Shown one piece after another: positions 1 through 64,000 of a DNA stretch of 64,000 bases; within the stretch, counting starts at the first letter, position 1, and the number at the start of each line of letters is the position of its first letter. Made by a program: the position numbers and the translations under genes. The stretch covers positions 124,001 through 188,000 of the forward strand of contig NZ_AP023057.1 in assembly GCF_016629565.1 (NCBI RefSeq). The letters are read 5' to 3'. This DNA comes from Nitratiruptor sp. YY08-10 (GTDB taxonomy: Bacteria; Campylobacterota; Campylobacteria; Campylobacterales; Nitratiruptoraceae). The notes under the pieces are model-generated. The model did no database searches, was not told the origin of the DNA, and worked only from the letters and a program-made list of their open reading frames with translations.

Positions 1-1449
1 TTTTATAAGCAACTATGGTCTTGTATTGCTGCTGGGAAAGAGTTTAAAGCCATTTTTGTCAATCGGGCAAAAGGAGGAAAACTTTTTTATCTTGATCAAA
101 AAATAGTACCTATCCTACTTCCTGGTGCATTGAAGCGTTTTATTGCTCTTGGGCGGGATGTAACAAAAGAGAAAGAGCTTTCGAGGGAGCTTGAGCATAT
201 ACGGTACCATGATGTCATTACAGACCTCTATAATTTTAATGGATTCAAATTCAAAGTAGAAGAGCTTCTAGAACAGACTGAGCAAGATGAATATGGTGCT
301 TTAGCGGTTATCGATATCGATAGGTTTTCCTATTTCAATAAGATTTATGGTGTTAGTAGAGTTGATGAGATTCTAAGACGAATAGCAACCATGTTGCTTG
401 TCCATTTCGGCAAAGATACAATCATTGCAAAAACCGGAGGAGACGAGTTTAGCCTTTTTTTCTCAAATATTCATCAAGAAAAACAGCTTTTCGTCATTAA
501 ATTTGAATTGGAAACTATATTTAGACAGTCGTTTCGGATAGAAGAGAATGTAATCAAACTTGCTGTTCACGGAGGGATAGCTCTATATCCGAGTGATGCA
601 AAAAGTTTTTCCGAACTGTATGAAAATGCTTTTTTGGCATTAAAAAAAGCAAAACTGGAGCATCAAAATATTCTCTTTTTCAATCCAGATATTGAAAAAG
701 GAGTTCGTTACTCCCTTCAAGTGCAACAGCTTTTGGCTCAAGCCATAGAAAACAAAGAGTTTCTTTTCCATTATCAGCCCTATTTTGAAGCGAAGACACA
801 AAAATTGGCAGGATTTGAGGCACTTATTCGGATTAAGGATGCACAAGGCAATATCCATTATCCAAACGATTTTGTAGACTATCTTGAAGAGTCCTCTTAT
901 CTCAAAGAGTTTGAGTCCTGGGCATTGCAGGAAGTGGCGGAAAAAATCAATCAATGGAATCTCCCCATCAGCATCAATATCTCGGCAAGAACGTTTCAAA
1001 ATCCTGATTTTCCTATCAAAGTAAAACAGTATACAAAAATGCTGAAAAAGCCGTTGAAAGTAGAGATAACAGAGCGGCTTTTTATGAAAGATATTCGATT
1101 TACCAAAAAGTTGATTGAATCATTGAAAATGTCCGAGACAGTAGAGATTTGCGTGGATGATTTTGGAACCGGCTATTCATCTTTATCTTACCTCGAAGAG
1201 CTGGAAGTTGATGTTTTGAAGATTGATATAAGCTTTGTACGAAAAATGGTTCACAGTTTTCGGGCAAAAGCGGTTGTACAAGGGATTATTTCTATCGCCA
1301 AGGCACTTCATATGAAAACGATTGCAGAAGGGGTTGAAACGAAAGAGCAGTATGAGCTTTTACGAGATTTTGGTGTAGATTATATTCAAGGGTTCTATTT
1401 TGCAAAACCAATGCCGGAAGATGAAGTAGTTGAAAAATATTTTACATAG
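1..1449 (+). CDS. GGDEF-EAL c-di-GMP turnover protein, 5' end outside window
   Basis: The frame is open from base 1, so this is a 3' fragment of a longer gene; a TTG at 130 is internal, not a start. The first ~55 visible residues, ending in IALGRDVTKEKEL, look like the end of a PAS/PAC sensor domain. A GGDEF domain follows with an intact GGDEF signature near visible residue 146. The EAL domain keeps FEALIRI, the metal-ligand Asn of SINIS, the Glu of VEITE, the [10 protein letters not shown] loop and the Lys of LKID, so both diguanylate cyclase and phosphodiesterase activity are possible. The family sets intracellular c-di-GMP for motility and biofilm decisions. Convergent with rpsU. Confidence 0.9.
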   Translation, partial: FYKQLWSCIAAGKEFKAIFVNRAKGGKLFYLDQKIVPILLPGALKRFIALGRDVTKEKELSRELEHIRYHDVITDLYNFNGFKFKVEELLEQTEQDEYGALAVIDIDRFSYFNKIYGVSRVDEILRRIATMLLVHFGKDTIIAKTGGDEFSLFFSNIHQEKQLFVIKFELETIFRQSFRIEENVIKLAVHGGIALYPSDAKSFSELYENAFLALKKAKLEHQNILFFNPDIEKGVRYSLQVQQLLAQAIENKEFLFHYQPYFEAKTQKLAGFEALIRIKDAQGNIHYPNDFVDYLEESSYLKEFESWALQEVAEKINQWNLPISINISARTFQNPDFPIKVKQYTKMLKKPLKVEITERLFMKDIRFTKKLIESLKMSETVEICVDDFGTGYSSLSYLEELEVDVLKIDISFVRKMVHSFRAKAVVQGIISIAKALHMKTIAEGVETKEQYELLRDFGVDYIQGFYFAKPMPEDEVVEKYFT

Positions 1450-1469
1450 TTTCGGCCCAGAGGCCGAAA
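1450..1469. terminator. Hairpin between convergent genes
   Basis: Perfect 8-bp stem TTTCGGCC/GGCCGAAA with a 4-nt loop, filling the gap between the stop codons of the GGDEF-EAL gene and rpsU. It could end transcription from both sides, but neither side has a strong T run. Confidence 0.55.
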
Positions 1470-1471
1470 TA

Positions 1472-1684
1472 TCACAGACGAGATTCGTATCGTCTGAGCA
1501 TATAGAGTCGTTTGAGCATTTTTTTGCGTGCCGCAATCTTCTCTTTTTTTCGTCTTTCGGTTGGCTTTTCGTAAAATCTACGAGCACGAGCTTCCGTGAC
1601 GATCAAGTTTCTATCAACTTGCTTTTTGAAAAGGCGGTACGCTTCCTCAAACGACTGATCAGGTCTTACGAGGATGCCAGGCAT
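1472..1684 (-). CDS. rpsU: 30S ribosomal protein S21
   Basis: This 70-residue basic protein has the S21 pattern: an N-terminal [14 protein letters not shown] helix and an arginine/lysine-rich tail ([15 protein letters not shown]). S21 is the last protein to join the small subunit and helps base-pairing of the Shine-Dalgarno sequence. A strong ribosome-binding site (AAAGGGGGTGATG) lies just upstream of the ATG at 1684. It is monocistronic here and ends at the hairpin shared with the GGDEF-EAL gene. Confidence 0.93.
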
Positions 1685-1735
1685 ACTGACATCACCCCCT
1701 TTCGGTTTGAAATTGGCCGTTATTATAGCATAAAA

Positions 1736-2105
1736 CTATAACTGCTTTTTCAAATCAATCTTTTGGAGATAGAATATATATACTTTTTTGATTCTTTCAA
1801 AGATCTTTGCTTTTTTGTTGATCATAGATGTGTAAATTAAGATTGCTACTTCTAACATATCGAGTATAATCTCATTATCAATGAAATGTGCTTTGAAGGC
1901 TGCTTTTATACAGTTTCTTGGTGAAAAAACTCGATTTGTCAATTGACTCTTTGAGTTTTCTTTTTGCTTGAAAGTCGGGGGATAAATCAAGAGTGACATC
2001 AGAATATTTCGTAGCATAACCTTTCGCACGTAAACCAAAGAGTATTATCTTTTTAGAATGATAGGTTTTAAGATAGCCGATTTGTGGGTCAGTCAGCTTT
2101 TTCAT
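1736..2105 (-). pseudogene. Decayed MNT-type nucleotidyltransferase
   Basis: The frame starting at 2105 reads KKIILFGLRAKGYATKYSDVTLDL, clearly derived from the GSRAKG...SDIDL active site of minimal nucleotidyltransferases (MntA-like antitoxin family). The Ser of GS is now Leu and the second Asp of the DxD pair is now Thr. The frame stops at 1878; the expected C-terminus (FIDNEIILDMLEVAILIY) continues in another frame down to about 1832, which implies a frameshift near 1900. No HEPN toxin partner is adjacent. I read it as a relic of a HEPN-MNT pair; the evidence is motif similarity only. Confidence 0.55.
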
Positions 2106-2198
2106 TAGGAACCCTCACTAAGGATAAAAATTATAACCCAATAGAACCCTTATTTAACAGGAAAAAAATTATTAATAAAAATTTAATGTTATTAGCGA

Positions 2199-2204
2199 TA
2201 TAAT
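2199..2204 (+). promoter_or_regulatory. -10 element for the cytochrome c peroxidase gene
   Basis: TATAAT inside GCGATATAATTTTG, 25 bp before the start codon, behind an A/T-rich stretch. There is no convincing -35, as is usual for housekeeping promoters in Campylobacterota. Confidence 0.45.
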
Positions 2205-2228
2205 TTTGAAAACATTTAAGGAGGTGCT

Positions 2229-3254
2229 ATGAAAGTAGCAAAAAGTATCGTTTTGGCAACTGCGTTGATTGGTGCAAGTGCATTTGCAAAAGATGCTCTT
2301 ATCGAGAAAGCGAAACAAGCAGGACTTCAGCCGATTCCTCAAGAGGTGAGTAAACTTTTCAAGTTGATCGATAATCCGAAAAACCCTATCACAAAGGCAA
2401 AAGTTGAGCTTGGTAAAAAGCTCTATTTCGATCCACGCCTTTCTCGAAGCGGCCTTATCAGCTGTAATACATGTCATAACCTTTCTACTGGCGGAGATGA
2501 CAATGTACCGGTGGCAACTGGACACAAATGGCGACACAATCCACACCATCTCAACTCTCCGACAGTCTATAATGCTGTTTTTAACCAAAAACAGTTTTGG
2601 GATGGTAGAAGTCCGGATCTAGAAGATCAAGCGACTGGTCCGATTCAAGCAGACGTAGAGATGAATATGCCAAAAGAATTGGCAGTGAAAGTTGTCAAAA
2701 GCATTCCAGAATATAAAAAAGCGTTTGCAAAAGTCTATCCTGGAGAAGAGATTACAATCAAAACTATCGGAAAAGCGATCGGAGCATTTGAACGAACGCT
2801 CATAACTCCAAGCAGATTCGATGCATATCTGAGTGGCGATGAAAAAGCTTTGAGCAAGGCTGAAAAAGAGGGTCTTAAAACATTTATCGAAGTAGGATGT
2901 GCAAGTTGTCATAACGGTGTAGGACTTGGTGGCGGCATGGCACCATTCCCGGCAGTTGGAAAATATAAATATGCGAATATAGGTGATTTCAAAGGCGATA
3001 AGAATGGAATGGTGAAAGTGCCAACACTAAGAAATATTCTTGAAACTGCTCCATATTTTCATAATGGTACAACCTATGATATCAAAGAAGCGATTGCGAT
3101 TATGGGAGAAACTCAGCTAGGTAAAAAACTTACTAAAAAACAGATTGACTCAATTGCCACATTTTTCAAAGCACTTACTGGTAAAAAACCATATGTGCGC
3201 CTTCCAATGCTTCCAAACAGCACTCCATCAACTCCAAAACCTGATCTGAACTAA
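2229..3254 (+). CDS. Di-haem cytochrome c peroxidase (CcpA/MacA family), periplasmic
   Basis: 341 residues with a Sec signal peptide (about residues 1-20, cleavage after ASAFA). Two haem c motifs are visible, CNTCH at 79-83 and CASCH at 224-228, at the spacing typical of bacterial di-haem peroxidases. The enzyme reduces periplasmic H2O2 to water using electrons from c-type cytochromes and protects a microaerobic respiratory chain. The start has a good ribosome-binding site (AAGGAGGTGC). It has its own promoter and a hairpin directly after the stop, so it is probably monocistronic. Confidence 0.93.
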   Translation: MKVAKSIVLATALIGASAFAKDALIEKAKQAGLQPIPQEVSKLFKLIDNPKNPITKAKVELGKKLYFDPRLSRSGLISCNTCHNLSTGGDDNVPVATGHKWRHNPHHLNSPTVYNAVFNQKQFWDGRSPDLEDQATGPIQADVEMNMPKELAVKVVKSIPEYKKAFAKVYPGEEITIKTIGKAIGAFERTLITPSRFDAYLSGDEKALSKAEKEGLKTFIEVGCASCHNGVGLGGGMAPFPAVGKYKYANIGDFKGDKNGMVKVPTLRNILETAPYFHNGTTYDIKEAIAIMGETQLGKKLTKKQIDSIATFFKALTGKKPYVRLPMLPNSTPSTPKPDLN

Positions 3255-3258
3255 TCTT

Positions 3259-3272
3259 GGGGCTTTTGCCCC
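3259..3272 (+). terminator. Hairpin terminator after the peroxidase gene
   Basis: GGGGC/GCCCC stem with a TTTT loop 5 nt after the stop codon; a short T run (CCTTTTTG) follows a few bases later. Confidence 0.55.
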
Positions 3273-3276
3273 GTAA

Positions 3277-3303
3277 CCTTTTTGCTACAATAAAGCAAAA
3301 AGG
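3277..3303 (+). promoter_or_regulatory. Promoter and inverted repeat before the aldo/keto reductase
   Basis: A perfect 10-bp inverted repeat (CCTTTTTGCT ... AGCAAAAAGG) has its right arm on the ribosome-binding site of the next gene. Its loop holds GCTACAAT, a typical -10. If transcription starts from that -10, only the right arm is in the message; on a read-through transcript from the peroxidase gene the repeat would fold and hide the ribosome-binding site. Confidence 0.5.
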
Positions 3304-3309
3304 AACCAC

Positions 3310-4329
3310 ATGGAATACCGCTATATTGGACAATCTGGTCTGAGGGTTACCTCTATCTGTCTTGGAACGATGACCTTTGGTTCCACGACATCAAAAGAGG
3401 AAGCTTTCAAAATTTTAGATAAAGCCTACGATTTTGGAATCAACTTTTATGATACGGCAGAGCTTTATCCCGTGCCGCCAGATAGCAAATGGGCTGGTCA
3501 GACAGAAAAAATAGTAGGAGAGTGGCTTAAAACAAAGCCAAGGGATTCCATCATATTAGCTACAAAAGTAGCGGGAGCTGCCAGTGGATGGTTTGTGCCG
3601 CCGATTCGCCACGGTCTCACTGCAATGGATCGCTTTCATATAAAAAGGGCAATTGAAGGATCATTACAAAGGCTCCAAACCGATTATATCGATCTGTATC
3701 AGATGCATTGGCCAGATACGGTAGTGCCAATAGAAGAGACAATGCGAGCTTTTGATGAGCTGGTACAAGAGGGAAAAGTACGATACATTGGGACTTCTAA
3801 CGATACTGTTTATGGTCTTACGAAAGCAAACATGGTAGCCAAGTACGAGGGGCTTGCACGGTTTGAATCGATTCAGAACAATTTTAGTCTGCTCAATCCC
3901 AGATTCTTCGATGAACTTGAGACGGTTTGCAGAAGGGAAAAAGTGAGTCTATTGCCATATTCACCTATAGGTGGTGGCATTTTAAGCGGGAAATACAACC
4001 AAAAGTTTATCCCTGAAGATGCCAGATTTTCACTCTATCGCAAGCATCCTGTCAAACGTGTGCGAGAGCATGCAAAAAGATTTTTTAATGATAAAACCCT
4101 TGGCTTTACGGCCGAATATCTCGAAATTGCGAAAAAACATGATATTCATCCGGTGACTTTAGCCGTTGCCTATTGCAAACATTTCGATTTTGTAGCTTCT
4201 ACCATCATTGGTGCAAGAAAGCTTGAACAACTCGATGCGAGTCTAGCTGCAATGGAAGTAAAACTTTCCCGTGAAATCCTCAAAGAGTTGACTTCTTTGC
4301 AAAAAAAGTACTGCTATCCTATGGGGTAG
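3310..4329 (+). CDS. Aldo/keto reductase, Tas-like
   Basis: 339 residues with the AKR (beta/alpha)8 barrel signature. The catalytic tetrad is visible: Asp and Tyr in YDTAELY, Lys in ATKVAG and His in QMHWPD. The NADPH-binding SND and IIGARKLEQLD segments lie near the C-terminus. The PVPP...WAGQTEKIVGEWL stretch matches the Tas branch of the family. It probably reduces small aldehydes or ketones with NADPH; the physiological substrate cannot be told. The ATG at 3310 follows an AGGA ribosome-binding site. Confidence 0.9.
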   Translation: MEYRYIGQSGLRVTSICLGTMTFGSTTSKEEAFKILDKAYDFGINFYDTAELYPVPPDSKWAGQTEKIVGEWLKTKPRDSIILATKVAGAASGWFVPPIRHGLTAMDRFHIKRAIEGSLQRLQTDYIDLYQMHWPDTVVPIEETMRAFDELVQEGKVRYIGTSNDTVYGLTKANMVAKYEGLARFESIQNNFSLLNPRFFDELETVCRREKVSLLPYSPIGGGILSGKYNQKFIPEDARFSLYRKHPVKRVREHAKRFFNDKTLGFTAEYLEIAKKHDIHPVTLAVAYCKHFDFVASTIIGARKLEQLDASLAAMEVKLSREILKELTSLQKKYCYPMG

Positions 4330-4442
4330 CAGCATCCCAAGAACATTAAAATAATCTAACACAAATTAGTCTTGGACAATATACGTTATACCAAAGATCT
4401 ATATGCAGATGAACAAAATGACGAAAAAATTAGTCAAAACAC

Positions 4443-4471
4443 TTGACTTTTTCCGCCAATAAATCTATAAT
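4443..4471 (+). promoter_or_regulatory. Sigma70-type promoter (TTGACT-17-TATAAT)
   Basis: TTGACT at 4443-4448 and TATAAT at 4466-4471 with the ideal 17-bp spacer. Transcription would start near 4478, which supports the downstream ATG at 4512 rather than the longer frame that begins inside this promoter. Confidence 0.75.
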
Positions 4472-4511
4472 TGCACGTAATAATAAATATAAAAAAACAA
4501 AATGGTGCACA

Positions 4512-5135
4512 ATGGACTATATCTATATGCGTTCTCATATTGAGAAGTATTCAATCGCGATACAGGAAAAATCGATACAAGAGTATCTTCATAGCCATAA
4601 TATAAAGGAAGCTGTTACATATACAGAAAGTGCACCTACTTCCAAAAAACTCGATGAAAGAAAAGAGCTTAAGGAGTTCATTCATTCATTAACTGCAGGG
4701 GATCGTCTCTTTATTTATGATCTCCGGGTTATTAGCCAAAGAGTTGGAGAAGTGGTTCAGTTTCTCAACTGTATTTTTAATCACAATTTGCAACTCATTG
4801 TTACGAAATATGCTGTTAGAATTCAAAAAGAGACTCCTGCATACGTCGTTGTTTCTCTTTTAAATCAGCTGCGCCAGGAGAACAGAAACGAACCGATGCA
4901 TAAAGGACGGCCGAAAGGAAGTCTTTCAAAATCCAAATTCGATGCATTCAGAGACACAATCATCATGATGCTTAAGGAGGGATATAGTGTGAGTCAAATC
5001 GCTAAAAAGATAGGAGCTAGCAGAAGTTCCATTCGAGACTATATAACAAGTCGTGAACTTGACAAAATTGTTCAGGGAGAAATCTCAAGTCTTAAACTCC
5101 CTCATATTTCATGTGAAATCAACAATAAAGGATAA
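4512..5135 (+). CDS. Serine-recombinase-like regulator lacking the catalytic serine
   Basis: 207 residues from ATG 4512. The N-terminus YIYMRSHIEKYSIAIQ aligns with the YIRVSTxxQxxxxQ start of resolvase/invertase catalytic domains, but the nucleophilic serine position is His9. The later LDRLGRS block is replaced by DLRVISQR, removing more catalytic arginines. A GRPKG linker and an invertase-type helix-turn-helix (EGYSVSQIAKKIGASRSSIRDYI) end the protein. It is therefore probably a DNA-binding regulator, not a recombinase. It ends 2 nt before ccoG, so it likely shares that transcript and may control it (inference). Confidence 0.8.
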   Translation: MDYIYMRSHIEKYSIAIQEKSIQEYLHSHNIKEAVTYTESAPTSKKLDERKELKEFIHSLTAGDRLFIYDLRVISQRVGEVVQFLNCIFNHNLQLIVTKYAVRIQKETPAYVVVSLLNQLRQENRNEPMHKGRPKGSLSKSKFDAFRDTIIMMLKEGYSVSQIAKKIGASRSSIRDYITSRELDKIVQGEISSLKLPHISCEINNKG

Positions 5136-5137
5136 CT

Positions 5138-6571
5138 ATGGCAACTGCAACAGCAAAACCCAACAAGGCCAAAGAGTACCTCAAGAACTGGGTACCATAT
5201 CGATATAAGCGGTATATAATGTTTGCGATTGTGACAATCGTAAGCTTGGTGCTGCCCTGGATACGAATCAACGGCAACCACTTTTTTCTATTAAACTTCG
5301 ATCATATGCAACTGCATCTGTTTTTCGTACGGTTCGATATGCAAGAGCTGTACCTGATGCCGTTTTTGCTCTGGATTTTGTTTTTCGGGATATTTTTCAT
5401 CACGACCCTTGGCGGTCGAGTATGGTGCGGATGGAGCTGTCCACAGACTATTTTTCGAGTGATCTATAGAGATTTGATTGAGACAAAACTGCTGCACTTG
5501 AGAAAACGGATCAGCAATAAACAGATCGAACCGGATATGAGTAAACCGGAAAATAAAGTGAAAAAAGCAATAGCGATTCTCATCTGGTCCGTTCTTGCTT
5601 TCATCGCAGCGGCAGATTTTCTGTGGTACTTCGTTCCACCAGAAGATTTCATAAAATATATCCAAGATCCGGCCAACCATACGATCTTGATGGGATTTTG
5701 GGTAGGGATCGCTCTGTTCTTGATTGCAGATGTGGTCTTTATCAAAGAGAACTTCTGTATCTACATCTGTCCATACGCAAGAGTACAGTCCGTTTTATAC
5801 GATGAAGATACCTTCCAGACAGTGTATGACTATAAACGGGGCGGACGCATCTACGATGAACATGGCAACCTGATCGTCCATAACAAAAAAGAGCTCAAAG
5901 CCCAAAGCGAAAACGCAGAGTGTACCTTGTGTGAATCCTGCGTCAAAGTGTGCCCGACCCATATCGATATACGAAAAGGGATGCAGCTAGAATGCATCAA
6001 CTGCCTTGAGTGCGCAGACGCCTGTACAAAAGTGATGGGGGCCCTAGGAAAAGAGAGCCTGGTCCGCTGGACAAGCTACTACGCACTGGAAAGCGGTAAA
6101 CCTACACGCGTCTTTCGATTTCGAATTATCGCATACATCGTGATGCTCACCATCGCATTCGTGGCGCTCTTTTGGATGGGAAGCAAAAAAGAGCATATGC
6201 TCTTAAACATCAACAGAACAAGCCAGCTCTATAAAATAGAACCAGACGGAAGAGTGAAAAACACCTACGTCTTCTTGTTCCAAAATACAGAGCGACAAAA
6301 ACATAAATACTATTTCGAAATCGTAAACAATAAAGATATCAAGATAGAACGGCCAAAAAAACCATTTACCGTCATTCCAGGTAAAAAAGTGAAAAAAGTG
6401 GTAGTACTGTATACAGACAAAGTGCTGGTCAAAAACAGCAAAAAAGATACACCAATACCAATCAAGATCAAAGCCTATGCGGTGGATGATCCGAAAAAGA
6501 TTGTAGTGTACAGAAACACCATCTTTGTCTTCCCGCGTTGGGATATCTATCAAAATCATCTGAAAAAATAG
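5138..6571 (+). CDS. ccoG: CcoG (RdxA/FixG) membrane ferredoxin for cbb3 oxidase assembly
   Basis: 477 residues. Several membrane segments are followed by the polyferredoxin block: CTLCESCVKVCPTH and CINCLECADACTKVMG supply Cys ligands for two [4Fe-4S] clusters. Further Cys pairs (WCGWSCPQ, CIYICPYARVQ) lie in the membrane-proximal part. The C-terminal ~130 residues form the Ig-like FixG domain. CcoG reduces Cu(II) for copper delivery to cbb3-type cytochrome oxidase. The cbb3 structural genes are not in this window. It starts 2 nt after the recombinase-like gene with AAGGATAACT as ribosome-binding site. Confidence 0.93.
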   Translation: MATATAKPNKAKEYLKNWVPYRYKRYIMFAIVTIVSLVLPWIRINGNHFFLLNFDHMQLHLFFVRFDMQELYLMPFLLWILFFGIFFITTLGGRVWCGWSCPQTIFRVIYRDLIETKLLHLRKRISNKQIEPDMSKPENKVKKAIAILIWSVLAFIAAADFLWYFVPPEDFIKYIQDPANHTILMGFWVGIALFLIADVVFIKENFCIYICPYARVQSVLYDEDTFQTVYDYKRGGRIYDEHGNLIVHNKKELKAQSENAECTLCESCVKVCPTHIDIRKGMQLECINCLECADACTKVMGALGKESLVRWTSYYALESGKPTRVFRFRIIAYIVMLTIAFVALFWMGSKKEHMLLNINRTSQLYKIEPDGRVKNTYVFLFQNTERQKHKYYFEIVNNKDIKIERPKKPFTVIPGKKVKKVVVLYTDKVLVKNSKKDTPIPIKIKAYAVDDPKKIVVYRNTIFVFPRWDIYQNHLKK

Positions 6572-6585
6572 GGGATATTCTCCCC
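6571..6585 (+). terminator. Short hairpin after ccoG
   Basis: GGGGA/TCCCC stem with a 5-nt loop starting at the stop codon of ccoG. It is short and has no T run, so at best a weak terminator. Confidence 0.35.
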
Positions 6586-6610
6586 TGTTGCTGCTACATA
6601 GGAGGGGTGG

Positions 6611-6964
6611 ATGAAAGTAGCAATACCGGTAAAAATGAACAAAAAAGATTCAGCGATTTCGCCGTTATTTGGCCATGCAAAATGGTTCGCATTTATTGAA
6701 AATGGAAATGTCACCATTACACAAAACCCTTATGATGGGGGGATACAGGTTGTCCAATGGCTGTTGGATGAGGGAGTAGATGTGGTGATCACGCAACATA
6801 TAGGACTTAAGCCTTTTACACTGCTGCAGAAAATGGACGTTGATGTGTACTATCCAGGAGATGGTCGAATAACCATTGAAGAGGCTATGCGATGTTTTGA
6901 TCAAAAAGGGTGTGAAAAAATCACATTTGATACAATAGATAAATTTGCACGCCATAAGCATTGA
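6611..6964 (+). CDS. NifX/NifB-C-terminal-like (FeMo-cofactor family) small protein
   Basis: 117 residues with the fold pattern of the dinitrogenase FeMo-cofactor biosynthesis family: MKVAIPV start, SPLFGHAKWFAFIENG, a central VVQWLLDEGVDVVITQHIGLKPF and a GDGRITIEEAM segment. Stand-alone members bind metal-sulfur or nucleotide ligands, and no nif genes are nearby. It heads a three-gene cluster with a small membrane protein and an FAD oxidoreductase (gaps of 9 nt), so it may serve that redox module (inference). Ribosome-binding site AGGAGGGG. Confidence 0.8.
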   Translation: MKVAIPVKMNKKDSAISPLFGHAKWFAFIENGNVTITQNPYDGGIQVVQWLLDEGVDVVITQHIGLKPFTLLQKMDVDVYYPGDGRITIEEAMRCFDQKGCEKITFDTIDKFARHKH

Positions 6965-6973
6965 GGAGAGGGA

Positions 6974-7192
6974 ATGGGCAAAGAGGGATTTAATGAATTT
7001 GGTGAGCCAACACTACAAAAACTGGATGATTACGGCAAAAAAGCGCCAGAAGAGAAGAGAAAAGCGATATTTTGGGTGATTATTACAGGGCTTGTTCTTG
7101 GCGTTTTCTATGCGATGGCGAAGTACTACTTTAAAGATGTCGGTGAAAAAGAGATCAATGTTCCTCAAGAGCAGAAAATCATGCACTATTAG
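6974..7192 (+). CDS. Small single-pass membrane protein
   Basis: 72 residues: a charged N-terminal half (about 1-28, ending KKAPEEKRK), one hydrophobic helix (about 30-49, AIFWVIITGLVLGVFYAMAKYY) and a short polar tail. I do not recognise a family. GAGGAGAG precedes its ATG and it is spaced 9 nt from both neighbours, so it is probably made together with the FAD oxidoreductase and could anchor that enzyme to the membrane (inference). Confidence 0.7.
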   Translation: MGKEGFNEFGEPTLQKLDDYGKKAPEEKRKAIFWVIITGLVLGVFYAMAKYYFKDVGEKEINVPQEQKIMHY

Positions 7193-7201
7193 GAGTGAAA
7201 A

Positions 7202-8368
7202 ATGAAAAAAGCAGTTGTACTTGGAGGTGGGTTTGCTGGAGTCGAAGCGGCAATATTTTTGAGAAAAGAGGGGTTTGCAGTTGATCTCATCTCGCCAAGA
7301 CCTTACATGTATATCTATCCAACCTCTATCTGGGTGCCGGTATATGAGGCTGAGTTTGCGGATGTATGCATTCCTATGAGTGAACTCTCCGAAGTTCACG
7401 GTTTTACCTATATTCAAGACAGTATCGAAAAAATTGATGCGAAAAACAAAAAAGCAGTTGGCAAAAAGGGTGAATATAGTGGCAATTTTTTGGTTATCGC
7501 CATGGGTGCTGGGAAAGTCAAGCATGAAGGAAGCGAACATTATATGAGTATATGTGGTGAGCCTGAAGATGCCATTCGTATGAGGGACAGGCTTGATCTT
7601 TTGATCACCGCAAAGGGTCATGGAAAGATTGCCATGGGGTTTGGTGGCAATCCAAAAGACAGTTCTGCTGTGCGTGGAGGACCTGCATTTGAGATGATAT
7701 TCAATGTCCATAACTATCTCAAGAAAAAAGGGCTTCGTGACAAATTTGAACTGACCTTTTTTGCAACAATGGCAGAACCCGGGAAAAGACTTGGTCCGCA
7801 AGCTTTAAAAATGATGGATGTTTTTTTCAATAAGCTGGGCATTAAAAAGCATTTTGGCAAGAAAATAAAACGGTTTGAAAAAAACGGTATCGTTTTTGAA
7901 GACGACTTTTTAGAGAGTGACTATACGATGTTCATACCTGCAAATGCCGGTCACCCCGTCTTTCAGGAATCGGATCTGCCTCTTAGCGAAGCCGGTTTCA
8001 TTTTAGTAGATGAGTATTGTGAAGTTAAAGAGAAGCCAGGTGTTTACGCCATAGGAGACAGTGCCTATATCGAAGGACCTCAATGGAGGGCAAAACAGGG
8101 ACATATCGCAGAAGTCATGGCAAGAAACACGGCAAACAATATCGCCATCGATGCTGGTGTGAAAGTTGGAAAAAAAGAGAGTTATATCGAGCATCTTAAT
8201 ATTATCTGCGTTATGGATAGCGGTGACGGAGCGGCTTTCGTCTATCGTGATGAGAAGCGAGGTTTTATGCTTCCTATGCCATTTGTGGGGCATTGGCTCA
8301 AAAAAGGCTGGGGATGGTACTGCAGAAACTCCAAACTCAATAAAATTCCAAGACTACCGGGACTGTAG
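7202..8368 (+). CDS. FAD-dependent oxidoreductase, sulfide:quinone-reductase-like
   Basis: 388 residues of the SQR/NDH-2 flavoprotein superfamily. The N-terminal dinucleotide fold has VVLGGGFAGVEAAIFL, and the second FAD motif is GVYAIGDSAYI. The C-terminal CVMDSGDGAAFVY resembles the Cys-containing loop of SQR. The other redox Cys of classical SQR (the IKCxGAPQKI loop) is missing; here the loop reads NPKDSSAVRGGPAFEM. It may thus be a divergent SQR type or a quinone reductase for another donor. It is the last gene of a three-gene cluster and ends in a strong terminator ahead of the cytochrome bd genes, a quinol-consuming partner. Confidence 0.8.
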   Translation: MKKAVVLGGGFAGVEAAIFLRKEGFAVDLISPRPYMYIYPTSIWVPVYEAEFADVCIPMSELSEVHGFTYIQDSIEKIDAKNKKAVGKKGEYSGNFLVIAMGAGKVKHEGSEHYMSICGEPEDAIRMRDRLDLLITAKGHGKIAMGFGGNPKDSSAVRGGPAFEMIFNVHNYLKKKGLRDKFELTFFATMAEPGKRLGPQALKMMDVFFNKLGIKKHFGKKIKRFEKNGIVFEDDFLESDYTMFIPANAGHPVFQESDLPLSEAGFILVDEYCEVKEKPGVYAIGDSAYIEGPQWRAKQGHIAEVMARNTANNIAIDAGVKVGKKESYIEHLNIICVMDSGDGAAFVYRDEKRGFMLPMPFVGHWLKKGWGWYCRNSKLNKIPRLPGL

Positions 8369-8381
8369 TCTTGGGTTTTTT
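8348..8381 (+). terminator. Strong intrinsic terminator overlapping the oxidoreductase stop
   Basis: Perfect 10-bp stem CCAAGACTAC/GTAGTCTTGG with a 7-nt loop followed by G and six Ts. The stem includes the last codons and stop of the FAD oxidoreductase gene. Confidence 0.85.
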
Positions 8382-8394
8382 AAAAATGCATAAT

Positions 8395-8616
8395 ATGAAA
8401 ACAAGTATTACAAATATTATCAAATTTTACATTAACGGTTTTCGAAATATGAGCAAGCTTGGTAGAAAGCTTTGGCTCATTATCGCAATAAAGTTATTTA
8501 TTTTTTTTGTGGTAATCAAGATGCTCTTTTTTCCCGATATCTTGCATGAGAAGTTTCATTCGGATAAGGAAAGAGGAGACTATGTTATGAAAAATCTCTT
8601 GGGAGGGGAAAAATGA
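8395..8616 (+). CDS. DUF4492 small membrane protein of the cytochrome bd cluster
   Basis: 73 residues from ATG 8395. The sequence KFYINGFRNMSKLGRKLWLIIAIKLFIFFVVIKMLFFP is the DUF4492 signature, a single-helix protein family found upstream of cydA in Bacteroidota and Campylobacterota. Its role is unknown; an accessory or assembly subunit of cytochrome bd is likely from constant linkage. Its stop overlaps the cydA start (ATGA), so translation is coupled. An earlier ATG at 8386 is possible, and I see no clear ribosome-binding site for either; both lie just behind the terminator. Confidence 0.82.
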   Translation: MKTSITNIIKFYINGFRNMSKLGRKLWLIIAIKLFIFFVVIKMLFFPDILHEKFHSDKERGDYVMKNLLGGEK

Positions 8617-10145
8617 TCGATCCAACACTCGTTGATTGGAGTAGAGCCCAATTTGCTCTGACTGCAATCTATCACTTTTTGTTTGTTCCGCTGACGTTGG
8701 GCCTCTCATTTATCGTAGCGATAATGGAGACACTCTACGTCACCACAGGAGATACAAAATGGAAAGAGGTGACACTCTTTTGGATGAAGCTCTTTGGGAT
8801 AAACTTTGCCATTGGACTTGCTACTGGAATTATTATGGAGTTTGAATTTGGAACCAACTGGGCAAATTATAGCTGGTTTGTTGGTGATATCTTTGGAGCA
8901 CCTTTGGCAATTGAAGGGATAATGGCTTTCTTCTTGGAATCTACCTTTTTTGCCGTTATGTTTTTTGGTTGGAACAGAGTAAGTAAAAAATTTCATCTGC
9001 TCTCCACCTGGCTTGTAGCCATCGGATCAAATCTCTCAGCCCTTTGGATTTTGGTGGCCAACGGATGGATGCAGCATCCTGTCGGTATGCAGTTTAACCC
9101 TGAAACTGCCAGAAGTGAAATGGTCAACTTTTGGGAAGTCATTTTTAATCCCAATGCATATAATAAATTTTTGCATACTATTAGTGCGGGCTATATCACT
9201 TCCGCAATCTTTGTAGTTGCTATAAGTGCTTGGTTTTTGTTGAAAAATGAAAAGATGAAAGATTTTGCAAAACGATCTATTTTGGTTGCTACTAGTTTTG
9301 GTCTGATTACTTCAGCTTATAACATTTTAACAGGTGACAACTCAGCCTATACGGTTGCTCAAAACCAACCGGTCAAGCTTGCTGCGATGGAAGGGCTTTA
9401 TCAAGGAAAAAAAGGTGCTGAGATTGTTGCTTTCGGTATTTTGAATCCCGATAAAAAACTGGGGGACAAGCAAGAGGATTTCTTATTTCAAATCTCCATT
9501 CCAAAAGCTCTTTCAATTCTTGGATACCACAAACTGGATGCCTATGTCGCAGGGATGAATGATCTTGTGTATGGAAATAAAGAACACGGGATCGAATCGG
9601 CTGCAAGTAAGATAGGAAAGGGAAAAAAAGCGGTCGCTGCTTTGAAAGCTTTTAAAGAGGCGAAAAAGCAAGGTGATATCCAAAAAGCTAGTAGTGCATT
9701 GGCTCAGTTTAGACAATATGAAAAGTATATGGGGTATGGCTTTTTGGACAAGCCTGAGGAGATTGTGCCACCAGTACAGATTACGTTTTATAGTTTCCAT
9801 TTGATGGTCGGGCTTGGGATCTGGTTTTTTGTACTTATGATCGTAATGCTCTATAAAGCGATGACAGGTACTTTAACAAAAACCAGAACATGGCTCAAGT
9901 TGGCTTTTTACTCCTTGCCTCTTGGATTTTTGGCAAATGAGCTTGGATGGATAGTGGCAGAAGTCGGGAGGCAGCCTTGGGCCGTACAGGATCTCTTACC
10001 AGTGAAGATGGCAACGACCCATATCTCTACGACTTCGGTGATGATAACATTTTGGCTTTTTGCAATTTTGTTTACCTTTTTGCTTATTGCTGAAGTGAAA
10101 ATTATGGCTACGCAGATCAGACTCAAAGGGGGCGAAAATGTTTGA
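8613..10145 (+). CDS. cydA: Cytochrome bd ubiquinol oxidase subunit I
   Basis: 510 residues. Typical features are WSRAQFALTAIYHFLFVPLTLGLS with the haem b595 ligand His, the GRQPW loop near the C-terminus (GRQPWAVQDLLPVK) and a long hydrophilic Q-loop (about residues 245-390), making it an L-type enzyme like that of E. coli. It oxidises quinol and reduces O2 to water with high affinity in the inner membrane without pumping protons. It overlaps DUF4492 by 4 nt and cydB by 8 nt, so the genes form one tightly coupled operon. Confidence 0.95.
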   Translation: MIDPTLVDWSRAQFALTAIYHFLFVPLTLGLSFIVAIMETLYVTTGDTKWKEVTLFWMKLFGINFAIGLATGIIMEFEFGTNWANYSWFVGDIFGAPLAIEGIMAFFLESTFFAVMFFGWNRVSKKFHLLSTWLVAIGSNLSALWILVANGWMQHPVGMQFNPETARSEMVNFWEVIFNPNAYNKFLHTISAGYITSAIFVVAISAWFLLKNEKMKDFAKRSILVATSFGLITSAYNILTGDNSAYTVAQNQPVKLAAMEGLYQGKKGAEIVAFGILNPDKKLGDKQEDFLFQISIPKALSILGYHKLDAYVAGMNDLVYGNKEHGIESAASKIGKGKKAVAALKAFKEAKKQGDIQKASSALAQFRQYEKYMGYGFLDKPEEIVPPVQITFYSFHLMVGLGIWFFVLMIVMLYKAMTGTLTKTRTWLKLAFYSLPLGFLANELGWIVAEVGRQPWAVQDLLPVKMATTHISTTSVMITFWLFAILFTFLLIAEVKIMATQIRLKGGENV

Positions 10146-11256
10146 GAAACTGAGTACGTATGCACTGCAGGAATACTGGTGGTTTATCGTTTCGCTCCTT
10201 GGAGGTCTTTTTCTCTTTCTCACTTTTGTTCAAGGTGGCCAGACAAAGCTTGGTCTTGCTGGTAATGAGGAACAAAAAGATCTAATCGTCAATGCTTTGG
10301 GGCGGAAGTGGGAGCTTACTTTTACAACATTGGTTCTTTTTGGTGGAGCCTTGTTTGCTGCATTCCCCCTCTTTTATGCAGTAAGTTTTGGTGGAGCCTA
10401 TGGGCTTTGGATGGCGATTTTGTTCAGTTTTATCATTCAGGCGATAGCATACGAGTATAGAAAAAAGCCAAACAACTTTTTCGGACAAAAAGTGTACGAG
10501 TTCTTTTTATTTCTCAATGGAACAGTCGGTATATTCTTAATCGGTGTGGCATTGGCATCTTTGTTTACTGGAGCCGCTTTCAAACTGGATGATATGAAAC
10601 ATATGATATGGCTTGGAAGTATGAGAGGATTGGAGGCTTTGGGAAATCCTTTCAATATCCTTTTTGGCGTCATGATGGTTTTTCTTGCCCGTCTCAATGC
10701 CAATCTCTATTTCATGTTTATTTTAGATGATCCGGAGCTTGTAGAAAAAGCAAAAAAGGCAATAAAAACAGATTTTGCGATATTTTTGGTTCTTTTTTTA
10801 GCGGTAGCCGGATGGATATTAAGTATGAGTGGTGTAGGATATGAACAAAACAAATTTTTTGTTGTAGTGCACAAATATCTCAACAACTTTCTTGAAATGC
10901 CGCTTGTTTTAGGTGTATTTGTGGTTGGTGTCGGGTTGCTCCTAGGAGCAGTCGTGATGGCTTTAAAAGGAGTGAAAAAAGCTTTTTGGTTCAGTTCGAC
11001 CGGTATTACAATGGTAGGGCTTTCTCTTCTGCTTATTTTAGGATACAACCATACAGCCTACTATCCAAGTATTGCCGATATTGGAAGTTCACTTACCATT
11101 GAAAACAGTTCGGGTAGTAGAGTGACGCTCATTACGATGAGTTATGTCTCTTTGATGGTGCCATTTGTTGTGGGATATATCGCCTATGTATGGAGACTTA
11201 TGGATAGTAAGCCGTTAAGCGAAGATGAAATAGAACACGATGTTATGAGTTATTAA
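10138..11256 (+). CDS. cydB: Cytochrome bd ubiquinol oxidase subunit II
   Basis: 372 residues, mostly membrane helices, with the CydB hallmark near the N-terminus (LQEYWWFIVSLLGGLFLFLTFVQGGQ) and a RKWELTFTTLVLFGGALFAAFP segment. It pairs with CydA in the bd oxidase heterodimer. The ATG lies within the end of cydA; a small CydX-like ORF follows after 9 nt. Confidence 0.94.
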   Translation: MFEKLSTYALQEYWWFIVSLLGGLFLFLTFVQGGQTKLGLAGNEEQKDLIVNALGRKWELTFTTLVLFGGALFAAFPLFYAVSFGGAYGLWMAILFSFIIQAIAYEYRKKPNNFFGQKVYEFFLFLNGTVGIFLIGVALASLFTGAAFKLDDMKHMIWLGSMRGLEALGNPFNILFGVMMVFLARLNANLYFMFILDDPELVEKAKKAIKTDFAIFLVLFLAVAGWILSMSGVGYEQNKFFVVVHKYLNNFLEMPLVLGVFVVGVGLLLGAVVMALKGVKKAFWFSSTGITMVGLSLLLILGYNHTAYYPSIADIGSSLTIENSSGSRVTLITMSYVSLMVPFVVGYIAYVWRLMDSKPLSEDEIEHDVMSY

Positions 11257-11265
11257 GGAGAAAAA

Positions 11266-11367
11266 ATGGGTGAAGCTCTATTTTGGTATGCAAGCTGGCC
11301 TGTTGTGATTTGGCTGGCATATAAATTTGTGCGATTAAATTTCAAATATATTTCAGGAGAATGCTGA
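11266..11367 (+). CDS. cydX: CydX-like small subunit of cytochrome bd
   Basis: A 33-residue ORF, MGEALFWYASWPVVIWL... continuing to SGEC, with AAGGAG placed 6 nt before the ATG, only 9 nt after the cydB stop. The single hydrophobic helix opening with aromatic residues (FWYASW) resembles CydX (MWYFAW...) in position, size and make-up. CydX stabilises the haem cofactors of cytochrome bd. A terminator begins at its stop codon, so it is the last gene of the operon. It is short enough to be missed by routine gene finding. Confidence 0.7.
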   Translation: MGEALFWYASWPVVIWLAYKFVRLNFKYISGEC

Positions 11368-11399
11368 GCCTTTAAGGCTTAGCTAAATTTAAATTTTTT
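11363..11399 (+). terminator. Terminator of the cytochrome bd operon
   Basis: Stem GCTGAGCC/GGCTTAGC (one G-U pair) with a TTTAA loop, followed by an A/T-rich stretch ending in six Ts. Confidence 0.75.
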
Positions 11400-11403
11400 G
11401 GTG

Positions 11404-11409
11404 TACAAT
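11404..11409 (+). promoter_or_regulatory. -10 element for the second GGDEF-EAL gene
   Basis: TACAAT in the extended form TGTACAAT, 26 bp before the ATG at 11436. Confidence 0.5.
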
Positions 11410-11435
11410 TGAAAGAGGACTTGTGAAAGGAAGTA

Positions 11436-13292
11436 ATGAAAAACTTTTTACAAGAAAACAAACAACTCTTTCGATGGATTACTATGGAACATGAAAAATT
11501 TTTAGAAGAACTGCTGACTTTATTGATCCAAGACAATATTACGAATGAAAAAGCAGAGGATTTTGGTGCCGAAATTTTTGAAAAGGGGATCAGTTTTTCA
11601 AAGCTTGCTATTTTTTTAGATCTTTTTTCTCAAAAATTGAATACGAAAGAGTATGAAAACTATCTTATAGTTCGGGATAAAGTAGCCAAAGGTTATCTTC
11701 GAAGAAGACTTCCACAAGAGATCGAGAGCTTGAAACTTGGTATCAACAACAATCCAAATATTGTGTCAAAAGATGATTTAGCGATTATTACAGAACTTTT
11801 GCACTGGCTGGAAAAATTGATAGATTCTGTTTTACATGAAACCAAGCCTCCTGAAATCAATGGGAGAATAGCTGAATTTATAGCATTTGTGAATGAAAGA
11901 AGCGGGATATTTTTTGATAACGCAACGGTAAAAAAAGATTTTTTAAAAACAAACAACGAACTATATCAATGCGCCAAAGAGGCTGTTGATTTTTATGAGC
12001 AAAGACGCTATTTTTATTTTAATCTTACCTATATTGAGCTTATAGCTCTTTTTTTAAAAATGACTACACTGATGAGTGGAATGTTTTTGGAAGAGGAACT
12101 TCTATCTATTTATATCGATCCGATTACGAAATTACCAAATCGTTTCCAGCTTCTAAAAGATCTTGATAAATTTTCCAATGTGTATCTTTTGATTCTTAAT
12201 ATCCGCTCTTTTTCAAGACTGAATGTATTGTATGGGTACGATTTTGGTGATGGGATTTTGAAAAAACTGGCAAATATTTTGATGCAAACGTGTGCCATAA
12301 AAAGTTATCGAATTTATGGGGATGAATTTGCTGTTTTGGTTGAAAATGAAGAGGATGTGTATCGGTTGTATGATAGACTCAATGGCACAATAGAAATTAA
12401 AACGAAGGATGAGCCGTTTACCCTCTATTTTTATGGTGCGTTTGATGAGTTTGTTCCTCAAGCTTTGGAATCATGTGAATTTGCACTTTTTCGAAGTGAT
12501 AAAAAAGAGTTATTGGATTCAAGAGTAGTCAAAGAGATGATTCATGAAGTAAAACATGAACTTACAATGACACAAAAACTCAAAGAGATAATGGTCAAAG
12601 ACAGCATCATTCCATACTATCAACCAATATATAGTACACACGAGGATAATGAAAAAATCATTAAATATGAAGTGTTGATGCGATTGGAATATGATGGAAA
12701 ACTTTTACAGCCAGGAGAGTTTTTATCAATTTTACTAGAGGCGCCTTTCTATACGGAATTTACTAAATCGATACTTATTAAAAGTTTTCAAACCTTTGCA
12801 AATAACGATTTTACCTTTAGTGTCAATTTTACGCTCAAAGATATAAAAGATAAAAATATAAAGATACTGCTTGACACTTTATGCAGACAACAACCTAAAG
12901 TTGCTAAGCGACTTACGATAGAGATTGTTGAGAGTGAAGCTTTAAAAGAGTTTGAACTGCTCAATGACTTTATCCAATATTTTAAAAAATGTGGCATTTC
13001 ATTTGCATTAGATGATTTCGGAAGCGGATATTCCAATTTTGCGCAATTTGCAAAACTTGATATCGATTATATCAAAATTGATGGTTCAATTGTCCAAAAT
13101 CTTCTAACAGATGAGAAAATGCAAAAGCTGTTGGATTCTATTATCGCATTTGCCGATACATTACAACTCAATACAATTGCAGAATATGTGGATAAGAAAG
13201 AGCTTTTTGATTTATTGAAAAATCGTGTTGATATGATACAAGGATATTATATCGGTAAACCTCAGCCTATCCTACAAGAATCGCAACTTTAG
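11436..13292 (+). CDS. GGDEF-EAL protein with degenerate GGDEF
   Basis: 618 residues, soluble. The N-terminal ~210 residues are helical and match no domain I know. The GGDEF signature is IYGDEF near residue 294 (first Gly replaced by Tyr), so cyclase activity is doubtful. The EAL domain reads YEVLMRL (EVL variant) and keeps SVNFT, TIEIVE, DDFGSGYSNF and YIKID, the metal and catalytic ligands of c-di-GMP phosphodiesterases. I expect a phosphodiesterase with a regulatory GGDEF-like domain. The start has an AGGAAG ribosome-binding site. Confidence 0.88.
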   Translation: MKNFLQENKQLFRWITMEHEKFLEELLTLLIQDNITNEKAEDFGAEIFEKGISFSKLAIFLDLFSQKLNTKEYENYLIVRDKVAKGYLRRRLPQEIESLKLGINNNPNIVSKDDLAIITELLHWLEKLIDSVLHETKPPEINGRIAEFIAFVNERSGIFFDNATVKKDFLKTNNELYQCAKEAVDFYEQRRYFYFNLTYIELIALFLKMTTLMSGMFLEEELLSIYIDPITKLPNRFQLLKDLDKFSNVYLLILNIRSFSRLNVLYGYDFGDGILKKLANILMQTCAIKSYRIYGDEFAVLVENEEDVYRLYDRLNGTIEIKTKDEPFTLYFYGAFDEFVPQALESCEFALFRSDKKELLDSRVVKEMIHEVKHELTMTQKLKEIMVKDSIIPYYQPIYSTHEDNEKIIKYEVLMRLEYDGKLLQPGEFLSILLEAPFYTEFTKSILIKSFQTFANNDFTFSVNFTLKDIKDKNIKILLDTLCRQQPKVAKRLTIEIVESEALKEFELLNDFIQYFKKCGISFALDDFGSGYSNFAQFAKLDIDYIKIDGSIVQNLLTDEKMQKLLDSIIAFADTLQLNTIAEYVDKKELFDLLKNRVDMIQGYYIGKPQPILQESQL

Positions 13293-13318
13293 TAGCAAAA
13301 AGTTTCCTTTAAAAGAGT

Positions 13319-13324
13319 TATAAT
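13319..13324 (+). promoter_or_regulatory. -10 element for the rhodanese gene
   Basis: TATAAT in GAGTTATAATTTTT, 27 bp before the ATG at 13352. Confidence 0.5.
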
Positions 13325-13351
13325 TTTTAAAACCCTATAAAGGAGGCCAAG

Positions 13352-13768
13352 ATGGCTAAACTAACAGAATTTGAACAAACGGTAGCACAAAGAATCAAAG
13401 AGCAGATTGAGCTCAATAAAGAAAAACCGGAACTTGGCAATGTAGACCTGGAAAAAGCGATGGAGCTATTAAAAGAAGCAGGAGCGATTTTGCTTGATGT
13501 GCGACCACCTGCCAAAGTAAATGGAGAAAATGCAGAAGAGGCTGATATTCCGGATAGCTACTATACTCCGTATACTGAATTTACTGAATATCTTGACATC
13601 TTGCCTGCTGACAAGACAACGCCTATTATCACGGCGTGTTTAAAAGGTTACTTTGCCAACAGAGTCAAGGGATATCTTGAAATGCTTGGATATGAAAATG
13701 TCTATGCATTCGGTGGCAATATAGAAGACTGGATAGCGGCGCATAAAGCGCATACAGGTGAGATATAA
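13352..13768 (+). CDS. Rhodanese-domain sulfurtransferase
   Basis: 138 residues with one rhodanese domain. The substrate strand is AILLDVRPP and the active loop is ACLKGYFANRVKGYLEMLGYENVYAFGGNIEDW, with the persulfide-forming Cys in the CxxGxxxxR loop. No signal peptide. Such proteins carry sulfane sulfur between sulfur-oxidising or thiolation enzymes, which fits the SQR-like genes nearby. Strong ribosome-binding site (AAAGGAGG). It overlaps the following lipoprotein gene by 11 nt. Confidence 0.85.
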   Translation: MAKLTEFEQTVAQRIKEQIELNKEKPELGNVDLEKAMELLKEAGAILLDVRPPAKVNGENAEEADIPDSYYTPYTEFTEYLDILPADKTTPIITACLKGYFANRVKGYLEMLGYENVYAFGGNIEDWIAAHKAHTGEI

Positions 13769-14177
13769 ACTGTTACTGGGGCTTTTGCCCCTTCTGTTTT
13801 TAGGGTGTGAATCCAGAGTTTACAAAAAAATTTATGCATATCCCTCAATTCCCATAACATGTCTCAAACTCAAAGCTTCAAATCCTATCGTTGCTTATGC
13901 TTTGCAAAAAAGAATCGATTTTCAAAACAGCTGTCCATTTATTTTAAAAACTACTTCACACTTTGTTGCTACCTGTTCTTCTGCAAAAGCGAAAGCATTA
14001 GGAAGCGACTTTGACGGATTTTTGCGTTTGGAACTTTTCGAAAACAACAAGCTTTTGTATAGAGACCAAGTTGATTTTAAAGGGTGTATCACACAAAAAA
14101 TAGTTGATACACTGTTACAGTCGCTGCAAAAGGATATGAAACTCTCAATAGATATACGTTATAATCCCAAAAAATAA
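13758..14177 (+). CDS. Putative lipoprotein of unknown function
   Basis: 139 residues with a lipoprotein signal: MRYKLLLGLLPLLFLGC, where LFLGC is the lipobox and Cys17 the lipidation site. The mature part has four further cysteines and ends in a basic tail. I do not recognise a family. It starts inside the rhodanese gene, so the two are translationally coupled. Confidence 0.72.
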   Translation: MRYKLLLGLLPLLFLGCESRVYKKIYAYPSIPITCLKLKASNPIVAYALQKRIDFQNSCPFILKTTSHFVATCSSAKAKALGSDFDGFLRLELFENNKLLYRDQVDFKGCITQKIVDTLLQSLQKDMKLSIDIRYNPKK

Positions 14178-14191
14178 CATAAAGGTCCCAC

Positions 14192-14905
14192 ATGCAACTT
14201 GGTTTGAGTCCCTATCTGGATATTGGTGGGAAAAGAGTGGATATTCATAAAGTGTGTACACTCTTAGAAGCTTTGCAAGAAGAGGGTTCCCTTCTTCGGG
14301 CTTCAAAAAAGTGTGCAATGAGTTATAAAGGGGTATGGGATCTTTTGGCTTTGCTCAATAGCGAAAAGGAGCAGCTCACTTCATCGAAAATTGGTGGACT
14401 ACGAGGTGGAGGAAGTGATCTGACACCGTTTGGCAAAAGGTTATTGCAAAAGATGCAAGAGCTTTTGGAAATTGAACACCAACTCAATAGATTGATCAAA
14501 AGTTATGAAACTATAAACGGACTCAAGCAGTTTAAAAAACTTCTGCAAAATTCGCTATATAAAAATATAATACCTGTTGTGATAGAAGAGGTGAAAACGA
14601 AAGGCAAAGAGGTTGTGGTTGCCGGAAGTTACAATCAAAATCGCCTAAAGGCGAGAGTATCCAAACCAAAAGAACAATTTTTTGTAGGACAAAAGGTCTA
14701 TTTTGTATTTGATCCATCGGCAGCAAATCATAAAGGTGAGAATTTCTTAAAAGGAATTTATGCCGGTAAAGAGAGTGGAAAAACGAAGCTGATTGTCGAT
14801 GATCTTGAAATTTTGGTAGAAGGAAAGGTCGAGCTGAAAAATGGTTTAGCCTATGTATCAATCAGGCCAAAAAGTATTCAGGTAATTCCATGCAATTTCG
14901 ATTAA
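14192..14905 (+). CDS. ModE-like molybdate/tungstate regulator
   Basis: 237 residues. The N-terminal ~110 residues are the winged-helix LysR-type domain of ModE (VCTLLEALQEEGSLLRASKKCAMSYKGVWDLLALLN, then KIGGLRGGGSDLTPFGKRLL). The C-terminal ~70 residues resemble a TOBE/Mop oxyanion-binding domain. ModE proteins sense molybdate or tungstate and control uptake and molybdoenzyme genes. No mod/tup transporter is adjacent in this window. It overlaps the next gene by 16 nt. Confidence 0.82.
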   Translation: MQLGLSPYLDIGGKRVDIHKVCTLLEALQEEGSLLRASKKCAMSYKGVWDLLALLNSEKEQLTSSKIGGLRGGGSDLTPFGKRLLQKMQELLEIEHQLNRLIKSYETINGLKQFKKLLQNSLYKNIIPVVIEEVKTKGKEVVVAGSYNQNRLKARVSKPKEQFFVGQKVYFVFDPSAANHKGENFLKGIYAGKESGKTKLIVDDLEILVEGKVELKNGLAYVSIRPKSIQVIPCNFD

Positions 14906-15513
14906 AAAGGGAGAGACGAAAAAGTTTAAAGATAGAAATCCAAGACGAGGAAGTTATTGTCAAAGCCCCATACTGGATATCCAAAAGAGGGGTTGATCTG
15001 TTTATAAAGGCCCATCGGTCCTGGATAGAAAAGGAGCTGCAAAAGGCCTCACTAAGAAAAAAGAGATTCTGTTTTGAGGAGAAATTCTTACTTCTTGGAG
15101 GGCGTTATCCCCTTCGAAAAGGGAACAAAGAACTATGCTTTCAAAACGGTTCTTTTTGGGTTGAAGAACCGAGTCAAGAAGCCTTTCAAACATTTTACAA
15201 AAATTTCGCCATGGGATATTTGCGCTTGAGAACAAAAGTTATTGCAGCAAAATATAACTGTCTATATAACGATATCAAGATTACAGGTGCCAAGAAGCGA
15301 TGGGGAAGCTGTACATCGAAAAGAAATATCAATTTCAGCTACAGAGTAGTAATGCTGCCTCCCGATCTCATTGATTACATTATTGTGCATGAGCTTTCTC
15401 ATCTGACATATATGAACCATTCCAAAGCGTTTTGGAGTCTTGTTCATAGCAGAATGCCTGATTACAAAGAGCGGCACAGAAGGATTGCCGCATTTTTAGT
15501 CGATGATATTTAA
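14890..15513 (+). CDS. YgjP-like (DUF45) zinc metallopeptidase
   Basis: 207 residues ending in the metal site VHELSHLTYMNHSKAFW (HExxH with a third His), preceded by KRWGSCTSKRNINFSYRVVMLPPDLIDYI, the conserved block of the YgjP/DUF45 SprT-like family. Substrates are unknown in general. It starts within the ModE-like gene. Its stop overlaps the stop of the convergent outer-membrane gene by 4 nt. Confidence 0.85.
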   Translation: MQFRLKRERRKSLKIEIQDEEVIVKAPYWISKRGVDLFIKAHRSWIEKELQKASLRKKRFCFEEKFLLLGGRYPLRKGNKELCFQNGSFWVEEPSQEAFQTFYKNFAMGYLRLRTKVIAAKYNCLYNDIKITGAKKRWGSCTSKRNINFSYRVVMLPPDLIDYIIVHELSHLTYMNHSKAFWSLVHSRMPDYKERHRRIAAFLVDDI

Positions 15514-16205
15514 AAAGTGTAGGTTAAAGAGAGTTTTGTAAGAGTATCACTCTTTTTTTTCCCTTCTGGTGGGAGGTTGTCGTATTTGATCTCATAGGAG
15601 AGTTTGAGACCGAGCTGATCAACTATGTGTAGGTCGAGGGACGTATCGAGTTTGCTCTCATAGTCTCGGTTTTCTTCCATATTTTCAATGGTATAAAAAT
15701 TTGCTGTTAAACTATTTTTTGAGGTTATGTGATAAGTATAGTCGATTTCTGCTTTTATATAATGAAAATCCTGTTTTTGGTTCGTTGTAAGGTCATTGTA
15801 ACGGTACTCGTATCCGCCAAGCAGATTGACTTCATGTTTTTGGTTGAGTGAGAGTTTATAACCGATTCCCGGGTTGACGCTGTACTGGGCATCATATCCC
15901 TCGAATCTATTGCGCAAGAAGCCAAACTTTACAAACGTAAAAAGACGTTTGTTGTAATTGAAGAAAAGATCGCTACCGAGTCGGTATCGCTCATTATCCG
16001 TTTCTCCATCCTTCTTTGAATAGAGCATATCCGCTTTCAGGTCAAATTTGGTCGATTTGGTCCAGTACGTTTGAAGAGAATATCCGGCACTTACGGAACT
16101 GGAGTTGGAGTTTCCCGTTGTAGCAAAATAGCCAAACTCTATTTTTTGCTCTGTTTTGGCAAAAAGCGAAAAAACAATAGATGCCAGTATCAAAAACTTT
16201 TTCAT
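15510..16205 (-). CDS. DUF481 outer-membrane beta-barrel protein
   Basis: 231 residues from ATG 16205, where AAAGGAAAAGAG gives a ribosome-binding site; the frame extends upstream to 16226 without support. A signal peptide ([16 protein letters not shown]) is followed by [27 protein letters not shown], typical of the DUF481/YdiY salt-induced outer-membrane family, and ends in a barrel-like LSLTYTF with terminal Phe. A TACAAT -10 lies at 16228-16233 on this strand. Function in the outer membrane is unknown. Confidence 0.82.
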
Positions 16206-16291
16206 CTCTTTTCCTTTTTGAAACAAGATTGTACCAAACGAATATTAAGCAATATTTAGATAAAATTTTTCTTAAAAAACGAGGGTTGGAG

Positions 16292-17914
16292 ATGACCAGA
16301 TATATATTTGTTACAGGTGGTGTTCTCAGTTCACTGGGAAAAGGAATTTCTAGTGCCAGCATCGGTGCGCTTTTAAAAAATAGCGGTCTGAATGTTTCAA
16401 TACTCAAAATCGATCCGTATATCAATGTAGACCCAGGAACGATGTCTCCTTTAGAGCATGGTGAGGTTTTTGTGACGGCTGATGGAGCTGAGACGGATTT
16501 GGATCTTGGCCATTATGAGCGTTTTTTGGATGTGAAACTCTCCAAACTCAATAATTTCACCACAGGACAGGTTTATCTTTCGGTGATTCAAAGAGAACGA
16601 AAAGGGGACTATCTAGGAAAAACGATCCAGGTGGTCCCACATATTGTTGAGGAGATCAAGAGTCGCATCAGAAAAGCCGGAAAAGGCAAAGATGTTTTGA
16701 TCGTAGAGCTTGGTGGAACGGTTGGGGATATCGAAGGCCTCCCTTTTTTGGAAGCGATTCGAGAACTTACCCACGATCTAGGCATTCATAAAGCGTACAA
16801 TATCCATGTTACCCTTGTGCCATACATTGCTGCAGCTGGTGAACTTAAAACCAAACCGACCCAACATAGCGTTCAAGAGCTTAGACGTATCGGGATCAGT
16901 CCAGATATGATCATAGCGCGGTGTGAACGACCGCTTCCAAACGATGTGAGAACGAAGATCGCTAGAAGTTGTGGCATTCCGGAAAATAGCGTTATAGAAG
17001 CGAAAGATGCAGAAACTATCTATAAAGTGCCCCTCAATTTCCTTAGGCAAAATATCCTTGAACCAATCTCACATCAATTGAAGCTTGGCCATCTCAAACC
17101 GCAGATGGATGAGTGGGATATGATCGTCAAGAAGATCATAGCACCAAAAGATGAGGTAACGATCGCTTTTGTGGGTAAATACCTGGGGCTCAAAGAGTCC
17201 TACAAGTCTTTGACTGAAGCACTTGTACATGCCGGAGCGGCGCTGGATACAAAAGTCAATATCAAATGGGTAGACAGTGAGCTCATAGAAGCAGAAGGTG
17301 TTGAAGAGTTTATGAAAGATGTTCATGGTATCCTGGTTGCTGGCGGTTTTGGCGAGCGAGGGGTCCAAGGCAAAATTGAGGCTATCCGATATGCAAGAGA
17401 GCATCAAATTCCATATCTTGGCATATGCCTTGGTATGCAGCTTAGTATCATAGAGTTTGCAAGAAATGTTTTAGACATCGAAGATGCAAATTCGATGGAG
17501 TTTGATCCAGACACGAAACATCCATTTATATACTTAATAGATGAGTTTATCGATACATCAGGTCAAAAGCAGATCCGAACACACACCTCCCCGATGGGTG
17601 GAACGATGAGACTTGGTGAATATGCATGTAAAGTAAAAGAGGGCACAAAACTATGGCAGGCGTATCATCATCAAGATGTGATTTATGAGCGCCATCGTCA
17701 TAGATATGAAGCAAACCCCCAGTATCGGGATATGCTCGAATCACAGGGTATGATTGTAAGCGGAGAGAGCGAAGAGGGGCTGATAGAAGCTGTAGAAATT
17801 GAGAAACATCCTTGGTTTGTAGGCGTTCAGTTTCATCCCGAATTTACCTCCCATCTTCAAAAACCAAATCCATTGATCACTGCTTTTATTAAAAACTCTT
17901 TAGAGCATCGATGA
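16292..17914 (+). CDS. pyrG: CTP synthase
   Basis: 540 residues from ATG 16292 ([19 protein letters not shown]), the standard start; the open frame upstream is not used. The N-terminal amidoligase domain has the ATP loop [17 protein letters not shown]. The C-terminal class I glutamine amidotransferase domain has the nucleophile Cys in LGICLGMQL and the catalytic His-Glu in QFHPEF. It converts UTP to CTP with ATP and glutamine. It overlaps recJ by 4 nt (ATGA). Confidence 0.97.
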
Positions 17915-19479
17915 GAGTCCTTACAAAACAGGATGTTTTAAGGCTTTTACAGGAGCGTTTCCAAGAGGGTTTTGTGAAACTCTCCTCCCTTCCTCATCCA
18001 TCAACCCTGAAAGATATGCAAAAAGCCTCTTTGCGAATTGTCGATGCAATAAAAAAAGGTGAAAAAATTGCCGTTGTCGGTGATTATGATGTGGATGGAG
18101 TGGTTTCGACTGCTTTGATGAAGGAGTTTTTCCATTTACTGGAGTATCCAGTTGTTGCTAAAATTCCCAATCGATTCAAACATGGGTATGGTTTGAGTCC
18201 AAAAATCATTGAAGAGCTTGGCGATGTTGATCTTATTATTACTGTAGATAACGGTATCAGTGCCCATGAAGCAGCAATGCTCTGTAAAGAAAAAGGAATC
18301 GATCTCATCATCACTGACCACCATACACCTCCTAAGACTCTTCCACCAGCATATGCTATCGTCAATCCAAAACAGGAGCAATGTTCATTTGCTTATACGG
18401 AGATTTGTGGGGCTCAGGTTGCCTGGTTTTTGATAGGACAGCTCAAACAGGATTTGGGGCTGGATGTGGATATGAAACAGTTTTTGGATATTTTGGCTGT
18501 GGCAATTATAGCGGATGTGATGCCCCTGCGACATATCAACCGCTCATTAGTGCAAGCCGGATTAAAGATGTTTGAGCGAAGCGAAAGACCTGCTGTTGCC
18601 TATCTTCGCTCAGTTTTGAAAAAACATACTTTTCACTCTGAAGATATAGGATTTACTATTGCTCCGATTATCAATAGTGCCGGGCGCATGGAAGATGCCG
18701 ATTTGGCGTTAAAGTTTTTAAATGCCAAAGACTTTTTTGAAGCAAGTGTCTATTACGCGAGACTTCTTTCGCTCAATGTGCAAAGAAAAGAGGAAGAGAG
18801 AAGGGTGTTACAAGAATCTTTGGAACAAGTCGGAGATGAAAGAGTCATCGTGGTAGCCGGAGAGGACTGGAATGAAGGAGTTGTGGGGATTGTTGCTTCT
18901 AGATTGGTGGATCGATTTTCCAGACCCGCTATTGTACTCACAAGGGATAAAAACGGTTCGTACAAAGGAAGCGGAAGAAGTGTAGGTGCAGTGGACCTGT
19001 ATCGATTACTGGAAGGAACAAGCCACTATCTTACCCGTTTCGGAGGGCACAAAAAGGCTGCGGGGCTTGGCTTGAAAAAAGAACATCTGCAACCTTTTAA
19101 AGAATCCATCAATGCACTCGCTCAAGAGATTCCTCAAGAAGATTTCATCGAAACATCGACAGTATTGGGGGAACTCCCATTGAGTGAGATAGACTGGGAG
19201 TTGATCGATATCCTAGAGAGCTTTGCGCCCTATGGAGAAAGCAACCCTGTGCCCAAATTTTTTGCTTCCAATGTGGAGGTTTTGGAAAAGAGGGGGGTTG
19301 GAGAAGATGGAAGACATCTTTTGATGACGCTCAGACAAAACGGTAATATATTCAAGGCTATTCATTTCCATAATGCAACAGAACTGCAAAATGATAGGAT
19401 TGATATCGTGTATCAGCCTGTAAAAAATATTTACAATAATTCTATCTACATACAGTTACATATCAAGAAAATAGTTTGA
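17911..19479 (+). CDS. recJ: Single-stranded-DNA exonuclease RecJ
   Basis: 522 residues. The DHH phosphoesterase motifs are present: [30 protein letters not shown] and, in the DHHA1 part, [13 protein letters not shown]. RecJ degrades 5' ssDNA ends in recombination, mismatch and base-excision repair. Its start overlaps the pyrG stop (ATGA), and the stretch after its stop is AT-rich without a clear terminator. Confidence 0.94.
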
Positions 19480-19566
19480 TGACAATTATCACCATAATTT
19501 AATGATAATTAAAAGTTATTTATGTAATAATTTCATTTAATATAAATATTTCATTCAGGAGTAGAT

Positions 19567-21060
19567 ATGACAGAGAAGCAGAAACTCAAGCAGGCACAAG
19601 AAGTGATGGAAGAGCTGTTAAAAAAAGAGGGGCTATCGAGACGGGATGCTCTCAAGATAATGGGTCTTGGCTCTGTGGGGGCTTTTGGACTCGGTGGTTC
19701 GACTGCATCTGCGGCTGAAGGTGGAAGAAGCAGCGGCAAAAAAGCGACTATCGTCATCGTTGGCGGTGGGGCAGGTGGGATTATGGCACTTGCCAGACTT
19801 CATAGAAGTGCGCCGAATGCAAAAATCATTCTTATCGCTCCAAACGATATTCACCTCTATCAACCGGGCCAAGTATTTATGGCTGCAGGGCTCTATACGG
19901 CAGATGAGATTAAAAAACCAAACAAAAATTTCATTCCAAGTGATGTAGAGTGGGTGAAAGAGAGTGTCAAAGAGTTTGATCCGGACAACAACCAAGTTAT
20001 TACTGACTCCAACAAAAAAATCAAATATGACTTTTTGGTTGTAGCAACCGGGCTAGCGTATGATTATGAGCGAATTGAGGGAATGAGCAAAGATCTTGTC
20101 GGAAAACATGGCATTTCAAGTGTGTATCTCAATGATCCCGTGAAAGGGGATGTGAGCGGCGGATCAAAAACATGGGAGTGGTTCAAGCAGCTAAGAGTGG
20201 CAGCAGAAAAAGCATCCCCGGACAATCCTATCCAAGCAATCTACACCCAACCCGACACGCCTATCAAATGTGGTGGGGCTCCGCAAAAGATTTTATACCT
20301 CAGTGATGATTTCTTGCGAGGTAACGGGCCTGGAGGCGGAGCAGATGTGCATAAAAATGTGAGATCCTATTTTTGTAAAAAAGGAACAAAACTTTTTGGA
20401 ATCCCTTCTTACAATAAAACCCTTGTAGAAGAAGTAACGCCAATGTATGGCAACATCGAAGATAAGTGGAATCACGTTTTACGAAAAATCGATCCTGTTA
20501 AAAAAGTTGCTACATTCGAGCATACCTATAAAGTCAAAGGGGAGTGGGATCCAGATTTAGAAGAGTATGACTACATTACAAAAAAAGAGATGGTTGAGAT
20601 GCCATATGATTTCATCCATATCGTTCCTCCGATGAAACCGGTTGATGCTGTGGCGAATTCTCCACTTGGATGGCAAAAAGGAACGGCAAAAGGGTGGCTT
20701 GAAGTTGATAGATACACATTGCAGCATCGACGATACAAAAATGTTTTTGGTATCGGAGACATTTTAGGTATTCCGCTTGGAAAAACAGGAGGAAGTGCAA
20801 GACACCATGGACCAGTACTCCAAGAGAACTTGATTGCTGTGATGGAAGGAAAAGAGCCAAAAGCGAAATTTGACGGATATACCGTATGTCCATTAAAAAC
20901 CCAATATGGCAAAATTATGCTTGCGGAATTCAACTATGATGGACCGGCACCGACGTTCTCATTTTTGGATCCTTCCAAACCTCGATGGATCTGGTGGGCA
21001 TTTGACTTGTATATGCTCAAACCGATGTATTGGACATTAATGCTTCGAGGTTTAATGTAA
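19567..21060 (+). CDS. Tat-exported sulfide:quinone reductase-like flavoprotein
   Basis: 497 residues. A twin-arginine signal (SRRDALKIMGLGSVGAFGLGG) sits behind an unusually long ~25-residue n-region, so the enzyme is periplasmic or periplasm-facing. The FAD fold VIVGGGAGGIMAL follows. Two key SQR cysteines are visible: IKCGGAPQKI and, near the C-terminus, TVCPLKTQYGKIMLAEF; the second FAD motif is NVFGIGDILGIP. It should oxidise sulfide to sulfane sulfur and pass electrons to quinone. The C-terminal DLYMLKPMYWTLMLRGLM is an amphipathic membrane-binding segment. It is followed by a small two-helix membrane protein. Confidence 0.87.
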   Translation: MTEKQKLKQAQEVMEELLKKEGLSRRDALKIMGLGSVGAFGLGGSTASAAEGGRSSGKKATIVIVGGGAGGIMALARLHRSAPNAKIILIAPNDIHLYQPGQVFMAAGLYTADEIKKPNKNFIPSDVEWVKESVKEFDPDNNQVITDSNKKIKYDFLVVATGLAYDYERIEGMSKDLVGKHGISSVYLNDPVKGDVSGGSKTWEWFKQLRVAAEKASPDNPIQAIYTQPDTPIKCGGAPQKILYLSDDFLRGNGPGGGADVHKNVRSYFCKKGTKLFGIPSYNKTLVEEVTPMYGNIEDKWNHVLRKIDPVKKVATFEHTYKVKGEWDPDLEEYDYITKKEMVEMPYDFIHIVPPMKPVDAVANSPLGWQKGTAKGWLEVDRYTLQHRRYKNVFGIGDILGIPLGKTGGSARHHGPVLQENLIAVMEGKEPKAKFDGYTVCPLKTQYGKIMLAEFNYDGPAPTFSFLDPSKPRWIWWAFDLYMLKPMYWTLMLRGLM

Positions 21061-21076
21061 GAAGAGTGTAGACGCA

Positions 21077-21307
21077 ATGGGTAAAGTGATCAAAAGGGAG
21101 CTAGGGATCTATCTCTTTTTACTTATATTTTTATGCATCTGGATGCATTACAAAGAGCTTTTATCGCATCCAATAGAGCATTTCAAGCATCTTCCCGAGG
21201 CCCCTTTTGGCCTGTTGCACCCTCTTATTTTTACTTTTGTTGTCTATTGTGTGATTGTAATCGTACGTATTTTTGTTCACTTCATACGAAAGCTCAAAAG
21301 AGGTTAG
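21077..21307 (+). CDS. Small two-helix membrane protein beside the SQR-like gene
   Basis: 76 residues with two predicted membrane helices (about 8-24 and 47-68) and a basic C-terminus KLKRG. No family recognised. It is 16 nt downstream of the Tat-SQR gene and probably co-transcribed; a membrane anchor for that flavoprotein is the simplest guess. Its end overlaps the convergent bpt gene by 4 nt. Confidence 0.7.
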   Translation: MGKVIKRELGIYLFLLIFLCIWMHYKELLSHPIEHFKHLPEAPFGLLHPLIFTFVVYCVIVIVRIFVHFIRKLKRG

Positions 21308-22047
21308 TTCACTACAGACTGCCAAAGAGGTTCTTCATCGATTGCAGGAAAACCCTCAAGTATTTCATAGGGCTGGAATTTTGTTTTGTAAGCAAATGAA
21401 GCGCATCCATCCACCCAGTATCCCAGATAGATCCAATCAAGTCCGAGATTTCTGGCAAGGTTGATCTGTACGATAAGTGAGTAGATGCCCAGAGAGAGCT
21501 TTTCGTAATCTGGATCATAATAAAAATAGATTGCGCTGATACCATCGTCTAAAATATCTATCAGGTCCACCCCTACCAGTCTGTTGTCATGAAAATACAG
21601 GACTTCTTTGCCAAAAACGTGAGCGCCTACTACAAACTCTTCATAATAGGTTTGTAGATCCATCTCATTATATTTCCATCCGCTTTTTTTCTCTTTGAAT
21701 TTGTGGTATTTGTTGTATAGATCAAGGTGTTCGTATGTCAAAGAGGGCTCATTGATATAGATTTTTGTGTTTGCGTTTTTTTTGATGGCTCGTCGCTGGC
21801 TTTTTGATGGTTTGAAGCTTTTTACGTCAATTCTTAGATTTTTACACTCGTTACATCCCTGGCATATAGGATGAAAATAGGAGTGCCCAAAGCGTCTCCA
21901 GCCCCTTTTGATCAAAGCGCTCGCCAACTCTTTGGTGGCTTTGGGGATGTAGCGATACAGCATTCTTGTTTTTTTATCGGGCAGATAGGCACACTCATAA
22001 TCGAGTGTGCAAAAATCGATAGAATGACACTCTTGTAGTTTATTCAT
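21304..22047 (-). CDS. bpt: Aspartate/glutamate leucyltransferase (arginyl-tRNA-protein transferase family)
   Basis: 247 residues. The N-terminal Cys motif CTLDYECAYL, the CQGCNECKNLRIDVKSFKPSKSQRR block and the GNAT-like C-terminal domain (ISAIYFYYDPDYEKLSLGIYSLIVQI, IYLGYWV) are those of Bpt. The enzyme attaches Leu from Leu-tRNA to N-terminal Asp/Glu, marking proteins for ClpS-ClpAP. The ATG has no ribosome-binding site but lies 6 nt after a TATAAT, which suggests a leaderless message. Confidence 0.92.
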   Translation of the reverse strand: MNKLQECHSIDFCTLDYECAYLPDKKTRMLYRYIPKATKELASALIKRGWRRFGHSYFHPICQGCNECKNLRIDVKSFKPSKSQRRAIKKNANTKIYINEPSLTYEHLDLYNKYHKFKEKKSGWKYNEMDLQTYYEEFVVGAHVFGKEVLYFHDNRLVGVDLIDILDDGISAIYFYYDPDYEKLSLGIYSLIVQINLARNLGLDWIYLGYWVDGCASFAYKTKFQPYEILEGFPAIDEEPLWQSVVN

Positions 22048-22053
22048 ACCGAA

Positions 22054-22059
22054 ATTATA
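22054..22059 (-). promoter_or_regulatory. -10 element of bpt, leaderless arrangement
   Basis: TATAAT on the minus strand in GGCTATAATTTCGGT, separated from the bpt ATG by exactly 6 nt, so transcription would start at the A of ATG. Confidence 0.65.
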
Positions 22060-22065
22060 GCCAAG

Positions 22066-22359
22066 TTAGATAGGAAGAACTCTGATATTTTGTTCTCCGA
22101 GCTTTTCTCGCAATGTGTGCTCTATGCCAAAAAGAGTTCCTGTCGTGGCACTTGCACAGCCTACACATGCTCCCATATATCGGATATAGACATCGATGAA
22201 GTCGCCATTTTCCTTGATATCGATGATCTCAAGGTTTCCGCCATCCATGACCAAAAACTGTCTGATGCCTTCATCTATAGCTTTTTCGATGGCGTTCCAT
22301 TTCTCTTCAAAGGGCAACTCTTTAAAACTTGTCGTTTTGTTCTCTGTCTGATTTTCCAT
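22066..22359 (-). CDS. NifU-like (NFU) Fe-S scaffold protein
   Basis: 97 residues. The C-terminal domain has MDGGNLEIIDIKENGDFIDVYIRYMGACVGCASATTGT, where CVGC is the cluster-binding CxxC of NFU proteins. It carries [4Fe-4S] clusters to apo-enzymes. The N-terminal 30 residues are charged and not conserved. An AGGAG ribosome-binding site precedes the ATG at 22359. It is 18 nt upstream of bpt in the same orientation, yet bpt has its own -10. Confidence 0.9.
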   Translation of the reverse strand: MENQTENKTTSFKELPFEEKWNAIEKAIDEGIRQFLVMDGGNLEIIDIKENGDFIDVYIRYMGACVGCASATTGTLFGIEHTLREKLGEQNIRVLPI

Positions 22360-22457
22360 TGCCAGATCTCCTAATTAAGATAAATTTTATCCTAATTATA
22401 CTACGCCACACTTAAATGTAGCGAAAAGTGAAAATTTAAATAAATGTGCCGTTTTGC

Positions 22458-22463
22458 TATACT
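22458..22463 (+). promoter_or_regulatory. -10 element for the membrane GGDEF-EAL gene
   Basis: TATACT in TTTTGCTATACTTTTG, about 22 bp before the ATG at 22485. It excludes the earlier in-frame ATG at 22446. Confidence 0.5.
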
Positions 22464-22484
22464 TTTGCGTACGAAAAGATAGGA

Positions 22485-24752
22485 ATGAGGAAATATTGTT
22501 TGAAAGAGAAGATAACAAAAGAGCAGCTGGATCAACTATATAATAACCTCAAATATTCATTAATCTCTACTGTATTGTTGTCAACACTTATAGGTTTGAT
22601 GTTCTTTAATCATGAAAAGAGTCCAAAAGCACTTCTTTGGCTTCTTTTTATGCTTTTTGTATCTCTTGTTCGACTGATCGTTAAATGGCGATATGAAAGA
22701 GCCAAGTTCCCTGATATCCCATATTATTTCACTCTTTTTTTATTGCTTCTTGTCACAAGCGGAGCTGGGTTTGCCTCTTTGATCTATGTGCTGTTCCCAA
22801 ACAGTATATTTGATCAAATGCTGTTCATTTTCGTTATGGCGGGACTAAGTGCCGGGGCAATCTCATCGCTGCATTATTCCAAAACTGCCGTAATCCTCTA
22901 TCAAATTTCGCTTATATTGCCTATCGCCTTACGCCTTTTTTTTGTTCAGGGATCCATTTATCCTGTTATGGGTTTTGTGCTTCTTTTTTATCTTGTGATG
23001 ATGATCAATCTGTCGTTGCGGACATACCGTACCTATATAAACACATTGAAACTCAAACTGGCCTATTCGCAAAAACAAAAAGATCTCAGTATCCAATCTC
23101 AGCGGTTTTATTATCTTTTTCACAATATTCCTTTAGGAATATTTTTCTATAACAAAGATTTGCGGATTACCGATTGTAACGATTTTTTTGCCCATGTGCT
23201 TGGTGTTTCGAAAGATGAGTTACTGGGGTTTGATATGAATAGATTGCAGGATAAAAGGATTTTGCCTGTATTGAAAGAACCTTTTTCGAAAAAAAACGGT
23301 TGGTATCGAGGGTTTTATCACTCTACTCTTTCGCAAAAAGAGTTTTTTATAGAGCTATATACCACATATATCCAAGTCGATCACCAGATTATAGAAGGCC
23401 TTGGTGTAGTGATCGATCTTACCCGTCTCAAAGAGTATCAAAACAAAATTGAACAGATGGCTTACTATGACGAACTGACAGGACTTGCTAAACGAACCGT
23501 TCTCTTCGAAAGTATCGACCTGGCCATAAAAAAAGTGAAGCGTGATAAAAAATACAGCATTCTGATCTATATGGATTTGGACAATTTCAAAGAGATTAAT
23601 GACACGTTGGGACACAATATTGGCGATCTTTTTTTAAAAACAATTGCAAAGAGAATACAAGAATATACAAGAGAGGTCGATATTGCTGCACGAATGGGTG
23701 GAGATGAGTTTGCCATACTGCTCCTGGAGATTTCAGAGGATAAAAACAGAGCTTTAATCGAAGGATTGGAGGTTGCAAAACGGTTGGCAAAAGCGATAAG
23801 CCAACCGGTTGCCATTGAAGATCATACAATGCAGACAACTGTCAGTATCGGTGTTGCTTTAATTGATGAGAAGAGCAAGAATGCATATGAAGTGATCAAA
23901 TTTGCCGATAGTGCAATGTACAAAATAAAACGAAAAAACAAAAATTCGATTCAACTTTTTGATCAAGAGCTGAAAAAAGAGATAGAGCATCTCTATAAAG
24001 TGAAACATGATCTTGAAAGGGCATTGCAAAACAGAGAGTTCATTCTTTATCTTCAGCCACAATTTGATCAAAAGCGAAAAATAGTGGGTGCGGAAGCACT
24101 GCTTAGATGGAAGCATCCTAAAAAAGGACTTGTATATCCAGGAGAGTTTCTACCGGTTGCAGAGGAGTTTGGTATGATGCAGCGTATCAGTGACGAAGTC
24201 CTTCGGCTGGCGAAAGATATTTTAGAAAAAATTCCTCAAAAGATAAAAGTTGCAGTCAATGTATCTGGTAGTGATATTTATAGCGAACATTTTTACAATC
24301 ATTTGAAATCGCTTTTGCCTCATTCGTTTGCGAGATATCTTAATCTTGAAATTACAGAACAGGTTTTGATCAAAGATGCTTCAAAAGCCATGGAAAACAT
24401 ATCGCGAATCAAAAAAGAGCTGAATATTCAGTTCAGTATCGACGATTTCGGGACGGGTTACTCCTCTTTACAGTATCTCAAACAGCTTCCGATCGATTAT
24501 TTAAAGATTGATAAAAGTTTTGTGGATGATATGTTCGTAGACGGTAACGACTATATTATCGTATCTACGATTATCAATATGGCGAAAAACCTAGGACTCA
24601 AAACGATTGCCGAAGGCGTGGAGACGAAAAAGCAGTTTGAAGAGTTGAAAGATATGGGAGTCGATTTTTTTCAAGGGTACTATTTTGCCAAGCCGATGCC
24701 GTACGAGGAGTTTGTAAAACTTCTCAAAACCTCGTCGTTTGAGGGGCGTTAA
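22485..24752 (+). CDS. Membrane-bound PAS-GGDEF-EAL c-di-GMP protein
   Basis: 755 residues from ATG 22485; a TTG at 22498-22500 behind AGGAAAT is in another frame. The N-terminal ~190 residues hold about six membrane helices. A PAS domain follows ([34 protein letters not shown]). The GGDEF domain has a canonical [12 protein letters not shown] near residue 405 and the EAL domain a canonical [31 protein letters not shown] and LKID. Both activities should be intact. The membrane part and PAS suggest sensing of a redox or small-molecule signal. Its 3' end overlaps the convergent folE by 29 nt. Confidence 0.9.
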
Positions 24753-25302
24753 TGAGGCTGAAAAACTCCTCTCGTGTTTTTTGATTGGTTTTAAAGATAC
24801 CTCGAAGAGCCGAACTGACCGTTGTTGAACAGATCTTCTCCACCCCTCGCATCTCCATGCACATATGGCGTGCCTGCACAACAACTCCAACCCCTTTTGG
24901 TTCAATCGTTTGCATCAAAGCATCGGCGATCTGTTCCGTCATCTGTTCTTGGATCTGGAGGCGTCTTGCGAAAACGTTGACCATTCGTGGAATTTTGGAC
25001 AGACCTACCACTTTTCCATTGGGGATGTAAGCTACATGGGCGCGGCCGATAATTGGTAACAGATGGTGTTCACACAAAGAGTAAAATTCGATATCCCGTA
25101 CCAGAACCATCTCGTCATTGCTCGATTCGAAAAGCGCTTCTCCCAATACCTCTTTTGGGTCTTTATGATATCCTTCTGTAAGATGTAAAAAAGCTTTGTA
25201 AACCCGCTGGGGAGTTTTGATCAGACCCTCTCTTTGTGGATCTTCTCCAAGTAGTTGCAATATCGCTTTGACATGGTTTTCGAACTCTTTTTGGCGATTC
25301 AT
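24724..25302 (-). CDS. folE: GTP cyclohydrolase I
   Basis: 192 residues from ATG 25302, chosen because GGGAGC lies just upstream and family alignment begins there (the frame extends to 25356). Signatures: the zinc ligand Cys-His pair in [40 protein letters not shown] and the second zinc Cys in [11 protein letters not shown]. It converts GTP to 7,8-dihydroneopterin triphosphate at the start of folate and queuosine synthesis. Confidence 0.94.
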
Positions 25303-25400
25303 CTGTAGCTCCCAGAAAATTTTGTCAATTGTAGCAAAAAATTTGGTTTGAAGCATTATTTTGATAAAATTAGAGCCAAAAATTTTTTCAAAGGATATCG

Positions 25401-26714
25401 ATGGAGATCAATGCGCAAAAGCTCAATGAAGCGAACGCTACTGTAGAAGCGAAAATTGCAAAGCAAGATGTAGAGAAAAAAGAGGAAAAGATAGCGAAAG
25501 AGCTTGCAAAAACGATGAATATTCCTGGATTTCGAAAAGGAAAAGTACCACCAGCGGTCATCAAAAAACGATACGGTGACAAACTGGCACAAGACGCAGA
25601 AGCAGAACTTGTCAGAGAAGCCCTAGACCAAGCCCTTGAGGAACTTGGTATCGAAAAAGATGCGATGCTGGGTGAGCCTAGGTTTACCAAATATGAAAAA
25701 GGCGAAGAAGTTATTGAGATGGTTCTTGAAATCGGTGTTCGGCCAAATATCGACATTACCGGATACGAAGAGGTGATTCCGGAGTATGAAGAGCCACAAG
25801 TGAGTGATGAAGAGGTTGAAAAGAGAATCGAAGAGCTTGCCGATGCGATGGCCCAATTCAAAGAGGTCGAAGAGGACAGACCTGCCAAAGAGGGCGATCT
25901 TGTAGTGATCGATTTTAAAGGGACTCTCGAAGATGGTAGTGAGATCGAAGGGGGAAGTGCACAAAACTTTGAGCTTCGCCTTGGAAGCGGCCAGTTTATC
26001 CCAGGATTTGAAGAGCAGGTTGAGGGTATGAAAAAGGGTGAAACGAAGACGATCGAAGTGACATTCCCTGAAGATTACCCAAATAAAGAGCTTGCTGGCA
26101 AGAAAGCAAATTTTGAAGTGACACTGCATACAATCAAAGAGAAAGAAAAAATTAATATCGATGATGAACTTGCCAAAAAGATGCTCCAAAAAGAGGATGC
26201 GACATTGGATGAGCTCAAAGAAGAGGTGAGAAAGCAGCTCAAAAGTGAAAAGCTTTCCAAACTCTACAATGAAGAACTCAAACCGAAACTGATCGAAGCA
26301 CTCGTTGAGAAGTTTGAGTTTGATTTGCCCAAAAACATCGTAGATCAAGAGATCGATGTGCAGCTCAACAATAAAGCGGCACAGATGAGTGAAGAGGAGA
26401 TCAAAGAGCTAAGAGAAAACAAAGAAAAGCTTGAAGAACTTCGTAAAGAGCTCGAACCTGAGGCTCAAAAAAGTGTCAAAGCCACATTTATTGTTGATGC
26501 ATTGGCGAAAGCGGAAGGTATCAATGTAGCAGATCAAGAAGTCGTACAAACGATTTATTATGAAGCACTTCAGATGGGAAGAAACCCTCAAGAGATTTTA
26601 AAAGCGTATGAGGAACAAGGGTTGCTTCCGGCGATCAAAATGGCGATGATCGAAGATAGACTGCTTACACATCTTTTGAGCAAAAAAAATGAGAAGCAAG
26701 AGGAAAATGCATGA
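25401..26714 (+). CDS. tig: Trigger factor (ribosome-associated chaperone and PPIase)
   Basis: 437 residues in three parts: N-terminal ribosome-binding domain with the signature [17 protein letters not shown], central FKBP-type prolyl isomerase ([21 protein letters not shown] ... [21 protein letters not shown]) and a long helical C-terminal substrate cradle. It binds near the exit tunnel and shields nascent chains. It is the first gene of the tig-clpP-def-comM operon; its stop overlaps clpP by 4 nt. Confidence 0.96.
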
Positions 26715-27301
26715 GTTATTACATTCCATACGTGATTGAACGTACAGGAAGGGGTGAGAGAAGTTACGATATCTACTCCAGACTCTTGAAAGATCGCATT
26801 ATTATGCTTAGCGGCGAGATCAACGATGCGGTTGCCTCTTCCATCGTGGCTCAGCTGCTTTTTTTGGAAGCGGAGGATCCGGATAAGGATATCTATCTGT
26901 ATATCAACTCTCCTGGGGGTGTGATTACCAGTGGGATGAGTATCTACGATACGATGAATTACATCAAGCCCGATGTCTCTACTATCTGTATCGGACAGGC
27001 TGCAAGTATGGGAGCCTTTTTGCTCAGTTCTGGAGCAAAAGGCAAACGTTATGCTCTGCCGCATGCTCGTATCATGATCCATCAGCCGTTGGGAGGAGCA
27101 CAAGGGCAGGCAACCGATATCGAGATACAGGCGAAAGAGATTTTGAGGCTCAAAAAGATACTCAATGAAATTTTGGCCCAAAATACAGGGCAATCGGTGA
27201 AAAAGATAGCCAAAGATACTGAAAGAGACTTTTTTATGAGCGCTGAAGAAGCGAAAGAGTATGGACTCATTGATCAGGTATTGGAGAAGAGTGCTCGATG
27301 A
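26711..27301 (+). CDS. clpP: ATP-dependent Clp protease proteolytic subunit
   Basis: 196 residues. Catalytic Ser in [11 protein letters not shown], His in [10 protein letters not shown] and Asp in the [18 protein letters not shown] region. ClpP forms a tetradecameric chamber fed by ClpX/ClpA. It overlaps tig and def by 4 nt each (ATGA), so the proteins for nascent-chain folding, deformylation and degradation are made together. Confidence 0.97.
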
Positions 27302-27828
27302 TTCGCCAAATCATCACATATCCTGACAAACGCCTTTTTATGAGAAGCAAAGAGGTAGAAGATTTTGATGAAAAGCTTCAAACGCTGCTTGATGACATGT
27401 ATGAGACGATGATTGCCAAAAACGGCATTGGACTTGCGGCTATTCAGGTAGCAGTACCTCTTCGTGCCCTTATTATCAATTTGCCAGATGAGGAGGGAAA
27501 CCAGCATAAAGAGGATCTTCTCGAACTCATCAATCCGGTTATTATTGAAAAAAGAGGAACCCAGGTGTATACAGAAGGGTGTCTGAGTGTACCGGACTAC
27601 TACGATGATGTAGAACGGGCCGAATGGGTCAAGGTAGAGTACCAAGACCGCTACGGAAATAAAAAAACTTTAGAGACGGATGGCTTGCTGGCCGTTGCTG
27701 TACAGCATGAAATGGATCATCTCGATGGACACCTTTTCATCGAAAAACTTCCTTACATGAAACGAAAAAAGTTTGAAAAAGAGTGGAAGAAGAAGCGTAA
27801 ATCTGCCAAAAGCGGTGTGAAGGTATAA
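27298..27828 (+). CDS. def: Peptide deformylase
   Basis: 176 residues with the three deformylase motifs: [19 protein letters not shown] (metal-ligand Cys) and QHEMDHLDG (HExxH). It removes the formyl group from nascent N-terminal Met. It overlaps clpP by 4 nt and is followed after 1 nt by the GTG start of comM. Confidence 0.97.
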
Positions 27829-27829
27829 G

Positions 27830-28690
27830 GTGAAAAAGATCTTTTGCGCTACCCTCGATGGAGTAGACGCAAAAGTAGTGGAAGTGGAGAGTTCCTTTAT
27901 TCGGGCTCTTCCTGCATTATCGATCGTCGGTCTTGCATCGAGTGCTATACAGGAAGCAAAAGATCGTGTCAAATCGGCACTTTTGGCAAACAACTTCTCT
28001 TTTCCTCCTCAAAAGATAACGATCAACCTAGCTCCCAGTGATCTCAAAAAGAATGGAAGTCATTTCGATTTGGCAATTGCTCTTGGGATTGCGCTGCAAA
28101 AAGAAGATGTTGATTTTGAAGACTATTTTGTCTTTGGGGAGCTTGGGCTCGATGGAGCAGTGAAAGATACAATGATGATCTTTCCTCTCGTTTTATCACT
28201 AGCTAAAAAACCTGTAAAAGTTGTCATACCTCTGGAGAGCTTGCCAAAAGTGCAAAAGATTCCAAATATCGACATTGTCGCGGTACAAACACTTTCGGAA
28301 GCGATTGCATTTTTTAAAACAAAAGAAGCCCCTTCGCATCAGCCGATTCCATTCTCTTTTCCCCATTTTGAAATGGATGGTGAAAAGTACTATTATAACC
28401 CTTCATACCCTCTTGATTTTTCAGAGGTCAAAGGGCAGGAAGTGGCTAAAAGAGCCGCTTTAATCGCTGCTGCTGGATGTCATAATCTGCTTATGGAAGG
28501 AAGTCCTGGTTGTGGCAAGAGCATGATAGCAAAAAGGCTTCGGTATATTTTGCCACCAATGAGTATGCAAGAGATTTTGGATATGGCCAAAATGGAGGCT
28601 TTGGATGGAAAAGAGCCAAGTTTTACGCCGCTACGATCGTACCGGTCGCCCCATCACTCCTCCACGAAAGCCAGCATCTTTGGTGGAGGG
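27830..28690 (+). pseudogene. comM: comM, 5' part, split by the transposon
   Basis: The first 287 codons (GTG start) of the YifB/ComM Mg-chelatase-like AAA+ helicase: an N-terminal Lon-protease-like domain, then Walker A GSPGCGKS at residues 224-231 and the RSPHHSS motif, broken at IFGGG. Joining 28690 to 40410 restores a continuous 498-codon frame. ComM drives branch migration in natural transformation, so this insertion should remove the activity. The truncated frame runs on into the transposon end and stops at 28822, two bases before the TnsE-like ATG. Confidence 0.93.
28686..28690. repeat. Target-site duplication GAGGG, left copy
   Basis: GAGGG abuts the TGT end of the element and recurs at 40405-40409 next to the ACA end. 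The 5-bp length is standard for Tn7-like transposons. Confidence 0.9.
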
Positions 28691-28765
28691 TGTGAATTTC
28701 CAAATATAATTGGACTTTTTCAAAGTTATTTTGACTTTTTCCAAAAATATTTAGACTCCTTAAAA
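28691..28765. repeat. Transposon left end: inverted repeat and three TnsB-like sites
   Basis: The 25-bp terminal repeat (28691-28715) leads into three related sites spaced 20-21 bp: AATTGGACTTTTTCAAAG, TTTTGACTTTTTCCAAAA and TTTAGACTCCTTAAAA, with their GAC cores at 28713, 28733 and 28754. They are inverted relative to the GTCCAA sites at the right end. Tn7 likewise has three TnsB sites at its left end. Confidence 0.8.
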
Positions 28766-28824
28766 TTTGGTTTTACTTCTTCATTCTTCCATAAAACCCG
28801 TTATTCCTTTTTGAGGATTTAGTC

Positions 28825-30369
28825 ATGATCAATGATGTTGTCAAGCTATTAAAGAAAGAGAACGAAGCCGTTGCCGATATGCAAAACAACCGTCCTCTAA
28901 TCGTTATGGGCAATTCTCCATTCAAAATCTATATTAAAGGTAAATATAAAAGCCAGGTATTGACGAATATAGTTTTTTATGACGAAAAGTACGATACGAA
29001 ACGCTATGCGAGAAACATTCAGCTGGAAACTCTTAATATTTTTCAGCCAAACTCTGTTCTTTATAAAGGAAACTTGACATATTACGGAGAGATGAAAAAT
29101 TTTGCCATTGATCTTGAAATGGCAAATAAAGAAGCCTATCGGTTTGATTCTCTGGATAAAGATCTTCAAATGAAGATTTTAAAGACGCTGGCTGCTAGCA
29201 AATGGGATTATTTCCGTATCATCGAGAGTGAAAATATAAAAATAATCATCCCCGCCTATTCGATAGGAAACTTCTTTTATTATCCCAATTCTTATATCAA
29301 AAGGGCTTTTTTCGCTCAAAGTATGGCGGAGACTCTGGTAAATGAAGGACTGTCGGAATGCGAAGAGGGAGCGATATGCTTTGCCTATGGAGTCAAATTT
29401 ACCAAAATCAATGTGATACTCTCTTATTTTTACCACTGTGATCCCAGAGCTTCAGCCTATTTCTATAACGCTTTCTCCTATTTTATGAAAGAACCTGTCA
29501 AAAAATATTATGAAAACGGCTTGCGATCCACGGAGTCGGATTACATTTTACAAAATCCGAAATTCGCGTTTCCTCTTGTAAGCCGAAAAGAAAACGTGAC
29601 GGATGTTTTGTTCAGGGGAGCGTATTTGGATGAAAAGACATTTCTGGTTTACGAGATAGTAGATGTTGATTTCAAAAGTTTACTGGGAAAAGAGAAACTG
29701 ATCGGATTCTACGAGGGAAAGAAAAAAGCGAAAACCGTTACAACTAGTGGGTTTTCTCATGGGAAAGCGGACACGAAAAGTATTTCCAATACTGCCCCGT
29801 ATAACTTCAAGTTTGAACGGGGAGACAAGGCCTTTGCGGAGAGGGGGAAAGAGAGTATAGACGAGCTGATAGTTGAAAAAGGAAAGGCCGTATGCAGAGG
29901 AGAGGCGCTATACAGGATTCCCGTAAAACAGTCTTTTGAAGTGAGTGAAGGAATAAGTCTCGGCGAAGTGAGAGATCCGAATTCCAGATATGCTAAAGGG
30001 CGTATCTACAAGCTTTCGTTTGATTTCAAAGAGGCGATGAGATTGTTGGAACGCCGTTTAGGAATTTCAGGAAAGTTGATAGACGAACGGGAATTTTACG
30101 GATTTCTGTTTTGGTGGAATCGAAGAAACTATTTTGTTTTGGAACTGAAAAACTTTAATGCTCAAACATATTTGTTTAGTTCAAACAGAGGAATCGAATT
30201 TAAAAAAGTAGCTAACGAGATATTGTCGATTAGGAAAATGGAAACAGGCAAAAATCTTAAAGAATATAGAAAGGAGTTGCAAGGATTAGGTATTCATTTT
30301 CATACGCCACAAAAGCATACAGGAGAAAGTTTGGAGAAATGGGTGGAGAGGCTTATCGGGAAGATATAA
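28825..30369 (+). CDS. TnsE-like transposition protein (candidate)
   Basis: 514 residues. It resembles Tn7 TnsE in size and in several places: a central IIIPAYSIGNFFYYPNSYIKRAFF block comparable to the IPxxExARxLFxxNSYxxR segment of TnsE, a VYEIVDVDFKSLL block, and a C-terminal NYFVLELKNFNAQTYLFSS followed by a final HTPQ...ESLEKWVERLIGKI like the HPKG...EGWAERV tail of TnsE. TnsE directs Tn7 to replicating DNA through the sliding clamp. Here it lies alone at the left end, opposite tnsABC-tniQ. GAGGA precedes the ATG, and the comM' frame stops 2 nt before it. Identification is by remembered motifs, so moderate. Confidence 0.55.
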   Translation: MINDVVKLLKKENEAVADMQNNRPLIVMGNSPFKIYIKGKYKSQVLTNIVFYDEKYDTKRYARNIQLETLNIFQPNSVLYKGNLTYYGEMKNFAIDLEMANKEAYRFDSLDKDLQMKILKTLAASKWDYFRIIESENIKIIIPAYSIGNFFYYPNSYIKRAFFAQSMAETLVNEGLSECEEGAICFAYGVKFTKINVILSYFYHCDPRASAYFYNAFSYFMKEPVKKYYENGLRSTESDYILQNPKFAFPLVSRKENVTDVLFRGAYLDEKTFLVYEIVDVDFKSLLGKEKLIGFYEGKKKAKTVTTSGFSHGKADTKSISNTAPYNFKFERGDKAFAERGKESIDELIVEKGKAVCRGEALYRIPVKQSFEVSEGISLGEVRDPNSRYAKGRIYKLSFDFKEAMRLLERRLGISGKLIDEREFYGFLFWWNRRNYFVLELKNFNAQTYLFSSNRGIEFKKVANEILSIRKMETGKNLKEYRKELQGLGIHFHTPQKHTGESLEKWVERLIGKI

Positions 30370-30407
30370 AAACCTAAAACCGCGAAAAATAACAGCAAGG
30401 AGATGCT

Positions 30408-31802
30408 ATGGAGGAGTATAAAGCAAAATGGAAACAGTTGCTTACAAAGAAACGTCTCGAAGAAGAAAAAGAGTATCGGGAATCGGACAGTGAGAAGTTC
30501 AGAACCGAGTTTGATAAAGATTTTGACCGTATAATTTTTTCTACTGCTTTTCGAAGACTGGGTAGAAAAACCCAGGTGCACCCTCTCGCTACAAACGATC
30601 ACGTTCATACCAGACTGACGCATTCGCTCGAAGTCGCTTCGGTCGGTAGAACCCTCGGAACGAAACTCGGATTTTTCCTACAAGAAAGGAACGAGCTTCC
30701 AGAAAACCTTGTTCCTCAAGATGTGGGTACGGTAGTTCAGGCCGCGTGTCTATCCCACGATATCGGGAATCCTCCATTTGGACACGCCGGAGAGTACGCA
30801 ATTAGACATTGGTTTGAAAGAGATGGCCAGGAAGTTTTAAACAAAGTATTTCCGAATAAAGAGACGTTGACCGATGAGCAGAAAAAAGATTTTCTTATGT
30901 TCGAAGGCAACGCGCAGGGGTTTCGTATAGTTACCAGATTGGAAAATTATTTAAATGAAGGGGGACTGAGACTTACTTACGCGACTCTCGGAACTTTAAT
31001 CAAATATCCATGGGATTCCTCGTTTGCGGACGAGAACAAGCATGAAAAATTTAATGTTTTTCAATCAGAAAAAGAGTATTTCGTAAGAATTTTCGAGGAT
31101 ATGGGCTTAAAAAACGGAGAAAAGTTTTCTAGGCATCCGCTCTCTTATCTAATGGAGGCTTCGGATGATATATGCTATAAAATTCTTGATCTCGAAGATG
31201 CGGTAGAGCTGGGGATAGTAGATTTCGATACGGTAAAACAGCTTCTCGAAAAAATTATATCGGAATATGAAACAATATCGGAAGGAAAAGTGTCGGATGT
31301 GAATGTAAGCGATATCGGAGAAAATTACGAATACAGAAGAAGGATAGGAAAATACAGGGCGAAAGCTATAAACGCTCTTGTCAATATGATTTTTGATGTT
31401 TTTAAAGAAAATTACGATTCCATAATGAAAGGAGATTTCGAAGGAGATCTTTTTCGGACACTAAAGGAAAAAAACAAGAACTTAAGTAATATCATGTCAG
31501 ATATAGATGATTTGACCAACAGCAATGTATTTGCAGAAAGAAAAAAGGTCGAAGTAGAAATCGGATCGTATGAGATCATAGGAAAAATTCTGAAAGAATT
31601 GGCCGAAGCTGTAGCGGATATGAAACAAAACGGTGAGAATATATCTTTTAAAAGTGAAAGATTGCTGAAACTGATAGGAAAAGAGCAGCCGGTGGAAAAA
31701 GACAGCTATTACGAATGTCTCATGAAAATAACCGATTTTGTGTCCGGTATGACGGATAATTTTGCACTTGATATTTCAAAGAAACTCGATGGGATATTTT
31801 AG
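30408..31802 (+). CDS. dgt: dGTP triphosphohydrolase-like HD protein
   Basis: 464 residues. The N-terminal FRTEFDKDFDRIIFSTAFRRLGRKTQVHPL and the HD motifs TRLTHSLEVA (His72) and LSHDIGNPPFGHAGE (His117-Asp118) are those of dGTPases, which cut dNTPs to nucleoside and triphosphate. Relatives act against phages by draining dGTP. Its place among restriction genes in a transposon favours a defence role, though metabolic dgt genes look alike. Ribosome-binding site AAGGAG; 38 nt after the TnsE-like gene. Confidence 0.88.
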   Translation: MEEYKAKWKQLLTKKRLEEEKEYRESDSEKFRTEFDKDFDRIIFSTAFRRLGRKTQVHPLATNDHVHTRLTHSLEVASVGRTLGTKLGFFLQERNELPENLVPQDVGTVVQAACLSHDIGNPPFGHAGEYAIRHWFERDGQEVLNKVFPNKETLTDEQKKDFLMFEGNAQGFRIVTRLENYLNEGGLRLTYATLGTLIKYPWDSSFADENKHEKFNVFQSEKEYFVRIFEDMGLKNGEKFSRHPLSYLMEASDDICYKILDLEDAVELGIVDFDTVKQLLEKIISEYETISEGKVSDVNVSDIGENYEYRRRIGKYRAKAINALVNMIFDVFKENYDSIMKGDFEGDLFRTLKEKNKNLSNIMSDIDDLTNSNVFAERKKVEVEIGSYEIIGKILKELAEAVADMKQNGENISFKSERLLKLIGKEQPVEKDSYYECLMKITDFVSGMTDNFALDISKKLDGIF

Positions 31803-31835
31803 CAGTAAAAGCGGAAAATTTAACTAATAATATTT

Positions 31836-31841
31836 TATAAT
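31836..31841 (+). promoter_or_regulatory. Possible -10 before the restriction endonuclease gene
   Basis: TATAAT in ATATTTTATAATACAG, 22 bp before the ATG at 31864 in the 61-bp gap after dgt; no clear -35. Confidence 0.4.
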
Positions 31842-31863
31842 ACAGATAGTCTGAGGAGGATTT

Positions 31864-33015
31864 ATGTTTTACGATAAGCAGGACGAAAAAAACAAACGTA
31901 TTTATAAGCTTTATCTGAAAGCATCCGCATCGCTTTCGAGACTGTTTTCGGACTCCGAAATACCGTTTCTGCACTACAGAGCAGCTGAGAATATTTTTTG
32001 TTTTGCGTTTGATGCAGAAAATTTAGCAAGAGACGATATAGCTGTAGATGCAAAAAAAGACATGCTTGGCATAGGAATAAAAACATTTCTTCATAACGGT
32101 GGAAATACTCTTCAAAAAATTGCCGAATTCAATAGACTTAGGAGCGAGTTCGAAAATAAATCCCCCGGCGAAATAGCATTAAAAGCAGCTGAACTGCGAA
32201 ATTACCGCCTTGATGTTGCAAAAGAGCTTCATGGGCTGGAAAATTTTATTTATCACTGTATAACCAGAGAGGCCGGTCGGCTAAATATTGTAGAAGAAAA
32301 TATGGACTATATAAATTTGGAGCATATCAGCGATATCAGAAGAAGCAGAAATACAGTTTTGTTTACTGACGGTATCAATGAATATTCTTTCAGTCTTTCC
32401 AAACATACGCTTTTTAAAAGATTTACCGCAAACAATATCATGGATACAGTAGATGTTGAAATTATCGAAAATCCTTTTGAGATGTTGGCGGACTGTATCC
32501 CGAAAGGCAGAAATATCGAAGAATCCGAGATTGGAAAGACACAACCGGTATACCGAAAAAAGTATATTTATCTTCCTCTTTACGCTCCATCCGATCCGAA
32601 TATGCATCCTGCGCTGAAAAGCGGACTCAATCAGTGGAATGCCGGTGGAAGAGAAAGGCATTCCGATGAAGTCTATATACCTGTGCCTGCATGGATTCAT
32701 AAAGTTTTTCCTGATTTTTTTCCGAAAAGCAACAAAACAGTTTTCAGTCTGCATCTTCCCAATGGAAAAGTTTTAAAAGCGTCTATGTGTCAGCAGGGCA
32801 GAAAAGGACTTATGAGCAATCCGAATAAAGCTTTGGGCAGATGGCTTTTAAGGGATGTGCTCAGGCTGCCAGAAGGTACGCTTGTAACTAGGAAAGTACT
32901 TGATGCTTCGGGTATAGATTCGGTTAGAGTGGAGAAGATAGGAGAATATGAATATAAGATTGACTTTGCATCGACCGGTTCCTATGAAAAGTTTAAGAGT
33001 ACTTTTGAGCAATGA
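31864..33015 (+). CDS. Type II restriction endonuclease with C-terminal B3-like DNA-binding domain
   Basis: 383 residues. The C-terminal ~115 residues (DEVYIPVPAWIHKVFPDFFP ... LPNGKVLKASMCQQGRKGLMSNPNKALGRWLLRDVL) match the B3-type recognition domain of NgoFVII/BfiI-like restriction enzymes. The N-terminal domain lacks a phospholipase-D HxK motif; instead AENIFCFAF, VDAKKDMLGIGIKTFL and KIAEFN suggest a PD-(D/E)XK-like nuclease with Glu42, Asp62 and Lys73 as candidate active residues (inference). It overlaps the next gene by 4 nt. The methyltransferase at 34132-35235 is the likely partner. GAGGAGG ribosome-binding site. Confidence 0.75.
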   Translation: MFYDKQDEKNKRIYKLYLKASASLSRLFSDSEIPFLHYRAAENIFCFAFDAENLARDDIAVDAKKDMLGIGIKTFLHNGGNTLQKIAEFNRLRSEFENKSPGEIALKAAELRNYRLDVAKELHGLENFIYHCITREAGRLNIVEENMDYINLEHISDIRRSRNTVLFTDGINEYSFSLSKHTLFKRFTANNIMDTVDVEIIENPFEMLADCIPKGRNIEESEIGKTQPVYRKKYIYLPLYAPSDPNMHPALKSGLNQWNAGGRERHSDEVYIPVPAWIHKVFPDFFPKSNKTVFSLHLPNGKVLKASMCQQGRKGLMSNPNKALGRWLLRDVLRLPEGTLVTRKVLDASGIDSVRVEKIGEYEYKIDFASTGSYEKFKSTFEQ

Positions 33016-33734
33016 GTCTGATATTTGTAAAACAGTGTATATGTGTATATATTTCTGATAAGTGTCGCAAGGAATTTAAGCCTAATATCGAGATCGCTGA
33101 CAAAGATAAAGAGAAGTGCTTAATGTTTGCCCGGAATATGGCATATGGAGAAAAACATAATCCGAAATCGTTCGGCTCTGCTGAAAAAAATTACATAAGA
33201 GAGAAACAGGAGATTTTCAGGGACGCTTTTCAGGGCAAGCTTGCAGAAATTGCATTTTACAATTATTATGTAAAAAGAGGTTTTAGTTTAAATAAACCAG
33301 ATTTCAGTGAATGGAACCGGGGAAAATGGGAAGATACGGATTTTACTGCCGAATTTAATAACAAAGAATACAGAATCAGTATTAAATCTACTAAATATTT
33401 CGGCAATCTCCTGCTTCTTGAAAAAGACAGATATAACGAACAGGGACTATATATAGAAACAGCCGATGATCAAACAAAAGGAGTAAAATACGACCTTATA
33501 TTCCTTGTCAGAATAAAAGGTGTTGACGGCTCTAACCCTAATGTTTACGATAAAAAAAAACTTAGCGCTATAGAAGCGGAAATTACGGGTTTTATAACGC
33601 ATGAAGAATTTAAAAAAGCTATAAAAAGCGGAAAATATCTGGCGAAAGGATGGCTGATAAACGGGAAAGAAAAATTGAAAGTCGATAACTATTATTTCTG
33701 CGCAAATGAACTGAAAAGGCCTGCCGATGGTTAA
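33012..33734 (+). CDS. Nuclease-like protein of the restriction cluster
   Basis: 240 residues, no family recognised with certainty. EIFRDAFQGKLAEIAFYNYYVKRG, then WEDTDFTAEFNNKEYRISIKSTKYFGNLLLLEKDRY, has the shape of a PD-(D/E)XK core: Glu79, Asp108/Asp110 and Lys125, with Ser replacing the usual acidic residue two before the Lys. It starts at an ATGA overlap with the B3 endonuclease and overlaps vsr by 8 nt, so all three are translated as a unit. It may be a second subunit of the endonuclease or a separate restriction enzyme sharing the methylase. The first ~35 residues look unusual; an internal ATG at 33124 is an alternative. Confidence 0.6.
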   Translation: MSLIFVKQCICVYISDKCRKEFKPNIEIADKDKEKCLMFARNMAYGEKHNPKSFGSAEKNYIREKQEIFRDAFQGKLAEIAFYNYYVKRGFSLNKPDFSEWNRGKWEDTDFTAEFNNKEYRISIKSTKYFGNLLLLEKDRYNEQGLYIETADDQTKGVKYDLIFLVRIKGVDGSNPNVYDKKKLSAIEAEITGFITHEEFKKAIKSGKYLAKGWLINGKEKLKVDNYYFCANELKRPADG

Positions 33735-34140
33735 AAAAAAGAAACAGCCGGTAACACGGTCTGAAAATATGAGAAGAATCAGATCTAAAGACACAACAAT
33801 TGAAAAAATCCTCAGAAAGACTCTCTGGAGCAGAGGTTTGAGATACAGAAAAAATTGTCCGGATGTTTTCGGGAAACCGGATATATGTTTTAAAAAAAAG
33901 AAGGTTGCTGTTTTCTGTGACAGTGAGTTTTGGCACGGCAAATATTTTATGGAAGGCAAAGTGCCGAAGAGCAATCAGGATTACTGGATACCCAAAATAA
34001 AGAGAAATATTGAGCGCGATAAAGAGGTTAATGCAAGACTCCGTAAAGAAGGCTGGAAGGTGCTAAGGTTCTGGGGGAAAGACATAGCTAAAAACCCAGA
34101 AAAAATAGCAGATATAATTGAAGATGTCCTTTCAGATTAG
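33727..34140 (+). CDS. vsr: Very-short-patch-repair-type endonuclease
   Basis: 137 residues with the Vsr pattern: TRSENMRRIRSKDTTIEKILRKTLWSRGLRYRKN, the catalytic Asp52 in FGKPDICF, then VAVFCDSEFWHGKYF with His70, and GWKVLRFWGKDI. Vsr nicks T:G mismatches left by deamination of 5-methylcytosine, so it fits the C5 methyltransferase beside it. The CDSEFWHG version lacks the extra Cys/His zinc ligands of E. coli Vsr. It overlaps the previous gene by 8 nt and the convergent methylase by 9 nt. Confidence 0.87.
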   Translation: MVKKKKQPVTRSENMRRIRSKDTTIEKILRKTLWSRGLRYRKNCPDVFGKPDICFKKKKVAVFCDSEFWHGKYFMEGKVPKSNQDYWIPKIKRNIERDKEVNARLRKEGWKVLRFWGKDIAKNPEKIADIIEDVLSD

Positions 34141-35235
34141 GGACTTAAATTTTTTTGTTTCCGGATCATATTCCGGAAGACATTCTTCAGGGCTATATTC
34201 TGGTACTATTCCGTCAAGAACGTTTTCTATTCTTTTGGCAAACGGATATATGCCTGCCGGAGGTACCGCATTGCCTATCTGTCTTCTTGCCTCTGTATTA
34301 TTCCCGCAAAAAATAAAATCATCCGGAAAACCCTGCAGCCTTGCCCTTTCTCTGTTTGTAAGAGGCCTCGGCTCTTCATAATGATAGCCCCATGTGCCTC
34401 CTCCTCCAGATGCAATTACAGTATATGCGGGTTTCTTTCTGTGAAGCCTGCGGTAGATATTGGACATTAATCCTTTAACAGCAAATTCTGTATTTTCAAC
34501 ATCTTTGTAGTTTCCTCCTTCCGGGATTAGTTTTAGTCTTTCTTCCACTTCTTTTGAAATTTTCATCCGGTTATTATTGTGGCAGTGTTCAGGAATATTT
34601 TTGAAAGCTTCGGCACAAGACACATATGTGTCCTTTGTGTGAGTCGGAACTGGAGGAATAAAAGGTATTGTTATATCTTTTCGAATTCCTATAAACAGCA
34701 CCCGTTCTCTTATCTGCGGTATACCGAAATCTGCGAAATTGACGAGAAATATTTTTAGATTATATCCGTCAATTTCGAATCTGTTTTTTATAATTTTTAT
34801 GGCTTCCCCTTTGTTTGCCGAAAGAATTCCTTTTACATTTTCAGCTAGAAATACTTTTGGACGGAGTATTTCAAGATATCTTGCAAAACTTTCGTAAAGT
34901 TTTCCGTTTTTATCGTCTTTTATGCCGGCTCTTTTGCCGACAATAGAAAATGTAACACAGGGAAAACCGCCTAGAAGAACATCGTAATCTTCATTTGCAT
35001 ACTGTTTTGGATCCGTTTCATTTATATCTTTGTTTATTACTTCCGTTTGAGAAAAGTATTTTGTATTAGTTTTTAGCGTTTTGCAGGCAAATTTATCTAT
35101 CTCTATTGCTTTTGCCGTATAAAATTTTAATCTGGGATATTCCCTGTTCAGATAGCTGAATCCGCCGTGGAAACCGAGATCCAGACCGCCTGCACCTGTG
35201 AATGTTGAAAAGATTTTATATATATGCTTTTCCAT
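34132..35235 (-). CDS. dcm: DNA (cytosine-5) methyltransferase
   Basis: 367 residues with the C5-methylase motifs in order: I FSTFTGAGGLDLGF (SAM binding), IV GGFPCVTFS with nucleophile Cys93, VI AENVKGI, VIII REKVLF-like IRERVLFIGIRK, IX ERARLQGFP and X IGNAVPP. It marks cytosine in the recognition site of the restriction enzyme(s) at 31864-33734; the site cannot be read from sequence. It is divergent from the small DUF6471 gene across a symmetric promoter region. Confidence 0.92.
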   Translation of the reverse strand: MEKHIYKIFSTFTGAGGLDLGFHGGFSYLNREYPRLKFYTAKAIEIDKFACKTLKTNTKYFSQTEVINKDINETDPKQYANEDYDVLLGGFPCVTFSIVGKRAGIKDDKNGKLYESFARYLEILRPKVFLAENVKGILSANKGEAIKIIKNRFEIDGYNLKIFLVNFADFGIPQIRERVLFIGIRKDITIPFIPPVPTHTKDTYVSCAEAFKNIPEHCHNNNRMKISKEVEERLKLIPEGGNYKDVENTEFAVKGLMSNIYRRLHRKKPAYTVIASGGGGTWGYHYEEPRPLTNRERARLQGFPDDFIFCGNNTEARRQIGNAVPPAGIYPFAKRIENVLDGIVPEYSPEECLPEYDPETKKFKSLI

Positions 35236-35270
35236 TATTGCTTACCTTGTATTGTATTATTTATGTTCTA

Positions 35271-35366
35271 ATTGTAACATATATGCTGCATATTGTCAAT
35301 TTTTTAAAAACAGATTTATCAATCATCAGAACAAATTTGATATATTATGCATATTTTTGTTACAAT
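35271..35366. promoter_or_regulatory. Symmetric divergent promoter region for dcm and the DUF6471 gene
   Basis: ATTGTAACATATATG at 35271-35285 and an inverted, imperfect copy CATATTTTTGTTACAAT ending at 35366. Each outer half contains TACAAT pointing outward: 35271-35276 reads toward dcm, 35361-35366 toward the small gene. The symmetry suggests that one protein could bind both halves and control methylase expression. Confidence 0.5.
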
Positions 35367-35403
35367 TGTTTTAAAAATGAATTTTAATGCTAAAGTAGGG
35401 AAG

Positions 35404-35631
35404 ATGAAAGAAAAAGCAAAAAATTTGCTAAAAAGCGAGCTTGTAAAAAGAGGATTAAAATATTCCGATCTTGCATTTCTTATGAAACAAAAACAGTATA
35501 ATGAAAATGCGGATGCAATAAGGACAAAAATAAACAGAGGTACTTTTTCGTTCGAATTTTTTTTAAAAGTTCTTGATGCTATGGATGCGGAGCTTATTGT
35601 AAAAGACAAAGATAAAAAAGATCCTGGTTAA
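35404..35631 (+). CDS. DUF6471 helix-turn-helix-like small protein
   Basis: 75 residues from ATG 35404, chosen because TAGGG sits 4-8 nt before it and homology begins there; an upstream frame start at 35347 lies inside the promoter region. KNLLKSELVKRGLKYSDLAFLMKQ ... ADAIRTKINRGTFSFEFFLKVLDAMDAELI matches the DUF6471 family, which looks like a DNA-binding XRE-type fold. Its place, divergent from a methylase, is that of a restriction-modification controller protein (inference). Confidence 0.7.
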   Translation: MKEKAKNLLKSELVKRGLKYSDLAFLMKQKQYNENADAIRTKINRGTFSFEFFLKVLDAMDAELIVKDKDKKDPG

Positions 35632-35729
35632 TATCAGTAAATTTGTGTGGATGATTTATTGGGAGACTGTATAAAAAATATACTTTCTAATATATTATAT
35701 TCAAAAGAAGTAAAAATATTTTGACTTAA

Positions 35730-36938
35730 TTACATTAGAGTAGCAAGTTCCGGTCTTTTTCTTTTTTCTAGTACAATCCCTAATAACCTCGACAGAGTTG
35801 AATAAGAAGGCTCTATTCCATTTTTTTTCATCCAAGAACAAGCATTTTTAGCTTCCTCAATAGTTACTAGATGGGGCTGTTTTTTATGAATCCATGTTGC
35901 TGTTTCGTACCAGTAGGGAGTATAGTTCAAATCTCTTTTGAGAATAGAATATGAAATTTTGTTTGATGTGATAAACCGTTTTAAATTTTTAGGAGAAGAA
36001 AGAATGGAAATAGAGGCCGTAAAGACTGCAAATGCTTCTTTGGGAGAAATGATTTCTTCTAAAAACTTTCCTCTGAGTTCACTTGTATTTTTGAGTTCAA
36101 GATTGTGCAGTTCAATCTCTTTTTTCAAAATTTCCCACTTTCTATAGTCTAAAAGATATATGAGTTTTGCTATATGTTTTAAAATACGGAAGTAGAAAGG
36201 AGAATAATACCATTTGCCGTTGTATGTAAAATATCCTCTACGTAGTATATTAGTCGCCTCTGAAAGATAATGTATGCCCTCTGAATTGTGATGGATTTTT
36301 TCCGTTTCGGCTTCTTTATAGATGAATCCGCAATTCCAGCAGTTGAAAGATTCTACATCCAACTTTCTTTTTACCAAAAATATCGGCTCCCCGCATTGTG
36401 GACATTCGTTTATGAGAAAGTTTTCATGTTTTAGACAAACCGTATAGAAGCTTAATCTCCACTCTTTTCTGAAATATTCCTGTTCTTGCAGACATTGCGG
36501 ACAATATCTTAGTCCTTTTATACGTGGATAGCTTCCTCTTACTTTTACCGGTGTTATAAGGTGGTTTCTGGTTTTAGGATCTATTGTTTCATTTAGATAA
36601 CCGCTGTAGCTTTGCAATGAGGTATTAAAAACATCGTTTTCATCCAGTAACATTCGCTTTGCAAAATTGTTGGCTATCTCTTTATCGACAAAAATATCCG
36701 TATCTCTATTCAAAAATTTGTTTTTATATTCCGGAAAATAGCAATTTATGAAAGTAGGTGTTTGTAAAAAATTTATTGTTGCGTTTCTCGCTATCCAGGA
36801 GGTAAAAAGTTCGTTTGGATACGGCTTGACTCTGTTTTTGATTACGGTTTTTGCCAATTTTTCTTTAAATTTTTTATCCCTGTAGACTATTTTAAAAAGA
36901 TATCCTTTTTCAGGATGAAACTTAGATTTCGTCGGCAT
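35730..36938 (-). CDS. tniQ: TniQ/TnsD-family target-selection protein
   Basis: 402 residues from ATG 36938 (AGAAGG ribosome-binding site); the frame runs up to 36971 but that start has less support. The N-terminal PYPNELFTSWIARNA segment is the TniQ signature. Zinc-finger ligands are Cys146/149 (RYCPQC), Cys168-His171, Cys179/182 (ECPQCG) and Cys200/203 (CWNCG). TniQ/TnsD proteins recognise the attachment site and recruit TnsC. This is the best candidate for reading the comM sequence. It starts inside tnsC (17-nt overlap). Confidence 0.85.
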   Translation of the reverse strand: MPTKSKFHPEKGYLFKIVYRDKKFKEKLAKTVIKNRVKPYPNELFTSWIARNATINFLQTPTFINCYFPEYKNKFLNRDTDIFVDKEIANNFAKRMLLDENDVFNTSLQSYSGYLNETIDPKTRNHLITPVKVRGSYPRIKGLRYCPQCLQEQEYFRKEWRLSFYTVCLKHENFLINECPQCGEPIFLVKRKLDVESFNCWNCGFIYKEAETEKIHHNSEGIHYLSEATNILRRGYFTYNGKWYYSPFYFRILKHIAKLIYLLDYRKWEILKKEIELHNLELKNTSELRGKFLEEIISPKEAFAVFTASISILSSPKNLKRFITSNKISYSILKRDLNYTPYWYETATWIHKKQPHLVTIEEAKNACSWMKKNGIEPSYSTLSRLLGIVLEKRKRPELATLM

Positions 36939-37830
36939 AGATAACGCCTTCTCTGTCATACGCGGGGACATACTCTATTTCTTTGAGCATTTTTTTGTCT
37001 ATCTTTTCTTTTCCGCTCTCAATTGCTTCAATAGCCAAGAGTTCGCATATAGTGACAATATCTCCGATTAGTCCGTCGCTGAGTTCCAGGATCTCTTTGG
37101 CGAGACTCTCGTTTTCGTAAATGAGAGAAGGTTTTTTTAAAGGAAGTGTCATCTCGATTGCGTAAAGTAAAGAGAGATAATCTTCGTCAAATGTCCATTT
37201 TTTGATTTTTGTCGGTACGAATCTGCTTTTTAGCTGATGATCGGAGCTTACGAGGCTTACCCCTTTGGGAGTTCCTACTAAAACTATAGGGATTTTCAGA
37301 ATATTGGAGAGGTTTTTTATTCCGTTCATAAATTCCATCTGTTTGGTTATGCTTCCGATTAGTGCACCCTGAATTTCGTCTATAATGATCATTCGAACCT
37401 GATTGACTTCGCAATAATGCTTTATTTTGTTCTCTCTTTCGCTTATCGGTTCGTCTTTTCGGTAAGGAACCACGAAAAACTGGAACATTTTGTTGTAAAG
37501 ATCGTGCAGATCGGCTCTGTTTGGTGCCTGAATCAGCATCACGTGTTCGAAAAAGAGCATTTCGTCGTCGTTTTTATATACGTTCATCTCGTAAAATTTC
37601 TTTACCATTGCGGTTTTTCCATTGTTTGAATCTCCAACAAGGAGAAAGGATCTTATCCTGTCTTTTTTCGGTTCGTTCATCAGATCTGTAAGTTTTTTAA
37701 ACAGTTTGAGTGCTTTGGGGTGTCTGATGAATTTTGGTTTTTTAATAAATTCGATCCTCTCTTTTTTACCGCATTCCAATATTTTCCTGGTCTTTTCCGG
37801 AAGTTCGCCAAGATATTCTTTTCGAGTCAT
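36922..37830 (-). CDS. tnsC: TnsC/TniB-type AAA+ transposition regulator
   Basis: 302 residues with Walker A GDSNNGKT (66-73) and Walker B MIIIDE (Asp151-Glu152), followed by a sensor region FVPTKIKKW. Its small size and the GDSNNGKT loop are like TniB of Tn5053/Tn402 more than the 555-residue TnsC of Tn7. The protein forms ATP-dependent filaments that link target selector and transposase. AAAGGA precedes the ATG; it is 10 nt after tnsB. Confidence 0.9.
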   Translation of the reverse strand: MTRKEYLGELPEKTRKILECGKKERIEFIKKPKFIRHPKALKLFKKLTDLMNEPKKDRIRSFLLVGDSNNGKTAMVKKFYEMNVYKNDDEMLFFEHVMLIQAPNRADLHDLYNKMFQFFVVPYRKDEPISERENKIKHYCEVNQVRMIIIDEIQGALIGSITKQMEFMNGIKNLSNILKIPIVLVGTPKGVSLVSSDHQLKSRFVPTKIKKWTFDEDYLSLLYAIEMTLPLKKPSLIYENESLAKEILELSDGLIGDIVTICELLAIEAIESGKEKIDKKMLKEIEYVPAYDREGVIYADEI

Positions 37831-37840
37831 GCTATATCCT

Positions 37841-39667
37841 TTAGTCTTCGAAATCTATATCGAATTTTTTTATTTTCGGTTTGGCTGTGCCAGAAACTGG
37901 TTTTCTCGTATTCTGTTGCTCCTTATTTGACAAAGGAGACCGTATCTTTCTGTTCTCTTTTTTTCTTCTGGCCTGCTTTGTTTTTTTTGAGGCTTCCTCT
38001 TCTCTTTTTCTTAATCTTAGTATGGCATCGTATACCATTTCGTTGTGTATCTCTCTTTGTCTGTATCTCTTGGTTTCTTTCGCAACGGTATCCAGTTCCC
38101 ATTTCGTAGGAGGGGGATAAAGCTTTTTAACGCCGGGTATTTCTATGTACTCCCGTAAATCGGGATGATAGAAATAAATTTGGTTTAAATCTTTAGGATC
38201 GTACCGGAATATATATTTGTCGTTGCTTTTCGGTTTAATAAACACCGACAGAGCTTCATCATAATATCTAAGTTTAAAAAGGGAAACCCCCTGTTTCGTT
38301 ATTTTTCTTTCCTCGAAAGGAAGAAGAGAAATTCTTGCGAATTTTTTCTCTTCGGTGCTGTCGAGAATTCTTATCGGTACGGGAAGACCGTTTTCTCCTC
38401 TTAATCCTTCGGAGAACTTTTCTTCGGGAGTCATGCCGTTCAATCCGTTGTGGGGAGTCTTGTGATAGACATTAACTATCCATTCGGCGATATAGCTTTC
38501 GAGCTCTTTCAGGGTAAATACCGCTTTTTTCTCCGATTTATAGTCTCCTCTTTCGTGGGGATTGGAAAACGTGGTTCCGCTTAGCGAATGGACTTGCATA
38601 TTTATGGTTTTGATGATTCTTTCCACATGCCCCCCGAAAAAAGGCATGCCTTTCGGACGAAATTCGAGATTGATACCGAATATTTCACAGAAAGTTTTCA
38701 ATCCTCTGCTTCTAAACTCTTTTGCGTTGTCAACGTGAATGGTATCGGGAATACCGAATATATTCCATTCACCTTTTATGCCCACTTTTTGCAGATACTT
38801 TTCTTTCGGAAGCAGACCCATATAAAGAGTCTGTCCCACCGAATAGAGGCTTGGTGCGTCTAACGTAAGATAAAAGCCGTAGATCATTCTGCTGTAAACG
38901 TCCAGAGCCAGAGTCAAATACGGCCTCCCGATAGGTTTTCTGTATGTCTCGTCTACTATCTGCAAATCCAGAGGGGTGTGGTCAATCTGTATGACTTCGA
39001 GAGGACGGGATACCTCGAAAGAGTTGGCCGAGGGTTTTAGATTGTTAAGATACCTGTTTCTGCCCTCTCTGCTTTTGTATACGGTTCTTTCGTCTATCTG
39101 TTTTATGATTCGGTTGACGGTATTGTAAGAAACGGGTTCCAGTCCTTTTTTGTAAAGGATGGCGTTGATTTCTCTTGTAATTTGTGCAACGGTTATTTTT
39201 TGCCGTGAAAGATATCTATGCATAATTATCTCGTCGATTATTTTTTTCTGTTCTTTTCCGATTCTCGTTTTTCCTTTTCCGCCTCTTTTTTCATATTTTG
39301 GCATAAGAGCGAGTATGCTGTTTCCACTTTCGATATAGGCGTTGATCCAATTATAGAGTGTCTGTACGCAATATCCGTATTCTTTCGCTCTTTCTCTGAC
39401 CGCCTGTTTGCTTCTGGCTTGCAGCAGAGGTTTTATGATTTCAAGTCTTTTTAAAGCCGTTTGATAAAACTTGTCGTTCATACTCTCTGCGGGAGGCGGA
39501 TAACTTTGTTCTGTTCCTTGGTGTTCTTCGTCAAGTTCCGTGATATTTAAGATTTTGAAATTTCCTTTCGTATCTTTGCATACAATTTTGTCCAGATTCT
39601 CAAAACCTTCGATAATATACGGTTTTCCTTGATAAAACACCGTTTCGCCGGCTGCTAGTTTACGCAT
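37841..39667 (-). CDS. tnsB: TnsB/TniA-type DDE transposase
   Basis: 608 residues. N-terminal helix-turn-helix DNA-binding domains (about 70-200) precede an RNase-H-like integrase core with Asp229 (IQIDHT), Asp313 (IHVDNA) and Glu349 (GGHVERII), then a Mu-transposase-type beta-barrel and a lysine/arginine-rich C-terminal tail (about 555-600) that in Tn7 contacts TnsC. It cuts and joins the 3' ends of the element. It begins within the last codons of tnsA. Confidence 0.94.
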   Translation of the reverse strand: MRKLAAGETVFYQGKPYIIEGFENLDKIVCKDTKGNFKILNITELDEEHQGTEQSYPPPAESMNDKFYQTALKRLEIIKPLLQARSKQAVRERAKEYGYCVQTLYNWINAYIESGNSILALMPKYEKRGGKGKTRIGKEQKKIIDEIIMHRYLSRQKITVAQITREINAILYKKGLEPVSYNTVNRIIKQIDERTVYKSREGRNRYLNNLKPSANSFEVSRPLEVIQIDHTPLDLQIVDETYRKPIGRPYLTLALDVYSRMIYGFYLTLDAPSLYSVGQTLYMGLLPKEKYLQKVGIKGEWNIFGIPDTIHVDNAKEFRSRGLKTFCEIFGINLEFRPKGMPFFGGHVERIIKTINMQVHSLSGTTFSNPHERGDYKSEKKAVFTLKELESYIAEWIVNVYHKTPHNGLNGMTPEEKFSEGLRGENGLPVPIRILDSTEEKKFARISLLPFEERKITKQGVSLFKLRYYDEALSVFIKPKSNDKYIFRYDPKDLNQIYFYHPDLREYIEIPGVKKLYPPPTKWELDTVAKETKRYRQREIHNEMVYDAILRLRKREEEASKKTKQARRKKENRKIRSPLSNKEQQNTRKPVSGTAKPKIKKFDIDFED

Positions 39668-40238
39668 TGCCTATCCTTATTCTGGATTCGGGAGAGAGTT
39701 TTTTATACAGATTTGTTTGCATCCTGCCTTGAGCTATGAGGGCGTAAATATCCGAGGCGTTAAAACCGTATTCCAACAGTTTTGCTATATTGGTTTCTCC
39801 GATCCTGTCCACGTATGACAAAATTTTTTCGTCAGGTTTCAAAGTTATATAGCGATATATAAAAGAGAGGTTTGAAAAATAGGGTTCTTTAACGTCTTTT
39901 TCCGTAAATAGTCTAAACTTCCATCCGATGTTATTACAATATTTTTCAAGAACATCAAATTTTTTTGAGAGCTTTTTATCCGGATTTTCGGTTTCTTGAG
40001 AGTATTTAACCTCAATCAAAATGTATTGACCGTCTTTCGTTTTGGCAAGGATATCGGGTATATAGTTTTTGATTTTTAACGGTTGTTCCTCATAGGAGGC
40101 TATTTCTTCCTCAAATTCAAGCATCAGAAAGCATTTTTTCTCCAAAAGAGATTCATAAGCTGTTGATCGTCCGTTTTTATAACTGTAGAAATATCCTGAT
40201 TTTGAACGGGTTTGTATAGGAATTTTTCTAACCGGCAT
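39660..40238 (-). CDS. tnsA: TnsA endonuclease
   Basis: 192 residues. The PD-(D/E)XK nuclease core is visible: Glu29 (AYESLLE), Asp62 (YIPDIL) and Glu76-x-Lys78 (LIEVK). EEEIASYEEQPLKIKNYIPDI is the typical TnsA block. TnsA cuts the 5' ends of the element, making movement cut-and-paste rather than replicative. It is short compared with Tn7 TnsA (273 residues), with a reduced C-terminal domain. It starts 166 bp inside the right end, downstream of the TnsB-like sites, which in Tn7 repress this operon. Confidence 0.88.
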   Translation of the reverse strand: MPVRKIPIQTRSKSGYFYSYKNGRSTAYESLLEKKCFLMLEFEEEIASYEEQPLKIKNYIPDILAKTKDGQYILIEVKYSQETENPDKKLSKKFDVLEKYCNNIGWKFRLFTEKDVKEPYFSNLSFIYRYITLKPDEKILSYVDRIGETNIAKLLEYGFNASDIYALIAQGRMQTNLYKKLSPESRIRIGNA

Positions 40239-40259
40239 TCATGTTCCCTTAATAATGTT

Positions 40260-40404
40260 AGTCCAACTAATTATAGCAATTTTATATTTAGTCCAATTAA
40301 TTTAGTAAAAAAGTCCAAATAATTTTGGAAAATTTATTTTGATAAAATACCGTAATTACTTATTTATAGGATTTCAATGGTCAAATTATATTTGGAAACT
40401 TACA
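40260..40404. repeat. Transposon right end: four TnsB-like sites and inverted repeat
   Basis: AGTCCAACTAATTA (40260), AGTCCAATTAATTT (40290), AGTCCAAATAATTT (40312) and GGTCAAATTATATT (40379) are direct repeats leading into the terminal inverted repeat, which ends ACA at 40404. Four right-end sites against three left-end sites copies the asymmetry of Tn7. Confidence 0.8.
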
Positions 40405-40409
40405 GAGGG
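40405..40409. repeat. Target-site duplication GAGGG, right copy
   Basis: Matches 28686-28690. It lies between the ACA end and the AGCAGTGGAGC continuation of comM. Confidence 0.9.
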
Positions 40410-41045
40410 AGCAGTGGAGCAAGGCCTGGAGAAGTCGCCATGGCCCATAAAGGAATACTCTTTTTTGATGAATTTCCACATTTTGCAAAATCTGTTCTTG
40501 AGGCATTACGCGAACCCTTACAAGATCACAAAGTACTGATTTCGCGCGTACACAGCAAGGTGGAATATGAAACCACTTTTTTATTTGTTGCGGCGCAAAA
40601 TCCCTGTCCGTGCGGCAATCTGCTGGATAGCCAAAAAGAGTGCAGATGCACAGAACTTGAAATAAAACGCTATAAAAACAGACTTTCTGAGCCCCTTTTG
40701 GATCGAATCGATCTGTATGTGCAGATGGCGCCGATGCGAGCTGATGATAGCGCTACTTATACTTCGCAGCAGATGCATGAAATGGTTTTGCAGGCATTTT
40801 TGATGCAAAAAAGAAGAGGGCAACAGAGACTGAATGGAAAGCTTGAAGAAGAGGAAATAGAGACTTTTTGTCATTTAGATGATGAGGCGAAGAGGGTACT
40901 ATACCAAGCAAGGGAAAAGCTAGCTTTATCGCACCGTTCCATAGCCAATATCAAAAAAGTGGCTCGTACAATTGCTGATTTGGATCAAAAAGAGAGTATA
41001 GAAAAGAAGCATATTTTAGAGGCCCTCAGTTACAGAAGGCGCTAG
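40410..41045 (+). pseudogene. comM: comM, 3' part, split by the transposon
   Basis: Codons 288-498 of ComM: SSGARPGEVAMAHKGILFFDEFPHF with Walker B at restored residues 303-309, the Cys-rich AQNPCPCG...CRCTELE zinc region, arginine finger area DRIDLYVQM and the C-terminal helical domain. No lesion besides the insertion. An in-frame ATG at 40377, inside the transposon end and behind TATAGGA, could start a 222-residue C-terminal fragment (inference). Confidence 0.92.
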
Positions 41046-41055
41046 GTAGCGCCTT
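41036..41055. terminator. Bidirectional hairpin between comM and yeiH
   Basis: Perfect stem AAGGCGCT/AGCGCCTT over the end of comM and the gap to the convergent yeiH-like gene. No strong T run on the plus side. Confidence 0.6.
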
Positions 41056-41061
41056 GAAAGA

Positions 41062-42117
41062 TTATACTCCAAAAAGAGTGACCGACCACTTAGTTACGAA
41101 ATAGCCACCGACCATCAGCCAGATTGCAAGAACAAGTGCCAAAGCGACCGGTTTTGCTCCAGCTTGTTTAAATTTCTCTACGCTCGTTTCCATACCTAGG
41201 GCTGTCATAGCCATCGTCAGTAAGAAAGTATCCAGTTCATTGATGCCATGAAGTACAGGTTGAAGTGGCTCGATACCTACCAAAAATGAGTTGATTCCAG
41301 CCATGACAATGAACCAAACAGCAAACCAGGGGATAGAGATTTTGATCTTTTTGCTTTCGCCCGCAGTTGCAGTAGAAACACTTTTTGATACCAAAATACC
41401 AAGAATGATAAGCAGCGGAGCGATCATCATAACCCGTGTCATTTTGACAATTACGGCATTGTTCATAGCCTGTTCACTCACCGCTCCGCCTGCTGCAACA
41501 ACTTGTGCCACTTCATGAACGGTACCGCCTACATAGATCCCGTATACGCTTGGATCCATATGTAAAATGCCCGATCTAAAAAGAGCCGGATAGGTAAACA
41601 TAGCGATCGTTCCAAAAAGAACTACCGTTCCAACAGCGACGGCGCTCTTATACGGTTCTGCTTTTAAAACAGGCTCTGTTGCAAGTACTGCAGCTGCTCC
41701 ACAGACACTTGAGCCTGATGCGGTAAGTACTGCAGTATCACGGTCGAGTTTAAATACTTTTACACCAAGCCACCATCCAAGGATAAATGTGGTTGTAAGC
41801 ATGATAGTCGAGACGGTAAGTCCAGCAAGTCCAACTTCTGCGATTTGCTGGAAGGTGATGCGAAAACCGTATAAAATGATGGCAAATCGTAAAAGCTGCT
41901 TTGAGCTAAAAACGATTCCAGGAACCCACTCTTTTGGAATATGGGTTCGTAGAGTATTTGCATAAAACATTCCGATGACAATACCGATGATCAAAGGACT
42001 GATAGCGAGTGCTTTGATGAAGCTTACTTGAGAGATTTGGATTGCTGCGATAGTAAACAGAGCAACAAATAAGATACCATTGAGGGTATATTTGATATTT
42101 TCTTTGCTAAATGCCAT
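41062..42117 (-). CDS. YeiH-family (UPF0324) membrane transporter
   Basis: 351 residues, ten or so membrane helices. SPLIIGIVIGMFYANT, LLRFAIILYGFRITFQQIAEVG, TASGSSVCGAAAVLATEPV and YGIYVGGTVHEVAQVVAAG are the conserved blocks of the YeiH family, predicted to export small sulfur anions. It is divergent from a LysR regulator, as in many bacteria where the YeiE-type regulator controls yeiH, so regulation by that protein is likely. AAGGAAGG ribosome-binding site. Confidence 0.87.
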   Translation of the reverse strand: MAFSKENIKYTLNGILFVALFTIAAIQISQVSFIKALAISPLIIGIVIGMFYANTLRTHIPKEWVPGIVFSSKQLLRFAIILYGFRITFQQIAEVGLAGLTVSTIMLTTTFILGWWLGVKVFKLDRDTAVLTASGSSVCGAAAVLATEPVLKAEPYKSAVAVGTVVLFGTIAMFTYPALFRSGILHMDPSVYGIYVGGTVHEVAQVVAAGGAVSEQAMNNAVIVKMTRVMMIAPLLIILGILVSKSVSTATAGESKKIKISIPWFAVWFIVMAGINSFLVGIEPLQPVLHGINELDTFLLTMAMTALGMETSVEKFKQAGAKPVALALVLAIWLMVGGYFVTKWSVTLFGV

Positions 42118-42224
42118 GCCCTTCCTTTGGATGAAATTTATTTATAATTATAAACATATTTATTTAATAAGCAAAATAAATAAAACACTATATAATATTA
42201 AAAAAAATTGAAACAGAGGGTATC
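42118..42224. promoter_or_regulatory. Divergent yeiH / lysR control region
   Basis: 107 bp, almost entirely A/T, with short dyads such as ATAAACATATTTAT and TTATTTAATAA; LysR-type operators normally lie in such gaps. No exact T-N11-A site can be singled out. Confidence 0.4.
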
Positions 42225-43142
42225 ATGAGAATAACACTACGGCAAATGGAACTCTTTTTGGAAGTTGCCAAAATGGGTCATCTCACGCAAGTGGCCAAAA
42301 AATATGGTCTGAGTCAGTCTGCTGTTTCCATGTCACTCAAAGAGCTTGAGTCCATTTTAGGATGCAAACTTTTTGAACGCGTCCAGAAAAAACTAGTACT
42401 CAATGAAAAAGGGAGAATCTTTTTTACTGAAATCGAACCTCTTATTTACAAATTGAGAGATATCGAACGCGAATTCATGACCAGTGAAAACAAGGGGCAA
42501 TTAATCGTTGGGGCCAGTACGACTATAGCAGATTATATTTTGCCAAATATCGTGTGTGAATATATGGAGCAGTATCCAGAGGTTAAAATCTCCTTGAAAA
42601 TAGGAAATACTGCTGAAATTGTGGAGATGGTAGAGGGCGGAGATATCGATATAGGATATATCGAAGGGGAAATCATCTGTCCAAACTGTACGACTACGCC
42701 TCTTGGTAAAGACGAGCTTGTTGTGGTGACAGGGGATAAAGAGCTTGCAGAAAAAAAAGAGCATTTCATCGATACCTTGCTTCAGTATAAATGGGTACTT
42801 CGTGAAGAAGGGAGTGGAACAAAGAGCGAATTTATCAAAAAAATTGGCAAATTTGCATCGGAACTCAATATCTACCTTGAGTTGCGTCATACCGAAGCGA
42901 TCATCAATGTTTTAAAAGAGGTGCCAAAAAGTCTCAGTTGTGTGAGTAAACTTGCGGTAAAAGATCGACTGGAGTCCGGGGAGCTGTATGAGATCAGTAT
43001 AAAAGGATATGACTTTAGCAGAGATTTTTACCAAATTGTCTATAAAAACAAGTATCAAAGCGAACTATTTAAAAAATTCTCACTCTATGCAAGAAGCCGT
43101 TTTGCAGCGAGACTAGGAGAGAATTATGAAAAATCTCTATGA
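42225..43142 (+). CDS. LysR-family transcriptional regulator (YeiE/CysB-like)
   Basis: 305 residues. The N-terminal winged helix is MRITLRQMELFLEVAKMGHLTQVAKKYGLSQSAVSMSLKELESILGCKLFER, followed by a periplasmic-binding-like effector domain from about residue 90 (LIVGASTTIADYILPNIVCEYM). Position next to yeiH points to a sulfur-oxyanion-responsive regulator. It overlaps nnr by 17 nt, so nnr and purN may be read from the same promoter. Confidence 0.9.
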   Translation: MRITLRQMELFLEVAKMGHLTQVAKKYGLSQSAVSMSLKELESILGCKLFERVQKKLVLNEKGRIFFTEIEPLIYKLRDIEREFMTSENKGQLIVGASTTIADYILPNIVCEYMEQYPEVKISLKIGNTAEIVEMVEGGDIDIGYIEGEIICPNCTTTPLGKDELVVVTGDKELAEKKEHFIDTLLQYKWVLREEGSGTKSEFIKKIGKFASELNIYLELRHTEAIINVLKEVPKSLSCVSKLAVKDRLESGELYEISIKGYDFSRDFYQIVYKNKYQSELFKKFSLYARSRFAARLGENYEKSL

Positions 43143-44520
43143 AAATGTAGGATTTTTGGACCAGAAATGTTATCAGATCTATGATTTACCAGAAGATATT
43201 TTGATGGAGCATGCCGCTCATGCTTTGAGTGAGGCGGTGAGAAAAAGAGTGGATGAGGGTGCGAAAATATTGATCGTTGCAGGACCTGGAAACAACGGAG
43301 GTGATGGTGTAGCATGTGCCAGGCAGCTTTTGGGTGAACATAAAGTAGAACTTTTTATGCCCTACGGGGCCAAAAGCGAGATGTGCAAAATACAACTTGA
43401 TCGTTTTTTGGCCTGTGGCGGGGAGTTACGTGATGATATAAATGAAGCTGATATTGTTATCGATGCACTTTTTGGCAGTGGACTTTCCAAACCGCTGCGT
43501 GAAGATGCCGTGCATCTCATTCGAAGACTCAATCAGATGGATGCATTCAAAATAGCCTGTGATATTCCAAGCGGAATAGACGTAAAGGGCAATCCTTTGC
43601 CTATAGCATTTGAAGCAGATTTGACGATTACGATGGGAGCATTGAAAGCGGCTCTTTTTATGGATCATGCAAAGGATTATGTGGGGGAGATTGAAGTTGC
43701 CGATCTTGGTGTCAGCCGAAAGCTGTATGAGAGTCCAAGCAGTTGGAAACTTCTTGAAAAAAGTGATCTAAAGCCTCCGTATAGAACGAAAAAAGACTCC
43801 AATAAAGGGAATTATGGTCATCTAAGTGTTATTGCAGGTGAAAAAGAGGGAGCTGCAATTATGGCAGCGCTTTCAGCCCTTCGCTTTGGAGCGGGGCTTG
43901 TAACAGTTGTAACTTATGAAAAAATCCATGTTCCCTATGAGCTGATGCATTCATCCGCTCTTCCTTCAAAGACAACCGCTCTGGCTGTAGGTATGGGACT
44001 GGGACTTGAGTATAGTGATGAGGATTTTAAAAGGCTGGTTTTGGATCAAGAGGTTCCTATCGTCGTGGATGCCGATCTTTTTTACAGCCAAAAGATTTTG
44101 CAACTTCTGCAAAAACCAAAAATTGTTCTTACGCCTCATCCAAAAGAGTTTTCTGCTTTGCTAAAAATCTGTGGCTTAGAGGAGGTGGGTGTAGAAGAGA
44201 TTCAAAAGGATCGGATAGGATATGTTCAAAAGTTTTGTAAAGCGTATTCAAATGTTGTACTGCTTTTAAAAGGTGCAAATCCTATCATTGCAAAAGATGA
44301 AAAACTCTTCATCAATCCATTGGGATCCAATGCATTAGCAAAAGGGGGAAGCGGCGATGTGCTTACAGGACTTATCGGGGCACTTTTAGCACAGGGGTAT
44401 GATCCGCTGGATGCCGCGATACAAGGCAGCCTTGCTCATGCTGTTGCAAGTCAAAAAGTTGAGGTGGCAAATTATGCATTACGTCCAACAGATCTTATCG
44501 AAGCGGTTGGATTAATATGA
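43126..44520 (+). CDS. nnr: Bifunctional NAD(P)H-hydrate epimerase / ADP-dependent dehydratase
   Basis: 464 residues. The N-terminal YjeF epimerase domain has GPGNNGGDGVACARQL and a DIPSGID motif. The C-terminal ribokinase-like dehydratase has NKGNYGHLSVIAGEKEGAAIMAA and GGSGDVLTGLIGALLAQG with the catalytic Asp. It repairs hydrated NADH and NADPH. It overlaps lysR by 17 nt and purN by 4 nt. Confidence 0.94.
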   Translation: MKNLYENVGFLDQKCYQIYDLPEDILMEHAAHALSEAVRKRVDEGAKILIVAGPGNNGGDGVACARQLLGEHKVELFMPYGAKSEMCKIQLDRFLACGGELRDDINEADIVIDALFGSGLSKPLREDAVHLIRRLNQMDAFKIACDIPSGIDVKGNPLPIAFEADLTITMGALKAALFMDHAKDYVGEIEVADLGVSRKLYESPSSWKLLEKSDLKPPYRTKKDSNKGNYGHLSVIAGEKEGAAIMAALSALRFGAGLVTVVTYEKIHVPYELMHSSALPSKTTALAVGMGLGLEYSDEDFKRLVLDQEVPIVVDADLFYSQKILQLLQKPKIVLTPHPKEFSALLKICGLEEVGVEEIQKDRIGYVQKFCKAYSNVVLLLKGANPIIAKDEKLFINPLGSNALAKGGSGDVLTGLIGALLAQGYDPLDAAIQGSLAHAVASQKVEVANYALRPTDLIEAVGLI

Positions 44521-45089
44521 AAAAAATTGTTATTCTTTTTAGCGGCAGAGGAACCAATCTAGAAAATATTATCCAAAAGCTGCATAAAAAAAGTCTCATT
44601 GTAGCCAAAGCAATTACAAACAATCCCAATGCAGCAGGGATTCAAAGAGCCAAAAAATATGGGATAGAAGTAGAAGTGATCGATCATCTACTTTTTGGGA
44701 GCAGAGAATCATTTGATCAAAAATTGGTTGAGTCTATCGAAGAAGTCAATCCAGATCTTGTGGTTTTAGCGGGATTTATGAGAATTTTAACTCCAATATT
44801 TACGAGCCGTATCAAAAACGCCATCAATATCCATCCCTCCTTACTGCCTCTTTTTAAAGGGGCAAAAGCGATTGAGCAAAGTTATCATTCAGATATGAAA
44901 GTAGCCGGTGTAACGGTGCACTGGGTTTCTGAAGAGCTTGATAGCGGAGATATCATCGACCAAGCCTGTTTTCATAGAGAGGATGAGAGTTTTGAAGCGT
45001 TTGAAGCCAAAATCCACGCTTTGGAGTATGAGCTTTATCCAAAAGTTATAGAAAAGCTTTTAAGAGAAAAATCCCCCCAAAAAGCGTAA
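44517..45089 (+). CDS. purN: Phosphoribosylglycinamide formyltransferase
   Basis: 190 residues. FSGRGTNLENII is the GAR-phosphate loop; the catalytic trio is in INIHPSLLP (Asn, His) and EELDSGDII (Asp). It transfers formyl from 10-formyl-THF to GAR in purine synthesis. ATGA overlap with nnr; its end overlaps the convergent MgtC-like gene by 44 nt. Confidence 0.94.
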   Translation: MKKIVILFSGRGTNLENIIQKLHKKSLIVAKAITNNPNAAGIQRAKKYGIEVEVIDHLLFGSRESFDQKLVESIEEVNPDLVVLAGFMRILTPIFTSRIKNAINIHPSLLPLFKGAKAIEQSYHSDMKVAGVTVHWVSEELDSGDIIDQACFHREDESFEAFEAKIHALEYELYPKVIEKLLREKSPQKA

Positions 45090-46311
45090 TTGTTATCAAT
45101 ATAGTAAATTTTGTCACACTCCATCCAAGGGATCTCCCCCCAAGCCAGTATACGATGCCAAGCTTTACAAGGGTATTGGTATAGCTTGCCAAAACGATAC
45201 CGGTAAGGGCTGGAATTAGACCTAGACGACTCTCTTTCGCCATCTCGCTCAATGAAAGAGTGATTGCGTCAACATCGGTAATGCCTGAAATAACAGAGAC
45301 GATATAGACGCCGATATTGCCATACTTTGTCTCGACAAAAGCGATGGCTCCATAGATGATGCCAAAAAGCAGACCGAATTTGATTGCTTCAGAAAGTTGC
45401 AAAGGGTTTTTTTCCAGCTCTTCATTATGGAATGTCAATTTAGTTGTTGGAGATGTTTTATAAAGATAATAGACATAGATACCACCCATAGCAGCAGTTA
45501 GAAGATAAGGAACTGCAACCAGTTTTGCCACATTCCAGTCAATCAAAAGAGCTTCTACAAAAACCCGTATAAACATAAAAGTCCAAGAAATTGCGATACC
45601 TGCAGTATAGATTTTGATGAGGTTGTGCTCCCTTGGGAAAATATCAGATAGTGTGATAGAAACAGCCGTAGAAGAGATGAGGCCTCCAGCAGCTCCGGTA
45701 ATAAGTACACCGTGTCTTTGCCCCAAAGTTTTGATGGCAACATAGCCGATGAAGCTAAGGGCGGAGATGATGATGGCCATAACCCATGTTTTATATGGGT
45801 TGAAAAGGTGATATGGCCCTATCATCTTGTCCGGCAAGATTGGCAAGATGATGAATGTCATCACAAGCAAAAGAACTACAGCATTGATATCGGTTGGCGA
45901 GATATGGCGTTCAATCTGTTGCAGTTTTGGTTTGATTTCAAGAAGCACTACTGTAATGACAGCTAAAAAGATAGCGTAGTTTTCTAGTCTATACCATACC
46001 ATGAGACCAAAAATAAAGGTCAAAATTGCTGCGATTTGAGTCGTAATGCCAATCTTTTTTAAAATTTGGACTTTGAAGTAGTAGGTAAGCGCGACAAACA
46101 GAGCAAAAAGGAAAAAAGAGAGAAGAATAAATCCATCTACTTTTGTCTCTATCCATCCACTCAAAAACCCTCCGAGTGCTATGAGTGCAAAAGTTCTGGT
46201 TCCCATAAAAACTTGATTGTTTTTGAGAATGTATGTGAGGGATCGCTGCAAGCCTATCATGATACCGATAGCCAAAGCAATAAATATGTGTTTTAGTATC
46301 TCATAATCCAT
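45046..46311 (-). CDS. MgtC/SapB-DUF4010 membrane protein
   Basis: 421 residues with about 12 membrane helices. The N-terminal ~140 residues are MgtC-like (IALAIGIMIGLQRS ... GTRTFALIALGGFLSG). The rest is the DUF4010 domain (ITGAAGGLISSTAVSITLSDI, GVYIVSVISGITDVDAITLSLSEMA). The function is unknown, with a presumed link to Mg2+ or other ion homeostasis. Its ATG follows the stop of the antiporter-ATPase gene by 1 nt, so it is the second gene of a two-gene ion-transport operon. Confidence 0.87.
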   Translation of the reverse strand: MDYEILKHIFIALAIGIMIGLQRSLTYILKNNQVFMGTRTFALIALGGFLSGWIETKVDGFILLSFFLFALFVALTYYFKVQILKKIGITTQIAAILTFIFGLMVWYRLENYAIFLAVITVVLLEIKPKLQQIERHISPTDINAVVLLLVMTFIILPILPDKMIGPYHLFNPYKTWVMAIIISALSFIGYVAIKTLGQRHGVLITGAAGGLISSTAVSITLSDIFPREHNLIKIYTAGIAISWTFMFIRVFVEALLIDWNVAKLVAVPYLLTAAMGGIYVYYLYKTSPTTKLTFHNEELEKNPLQLSEAIKFGLLFGIIYGAIAFVETKYGNIGVYIVSVISGITDVDAITLSLSEMAKESRLGLIPALTGIVLASYTNTLVKLGIVYWLGGRSLGWSVTKFTILITITLFGGIFLLKAFL

Positions 46312-46312
46312 A

Positions 46313-49300
46313 TCATCCCTTTTTCCTTAACACCCACCACTCAAACCATTTATACAATTCTACAACAAGAAAAATAGGAACTGCTATTTCGAAAATCAGT
46401 GCCCAATCTTTAAGTTGCAGTGGCACTGTATGGAGTGCGTTTTGTAAAAACGGTACATAAACTGCAGCTACTTGTGCTCCAACCGTGAAGGTCCAAGCAA
46501 GGAGTAACCATGGATTGGAAAAAAAGCCAATAACCGGCATAGGTGCATGAAGGCTTCGGTAGTTGAAGACATTCATCTTTTCTAAAATAATAATACCTGT
46601 AAAGGCGACAGTTTGCGCTAACGCAATAGCTTCATTTTGTGGTAATCCCAAAGAGAGATAGTGGTGGAAGAGCCAAAGTGTGCCAAAACCGATATAGGAT
46701 CCTAGCAAAAGAATCATTATAATACCACGCAGCTGCAAAAATGGAGCATTCACAGCCTGGGGTGGTCTTTTCATAATGCCGGCTTCTGCAGGCTCTACAC
46801 CCAAAGCCACCGCAGTCATTCCGTCAGTCACAAGATTCATCCAAAGTATCTGCACAGGAAGCAAGATGAGAGGGCCTCCCAGTAAAATATTGACAAAAAT
46901 GGCAATCACTTCACCGGTATTGGAAGAGAGCAGATATGTGACAAATTTTTTGATATTGTCATACTGGCGTCTTCCCTCTTTGACTGCTTTGATGATGGAT
47001 GCAAAATTGTCATCGAGCAAAATAATATCTGCTGCTCCTTTTGCCACATCTGTTCCTCTAAGCCCCATGGCTATGCCTACGTCTGCTTTTTTGAGTGCTG
47101 GAGCGTCATTGACTCCATCTCCTGTCATTGCGACAATGAGTCCCTCTTTTTGCAAGATATCGACGATGCGAAGTTTGTCCTGTGGTGCTACGCGAGCAAA
47201 AATCACATCCTCTTTGATGGCTTTTTGTAAAGCATCATCATCCATTGTGGCTAATTCATTGCCGGTGATGGCTCTTGTTGCCTTGAGACCGATCTCTTTT
47301 GCAATAGCCAGAGCTGTCAAAGGGGCATCTCCGGTGATCATAATCACTTTGATGCCTGCTTCTTGGGCCGTTTTGATAGCGTCTGGAACTTCAGGACGAG
47401 GAGGATCGATAATGCCTACAATACCAAGAAGTACGATATCTTTTTCTACATCATCCGGATCAAGCTTTATAGAATCTGGAACAATTATATATCCGAGCGC
47501 AAGGGTCCGGAGCCCACTTTTTGCATATTGGATATAAGCCTCTTCAAACTGTTTTTTCATCTTTTCATCAAGCGGCTTGATGCCAGAGCCATCATCATAA
47601 TATGCAGCTCTTTGTAATAGTACTTCCGGGGCACCTTTGATATAGGCAACTCTTTTGCCGTTCTCATCGACAATCACCGTCATTCGTTTTCGCTCACTAT
47701 TAAATGAAAACTCACTGATGATTTTTTCATCTTTTGGTGCAAGCCAAGCTTTATATGCTGCAACAATCAATGAAACCTCTGTGGGATCTCCTATGGCATG
47801 CCATCCGTTTTGATCTTTTTTTAGCGATGCGTGATTGCAAACAAGTCCAGTATGTAGCAGTTTCAAAAGAGCTTTATCATGTTTATAGTCTACTTTTTTA
47901 CCATTTTTCTCAAAATGTCCAGCCGGATCGTAGCCACTGCCAGTAGCTTCAATCTCTTCACTAAAAAGCCATATTTTTTTGACTGTCATCTGATTTTGGG
48001 TGAGGGTACCGGTTTTATCGGTACAGATCACATTTGCACTTCCAAGATTCTCTGCTGCCTGGAGTCTTCTTAGCAGTGCATGGCGTTTGACCATCGCTTT
48101 GACTCCAAGAGCCAGTGTAATGGTGACAACTGCAGGCAAACCCTCGGGCACAACGGCTACAGCCAAAGAGATGCCTGTCATGAACATTTCAAAAAGATCT
48201 TTTCCAAAAAGATATCCAATTATGGCAACAAGAACGGAAATTGCGATGGAGATGATGCCAAGTTTTTTGCCTAGAACCGCTAGTTTTCGTTGCAGTGGCG
48301 TGGGAGCTTGCTCTACTTCGCTTGTGAGTTTGGCGATTTTGCCAAATTCTGTAGCCATACCCGTTGCTACAACGATCCCTTTACCATATCCATTGGTTAC
48401 ATTTGTTCCCATATAAGCCATATCTTTTCGCTCTGCTAATGGGGCTTGTTGAGGAACGGGATCTATCCATTTGTTGACCGGTACCGATTCGCCTGTGAGT
48501 GCGGATTCGTCTATTTTAAGATTGACAGATTCAATAAGACGAAGATCTGCCGGGACTTTGTCTCCTATTTGAAGTATGACAACATCACCAGGTACAAGGT
48601 ATTTGGTCTCTATCTCTTTTTGCTCACTATTACGAAGTACTTTGCAGTGTGGTGAGAGCATTTTTTGCAGTGCTTCGATCGCTTTTTCTGCTTTGAATTC
48701 TTGAACAAAACCCAAGATGCCGTTGAGGATAACAATAGCCATAATAGTCCAGCCATCGCCCACTTCGCCTATAGCGAAACTGATCCCTGCAGCTACAAGA
48801 AGGATAAGGATGAGTACATCAGTAAACTGCCGAAACAAGATAACGTACCAAGGGATTTTTTTGGTGGAAACTATCTTGTTGGGGCCATAAACTTGCAGCC
48901 GTTTTTGCGCTTCTTCATCACTGAGTCCTCTTTTAGGATCGGTATGCAAAAGCTGTATAATTTCTTCAATCTTTTTCGCATGCCAAGGTATTGGAGCCTC
49001 TTTGATGGCTGCACGCTCTTTTGGTGTAATAGCGGGTGCAGATACAAACTCATCTTTCCATCTTGAAGCTAGCAAAGAGAATGTGAGTGGCACAATAACG
49101 GTAGAAACACTCGAAGCGGCTATTAAAGCTGTGAAGAGCTCCGTATCGATGATTTTTGCATCCAAAAGCAGTTTGGCGACAATGATTTCAGTAGTAAGCC
49201 TTGCATTGAGTCCTATTCCAATCGTTATTGCCTCTTTAAAAGTAAGTTTTTTCATAGGGACCATAAGGAGGATACCTATGAGTTTTCCTACAAAGGTAGC

Positions 49301-50248
49301 CAAAAAGAGTAGGATTGCGAGTTCCGGAGCTTTGATAAGACCCTCAAGGTCCACACTCATTCCAATCCAAAGGAAGAAGAGAATACCAAAAAAACCGTAG
49401 CTTACAGCTTTCACTGCCTTTGTTGCATTTTCGCCAATTTCACCTGCCTTGTCAAAAACAGGCCGGATAATGATACCAGCGACAATGGCACCCACAACAA
49501 GGCCAAGATCACTGTATTCGGCAAATCCTCCAAAGATGAAAAGTGTGAGGATCATCAAGACGATGAGGTTGACTACTGTCGTTTTTGTCCATTTAGATAG
49601 AGGTACTAATATAAATTTTCTAGCAAGAAAAGCAGCAGCGATGAAGATAGTTGCGTTTATTAAAATATCGGTAATCTCTTGGGATTCACTCCTTACTACT
49701 CCGGTTTTCATACCGATCCACACAGAGACGAAAGCTACGAGAAATACTTCGATAACATCATCAAGTACCCCAGCTCCAACGATATAGTTGCCAATTTTTG
49801 TTCGGATGAGATTGAATTCATCTAAAATGGGTACTATTACAGCTTCAGCTGTTGGCATACGGGTAAGGCCTATCACAAAGGCGATGAGCCATCCATATCC
49901 CAGATAGAGCATAACACCAATGCCCATCAAAAAGGGAATGATCGTATTGAGCAGTGTAGCAAGGACTATTTCACCGCTTTGGCTTTTCATCTCTTTTATA
50001 TCAATTTGCAGTCCGATAAAAAAGAGTAAAAATAGCACGCCAAGATCTGCAAGGAGAGTAAAGATGTTTCCCCCGAGCCCAGATTGCAGCATTGTATTGA
50101 TAGGAGTGTAATGAATCCCCATACCTACGAAGAGAGCAGCTAAAATACCAGGAATCTTTAATTTTTCAAAAAAGCCTGCTAAAAAGTAGGTAAAGCCAAA
50201 CAAAAGAGCCAACAAAAGGAGAAACTGGCCTAAAAATTGTTCACTCAT
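46313..50248 (-). CDS. Fusion of CPA2 cation/proton antiporter and Ca2+-type P-ATPase
   Basis: 1311 residues in one unbroken frame. Residues ~1-395 are a monovalent cation/proton antiporter of the CPA2 family, with the ion-site DD pair at 163-164 (GAGVLDDVIEV) and the unwound-helix GLTRMPTAEAV. Residues ~415-1310 are a complete P2-type ATPase: cation-ATPase N domain (421-460), TGES (585-588), M4 PEGLP (701-705), phosphorylated Asp744 in DKTGT, GDGVNDAP, M5 SSNTGEV and M6 NLVTDG. These M4-M6 residues are the Ca2+ ligands of SERCA-type pumps. One polypeptide thus joins primary and secondary transport. It is likely leaderless and co-transcribed with the MgtC/DUF4010 gene. Confidence 0.93.
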   Translation of the reverse strand: MSEQFLGQFLLLLALLFGFTYFLAGFFEKLKIPGILAALFVGMGIHYTPINTMLQSGLGGNIFTLLADLGVLFLLFFIGLQIDIKEMKSQSGEIVLATLLNTIIPFLMGIGVMLYLGYGWLIAFVIGLTRMPTAEAVIVPILDEFNLIRTKIGNYIVGAGVLDDVIEVFLVAFVSVWIGMKTGVVRSESQEITDILINATIFIAAAFLARKFILVPLSKWTKTTVVNLIVLMILTLFIFGGFAEYSDLGLVVGAIVAGIIIRPVFDKAGEIGENATKAVKAVSYGFFGILFFLWIGMSVDLEGLIKAPELAILLFLATFVGKLIGILLMVPMKKLTFKEAITIGIGLNARLTTEIIVAKLLLDAKIIDTELFTALIAASSVSTVIVPLTFSLLASRWKDEFVSAPAITPKERAAIKEAPIPWHAKKIEEIIQLLHTDPKRGLSDEEAQKRLQVYGPNKIVSTKKIPWYVILFRQFTDVLILILLVAAGISFAIGEVGDGWTIMAIVILNGILGFVQEFKAEKAIEALQKMLSPHCKVLRNSEQKEIETKYLVPGDVVILQIGDKVPADLRLIESVNLKIDESALTGESVPVNKWIDPVPQQAPLAERKDMAYMGTNVTNGYGKGIVVATGMATEFGKIAKLTSEVEQAPTPLQRKLAVLGKKLGIISIAISVLVAIIGYLFGKDLFEMFMTGISLAVAVVPEGLPAVVTITLALGVKAMVKRHALLRRLQAAENLGSANVICTDKTGTLTQNQMTVKKIWLFSEEIEATGSGYDPAGHFEKNGKKVDYKHDKALLKLLHTGLVCNHASLKKDQNGWHAIGDPTEVSLIVAAYKAWLAPKDEKIISEFSFNSERKRMTVIVDENGKRVAYIKGAPEVLLQRAAYYDDGSGIKPLDEKMKKQFEEAYIQYAKSGLRTLALGYIIVPDSIKLDPDDVEKDIVLLGIVGIIDPPRPEVPDAIKTAQEAGIKVIMITGDAPLTALAIAKEIGLKATRAITGNELATMDDDALQKAIKEDVIFARVAPQDKLRIVDILQKEGLIVAMTGDGVNDAPALKKADVGIAMGLRGTDVAKGAADIILLDDNFASIIKAVKEGRRQYDNIKKFVTYLLSSNTGEVIAIFVNILLGGPLILLPVQILWMNLVTDGMTAVALGVEPAEAGIMKRPPQAVNAPFLQLRGIIMILLLGSYIGFGTLWLFHHYLSLGLPQNEAIALAQTVAFTGIIILEKMNVFNYRSLHAPMPVIGFFSNPWLLLAWTFTVGAQVAAVYVPFLQNALHTVPLQLKDWALIFEIAVPIFLVVELYKWFEWWVLRKKG

Positions 50249-50254
50249 AGTATG

Positions 50255-50260
50255 ATTGTA
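50255..50260 (-). promoter_or_regulatory. -10 element of the antiporter-ATPase gene, leaderless arrangement
   Basis: TACAAT on the minus strand (GCTACAATCATACT), 6 nt before the ATG at 50248; no ribosome-binding site is present. Confidence 0.6.
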
Positions 50261-50285
50261 GCTTTTTATAGATAAATTGAAGCTT

Positions 50286-50314
50286 TTGACAAGAACGTCA
50301 GTTTGAAGTAGAAT
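50286..50314 (+). promoter_or_regulatory. Sigma70-type promoter of thiG (TTGACA-17-TAGAAT)
   Basis: Consensus TTGACA at 50286 and TAGAAT at 50309 with a 17-bp spacer; transcription would begin about 25 bp before the thiG ATG. Confidence 0.7.
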
Positions 50315-50345
50315 AAGACAAATTCTATCCTAAATAGGAGTGCAA

Positions 50346-51125
50346 ATGGCTGATATTTTGAAAATCGGAAAATATGAGTTTACCAGTAGACTCATTGTTG
50401 GAAGCGGGAAATACCCCGATTTTAAGACGACTTATGACGCAACCATTGCAAGTGGTGCCCAGATGATTACGGTAGCTGTACGAAGAGTCAATATTACTGA
50501 TCCAAATAAAGAGAATCTTATGGACTATTTTAAAGATAGTGATGTGCAGCTTTTGCCAAACAGTGCAGGGTGTACGACGGCCGAAGAGGCGATAACGCTT
50601 TTTCGAATGGTTCGTGAAGCAACGGGTATCGATATCATCAAATTGGAGATCATTGGCGATACCCAAAAGACACTTTATCCCGATGTAATTGAAACCATCA
50701 AAGCGTGCGAAGTACTAGCCAATGACGGATTTACTGTTATGGCATATACCAATGACGATCCAATTACGGCAAAAAAGCTTGAAAATGCCGGAGCTGCAGC
50801 GGTTATGCCACTAGCAGCTCCTATTGGAAGTGGACTTGGTATCCAAAACAGATACAATGTAGTTTTTGTTAAAGAGGCTGTCAATGTTCCAGTAATTGTT
50901 GATGCCGGAGTAGGTTGCGCTAGCGATGCGGCGATCGCGATGGAATTAGGAGCTGATGGAGTTCTGACAAACACAGCAATTGCTCAGGCGAAAAATCCGA
51001 TTGCTATGGCAGAAGCAATGAAACATGCAGTAATAGCGGGTCGTATGAGCTATTTAGCTGGAAGAATTCCTAAAAAACCGTATGCTACGGCTTCCAGTCC
51101 AAGTGAGGGGATGATACAGTTTTAA
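50346..51125 (+). CDS. thiG: Thiazole synthase
   Basis: 259 residues from ATG 50346, with TAGGAG 6 nt upstream (an ATG two codons earlier is less well placed). The family signatures are [21 protein letters not shown], the Schiff-base Lys in [16 protein letters not shown] and [23 protein letters not shown]. It forms the thiazole phosphate of thiamin from DXP, dehydroglycine and ThiS thiocarboxylate. No other thi genes are adjacent. The 3' end overlaps the convergent peptidase gene by 41 nt. Confidence 0.95.
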
Positions 51126-51888
51126 TAGTTTTGTTATACGTTTTGATAAATTGGATGGGGTCCACAGCGACCCCTTTGATTTTGATAGTGAGATGAAGAT
51201 GTGGTCCCGTCACTCGTCCGCTTTTTCCGCTCAATCCGATAATATCCCCTCTTTCCACCATATCTCCTGGTTGGATTAGGAATTTGCTTAAATGATAGTA
51301 ACAGCTATAAATACCTTTGCCATGGTCTATGACAATAGAACCTCCTGCATAGTATCGTTTTTTCGCTAATATCACTTTTCCCCTATTGATAGCTTTGACA
51401 GGTGAACCTACCAAAGCTCGAAAGTCGGTACCGGAATGATAGCTTTTGAGTTTGCCGTTGAAGATCCTTGCTATGCCAAATGGATCTGTGATCGATGTAT
51501 CAACGGGTAAGATGATATGTCCACGGAGGTAATTGTTTGGTGAGGTTGTCAAGTATATTTTCTTTGCTTCTTTGAACTCTTTTTCGATGCGTTTTAAGAC
51601 TTTTTTAGGAGGAGCAACTCTGTTTTTGGGCACATGGAGGGACTCTTGTGGATATTTTTTTGGTGTTATAGTGAGCACTATTTTTTTGCCATCAATTAAA
51701 ACAAAGCAGGAGGTTTCATTTGTGTAATAGGAGAATGGAATGATGAGTAGGTGGTTGGCCGAAGTATAATTTTTACAGCTTGTGGAAAAGTTTTGATCAA
51801 AATGGTGAATGAATGTTTGACCATTGTGAATCGTTACTGCAAATACATAGGTATATAGTATGGTGAGGAAAAAGAGTAGAAATTTCAT
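51085..51888 (-). CDS. M23 (LytM) peptidoglycan endopeptidase
   Basis: 267 residues from ATG 51888 ([17 protein letters not shown] signal peptide). The C-terminal M23 domain shows the zinc ligands HSGTDFRA (HxxxD) and GPHLHL (HxH). The N-terminal ~110 residues form a beta-rich region. It should cut peptide cross-links in the periplasm; similar enzymes shape helical cells in Campylobacterota. There is a TACAAT exactly 6 nt before the ATG, although the spacer ACCTCC is not a ribosome-binding site. Confidence 0.88.
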
Positions 51889-51894
51889 GGAGGT

Positions 51895-51900
51895 ATTGTA
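51895..51900 (-). promoter_or_regulatory. -10 element of the M23 peptidase gene, leaderless arrangement
   Basis: TACAAT on the minus strand in GTTACAATACCTCC, 6 nt before the ATG at 51888. Confidence 0.6.
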
Positions 51901-51919
51901 ACACACTCAGAGGTTGTTA

Positions 51920-51925
51920 TATAAT
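51920..51925 (+). promoter_or_regulatory. -10 element of the thioredoxin-like gene
   Basis: TATAAT in TTGTTATATAATG, 26 bp before the ATG at 51952. Confidence 0.5.
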
Positions 51926-51951
51926 GTTATGATTTTATTGAAAGGAATACT

Positions 51952-52320
51952 ATGGCATTGGAAAATTTGACTTCACAGAACTTCAACGAAAAAGTCGCAT
52001 CACACGATATTGTGATACTTGATTTTTGGGCACCTTGGTGCGGGCCTTGTAAAGAGTTTGGTCCAATTTTTGAAAAGGTCTCCCAAAAACATCCGGAAAT
52101 ACTTTTTGGAAAGATAAACACGGAAGAGGAAAGAGATTTGGCAGCACATTTCAACATCACTTCTATCCCTACTGTTGCTATTATAAGAGAAGGGATCGTA
52201 CTTTTTATGCAGCCAGGACTCTTACCTGAAGAGGCTTTGGAAGATCTTATCCGACAAGTCAAAGAACTTGATATGGATAAGGTGCGGGAAGAGATGGCGA
52301 AGCAGGAGCAAAATGGATAA
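51952..52320 (+). CDS. Thioredoxin-fold protein
   Basis: 122 residues, one thioredoxin domain with the active site FWAPWCGPCKEF and the cis-Pro SIPTVAI. The C-terminal ~20 residues (LDMDKVREEMAKQEQNG) form a charged helical extension beyond normal thioredoxin. No signal peptide, so cytoplasmic disulfide reduction is likely. AAGGAATACT precedes the ATG. Confidence 0.9.
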   Translation: MALENLTSQNFNEKVASHDIVILDFWAPWCGPCKEFGPIFEKVSQKHPEILFGKINTEEERDLAAHFNITSIPTVAIIREGIVLFMQPGLLPEEALEDLIRQVKELDMDKVREEMAKQEQNG

Positions 52321-52335
52321 GGCGTTGCCTTATCC
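52315..52335. terminator. Bidirectional hairpin between trx-like and symporter genes
   Basis: Perfect 9-bp stem GGATAAGGC/GCCTTATCC with a GTT loop over the stop of the thioredoxin-like gene, facing the convergent transporter gene. Confidence 0.6.
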
Positions 52336-52341
52336 CAGTGA

Positions 52342-53697
52342 TCACAATTGTACAATTCCCATAAGATTGAGCATCATAAAAATAAGAGCGACTGGAGCGA
52401 TATAGCGGATACTGAACATCCAGATCGAGAAGAGATTTCCTGTGAGTTCGCCGGGTTTGTGAAGGTGAGCTCGTACCTCTGTTTTTGGTAAAACATATCC
52501 TACAAAAATAACAATTGCAAAACCTCCAAGTGGAAGTAAGATAGAGTCTGTCGTAAATTCTAAGATATCAAAGAGCGGTTTTCCGGCAATGCTAAAAACT
52601 TTTCCCCAGCTATTTGTAAAAGATAAAAGTGCTGCTATTCCTACCAGCCAGTAGACAATACTCGTAACCACTACTGCTTTTGTTCGTGTCATGTTAAATC
52701 TATCGATAAAATATTGCACAACAGGCTCTACCAGACTCACTGCTGATGTGAGCCCTGCAAAAGCCAGAGCTAAGAAAAACAGAAGGGCAAAAAATATGCC
52801 TAAAGTTCCAAAGTTGTTCAAAATTGTTGGTAAAGATATGAAAACAAGTCCAGGACCCTGTCCAGGCTTGGCACCAAACTGAAACAAAAAGCTAAAAATA
52901 ACAAGTCCTGCTACGAGTGCAATGAGCGTATCCATGAAAGTAACGATGAATGCGGTTTTTGTGATACTTGCATCTTTTGGCAAAGAGGCGGCATAGGTCA
53001 TGATGGCACCCATACCGAGAGAAAGAGTGAAGAAAGAGTGTCCTATGGCACGGATAAAGGCTTCGGAGTTCAGCTTCTCCCACTTTGGTTCAAACATAAA
53101 AGCCAAAGCTTTTGAAAAACCGTCCAGTGAAGAGGCATAGACCAAAAGACCGAAGAGTATGATCATGAGTGCTGGCATCAAAATGAGGTTGACTTTTTCT
53201 ATTCCACCCTTGATTCCACGATAGACTACATACCCTACGATGATAGTGGAGACAGTGTGAAAAAATATCTGAGCCAAAATCTCATTGCCTACCAAATCAG
53301 AAAAGATGTTTTTTGCGGTTTGCGTATCGCTTGGAAGACCCGCTAATACAACATAAAAAAGATAATAGAGTATCCATCCTATGACGACAGAGTAGAAAGT
53401 CATGATAATGATACCGTTAAAACCCATAAAACCGGCATATTTCCACCATTTTTTATTTGGTGGCGCCAATTCTTCAAAAGAGCTGACCGTATCTTTTTTC
53501 CCAAGTGCACCTATGAGCATTTCAGCAATCATGACAGAAAAACCTATAAAAGCGATCGTTACGAGATAGACAAGAACAAAAGCCCCACCACCATATTCGC
53601 CTGTCATATAGGGAAATTTCCAGATATTACCAAGTCCGACGGCACTTCCAGCTGCAGCCATAATAAACCCGATCTTGCTAAATTTTTGTATTTTCAA
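52342..53697 (-). CDS. Sodium-dependent transporter (NSS/SNF family)
   Basis: 451 residues, 11-12 membrane helices. The TM1 signature FSKIGFIMAAAGSAVGLGNIWKFPYMTGEYGGGAF is the Na+/substrate site of neurotransmitter:sodium symporters; SLGMGAIMTYAASLP is the TM6 region. Prokaryotic members import amino acids such as leucine or tryptophan; the substrate cannot be assigned. AGGAGAGG ribosome-binding site. Confidence 0.92.
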   Translation of the reverse strand: MKIQKFSKIGFIMAAAGSAVGLGNIWKFPYMTGEYGGGAFVLVYLVTIAFIGFSVMIAEMLIGALGKKDTVSSFEELAPPNKKWWKYAGFMGFNGIIIMTFYSVVIGWILYYLFYVVLAGLPSDTQTAKNIFSDLVGNEILAQIFFHTVSTIIVGYVVYRGIKGGIEKVNLILMPALMIILFGLLVYASSLDGFSKALAFMFEPKWEKLNSEAFIRAIGHSFFTLSLGMGAIMTYAASLPKDASITKTAFIVTFMDTLIALVAGLVIFSFLFQFGAKPGQGPGLVFISLPTILNNFGTLGIFFALLFFLALAFAGLTSAVSLVEPVVQYFIDRFNMTRTKAVVVTSIVYWLVGIAALLSFTNSWGKVFSIAGKPLFDILEFTTDSILLPLGGFAIVIFVGYVLPKTEVRAHLHKPGELTGNLFSIWMFSIRYIAPVALIFMMLNLMGIVQL

Positions 53698-53739
53698 GAC
53701 CTCTCCTATTATTTGGTTTTCGATATTATAGCAACTATC

Positions 53740-53768
53740 TTGACAAAGGGAACAATTTTGCCTATAAT
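53740..53768 (+). promoter_or_regulatory. Consensus promoter of the tRNA cluster
   Basis: TTGACA at 53740 and TATAAT at 53763 with a 17-bp spacer, a perfect sigma70 promoter ending 18 bp before the first tRNA. No other promoter of this strength is seen in the window. Confidence 0.85.
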
Positions 53769-53786
53769 TTCAGTCCTAAAGATGAG

Positions 53787-53864
53787 CGGGGCGTAGCGCA
53801 GTCTGGTTAGCGCACCTGGTTTGGGACCAGGGGGTCGGGGGTTCGAATCCCTCCGCCCCGACCA
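53787..53864 (+). tRNA. tRNA-Pro (TGG)
   Basis: Acceptor stem CGGGGCG/CGCCCCG, anticodon stem CCTGG/CCAGG with loop TTTGGGA, T-arm GTTCGAATC and encoded CCA end. First gene of a five-tRNA cluster. Confidence 0.96.
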
Positions 53865-53895
53865 TTTTCAAAATATTTTTTTTTCAGCACTCGAC

Positions 53896-53973
53896 GGTGG
53901 GTGTAGCTCAGTTGGTTAGAGCACCAGATTGTGGCTCTGGGGGTCGCCGGTTCGAATCCGGTCATCCACCCCA
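53896..53973 (+). tRNA. tRNA-His (GTG)
   Basis: Acceptor GTGGGTG/CATCCAC with the extra G at position -1 facing C73, a hallmark of tRNA-His. Anticodon stem CCAGA/TCTGG with loop TTGTGGC; encoded CCA. Confidence 0.96.
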
Positions 53974-54031
53974 TAGGTAACGGGCCATTTGATATGTTTC
54001 TCTAAAAAGCTTTCGCCTATGGGTCGAATGT

Positions 54032-54108
54032 GCGCCCGTAGCTCAATTGGATAGAGCAACGGACTTCGGATCCGTAGGTTAGAGGTTCGACTCCTCTCGG
54101 GCGTGCCA
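54032..54108 (+). tRNA. tRNA-Arg (TCG)
   Basis: Acceptor GCGCCCG/CGGGCGT, anticodon stem ACGGA/TCCGT with loop CTTCGGA, T-arm GTTCGACTC, encoded CCA. Confidence 0.95.
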
Positions 54109-54138
54109 CTACTTATCACTGTTTATACTGTTTATCAT

Positions 54139-54215
54139 GCGCTCGTAGCTCAACCGGATAGAGCAACGGCCTTCTAAGCCGTAGGTTCCAGGTTCGAGTC
54201 CTGGCGGGCGTACCA
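54139..54215 (+). tRNA. tRNA-Arg (TCT)
   Basis: Acceptor GCGCTCG/CGGGCGT, anticodon stem ACGGC/GCCGT with loop CTTCTAA, T-arm GTTCGAGTC, encoded CCA. Near-copy of the preceding tRNA-Arg outside the anticodon arm, suggesting tandem duplication and anticodon change. Confidence 0.95.
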
Positions 54216-54219
54216 CTTC

Positions 54220-54304
54220 GCGGGAGTGGCGGAACTGGCAGACGCGCCAGACTTAGGATCTGGTGCCGCAAGGCGTGGAGGTTCGAGTCCTCTCTCCCGC
54301 ACCA
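54220..54304 (+). tRNA. tRNA-Leu (TAG)
   Basis: Class II tRNA with a long variable arm (TGCCGCAAGGCGT). Acceptor GCGGGAG/CTCCCGC, anticodon stem CCAGA/TCTGG with loop CTTAGGA, encoded CCA. Only 4 nt after tRNA-Arg(TCT). Confidence 0.96.
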
Positions 54305-54317
54305 CAGAGGCGTATAT

Positions 54318-54812
54318 TTGTACAATTTTTCACTAGATCAAATCTTAATCCTGTCACTTTTTTTTCTCATAGTTATCCTCATTCTTCTCTTCTTTTGGAA
54401 AAAAGCGCCGTTAAAATACAAAGCTGTTGAAAAGATATTTACGCCAAGTGAACGAAAGTTTTTTATTCATTTACAACAAGCAATAGGAAATGAATACTAT
54501 ATTTTTGCTAAAGTACGAGCGGCGGATGTTTTGCTGCCAATCACCACAAAAGATCGAAGCAGATGGCAAAGCGCTTTTAACAAAGTGGCTTGTAAACATT
54601 TTGACTATGTACTGTGTGATGCAAAACTGGATATTGTGGCTGCTTTGGAGCTAGATGATGCATCGCATTCCAGAGCTGATCGAGTAGAGAGAGATCGGTT
54701 CATAGAGTGGGCCTGCAAAACGGCAGGTGTTCCACTCATACGAGTAAAAACGGCAAAAAGCTATGATATCAAAGAGCTTCGTTCCCAGATTCTAAAGCAA
54801 TGTAAGGGATAG
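54318..54812 (+). CDS. Membrane-anchored DUF2726 nuclease-like protein
   Basis: 164 residues from a TTG start at 54318 behind AGAGG; no ATG fits. One N-terminal membrane helix (about 6-27, ILILSLFFLIVILILLFFW) precedes a DUF2726 domain: LTPSERKFF-like FTPSERKFFIHL, DYVLCDAKLDIVAALELDDASH and RDRFIEWACKTAGVPLIRV. The domain has the Vsr/PD-(D/E)XK layout, but activity is unproven. It follows the tRNA-Leu by 13 nt. Its end overlaps the convergent flavoprotein gene by 44 nt. Confidence 0.75.
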   Translation: MYNFSLDQILILSLFFLIVILILLFFWKKAPLKYKAVEKIFTPSERKFFIHLQQAIGNEYYIFAKVRAADVLLPITTKDRSRWQSAFNKVACKHFDYVLCDAKLDIVAALELDDASHSRADRVERDRFIEWACKTAGVPLIRVKTAKSYDIKELRSQILKQCKG

Positions 54813-56196
54813 AGAGTTTTGCCATTGCTGTCGGATAGCCTCTTTGTGCCGCAATATTTTGTGCCAATTGATCGATAGCTTTCTCATCCAATAGCTCACC
54901 TTCGATTCGAATTCCTTGGGATGTGGGAGGAAGAGTCTGCAATGTGATCAGTTTTTGAACAATTGCATCGGCCATAGTGAAAATGGATGAGACTTTGACG
55001 ATTTCACATCTTGCATAACGGTCCCCTTCAAAAGAGATCTCCGCGGCTCTTAGACTCAAATCTCTTCCTGGGACCTGCTGGGCTCCAAAAAGTGGTGTAG
55101 AAGTGGGCAGTGCCTTGGAAAATGGAGGAATGTAGCGGCTGACATACCAGATGGCTTTTTTGGTCCTATCATGTGCAAGCTTGGGATCGAAACCTTTTTC
55201 TATGAAGTTGACATATTTTTGAGGGAGTTTTGGTTGGCTCGAAGGAGGTTCACTTTTTGCCACACCATCTTTGAAAAGAGTGATATCTTTTCGCATACCG
55301 TGAAGCTGATAGTAGCCCTCTGGATATGGGGTAAACTGTGCCATTCCTTTGTCCGTTCCTCGTATACCGTGAAAGATCATCTCCGGATAGAGATATTTGT
55401 TATGATATTTTGTAACATATGCAGCTTTGAACTCAACAAGCCTTTCTCGGTAGTATCCCAAAAAGTCATCGATAATTCCGCTTTCAAATCCGGCGGCGTT
55501 GATCAAAAAATCAAAATACTCCTCTTTCGTTTCATGTGTATTTTGGGAAGTGATTACAAATCCATCTTCTCTTTTTTGCACATGAGTGACTTTTGTGTTT
55601 AGACGAAGATCGGTGTTTTGAAGCAGAAGCTCGGCTATGGCGCTGAGACGAAAAATGTTGATTCCATACTCTTGCACTAAAATGACAGGAAATTTAAGCT
55701 TTTCAAGATCCACTTCATTGGCAAAAGGAATGAGCCACTCTTTTGGCGTTTGAGGGATTTTTTTTGGTTTTAGGCCTCGCAATGCTAAAACATCCGCTTT
55801 TGAAAAGGTCAAAAAGTAGTTTTCTGGTTTACCCAGTACTTCATTTGCCGGATCGGACTGGACAAGTTTTTCATAAAAGAGAGCCAGTTTCTTTGTGCGA
55901 TTTACCAACTCATCGATATCGATCGGTATATCTTTGGGGACAGCCAAAAGTGTCGGGCGCTTTTCGATGGCCTGTGGATAGAAGCGTAAAAATTCGATCG
56001 ATTCTCGTAAAAGCTGCTTTCTCTGTTCATCGCTGATATCTGGATAGAGATTGCCGCCTGCATGCAGATGGCATGCCGGTGGACCCGAGATCAAACGGGG
56101 TTTCTTTTCAAAAAGAGTACATTCAATTCCCAATTTCTCAAGATAGATGGCTGTACTTGCTCCTGCGACTCCGCCTCCTACGATAGCTATTTTCAT
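54769..56196 (-). CDS. FAD-dependent oxidoreductase (DAO-like), substrate unknown
   Basis: 475 residues. The N-terminal FAD motif is KIAIVGGGVAGASTAIYLEKLGIECTLFEKK, followed by ACHLHAGGNLYPDIS and, mid-protein, FDFLINAAGFESGIIDDFLG, the layout of D-amino-acid-oxidase-type and malate:quinone-oxidoreductase-type flavoproteins. I cannot name the substrate. It starts inside the end of gph (4-nt overlap), so the two are co-transcribed. Confidence 0.75.
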   Translation of the reverse strand: MKIAIVGGGVAGASTAIYLEKLGIECTLFEKKPRLISGPPACHLHAGGNLYPDISDEQRKQLLRESIEFLRFYPQAIEKRPTLLAVPKDIPIDIDELVNRTKKLALFYEKLVQSDPANEVLGKPENYFLTFSKADVLALRGLKPKKIPQTPKEWLIPFANEVDLEKLKFPVILVQEYGINIFRLSAIAELLLQNTDLRLNTKVTHVQKREDGFVITSQNTHETKEEYFDFLINAAGFESGIIDDFLGYYRERLVEFKAAYVTKYHNKYLYPEMIFHGIRGTDKGMAQFTPYPEGYYQLHGMRKDITLFKDGVAKSEPPSSQPKLPQKYVNFIEKGFDPKLAHDRTKKAIWYVSRYIPPFSKALPTSTPLFGAQQVPGRDLSLRAAEISFEGDRYARCEIVKVSSIFTMADAIVQKLITLQTLPPTSQGIRIEGELLDEKAIDQLAQNIAAQRGYPTAMAKLSIPYIALESGNEAL

Positions 56197-56849
56197 AGCA
56201 GTTTCTCCAACTCCGTAAAATCTTTGATGATATAATCTGGTTGATAGATTGTTAGCGGTTCATCATAGTTATATCCCCAATCTACGGCAACGACCGGAAT
56301 ACCAGCCTCTTTGGCAGCTATGATATCGTTTTTGCTGTCTCCCACCATGAGAGAATTTTTTGGGTGACAAGAGAGTCTTTCACAGGCATGCAAAAGAGGC
56401 TTTGGGTGCGGTTTTTTCTCAGGCAGTGAATCGCCTCCCAAGATAAGCGAGAAATAGGTATCGATACCGAGAGATTCTAAAATTGGTCTAACAAAGCGAT
56501 GCGGTTTGTTGGTTATTATGGCGAGAGGATACTTCGTATGCAGTTGTGACAGAGTCTCTTTGACTCCCGGATACAAAGAGGTTTTATTGCAAAGATTGTT
56601 TTCATATTTTTCAAAAAAGATCTGCAATGCTTTTTGAAAAAGCTCCTCATCTACTCCTTTTGGTTCGCTTGAGCCACTGAGAGCTCTTTTAACCAGCATT
56701 GTTGCACCATTTCCCACCCAGTTTCGTATCTTTTTTTCTTCAAAGGGTTCCTTGCCAATTTCCATAAGCATGGCATTTACTGCATCTGCAAGATCCGGGA
56801 CACTGTCGATGAGCGTGCCATCGAGATCAAAAAGTATTGCCTCTTTCAC
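56193..56849 (-). CDS. gph: Phosphoglycolate phosphatase (HAD family)
   Basis: 218 residues with HAD motifs LFDLDGTLIDSVPDL (nucleophile Asp), ITNKPHRF, KPHPKPLL and MVGDSKNDIIAAKEAG. Cap domain type as in Gph, which removes 2-phosphoglycolate from oxygenase side reactions or DNA repair; other sugar phosphatases of the family are hard to exclude. Ribosome-binding site GGAGGGGATG upstream. Confidence 0.85.
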   Translation of the reverse strand: MKEAILFDLDGTLIDSVPDLADAVNAMLMEIGKEPFEEKKIRNWVGNGATMLVKRALSGSSEPKGVDEELFQKALQIFFEKYENNLCNKTSLYPGVKETLSQLHTKYPLAIITNKPHRFVRPILESLGIDTYFSLILGGDSLPEKKPHPKPLLHACERLSCHPKNSLMVGDSKNDIIAAKEAGIPVVAVDWGYNYDEPLTIYQPDYIIKDFTELEKLL

Positions 56850-56887
56850 ATCCCCTCCAAATTTTTTCCAAATTGTAGCAAAGAATA

Positions 56888-59491
56888 TTATTTTATTTTT
56901 CTGTAAAAAAGATGGGCTCCGCTTTTTTGGGGACCAAACTCGATATCTCCTTCAAAATGGTCATTGATCTCATATCGAACAATGATAGTGGAAACCTCAT
57001 CATTTTTGTAAAGAATAGTGATTTTGTCGCTCAACTTCTTTCCGATTTCAAATCCGATTCTATTTTTTGAGGTAATGAGCGACAAAGAATCTGGTTGAAT
57101 AGAGAAAGTACCGAGGAGATCTTTGATAAAGAGATTGGAAAAAAGTGCGCTCAACTTTGGACCTCCAAGAGCTGAAGAGACTAAAGAGCCGCTTTTGCCT
57201 CCGAACGCAAGAAGAGCCAGTATATCGTTAGCTGGTAGTGGTGGTTCGCTGTCAAAATGAAGCACCGGATTTTCTGTGTCTCCATTGATAGTGATAAATA
57301 TACGATACCCTTTTTTTTCCGTTTTTAGATAGAGTTCAAGCATCGGTGACGTTGGCGGTCCATAGAAGTTAAGCTGTGATGGCAAGATAATAAATTTTGA
57401 ATTGATTGTTTCGTACATTCCTTTCAAAATTTTTACAGTGCCTAACACTTGAAGATCTTTTTGATACTCTTTGTAAAGCATGATATCGGGTTGAAACCAC
57501 ACATCGAGTTCAGGTATCTTGTATCGAAGCCTCTTTTTGGACTTGATCGTAACAGCCAATGCTACATGGTCTTTGAAAAAGTTGGACTGGCTTTGGAGAG
57601 GTTCATCGAGGATGATGATGTCTTTATCATTGATGGTTCGAACCTTTTTGGGAGCATATGTAATGGTGGCTGAATCAATTGTGACTGTTCCTTCGACATC
57701 GAAGTAGGTATTGTGAATGGTGGTGCGAAGGTCGATGGCAGCGATGGCTTCGCCTTCGATGTTTGAATATCGATATGCATCGGAATGAATCGTAACAATT
57801 CCGCTTTTTTTACCGATATCGTATCTCCCTTGTGCAAGAATAGAATCGTCAATCCAAAAGCTTTTGATCAAAAATGTTTGATTCTTTTTGATAAGAACTG
57901 ATGGTTTTGTGGCATACATCCCATGTCCTTTGATGACAAGCGCATAATAATCAAGGATGATTTTTTGCATATTGCCATGAAATTTTGCTTCGAAAAACTG
58001 AACATTTTTCAAAAAGGGTTTCTTTTTGGGATGGATGGTTATCTTGGCTTCATACCTTTTTTTGTGTAAATCATATATCCCGCTGCATTTGCAGGGTACA
58101 TCCTCTATTATAGGAATATCGGGATAGATGGTCTTGAGAAGAGAAGTCGCTTTTTGTAGTGATTTGGATACTGCTTGAAAGCTGATGGAGGATTGCTTTT
58201 TTGTAAATTGGATGGAAGTATCGTCAAACTGGATCGTTCCATGATTGTTTTTGAATGATAGATTCAAAAGATCATTGTGAATGGTAACTGCTTTTTGGGA
58301 TAGATTGGCTTGTAGGAGAGTTTTGGGCAGTTTTGATAGTCGAAAGGGTGGTATATCTTTGAAAAAACGCAAGTTCGCTTCAATTACATCCTTTTTCCAG
58401 TAGCCTTTTGTCCAGAAATAGTTGGAAAGAATATGAAAATTTCCCTGTTGTCTATCACCGTTTGCTTTCAGTGATACCGTAGCATCTTTTGGTATGTGAG
58501 GAAGTTTCAAAACAGAGTAGAGTTGCAGCGGTGCAACATCGATTGAGAAAGTTTTGTCAGTGTTCAGATTTGCTGTGATATGGAAAATGGAATTTTTTAA
58601 GAGAATTGCATGATGTTTCAATGAACCGTTGGCTTCAAAATCGAATGTTTGATAACTTGTGTAGTCTATTTCTGGCAAGAAAGGTTTGTTGTGCAAAAGG
58701 CCTTTTGCACGGTATTGCAGATTTCCATCATAGAGTATCTTTGCAGTTACATTTGCATCAGCCAAATCGTGATGGAGTGATGTTTTGATGGCAGCATGAA
58801 CTTTTTTGTAGTCATACACTCCTTCTGCTTTGATATTCTTGGCAAGAAGTGATTGATACTGAACCTTTTGGCATGAGGCTTCAAAATCGATTCTTTTAGT
58901 AGAAATCGTCAGCTCAAATGGGATAGGAGTGCTCTTGGTATGGGGATAGAGATTCTCTTTGGGATATGCTGTCCCCTGAAGGTATATTTTTTTTTGTTTA
59001 TAGATTCCTTTTGCGTCCGCTTTTCCATATGGCGTAGTTGCCGCTATTGCATCGATTGTGGCATAGGAAGGGGTGATATGGTGCAATGTGGCTTTGATGT
59101 TGTTCCTTTGATAGTGTGCAGTGATGGAAGCTTTTTTGATCAAAATATCAAAAATGTTTTGAGTTGAGTGATCGCTCCTTTGTATTGTGATACTTTGAGC
59201 AGTTTTTAGATCAAGATCTTTTATTGTGAGGCTGTCTAAGACGAAAGTGCCTTGAAGTAGAGGAAGGTATTCAAAAAAGATATCAACCTGTTGTACAAGA
59301 GGCTTTTTGTGGTACTTGCAATTTTGAATTGAGAAATGGTGCAAGGATTGGAGTCGTAGTTCACATGTAAAGCCGTTTTGCTGCAAAAGTTGATGGAGGC
59401 TTTTTTGCAAAAAATGAGTTTTCGTTTCTGCCAAAAATATACCCATGCAAAAAAGAAGAAAAAGTTCTATCAGGGATACAACTACTCTCAA
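56888..59491 (-). CDS. tamB: TamB-like translocation/assembly protein
   Basis: 868 residues from a TTG start at 59491, which overlaps the tamA stop (TTGA) and has AGGAG upstream; the frame continues to 59662 only as a shadow inside tamA. An N-terminal membrane anchor (VVVSLIELFLLFCMGIFLA) is followed by a long beta-rich region and the C-terminal DUF490 domain (NFYGPPTSPMLELYLKTEKKGYRIFITINGDTENPVLHFDSEPPLPANDILALLAFG). TamB spans the periplasm and works with TamA in outer-membrane protein or lipid transport. It is shorter than E. coli TamB (1259 residues). Confidence 0.85.
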   Translation of the reverse strand: MRVVVSLIELFLLFCMGIFLAETKTHFLQKSLHQLLQQNGFTCELRLQSLHHFSIQNCKYHKKPLVQQVDIFFEYLPLLQGTFVLDSLTIKDLDLKTAQSITIQRSDHSTQNIFDILIKKASITAHYQRNNIKATLHHITPSYATIDAIAATTPYGKADAKGIYKQKKIYLQGTAYPKENLYPHTKSTPIPFELTISTKRIDFEASCQKVQYQSLLAKNIKAEGVYDYKKVHAAIKTSLHHDLADANVTAKILYDGNLQYRAKGLLHNKPFLPEIDYTSYQTFDFEANGSLKHHAILLKNSIFHITANLNTDKTFSIDVAPLQLYSVLKLPHIPKDATVSLKANGDRQQGNFHILSNYFWTKGYWKKDVIEANLRFFKDIPPFRLSKLPKTLLQANLSQKAVTIHNDLLNLSFKNNHGTIQFDDTSIQFTKKQSSISFQAVSKSLQKATSLLKTIYPDIPIIEDVPCKCSGIYDLHKKRYEAKITIHPKKKPFLKNVQFFEAKFHGNMQKIILDYYALVIKGHGMYATKPSVLIKKNQTFLIKSFWIDDSILAQGRYDIGKKSGIVTIHSDAYRYSNIEGEAIAAIDLRTTIHNTYFDVEGTVTIDSATITYAPKKVRTINDKDIIILDEPLQSQSNFFKDHVALAVTIKSKKRLRYKIPELDVWFQPDIMLYKEYQKDLQVLGTVKILKGMYETINSKFIILPSQLNFYGPPTSPMLELYLKTEKKGYRIFITINGDTENPVLHFDSEPPLPANDILALLAFGGKSGSLVSSALGGPKLSALFSNLFIKDLLGTFSIQPDSLSLITSKNRIGFEIGKKLSDKITILYKNDEVSTIIVRYEINDHFEGDIEFGPQKSGAHLFYRKIK

Positions 59492-61164
59492 AAGCTTTCT
59501 CCTATGAGAATGAAAAAACTGTTTTGGCTGATATTTTTTGGATCGATTCCAAAGTAGGCTTTGATATCGCCAATAGGAGTTGGATAGATAGCTCCCAAAC
59601 CAACACCGTCTATATATCTGTCTATCGTAAAACTTTTCCGGGAAAGATAGACTCTGTCCCAAAAGAGAGCTCCCTGGATATTTTTAACGATCGGCTTTCG
59701 AAGTTCAACTGTGGTTTGCAGAAGCGATTTTCCTCCCATATCACAACTGCTATCCAAAGCATGGATGGATCGGTAGCCATATGCTCTGTTGCTTGATGAG
59801 CCACCCGCATAGAAAAAAAGGGATGGTGGCAGGTCGCCGCTTGCGATAAGCAGCTGGCCAAATGTTGCTTTTGCATAGAGTTGTACCGATTGCAAGGGAT
59901 AATACCATCCCAATGTAGTTTCTGTTTTGAAAAAGTTGCTGTTTGAGAAGGCTTTGAGGGAGGTTTGTGCCTGGAGCGAAAAAAACCAGCCTTGTGTGGG
60001 ATGAACCTTTGAATCTCTCTGGTCAAGAAAAAAAGTTACGGAAGGGTATAAAAGCGTATAGTCTCCGTTTGTGATACAAGATTGTGCGCTTGTAACTCGC
60101 TCTATTTGCAGTGTCAAGCCAAAAGAGTAGGTAGAAGAAAAGTATTTTTTGATCAATTTCGAGTTGATTTGAACCGAATCTGTCTGGAATGTGTCATAAG
60201 TGTCTTGTGCGATCGAGAGCGCATTGGCAATATCGTAATCGTTGTGAAAAAGTGTGATAGATGGATAAAAATCTTGGAGGCTCAGCTCTTTTTTGATATC
60301 GGAATAGGTGAGGGTGATAGATGGCTGATGAAGGTGAAAATTGGTGTTTTTGTAAAACAGATTGATCAGTGCGCCTCTATCTGTCTCATAGCCGATTCCT
60401 GCTTTGTAAATGTTTTTTTTCTTCCGCTCTTTGAGATTGATATCCAAAAGGATGTGATTGTCTATCTTTTTGGAATAATCGATAAAGATGGATCGAAAAT
60501 AACCCAAGGAGTAGAGCTCTTTGTAGCTCTCATCAACCTTTTCGAGACTGAACAGCTGACCTGGTTTGAAAAAGATATGATCTTGTACCACTTTTTGAGG
60601 GATGGTGGATTGTATTTGAATGGAGCCGATATCGCATTTTTGACCTTTTTTAAGATAAACGACGATATAAGCAATATGATTTTTTTTCTGTACATAGGCT
60701 TTTGGGGTAAATTCATAAGAGCAGTATCCCTTTTGCAACAGAGCCTTTTTGATATCTTTCTTCATTTTCACAAAAGCCGGAACTACAAAGCGGTCTCCTT
60801 TGTGAAAAGGGACAAGATGTTTGATGGGGAAGTCACTTGTGATGGAGATTGCTGCGATTTTGACAGGCTCTTTTTCATCAATGATGAATATGACACTGTT
60901 GTTTTGAAACTTCATGTCGATAGAGACATCAAAAAACCCCTGTTCTTGATAAAAAAGTTTTAACTCTTCCAATAAAGTGGGCAGCAAACGTGTATCCACT
61001 TTGGGATGAAGCTTTTTGAAAAGCAGCTTTTGGCTCAGATTCTTTTCAAAGCCAAGCTCTTGAAAAAGCCTCTCTTTATCAAAATGTCTGTTTCCCAAAA
61101 AGTCTATCCAGACCTGAGCTGCAAAAAGTGGAATACAAAGAAGCATGAGTATACATAGTCGCAT
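59488..61164 (-). CDS. tamA: TamA-like Omp85 outer-membrane protein
   Basis: 558 residues. Signal peptide MRLCILMLLCIPLFA; N-terminal POTRA domains to about residue 245 (for example GDRFVVPAFVKMKKDIKKALLQKGYCSYEF, PGQLFSLEKVDESYKELYSLGYFRSIFIDY). A 16-strand barrel follows, with the Omp85 family motif region PSLFFYAGGSSSNRAYGYRS and a C-terminal Phe (FFILIGESF). It is the outer-membrane half of the TAM complex. Translation is coupled to tamB through a TTGA overlap. The ATG is 6 nt from a TATAAT, so the message is probably leaderless. Confidence 0.9.
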   Translation of the reverse strand: MRLCILMLLCIPLFAAQVWIDFLGNRHFDKERLFQELGFEKNLSQKLLFKKLHPKVDTRLLPTLLEELKLFYQEQGFFDVSIDMKFQNNSVIFIIDEKEPVKIAAISITSDFPIKHLVPFHKGDRFVVPAFVKMKKDIKKALLQKGYCSYEFTPKAYVQKKNHIAYIVVYLKKGQKCDIGSIQIQSTIPQKVVQDHIFFKPGQLFSLEKVDESYKELYSLGYFRSIFIDYSKKIDNHILLDINLKERKKKNIYKAGIGYETDRGALINLFYKNTNFHLHQPSITLTYSDIKKELSLQDFYPSITLFHNDYDIANALSIAQDTYDTFQTDSVQINSKLIKKYFSSTYSFGLTLQIERVTSAQSCITNGDYTLLYPSVTFFLDQRDSKVHPTQGWFFSLQAQTSLKAFSNSNFFKTETTLGWYYPLQSVQLYAKATFGQLLIASGDLPPSLFFYAGGSSSNRAYGYRSIHALDSSCDMGGKSLLQTTVELRKPIVKNIQGALFWDRVYLSRKSFTIDRYIDGVGLGAIYPTPIGDIKAYFGIDPKNISQNSFFILIGESF

Positions 61165-61169
61165 TTTGG

Positions 61170-61176
61170 TATTATA
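61170..61176. promoter_or_regulatory. Overlapping divergent -10 elements between tamA and the 61182 gene
   Basis: In the 17-bp gap, 61171-61176 is TATAAT on the minus strand, 6 nt from the tamA ATG, and 61170-61175 is TATTAT on the plus strand, 6 nt from the ATG at 61182. Both messages could start at their own start codon, and only one polymerase could occupy the site at a time. Confidence 0.55.
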
Positions 61177-61181
61177 TACAA

Positions 61182-61601
61182 ATGCAAAGGCAAATCATCG
61201 ATTTTTTACAATCTCAGCATCTTTTGAGTCTCTGTGCACAAGGGCCATATGCTGCAAACTGCTTTTATGTATTTGATCAAAAGAGCATGGTTCTCATCTT
61301 TGCAAGCGATCAAGAGACATTTCATATGCAGCAGATCAAACATTCTCCAAGAGTGAGCGGAACCATTGCGTTATGTGAAAAAAAGATCCATAAAATCCAG
61401 GGTGTCCAGTTCATAGGTGATGTGAGGGAAGCTACACAGAATGAATGTAAACAATACTTTCAAGCCTTTCCTGTTGCCAAAGCGCTCCAAAGCAGTTACT
61501 GGGCTATAGATCTCCTTTGGGTAAAGATGACAGACAATACTCTTGGCTTCAAAACAAAAATTGTATGGGGTGTCAACCCTTTTGAACAAGACGGTCAATG
61601 A
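61182..61601 (+). CDS. YhbP-like (UPF0306) flavin-binding-fold protein
   Basis: 139 residues with the split-barrel fold of pyridoxamine-phosphate-oxidase-like proteins: HLLSLCAQGPYAANCFYVFDQKSMVLIFASDQETFHMQQIKHSPRVSGTIAL and IQGVQFIGDVREAT. It is close to the YhbP/UPF0306 group, whose role is not established. Divergent from tamA over only 17 bp; no ribosome-binding site, so probably leaderless. Its 3' end overlaps the next convergent gene by 29 nt. Confidence 0.8.
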   Translation: MQRQIIDFLQSQHLLSLCAQGPYAANCFYVFDQKSMVLIFASDQETFHMQQIKHSPRVSGTIALCEKKIHKIQGVQFIGDVREATQNECKQYFQAFPVAKALQSSYWAIDLLWVKMTDNTLGFKTKIVWGVNPFEQDGQ

Positions 61602-62064
61602 CATACTGTTCAAATTTGTGCTTTGGTATCTCTTTGTCAATCGCTTCTTTATAAATCTGTGCAACTTCTTCTGCATACTTTTCATAAGGAAAATGAGGAA
61701 GATACTTTTGCCAAGCCTCTTTTATAAGCCTTTTTGCAGCCTCTTCTTTGATTCTTTCTTCAAATATTTTGTAGGTCCCGAAAAAAAGGAGTGTAAAGAG
61801 TATCGCTAAAATGATGGATACGTGGCAATCGAGCGATTTTAAAAATCCGTGAAAAAGAAGCGCCAATGGTATGATGATGAGGTTCCAGATGATAAAGTAG
61901 ACGAAATAGAGTTTGAGCCTGCAAAATTTCACGCCGGGGATCATCTTGATATCAAGATTGTCCACGACGATGCGGTTTGCTTCCATCAACTCTCGAAAAC
62001 GCAATGGGTATTTTGGTTTTTGAAAAGTATAATCGATAATCTTTTGTACTATGGATTCAAACAT
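61573..62064 (-). CDS. Two-helix membrane protein of unknown function
   Basis: 163 residues: a ~45-residue soluble start (YTFQKPKYPLRFRELMEANRIVVDN), two hydrophobic helices (about 50-70 and 80-97) and a long charged, helical C-terminal part (EERIKEEAAKRLIKEAWQKYLPHFPYEKYAEEVAQIY). I do not recognise a family. AGGAAAC precedes the ATG. It lies 34 nt downstream of hemJ in the same orientation. Confidence 0.72.
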   Translation of the reverse strand: MFESIVQKIIDYTFQKPKYPLRFRELMEANRIVVDNLDIKMIPGVKFCRLKLYFVYFIIWNLIIIPLALLFHGFLKSLDCHVSIILAILFTLLFFGTYKIFEERIKEEAAKRLIKEAWQKYLPHFPYEKYAEEVAQIYKEAIDKEIPKHKFEQYVIDRLVQKG

Positions 62065-62098
62065 GGAGTTTCCTTTGATAGGTCAAGTATACCAAATC

Positions 62099-62533
62099 CT
62101 AGAAAGGTTTGACGATAACCATGATGACAATGATGATCATCAAAATCGTAGGAACCTCGTTGTAGATCCGGAAAAACTTCCCATTTTTCTCGCACCGATC
62201 TTCTTTGAATCGTACAAGAAAATAACGCAACGAGAAGTGATATATGATCAGTAAAAGTGCAGCTGTCAGTTTGATATGAAGCCACAGTCCCGTGCGGAAA
62301 AGCTCTGGAGCCATAGCAAGCATCGCTGCTCCGCTCAGTACCGATGCCCAAAGAGCCGGAACGCCTATAAAATAGTAGAGTTTATGCTCTTGTATTTTGA
62401 CAACTTCGACAAATCCTCTATTTTCCTTATGCTCCGCATGATAAACAAAGAGTCTTGGAAGATAAAAAAGCATTGCCATCCAACTGATAACACTGATAAC
62501 ATGGAATGCTTTAATCCAAAGATAGGCGCTCAT
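62099..62533 (-). CDS. hemJ: Protoporphyrinogen IX oxidase HemJ
   Basis: 144 residues, four membrane helices. LWIKAFHVISVISWMAMLFYLPRLFVYH has the conserved His and the W/M-x-LFYLPRLFVYH signature; GLWLHIKLTAALLLIIYH holds the second conserved His and Lys; the C-terminus is RIYNEVPTILMIIIVIMVIVKPF. HemJ oxidises protoporphyrinogen IX in haem synthesis using the quinone pool. Ribosome-binding site AAGGAGATG. It is followed by the two-helix membrane protein. Confidence 0.92.
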   Translation of the reverse strand: MSAYLWIKAFHVISVISWMAMLFYLPRLFVYHAEHKENRGFVEVVKIQEHKLYYFIGVPALWASVLSGAAMLAMAPELFRTGLWLHIKLTAALLLIIYHFSLRYFLVRFKEDRCEKNGKFFRIYNEVPTILMIIIVIMVIVKPF

Positions 62534-62591
62534 ACATCTCCTTTTTGAGCGATTATATCAAATTAGCTATAATCTTCAAAAGGAGTGAGGG

Positions 62592-63398
62592 ATGAAGTTT
62601 TGTATATTCATCAAAGACATTTTGCTGCGCTACACAGATGCAATAGAGCGTTTTGGCAAACTTGTCTTGCAAGAACCACACAACCGTGAACACCTTCATC
62701 AGCTTCGTGTCTATACCAGACGTTCTCGCTCCATCATAAAAACATTGAAAAAGTCTTTTGATCAAAACGATGTACAAAATGTGCAAAATCGGCTTAAAGA
62801 GATTACGCAGCGAACAAACAAGGCGAGGGATTTGGATGTGATGATCGATCTTTTACAAAAACACCCTCTTCCGAGTGCTATGAAACCGCATTTGGATCAA
62901 ATACTCGACATACTTCACAAAACAAGGGACAAAGAGTATGAAGAACTCACTCCCTTTCTTCAACAGATCCCTTCGTATCTGTCAAAAATGCAAAAGATTG
63001 AATGCAAAAGCGATAAAGATGCTTTGCAAGTGATCAAGTCGGCTATCAAAAAAAGAAAAAGAAAAATAGAGAAGATGCTTTTTTTAGATCCCCAAGTCGA
63101 TTTGCATAAAGTTCGAATCGAGTGTAAAAAACTTCGCTATCTGTATGAAATATATGTGCTTTTGAATCCAAAAGGGAAGTCTGCACTAAAAAAATTAAAA
63201 AAGATTCAAGATATTTTGGGACTCATTCACGATAGGGAAGTACAGTGCACCCATTTAAGGGATCTTGCTTCAAAGCAGCTGGAACTTGAAGCTCTTTTGG
63301 CTCTAGGGAAAGTGATAGGAGATTTGGAACAGGAGAAAGAGGAGTATCAGACCAGGTTTAGCTTGAAAAAAGTCAAAGATCTGCTTGAAGAAATTTGA
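62592..63398 (+). CDS. CHAD-domain protein
   Basis: 268 residues, all helical. HNREHLHQLRVYTRRSRSIIKTLKKSF and VDLHKVRIECKKLRYLYEIY are the two conserved histidine/lysine/arginine blocks of the CHAD domain, which binds inorganic polyphosphate. It stands alone without a CYTH triphosphatase domain. A polyphosphate-granule-associated role is likely from the family. AAAGGAGTGAGGG precedes the ATG; the 3' end overlaps mutY by 26 nt. Confidence 0.88.
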   Translation: MKFCIFIKDILLRYTDAIERFGKLVLQEPHNREHLHQLRVYTRRSRSIIKTLKKSFDQNDVQNVQNRLKEITQRTNKARDLDVMIDLLQKHPLPSAMKPHLDQILDILHKTRDKEYEELTPFLQQIPSYLSKMQKIECKSDKDALQVIKSAIKKRKRKIEKMLFLDPQVDLHKVRIECKKLRYLYEIYVLLNPKGKSALKKLKKIQDILGLIHDREVQCTHLRDLASKQLELEALLALGKVIGDLEQEKEEYQTRFSLKKVKDLLEEI

Positions 63399-64000
63399 TG
63401 GCTTTTTTGATGCCTTTTTGGGCAATGGAAGCTACTGGATAGGTACTGAGTTCTTGTAAAGGGATCAGGTGCGTATTGGGTGGTTTTTGGTTTAAAAAAG
63501 TGAGTGTGGCTTGAATATTGTATTTGGTATAGCTGTGTCTGAAAGTAGCAAAAGGGTGTTTTGCAGATTCAATGGTGGGAAGTATCCACATATTTTTATA
63601 AAGATTTTGAGTAGATCGTTGCAAGGCAATATGACCCTTTTGTACAAAGATGCCAAAATGAATCACTTTTTCTTCTCTTTTTACGGCTTTTCCTTTTCCA
63701 AAGGCGTGCGGAGTCTCTTTTCCCAGACACCACTGTTGTAGTGGACATTGATTACATCTTGGATTTTTTGGTGTACAAATAAGTGAGCCAAGGTCCATAA
63801 GGGCGAGATTGTGTTCTTTCGGTACTTCTGTATTGAGTAGCATTTGAGCCTTTTGGTGCACCTCTTTTTCATTTTTCAGAGCAAAAAAACGCATCAAGAC
63901 CCGTTTGATGTTCGTATCGACAACAGCAACCGGTTGGTTGTATGCAAAAGCGCAGATTGCATTGGCGGTGTAGGTACCTATACCAGGCAGTTTCATCAGT
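63373..64000 (-). CDS. mutY: A/G-specific adenine glycosylase, 5' end outside window
   Basis: 208 visible codons; the frame is still open at base 64000, with Leu before the Met at 63996 (LMKLPGIGTYTANAI), so this is a fragment. Visible: the end of the helix-hairpin-helix motif LPGIGTYTA, catalytic Asp in VVDTNIKRVLMRF, the [4Fe-4S] loop with four Cys spaced 6-2-5 (CTPKNPRCNQCPLQQWC) and the C-terminal Nudix-like domain that recognises 8-oxoguanine. It removes A opposite 8-oxoG. The C-terminal domain is shorter than in E. coli. Confidence 0.93.
   Translation of the reverse strand, partial: LMKLPGIGTYTANAICAFAYNQPVAVVDTNIKRVLMRFFALKNEKEVHQKAQMLLNTEVPKEHNLALMDLGSLICTPKNPRCNQCPLQQWCLGKETPHAFGKGKAVKREEKVIHFGIFVQKGHIALQRSTQNLYKNMWILPTIESAKHPFATFRHSYTKYNIQATLTFLNQKPPNTHLIPLQELSTYPVASIAQKGIKKAIKFLQADL

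Follow-up and report, generated by a model that had tools for sequence, protein, structure and literature searches.

A complete Tn7-like transposon without TnsF inside comM of Nitratiruptor sp. YY08-10

The window, i.e., the whole analyzed stretch of 64,000 nucleotides from Nitratiruptor sp. YY08-10, a deep-branching Campylobacterota bacterium, contains a complete and apparently intact Tn7-like transposon (28691-40404) located inside comM. The element and its flanks feature the following components, with the respective evidence in parentheses:

27830-28690, + strand: comM 5' fragment, codons 1-287, ending ..FGGG and reading on into the element (TIGR00368 YifB/ComM, 2.6e-67; empty site of G035)
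28686-28690, + strand: target-site duplication GAGGG, left copy (sequence)
28691-28758, + strand: left end, the TGT terminus being followed by three TnsB-type repeats of ~20 nt at 28697-28758 (repeat search)
28825-30369, + strand: gene taken as a divergent tnsE, 514 aa (homologues match TnsE_C; fold match 9d5l)
30408-31802, + strand: dGTP triphosphohydrolase, general type (NF002205, 2.5e-156, above cut-off)
31864-33015, + strand: type II restriction enzyme with NgoFVII-like C-terminal domain (PF20731, 4e-9; PADLOC REase_II, 3e-90)
33012-33734, + strand: 240-aa cargo protein, possibly a PD-(D/E)xK nuclease by motif only (motif inference)
33727-34140, + strand: Vsr mismatch endonuclease (PF03852, 2.9e-27)
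34132-35235, - strand: C5-cytosine DNA methyltransferase (PF00145, 3.8e-73; MTase_II, 7e-105)
35347-35631, + strand: DUF6471 small protein (PF20075, 9e-20)
35730-36971, - strand: tniQ, tnsD-like target selector of 413 aa, extended at the N-terminus and with a helix-turn-helix at the C-terminus (PF06527, 1e-23)
36922-37830, - strand: tnsC, TniB-type AAA+ ATPase (PF05621, 3e-52)
37841-39667, - strand: tnsB, DDE transposase with invariant D229/D313/E349 (PF09299, PF00665; alignment)
39660-40238, - strand: tnsA endonuclease (NF033179, 2.3e-16, below curated cut-off)
40261-40404, - strand: right end with ACA terminus and four TnsB-type repeats of 22 nt each (repeat search)
40405-40409, + strand: target-site duplication GAGGG, right copy (sequence)
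40410-41045, + strand: comM 3' fragment (Walker B motif ILFFDE ~60 nt downstream of the insertion)

The termini (TGTGAATTTCC.../...GGAAACTTACA) are of the TGT...ACA type, 22 of 25 positions match between the terminal inverted repeats, and the GTCCAA/GTCAAA repeats of the right end lie at 40261-40282, 40291-40312, 40313-40334, and 40380-40401. Joining the flanks with one GAGGG restores a single 498-codon comM frame. The window genome contains only these two comM halves, and the gene is unbroken in most same-family genomes searched. An empty-site comparison set beforehand was carried out with a sister species of the same genus (G035), the comM of which lacks the element, has 706 identical positions in an ungapped 800-nt alignment spanning the junction, and shows a single GGTGGAGGA at the insertion point. 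Accordingly, what the sequence-only reading had claimed for the anatomy of this locus, i.e., a complete element in comM with GAGGG copies, matching ends, three left and four right GTCCAA-type sites, tnsABC-tniQ and an uninterrupted comM after removal of the element plus one GAGGG, was verified throughout. As a separate observation, the reading frame of the empty-site comM of G035 is broken at about codon 60 (C1:157845-158135). The classification as Tn7-like is given by the joint presence of a TnsB DDE transposase, a TnsC AAA+ protein, TniQ and TnsA, by ends of the TGT..ACA type containing multiple TnsB repeats of ~20 nt, by a 5-nt target duplication, and by a fixed attachment site common to independent insertions. 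The right end of Tn7 faces glmS; that of the window element faces the Walker B side of comM.

The minus-strand genes tnsA, tnsB, tnsC, and tniQ are all intact. For the structure model of TniQ (pLDDT 83.5; one plasmid-record row was left out of the alignment used), the best PDB fold match was TnsD (8v32_J, TnsD-TnsC-DNA complex), closely followed by guide-RNA-coupled TniQs with nearly as good matches, at modest TM-scores (0.34). Direct selectors of the TnsD type bind their attachment site in a sequence-specific manner, and the resemblance of TniQ to them is one of fold. The long gene at the left end, overlooked as tnsE by the sequence-only reading, has counterparts in the same place in the comM elements of G052 (36% identity) and G305 (26% identity). 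Its product has no direct family match of its own. Distant homologues, encoded at the left end of other comM elements and of dprA elements, match Pfam TnsE_C (PF18623) at 4.7e-5 and 4.7e-4, i.e., below the Pfam curated cut-off, and the best PDB fold match of the structure model (pLDDT 58 for the whole model, mostly 75-93 at the C-terminus) is the TnsE C-terminal domain 9d5l (prob 0.97, E 0.09). Due to the TnsE_C matches of the homologues and the fold of the C-terminus, the protein is taken as a divergent TnsE. TnsE directs Tn7 to conjugal plasmids (PMC11406308). The idea that the frame 28825-30366 encodes a new comM selector was rejected, since its homologues proved to be TnsE proteins and are also found in elements inserted elsewhere. 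Further TnsE homologues directly adjoin mnmG-like or argJ-like genes, named from sequence appearance, in G388, G255, G382, G288, and G341 (L101-L105, L107), which are probably additional attachment sites.

The sequence-only reading had described a restriction and dGTPase cargo serving defence. The restriction part stands, with C5 methylase, type II restriction enzyme and Vsr. The dGTPase reaches 521 bits against NF002205 (cut-off 439) and 203 bits against antiphage_dGTPase (cut-off 400), and judged by these scores it is not of the recognized anti-phage type. For the 240-aa protein, no family match was obtained in Pfam, PADLOC, or NCBIfam, and it is absent from the elements of G052 and G305. 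None of the six cargo genes recurs in the comM elements of these two genomes (tblastn).

Among 298 Campylobacterota genomes, 27 of which contain a TnsB relative, comM was found interrupted at one and the same codon in G000 (the window genome), G052, G072, G074, G125, G145, G153, G233, G242, and G275, with G305 added by a family search. Wherever both junctions were readable, the left and right 5-nt duplications agree (GCGGT, GAGGG, GGGGA, GTGGC, GAGGC, GGGGA, and GTGGA), all in one register except for G275, which is shifted by one nucleotide (AGGAA). This recurrence of the split with matching duplications in other Campylobacterota goes far beyond chance. G074 and G242 share identical element left ends, the G242 element being scattered over contigs, but their comM alleles and duplications differ (GTGGC and GAGGC), as expected of separate insertions. 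The diverged elements at this site in two genomes of the same family are 57% (G052) and 51% (G305) identical to the window in TnsB, and out of 11 element genes searched by tblastn only tnsA, tnsB, tnsC, tniQ, and tnsE recur in both. The agreement with Tn6022 turned out to be stronger than the same target gene claimed before, since the Acinetobacter baumannii element (NZ_CP104448) has its junction, GGGGGCGGT directly followed by TGTCAG, at the same nucleotide and in the same orientation, with the duplication GCGGT. A scan of named genomes revealed the same comM site for TnsF-bearing elements in Pasteurellaceae, Neisseria, Psychrobacter, and Methylobacter, and for elements without TnsF in Sulfurihydrogenibium, Geobacter, and Bacteroidota. 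Besides, comM elements without TnsF in Pseudoalteromonas, Marinomonas, and Planctobacterium (L145, L159, L165, L173, L190) are inserted in opposite orientation, 11-14 nt downstream.

Insertion of Tn6022 into comM requires TnsF, the proven comM selector (PMC10293859). No TnsF was detected by phmmer and HMM searches in the window element or in the whole genome of its host, with positive controls being recovered; this absence had also been missed by the sequence-only reading. The same result was obtained for the whole genomes of G305, G052, G074, G072, G145, and G275, and with none in these seven genomes and positive controls, a hidden TnsF was ruled out. Conversely, tnsF follows tniQ in G125 and G233, so that two of the 11 Campylobacterota genomes with a split comM feature TnsF and nine do not, making at least nine genomes of the phylum with a TnsF-less element at this codon. 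The annotated loci stem from the Campylobacterota genomes, the scan of named genomes and a single plasmid-collection record; among them, 22 comM insertions contain TnsF and 15 plus one rearranged lack it, the latter assignment being less sure for L180, L183, and L169, where the contig ends early. According to the alignment, the C-terminal helix-turn-helix of the window TniQ is missing from the TniQs of TnsF-bearing elements. The length of TniQ alone cannot explain independence from TnsF, since short TniQs without helix-turn-helix occur in a related TnsF-less comM group as well (313-321 aa in G074 and G145, 193-195 aa in G275 and L127). In a Thioalkalivibrio element (L177:12772-14763), TniQ and TnsF are fused in one 682-aa frame; such a fusion is also mentioned in PMC10293859. 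Regarding guide RNAs, the element revealed no CRISPR-like array, no Rfam match at gathering score and no match to comM of at least 15 nt, and it contains no cas genes, unlike the I-B1, I-F3, and V-K CASTs. RNA-guided targeting was ruled out by the lack of cas genes, array and comM-matching segment.

With fairly good confidence, these findings point to a complete cut-and-paste element (TnsA plus TnsB) of a TnsF-less, comM-specific lineage, in which TniQ would act like TnsD in selecting comM and TnsE would provide a second pathway. TniQ is the likeliest selector because only tnsA, tnsB, tnsC, tniQ, and tnsE are common to the related elements and tnsE also occurs at other targets; as the sole selector it is put forward on the basis of sequence comparison and modeling. 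In a TnsD-like manner, TniQ would recognize the conserved stretch of comM that surrounds the GGG loop and Walker B, and would recruit TnsC, which in turn would position TnsAB for entry in one orientation directly after ..GGNGGN with 5 nt duplicated. The second pathway, presumably served by the left-end TnsE, would lead into plasmids; we infer this function as well as a present-day activity of the element. As ComM is a helicase assisting the integration of transforming DNA, the insertion, which splits the gene, should lower natural transformation of the host, while the element supplies type II restriction-modification and Vsr. Apparently, elements can reach this comM site by different protein routes.

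Tn7-like elements of a related clade in Campylobacterota are located inside or next to dprA, another natural-transformation gene. Three insertions were resolved with their inverted repeats, and in each the joined frames give a continuous DprA:

G029, C1:261417-284425: dprA-interrupting element, duplication TGATT
G249, C1:290421-311516: dprA-interrupting element, duplication ATACT
G275, C1:200631-214457: dprA-interrupting element, duplication TCCAA

In G239 (C8:271719-306839), both dprA halves are present and the junction was not resolved to a duplication, and at three Sulfuricurvum loci (L162, L172, L181) the 3' part of dprA lies on the tnsA side. G275 has two different Tn7-like elements, one interrupting comM (L087) and one interrupting dprA (L042). 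The competence genes listed as interrupted in PMC4774983 do not include dprA, and no dprA-targeting Tn7-like element was found in the literature, the supplementary tables of which may list some unremarked. On balance we lean, with odds somewhat better than even, towards the broader reading that TniQ alone selects comM where Tn6022 uses TnsF, so that the choice of this site would precede TnsF and not require it, and that Campylobacterota Tn7-like elements have repeatedly specialized on natural-transformation genes, namely comM and dprA, sometimes both in one genome as in G275.

Whether the disabling of natural transformation is itself a selected strategy of the element, i.e., an intragenomic conflict, or comM merely serves as a conserved safe site is evenly balanced. 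The second, related clade targeting dprA speaks for a conflict, as does the decrease of heterologous-DNA transformation by two orders of magnitude upon loss of comM (PMC11472951). Nevertheless, other relatives adjoin mnmG- or argJ-like genes, and some dprA elements and loci keep an intact extra dprA, as found for G249 (L193, C1:290000-293500) and two of the Sulfuricurvum loci (L172:19667-20323 and L181:20827-21468). In G249, the extra copy is part of the element itself, where it immediately follows tnsE, and is possibly a replacement. Accordingly, a loss of competence should not be assumed in these three cases.

In trees of both TnsB and TniQ, based on quick searches and featuring long branches, the window element groups with those of G052, G305, Sulfurihydrogenibium, and a Campylobacterales MAG (support 98-99), all of them inserted in comM and all without TnsF. 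The TnsF-bearing elements form a separate clade (support 100), which also reaches Campylobacterota (G125, G233). A single clade of all comM-targeting TniQs was rejected by the AU test (p=0.0008), and so was a grouping of the window with the TnsF clade (p=0.019); a grouping with the Arcobacter-type comM group was not (p=0.3). An independent convergence, in which recognition of the conserved GGG/Walker B region of comM arose anew in different TniQ lineages, would account for these rejections and comes just short of an even chance. It also agrees with the opposite orientation and downstream position of the Pseudoalteromonas-type insertions, and with type I-B1 CASTs, which reach comM via a guide RNA (PMC11406308). 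Still, elements with and without TnsF coincide to the nucleotide in their insertion point and have the same orientation, which would be expected of inherited targeting, and the most parsimonious history requires six changes between comM and other targets, a number compatible with gains or losses that does not tell the two apart. Thus, of the alternatives of an ancient comM-targeting lineage or convergence raised by the sequence-only reading, the separateness of the lineages is supported, whereas ancestral comM targeting with later losses may have produced the same pattern.

Alternatively, the lineage might have used TnsF and lost it after insertion, or might have been supplied with it in trans by another element, leaving the present copies stranded. 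The requirement of Tn6022 for TnsF (PMC10293859) and the occurrence of TnsF elements in other Campylobacterota are in line with this, and any single copy may have lost an inherited TnsF after insertion. As an explanation for the lineage it is unlikely, however, in view of the seven TnsF-free genomes with comM elements and the absence of TnsF throughout the window clade and from several others; moreover, the identical left ends of G074 and G242 in different comM alleles with matching duplications suggest recent insertion without TnsF. Selection of comM by TniQ together with a second element-encoded protein, most plausibly TnsE, is very improbable, for although tnsE is the only further gene besides tnsA, tnsB, tnsC, and tniQ common to the three Nitratiruptoraceae elements, its homologues also occur at dprA and beside mnmG-/argJ-like genes and hence do not track comM, and the TnsE of Tn7 acts on conjugal plasmids (PMC11406308). 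Selection by TniQ in a TnsF-less lineage is therefore retained as the preferred reading. No TnsF-less comM-targeting Tn7-like element was found in the literature, with the reservation that supplementary tables (e.g., Faure 2023 Data S1) may list some without comment.

The nearest named genome, G052, is Nitrosophilus labii HRV44 (Nitratiruptoraceae), which agrees with the Campylobacterota-like host proposed before. Its plasmid pHRV44 carries a tnsA-tniQ module with right end that is 94% identical to that of the window at the DNA level. The right end of this module lies within tnsB of a resident element, itself related to the G052 comM element, and the tniQ side and the cargo are closer to the resident element. 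The presence of the window-type element in two genera and on a plasmid implies transfer. The plasmid region (NZ_AP022827.1, 14566-49100) consists of nested, rearranged Tn7-like elements comprising the window-type right end with tnsA-tnsC and a second left-end/tnsE copy. As these copies are rearranged, the 5-mers flanking the outer element do not match.

Tn7 itself, with TnsABCD plus TnsE, moves by TnsA/TnsB cut-and-paste, has several TnsB sites per end and a 5-nt duplication, and targets a site downstream of glmS. The window element resembles it in the TnsA/TnsB set, TnsC, a TniQ with TnsD-like fold, the putative TnsE, multiple TnsB sites and duplication length, but is inserted inside comM, which is destroyed, and has one TniQ gene, with tnsE encoded on the other strand at the distant end. 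With the Acinetobacter elements Tn6022/AbaR it shares tnsABC-tniQ with tnsA adjoining the 3' part of comM, an oppositely oriented long gene at the left end that is interpreted as tnsE, and the comM nucleotide and orientation (duplication GCGGT, equal to ACCGC, vs. GAGGG); it differs in lacking TnsF, in TnsB (~36% identical) and in its clade in both trees. Elements of the Tn5053/Tn402 type are replicative, lack TnsA and target res sites, whereas the window element has TnsA and targets comM. The type I-B1 CAST likewise targets comM (PMC11406308) as attachment gene, with cas genes, CRISPR array and comM-matching spacer being absent here. Thus, a Tn7-like element in comM is of a known kind, and the lineage without TnsF is new. 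This separates the targeting of comM from the possession of TnsF, which are joined in the published model. Natural pairs of elements that share one insertion nucleotide and differ in the presence of TnsF, occurring even within the Campylobacterota, allow testing how Tn7 elements acquire or exchange a target selector, and dprA as second target in a related clade makes the idea of a shutdown of host transformation by mobile elements testable in non-pathogenic environmental bacteria.

An unrelated recombinase also reaches comM in Tsy, a tyrosine-recombinase transposon with TnsF (PMC10293859), which shares the insertion in comM with the window element and has no TnsABC. Separately, in the comM element of G275, though not in its relative L127, a gene of tyrosine-recombinase-like appearance, judged from the sequence only, directly follows the 193-aa tniQ (L087:5722-6657).
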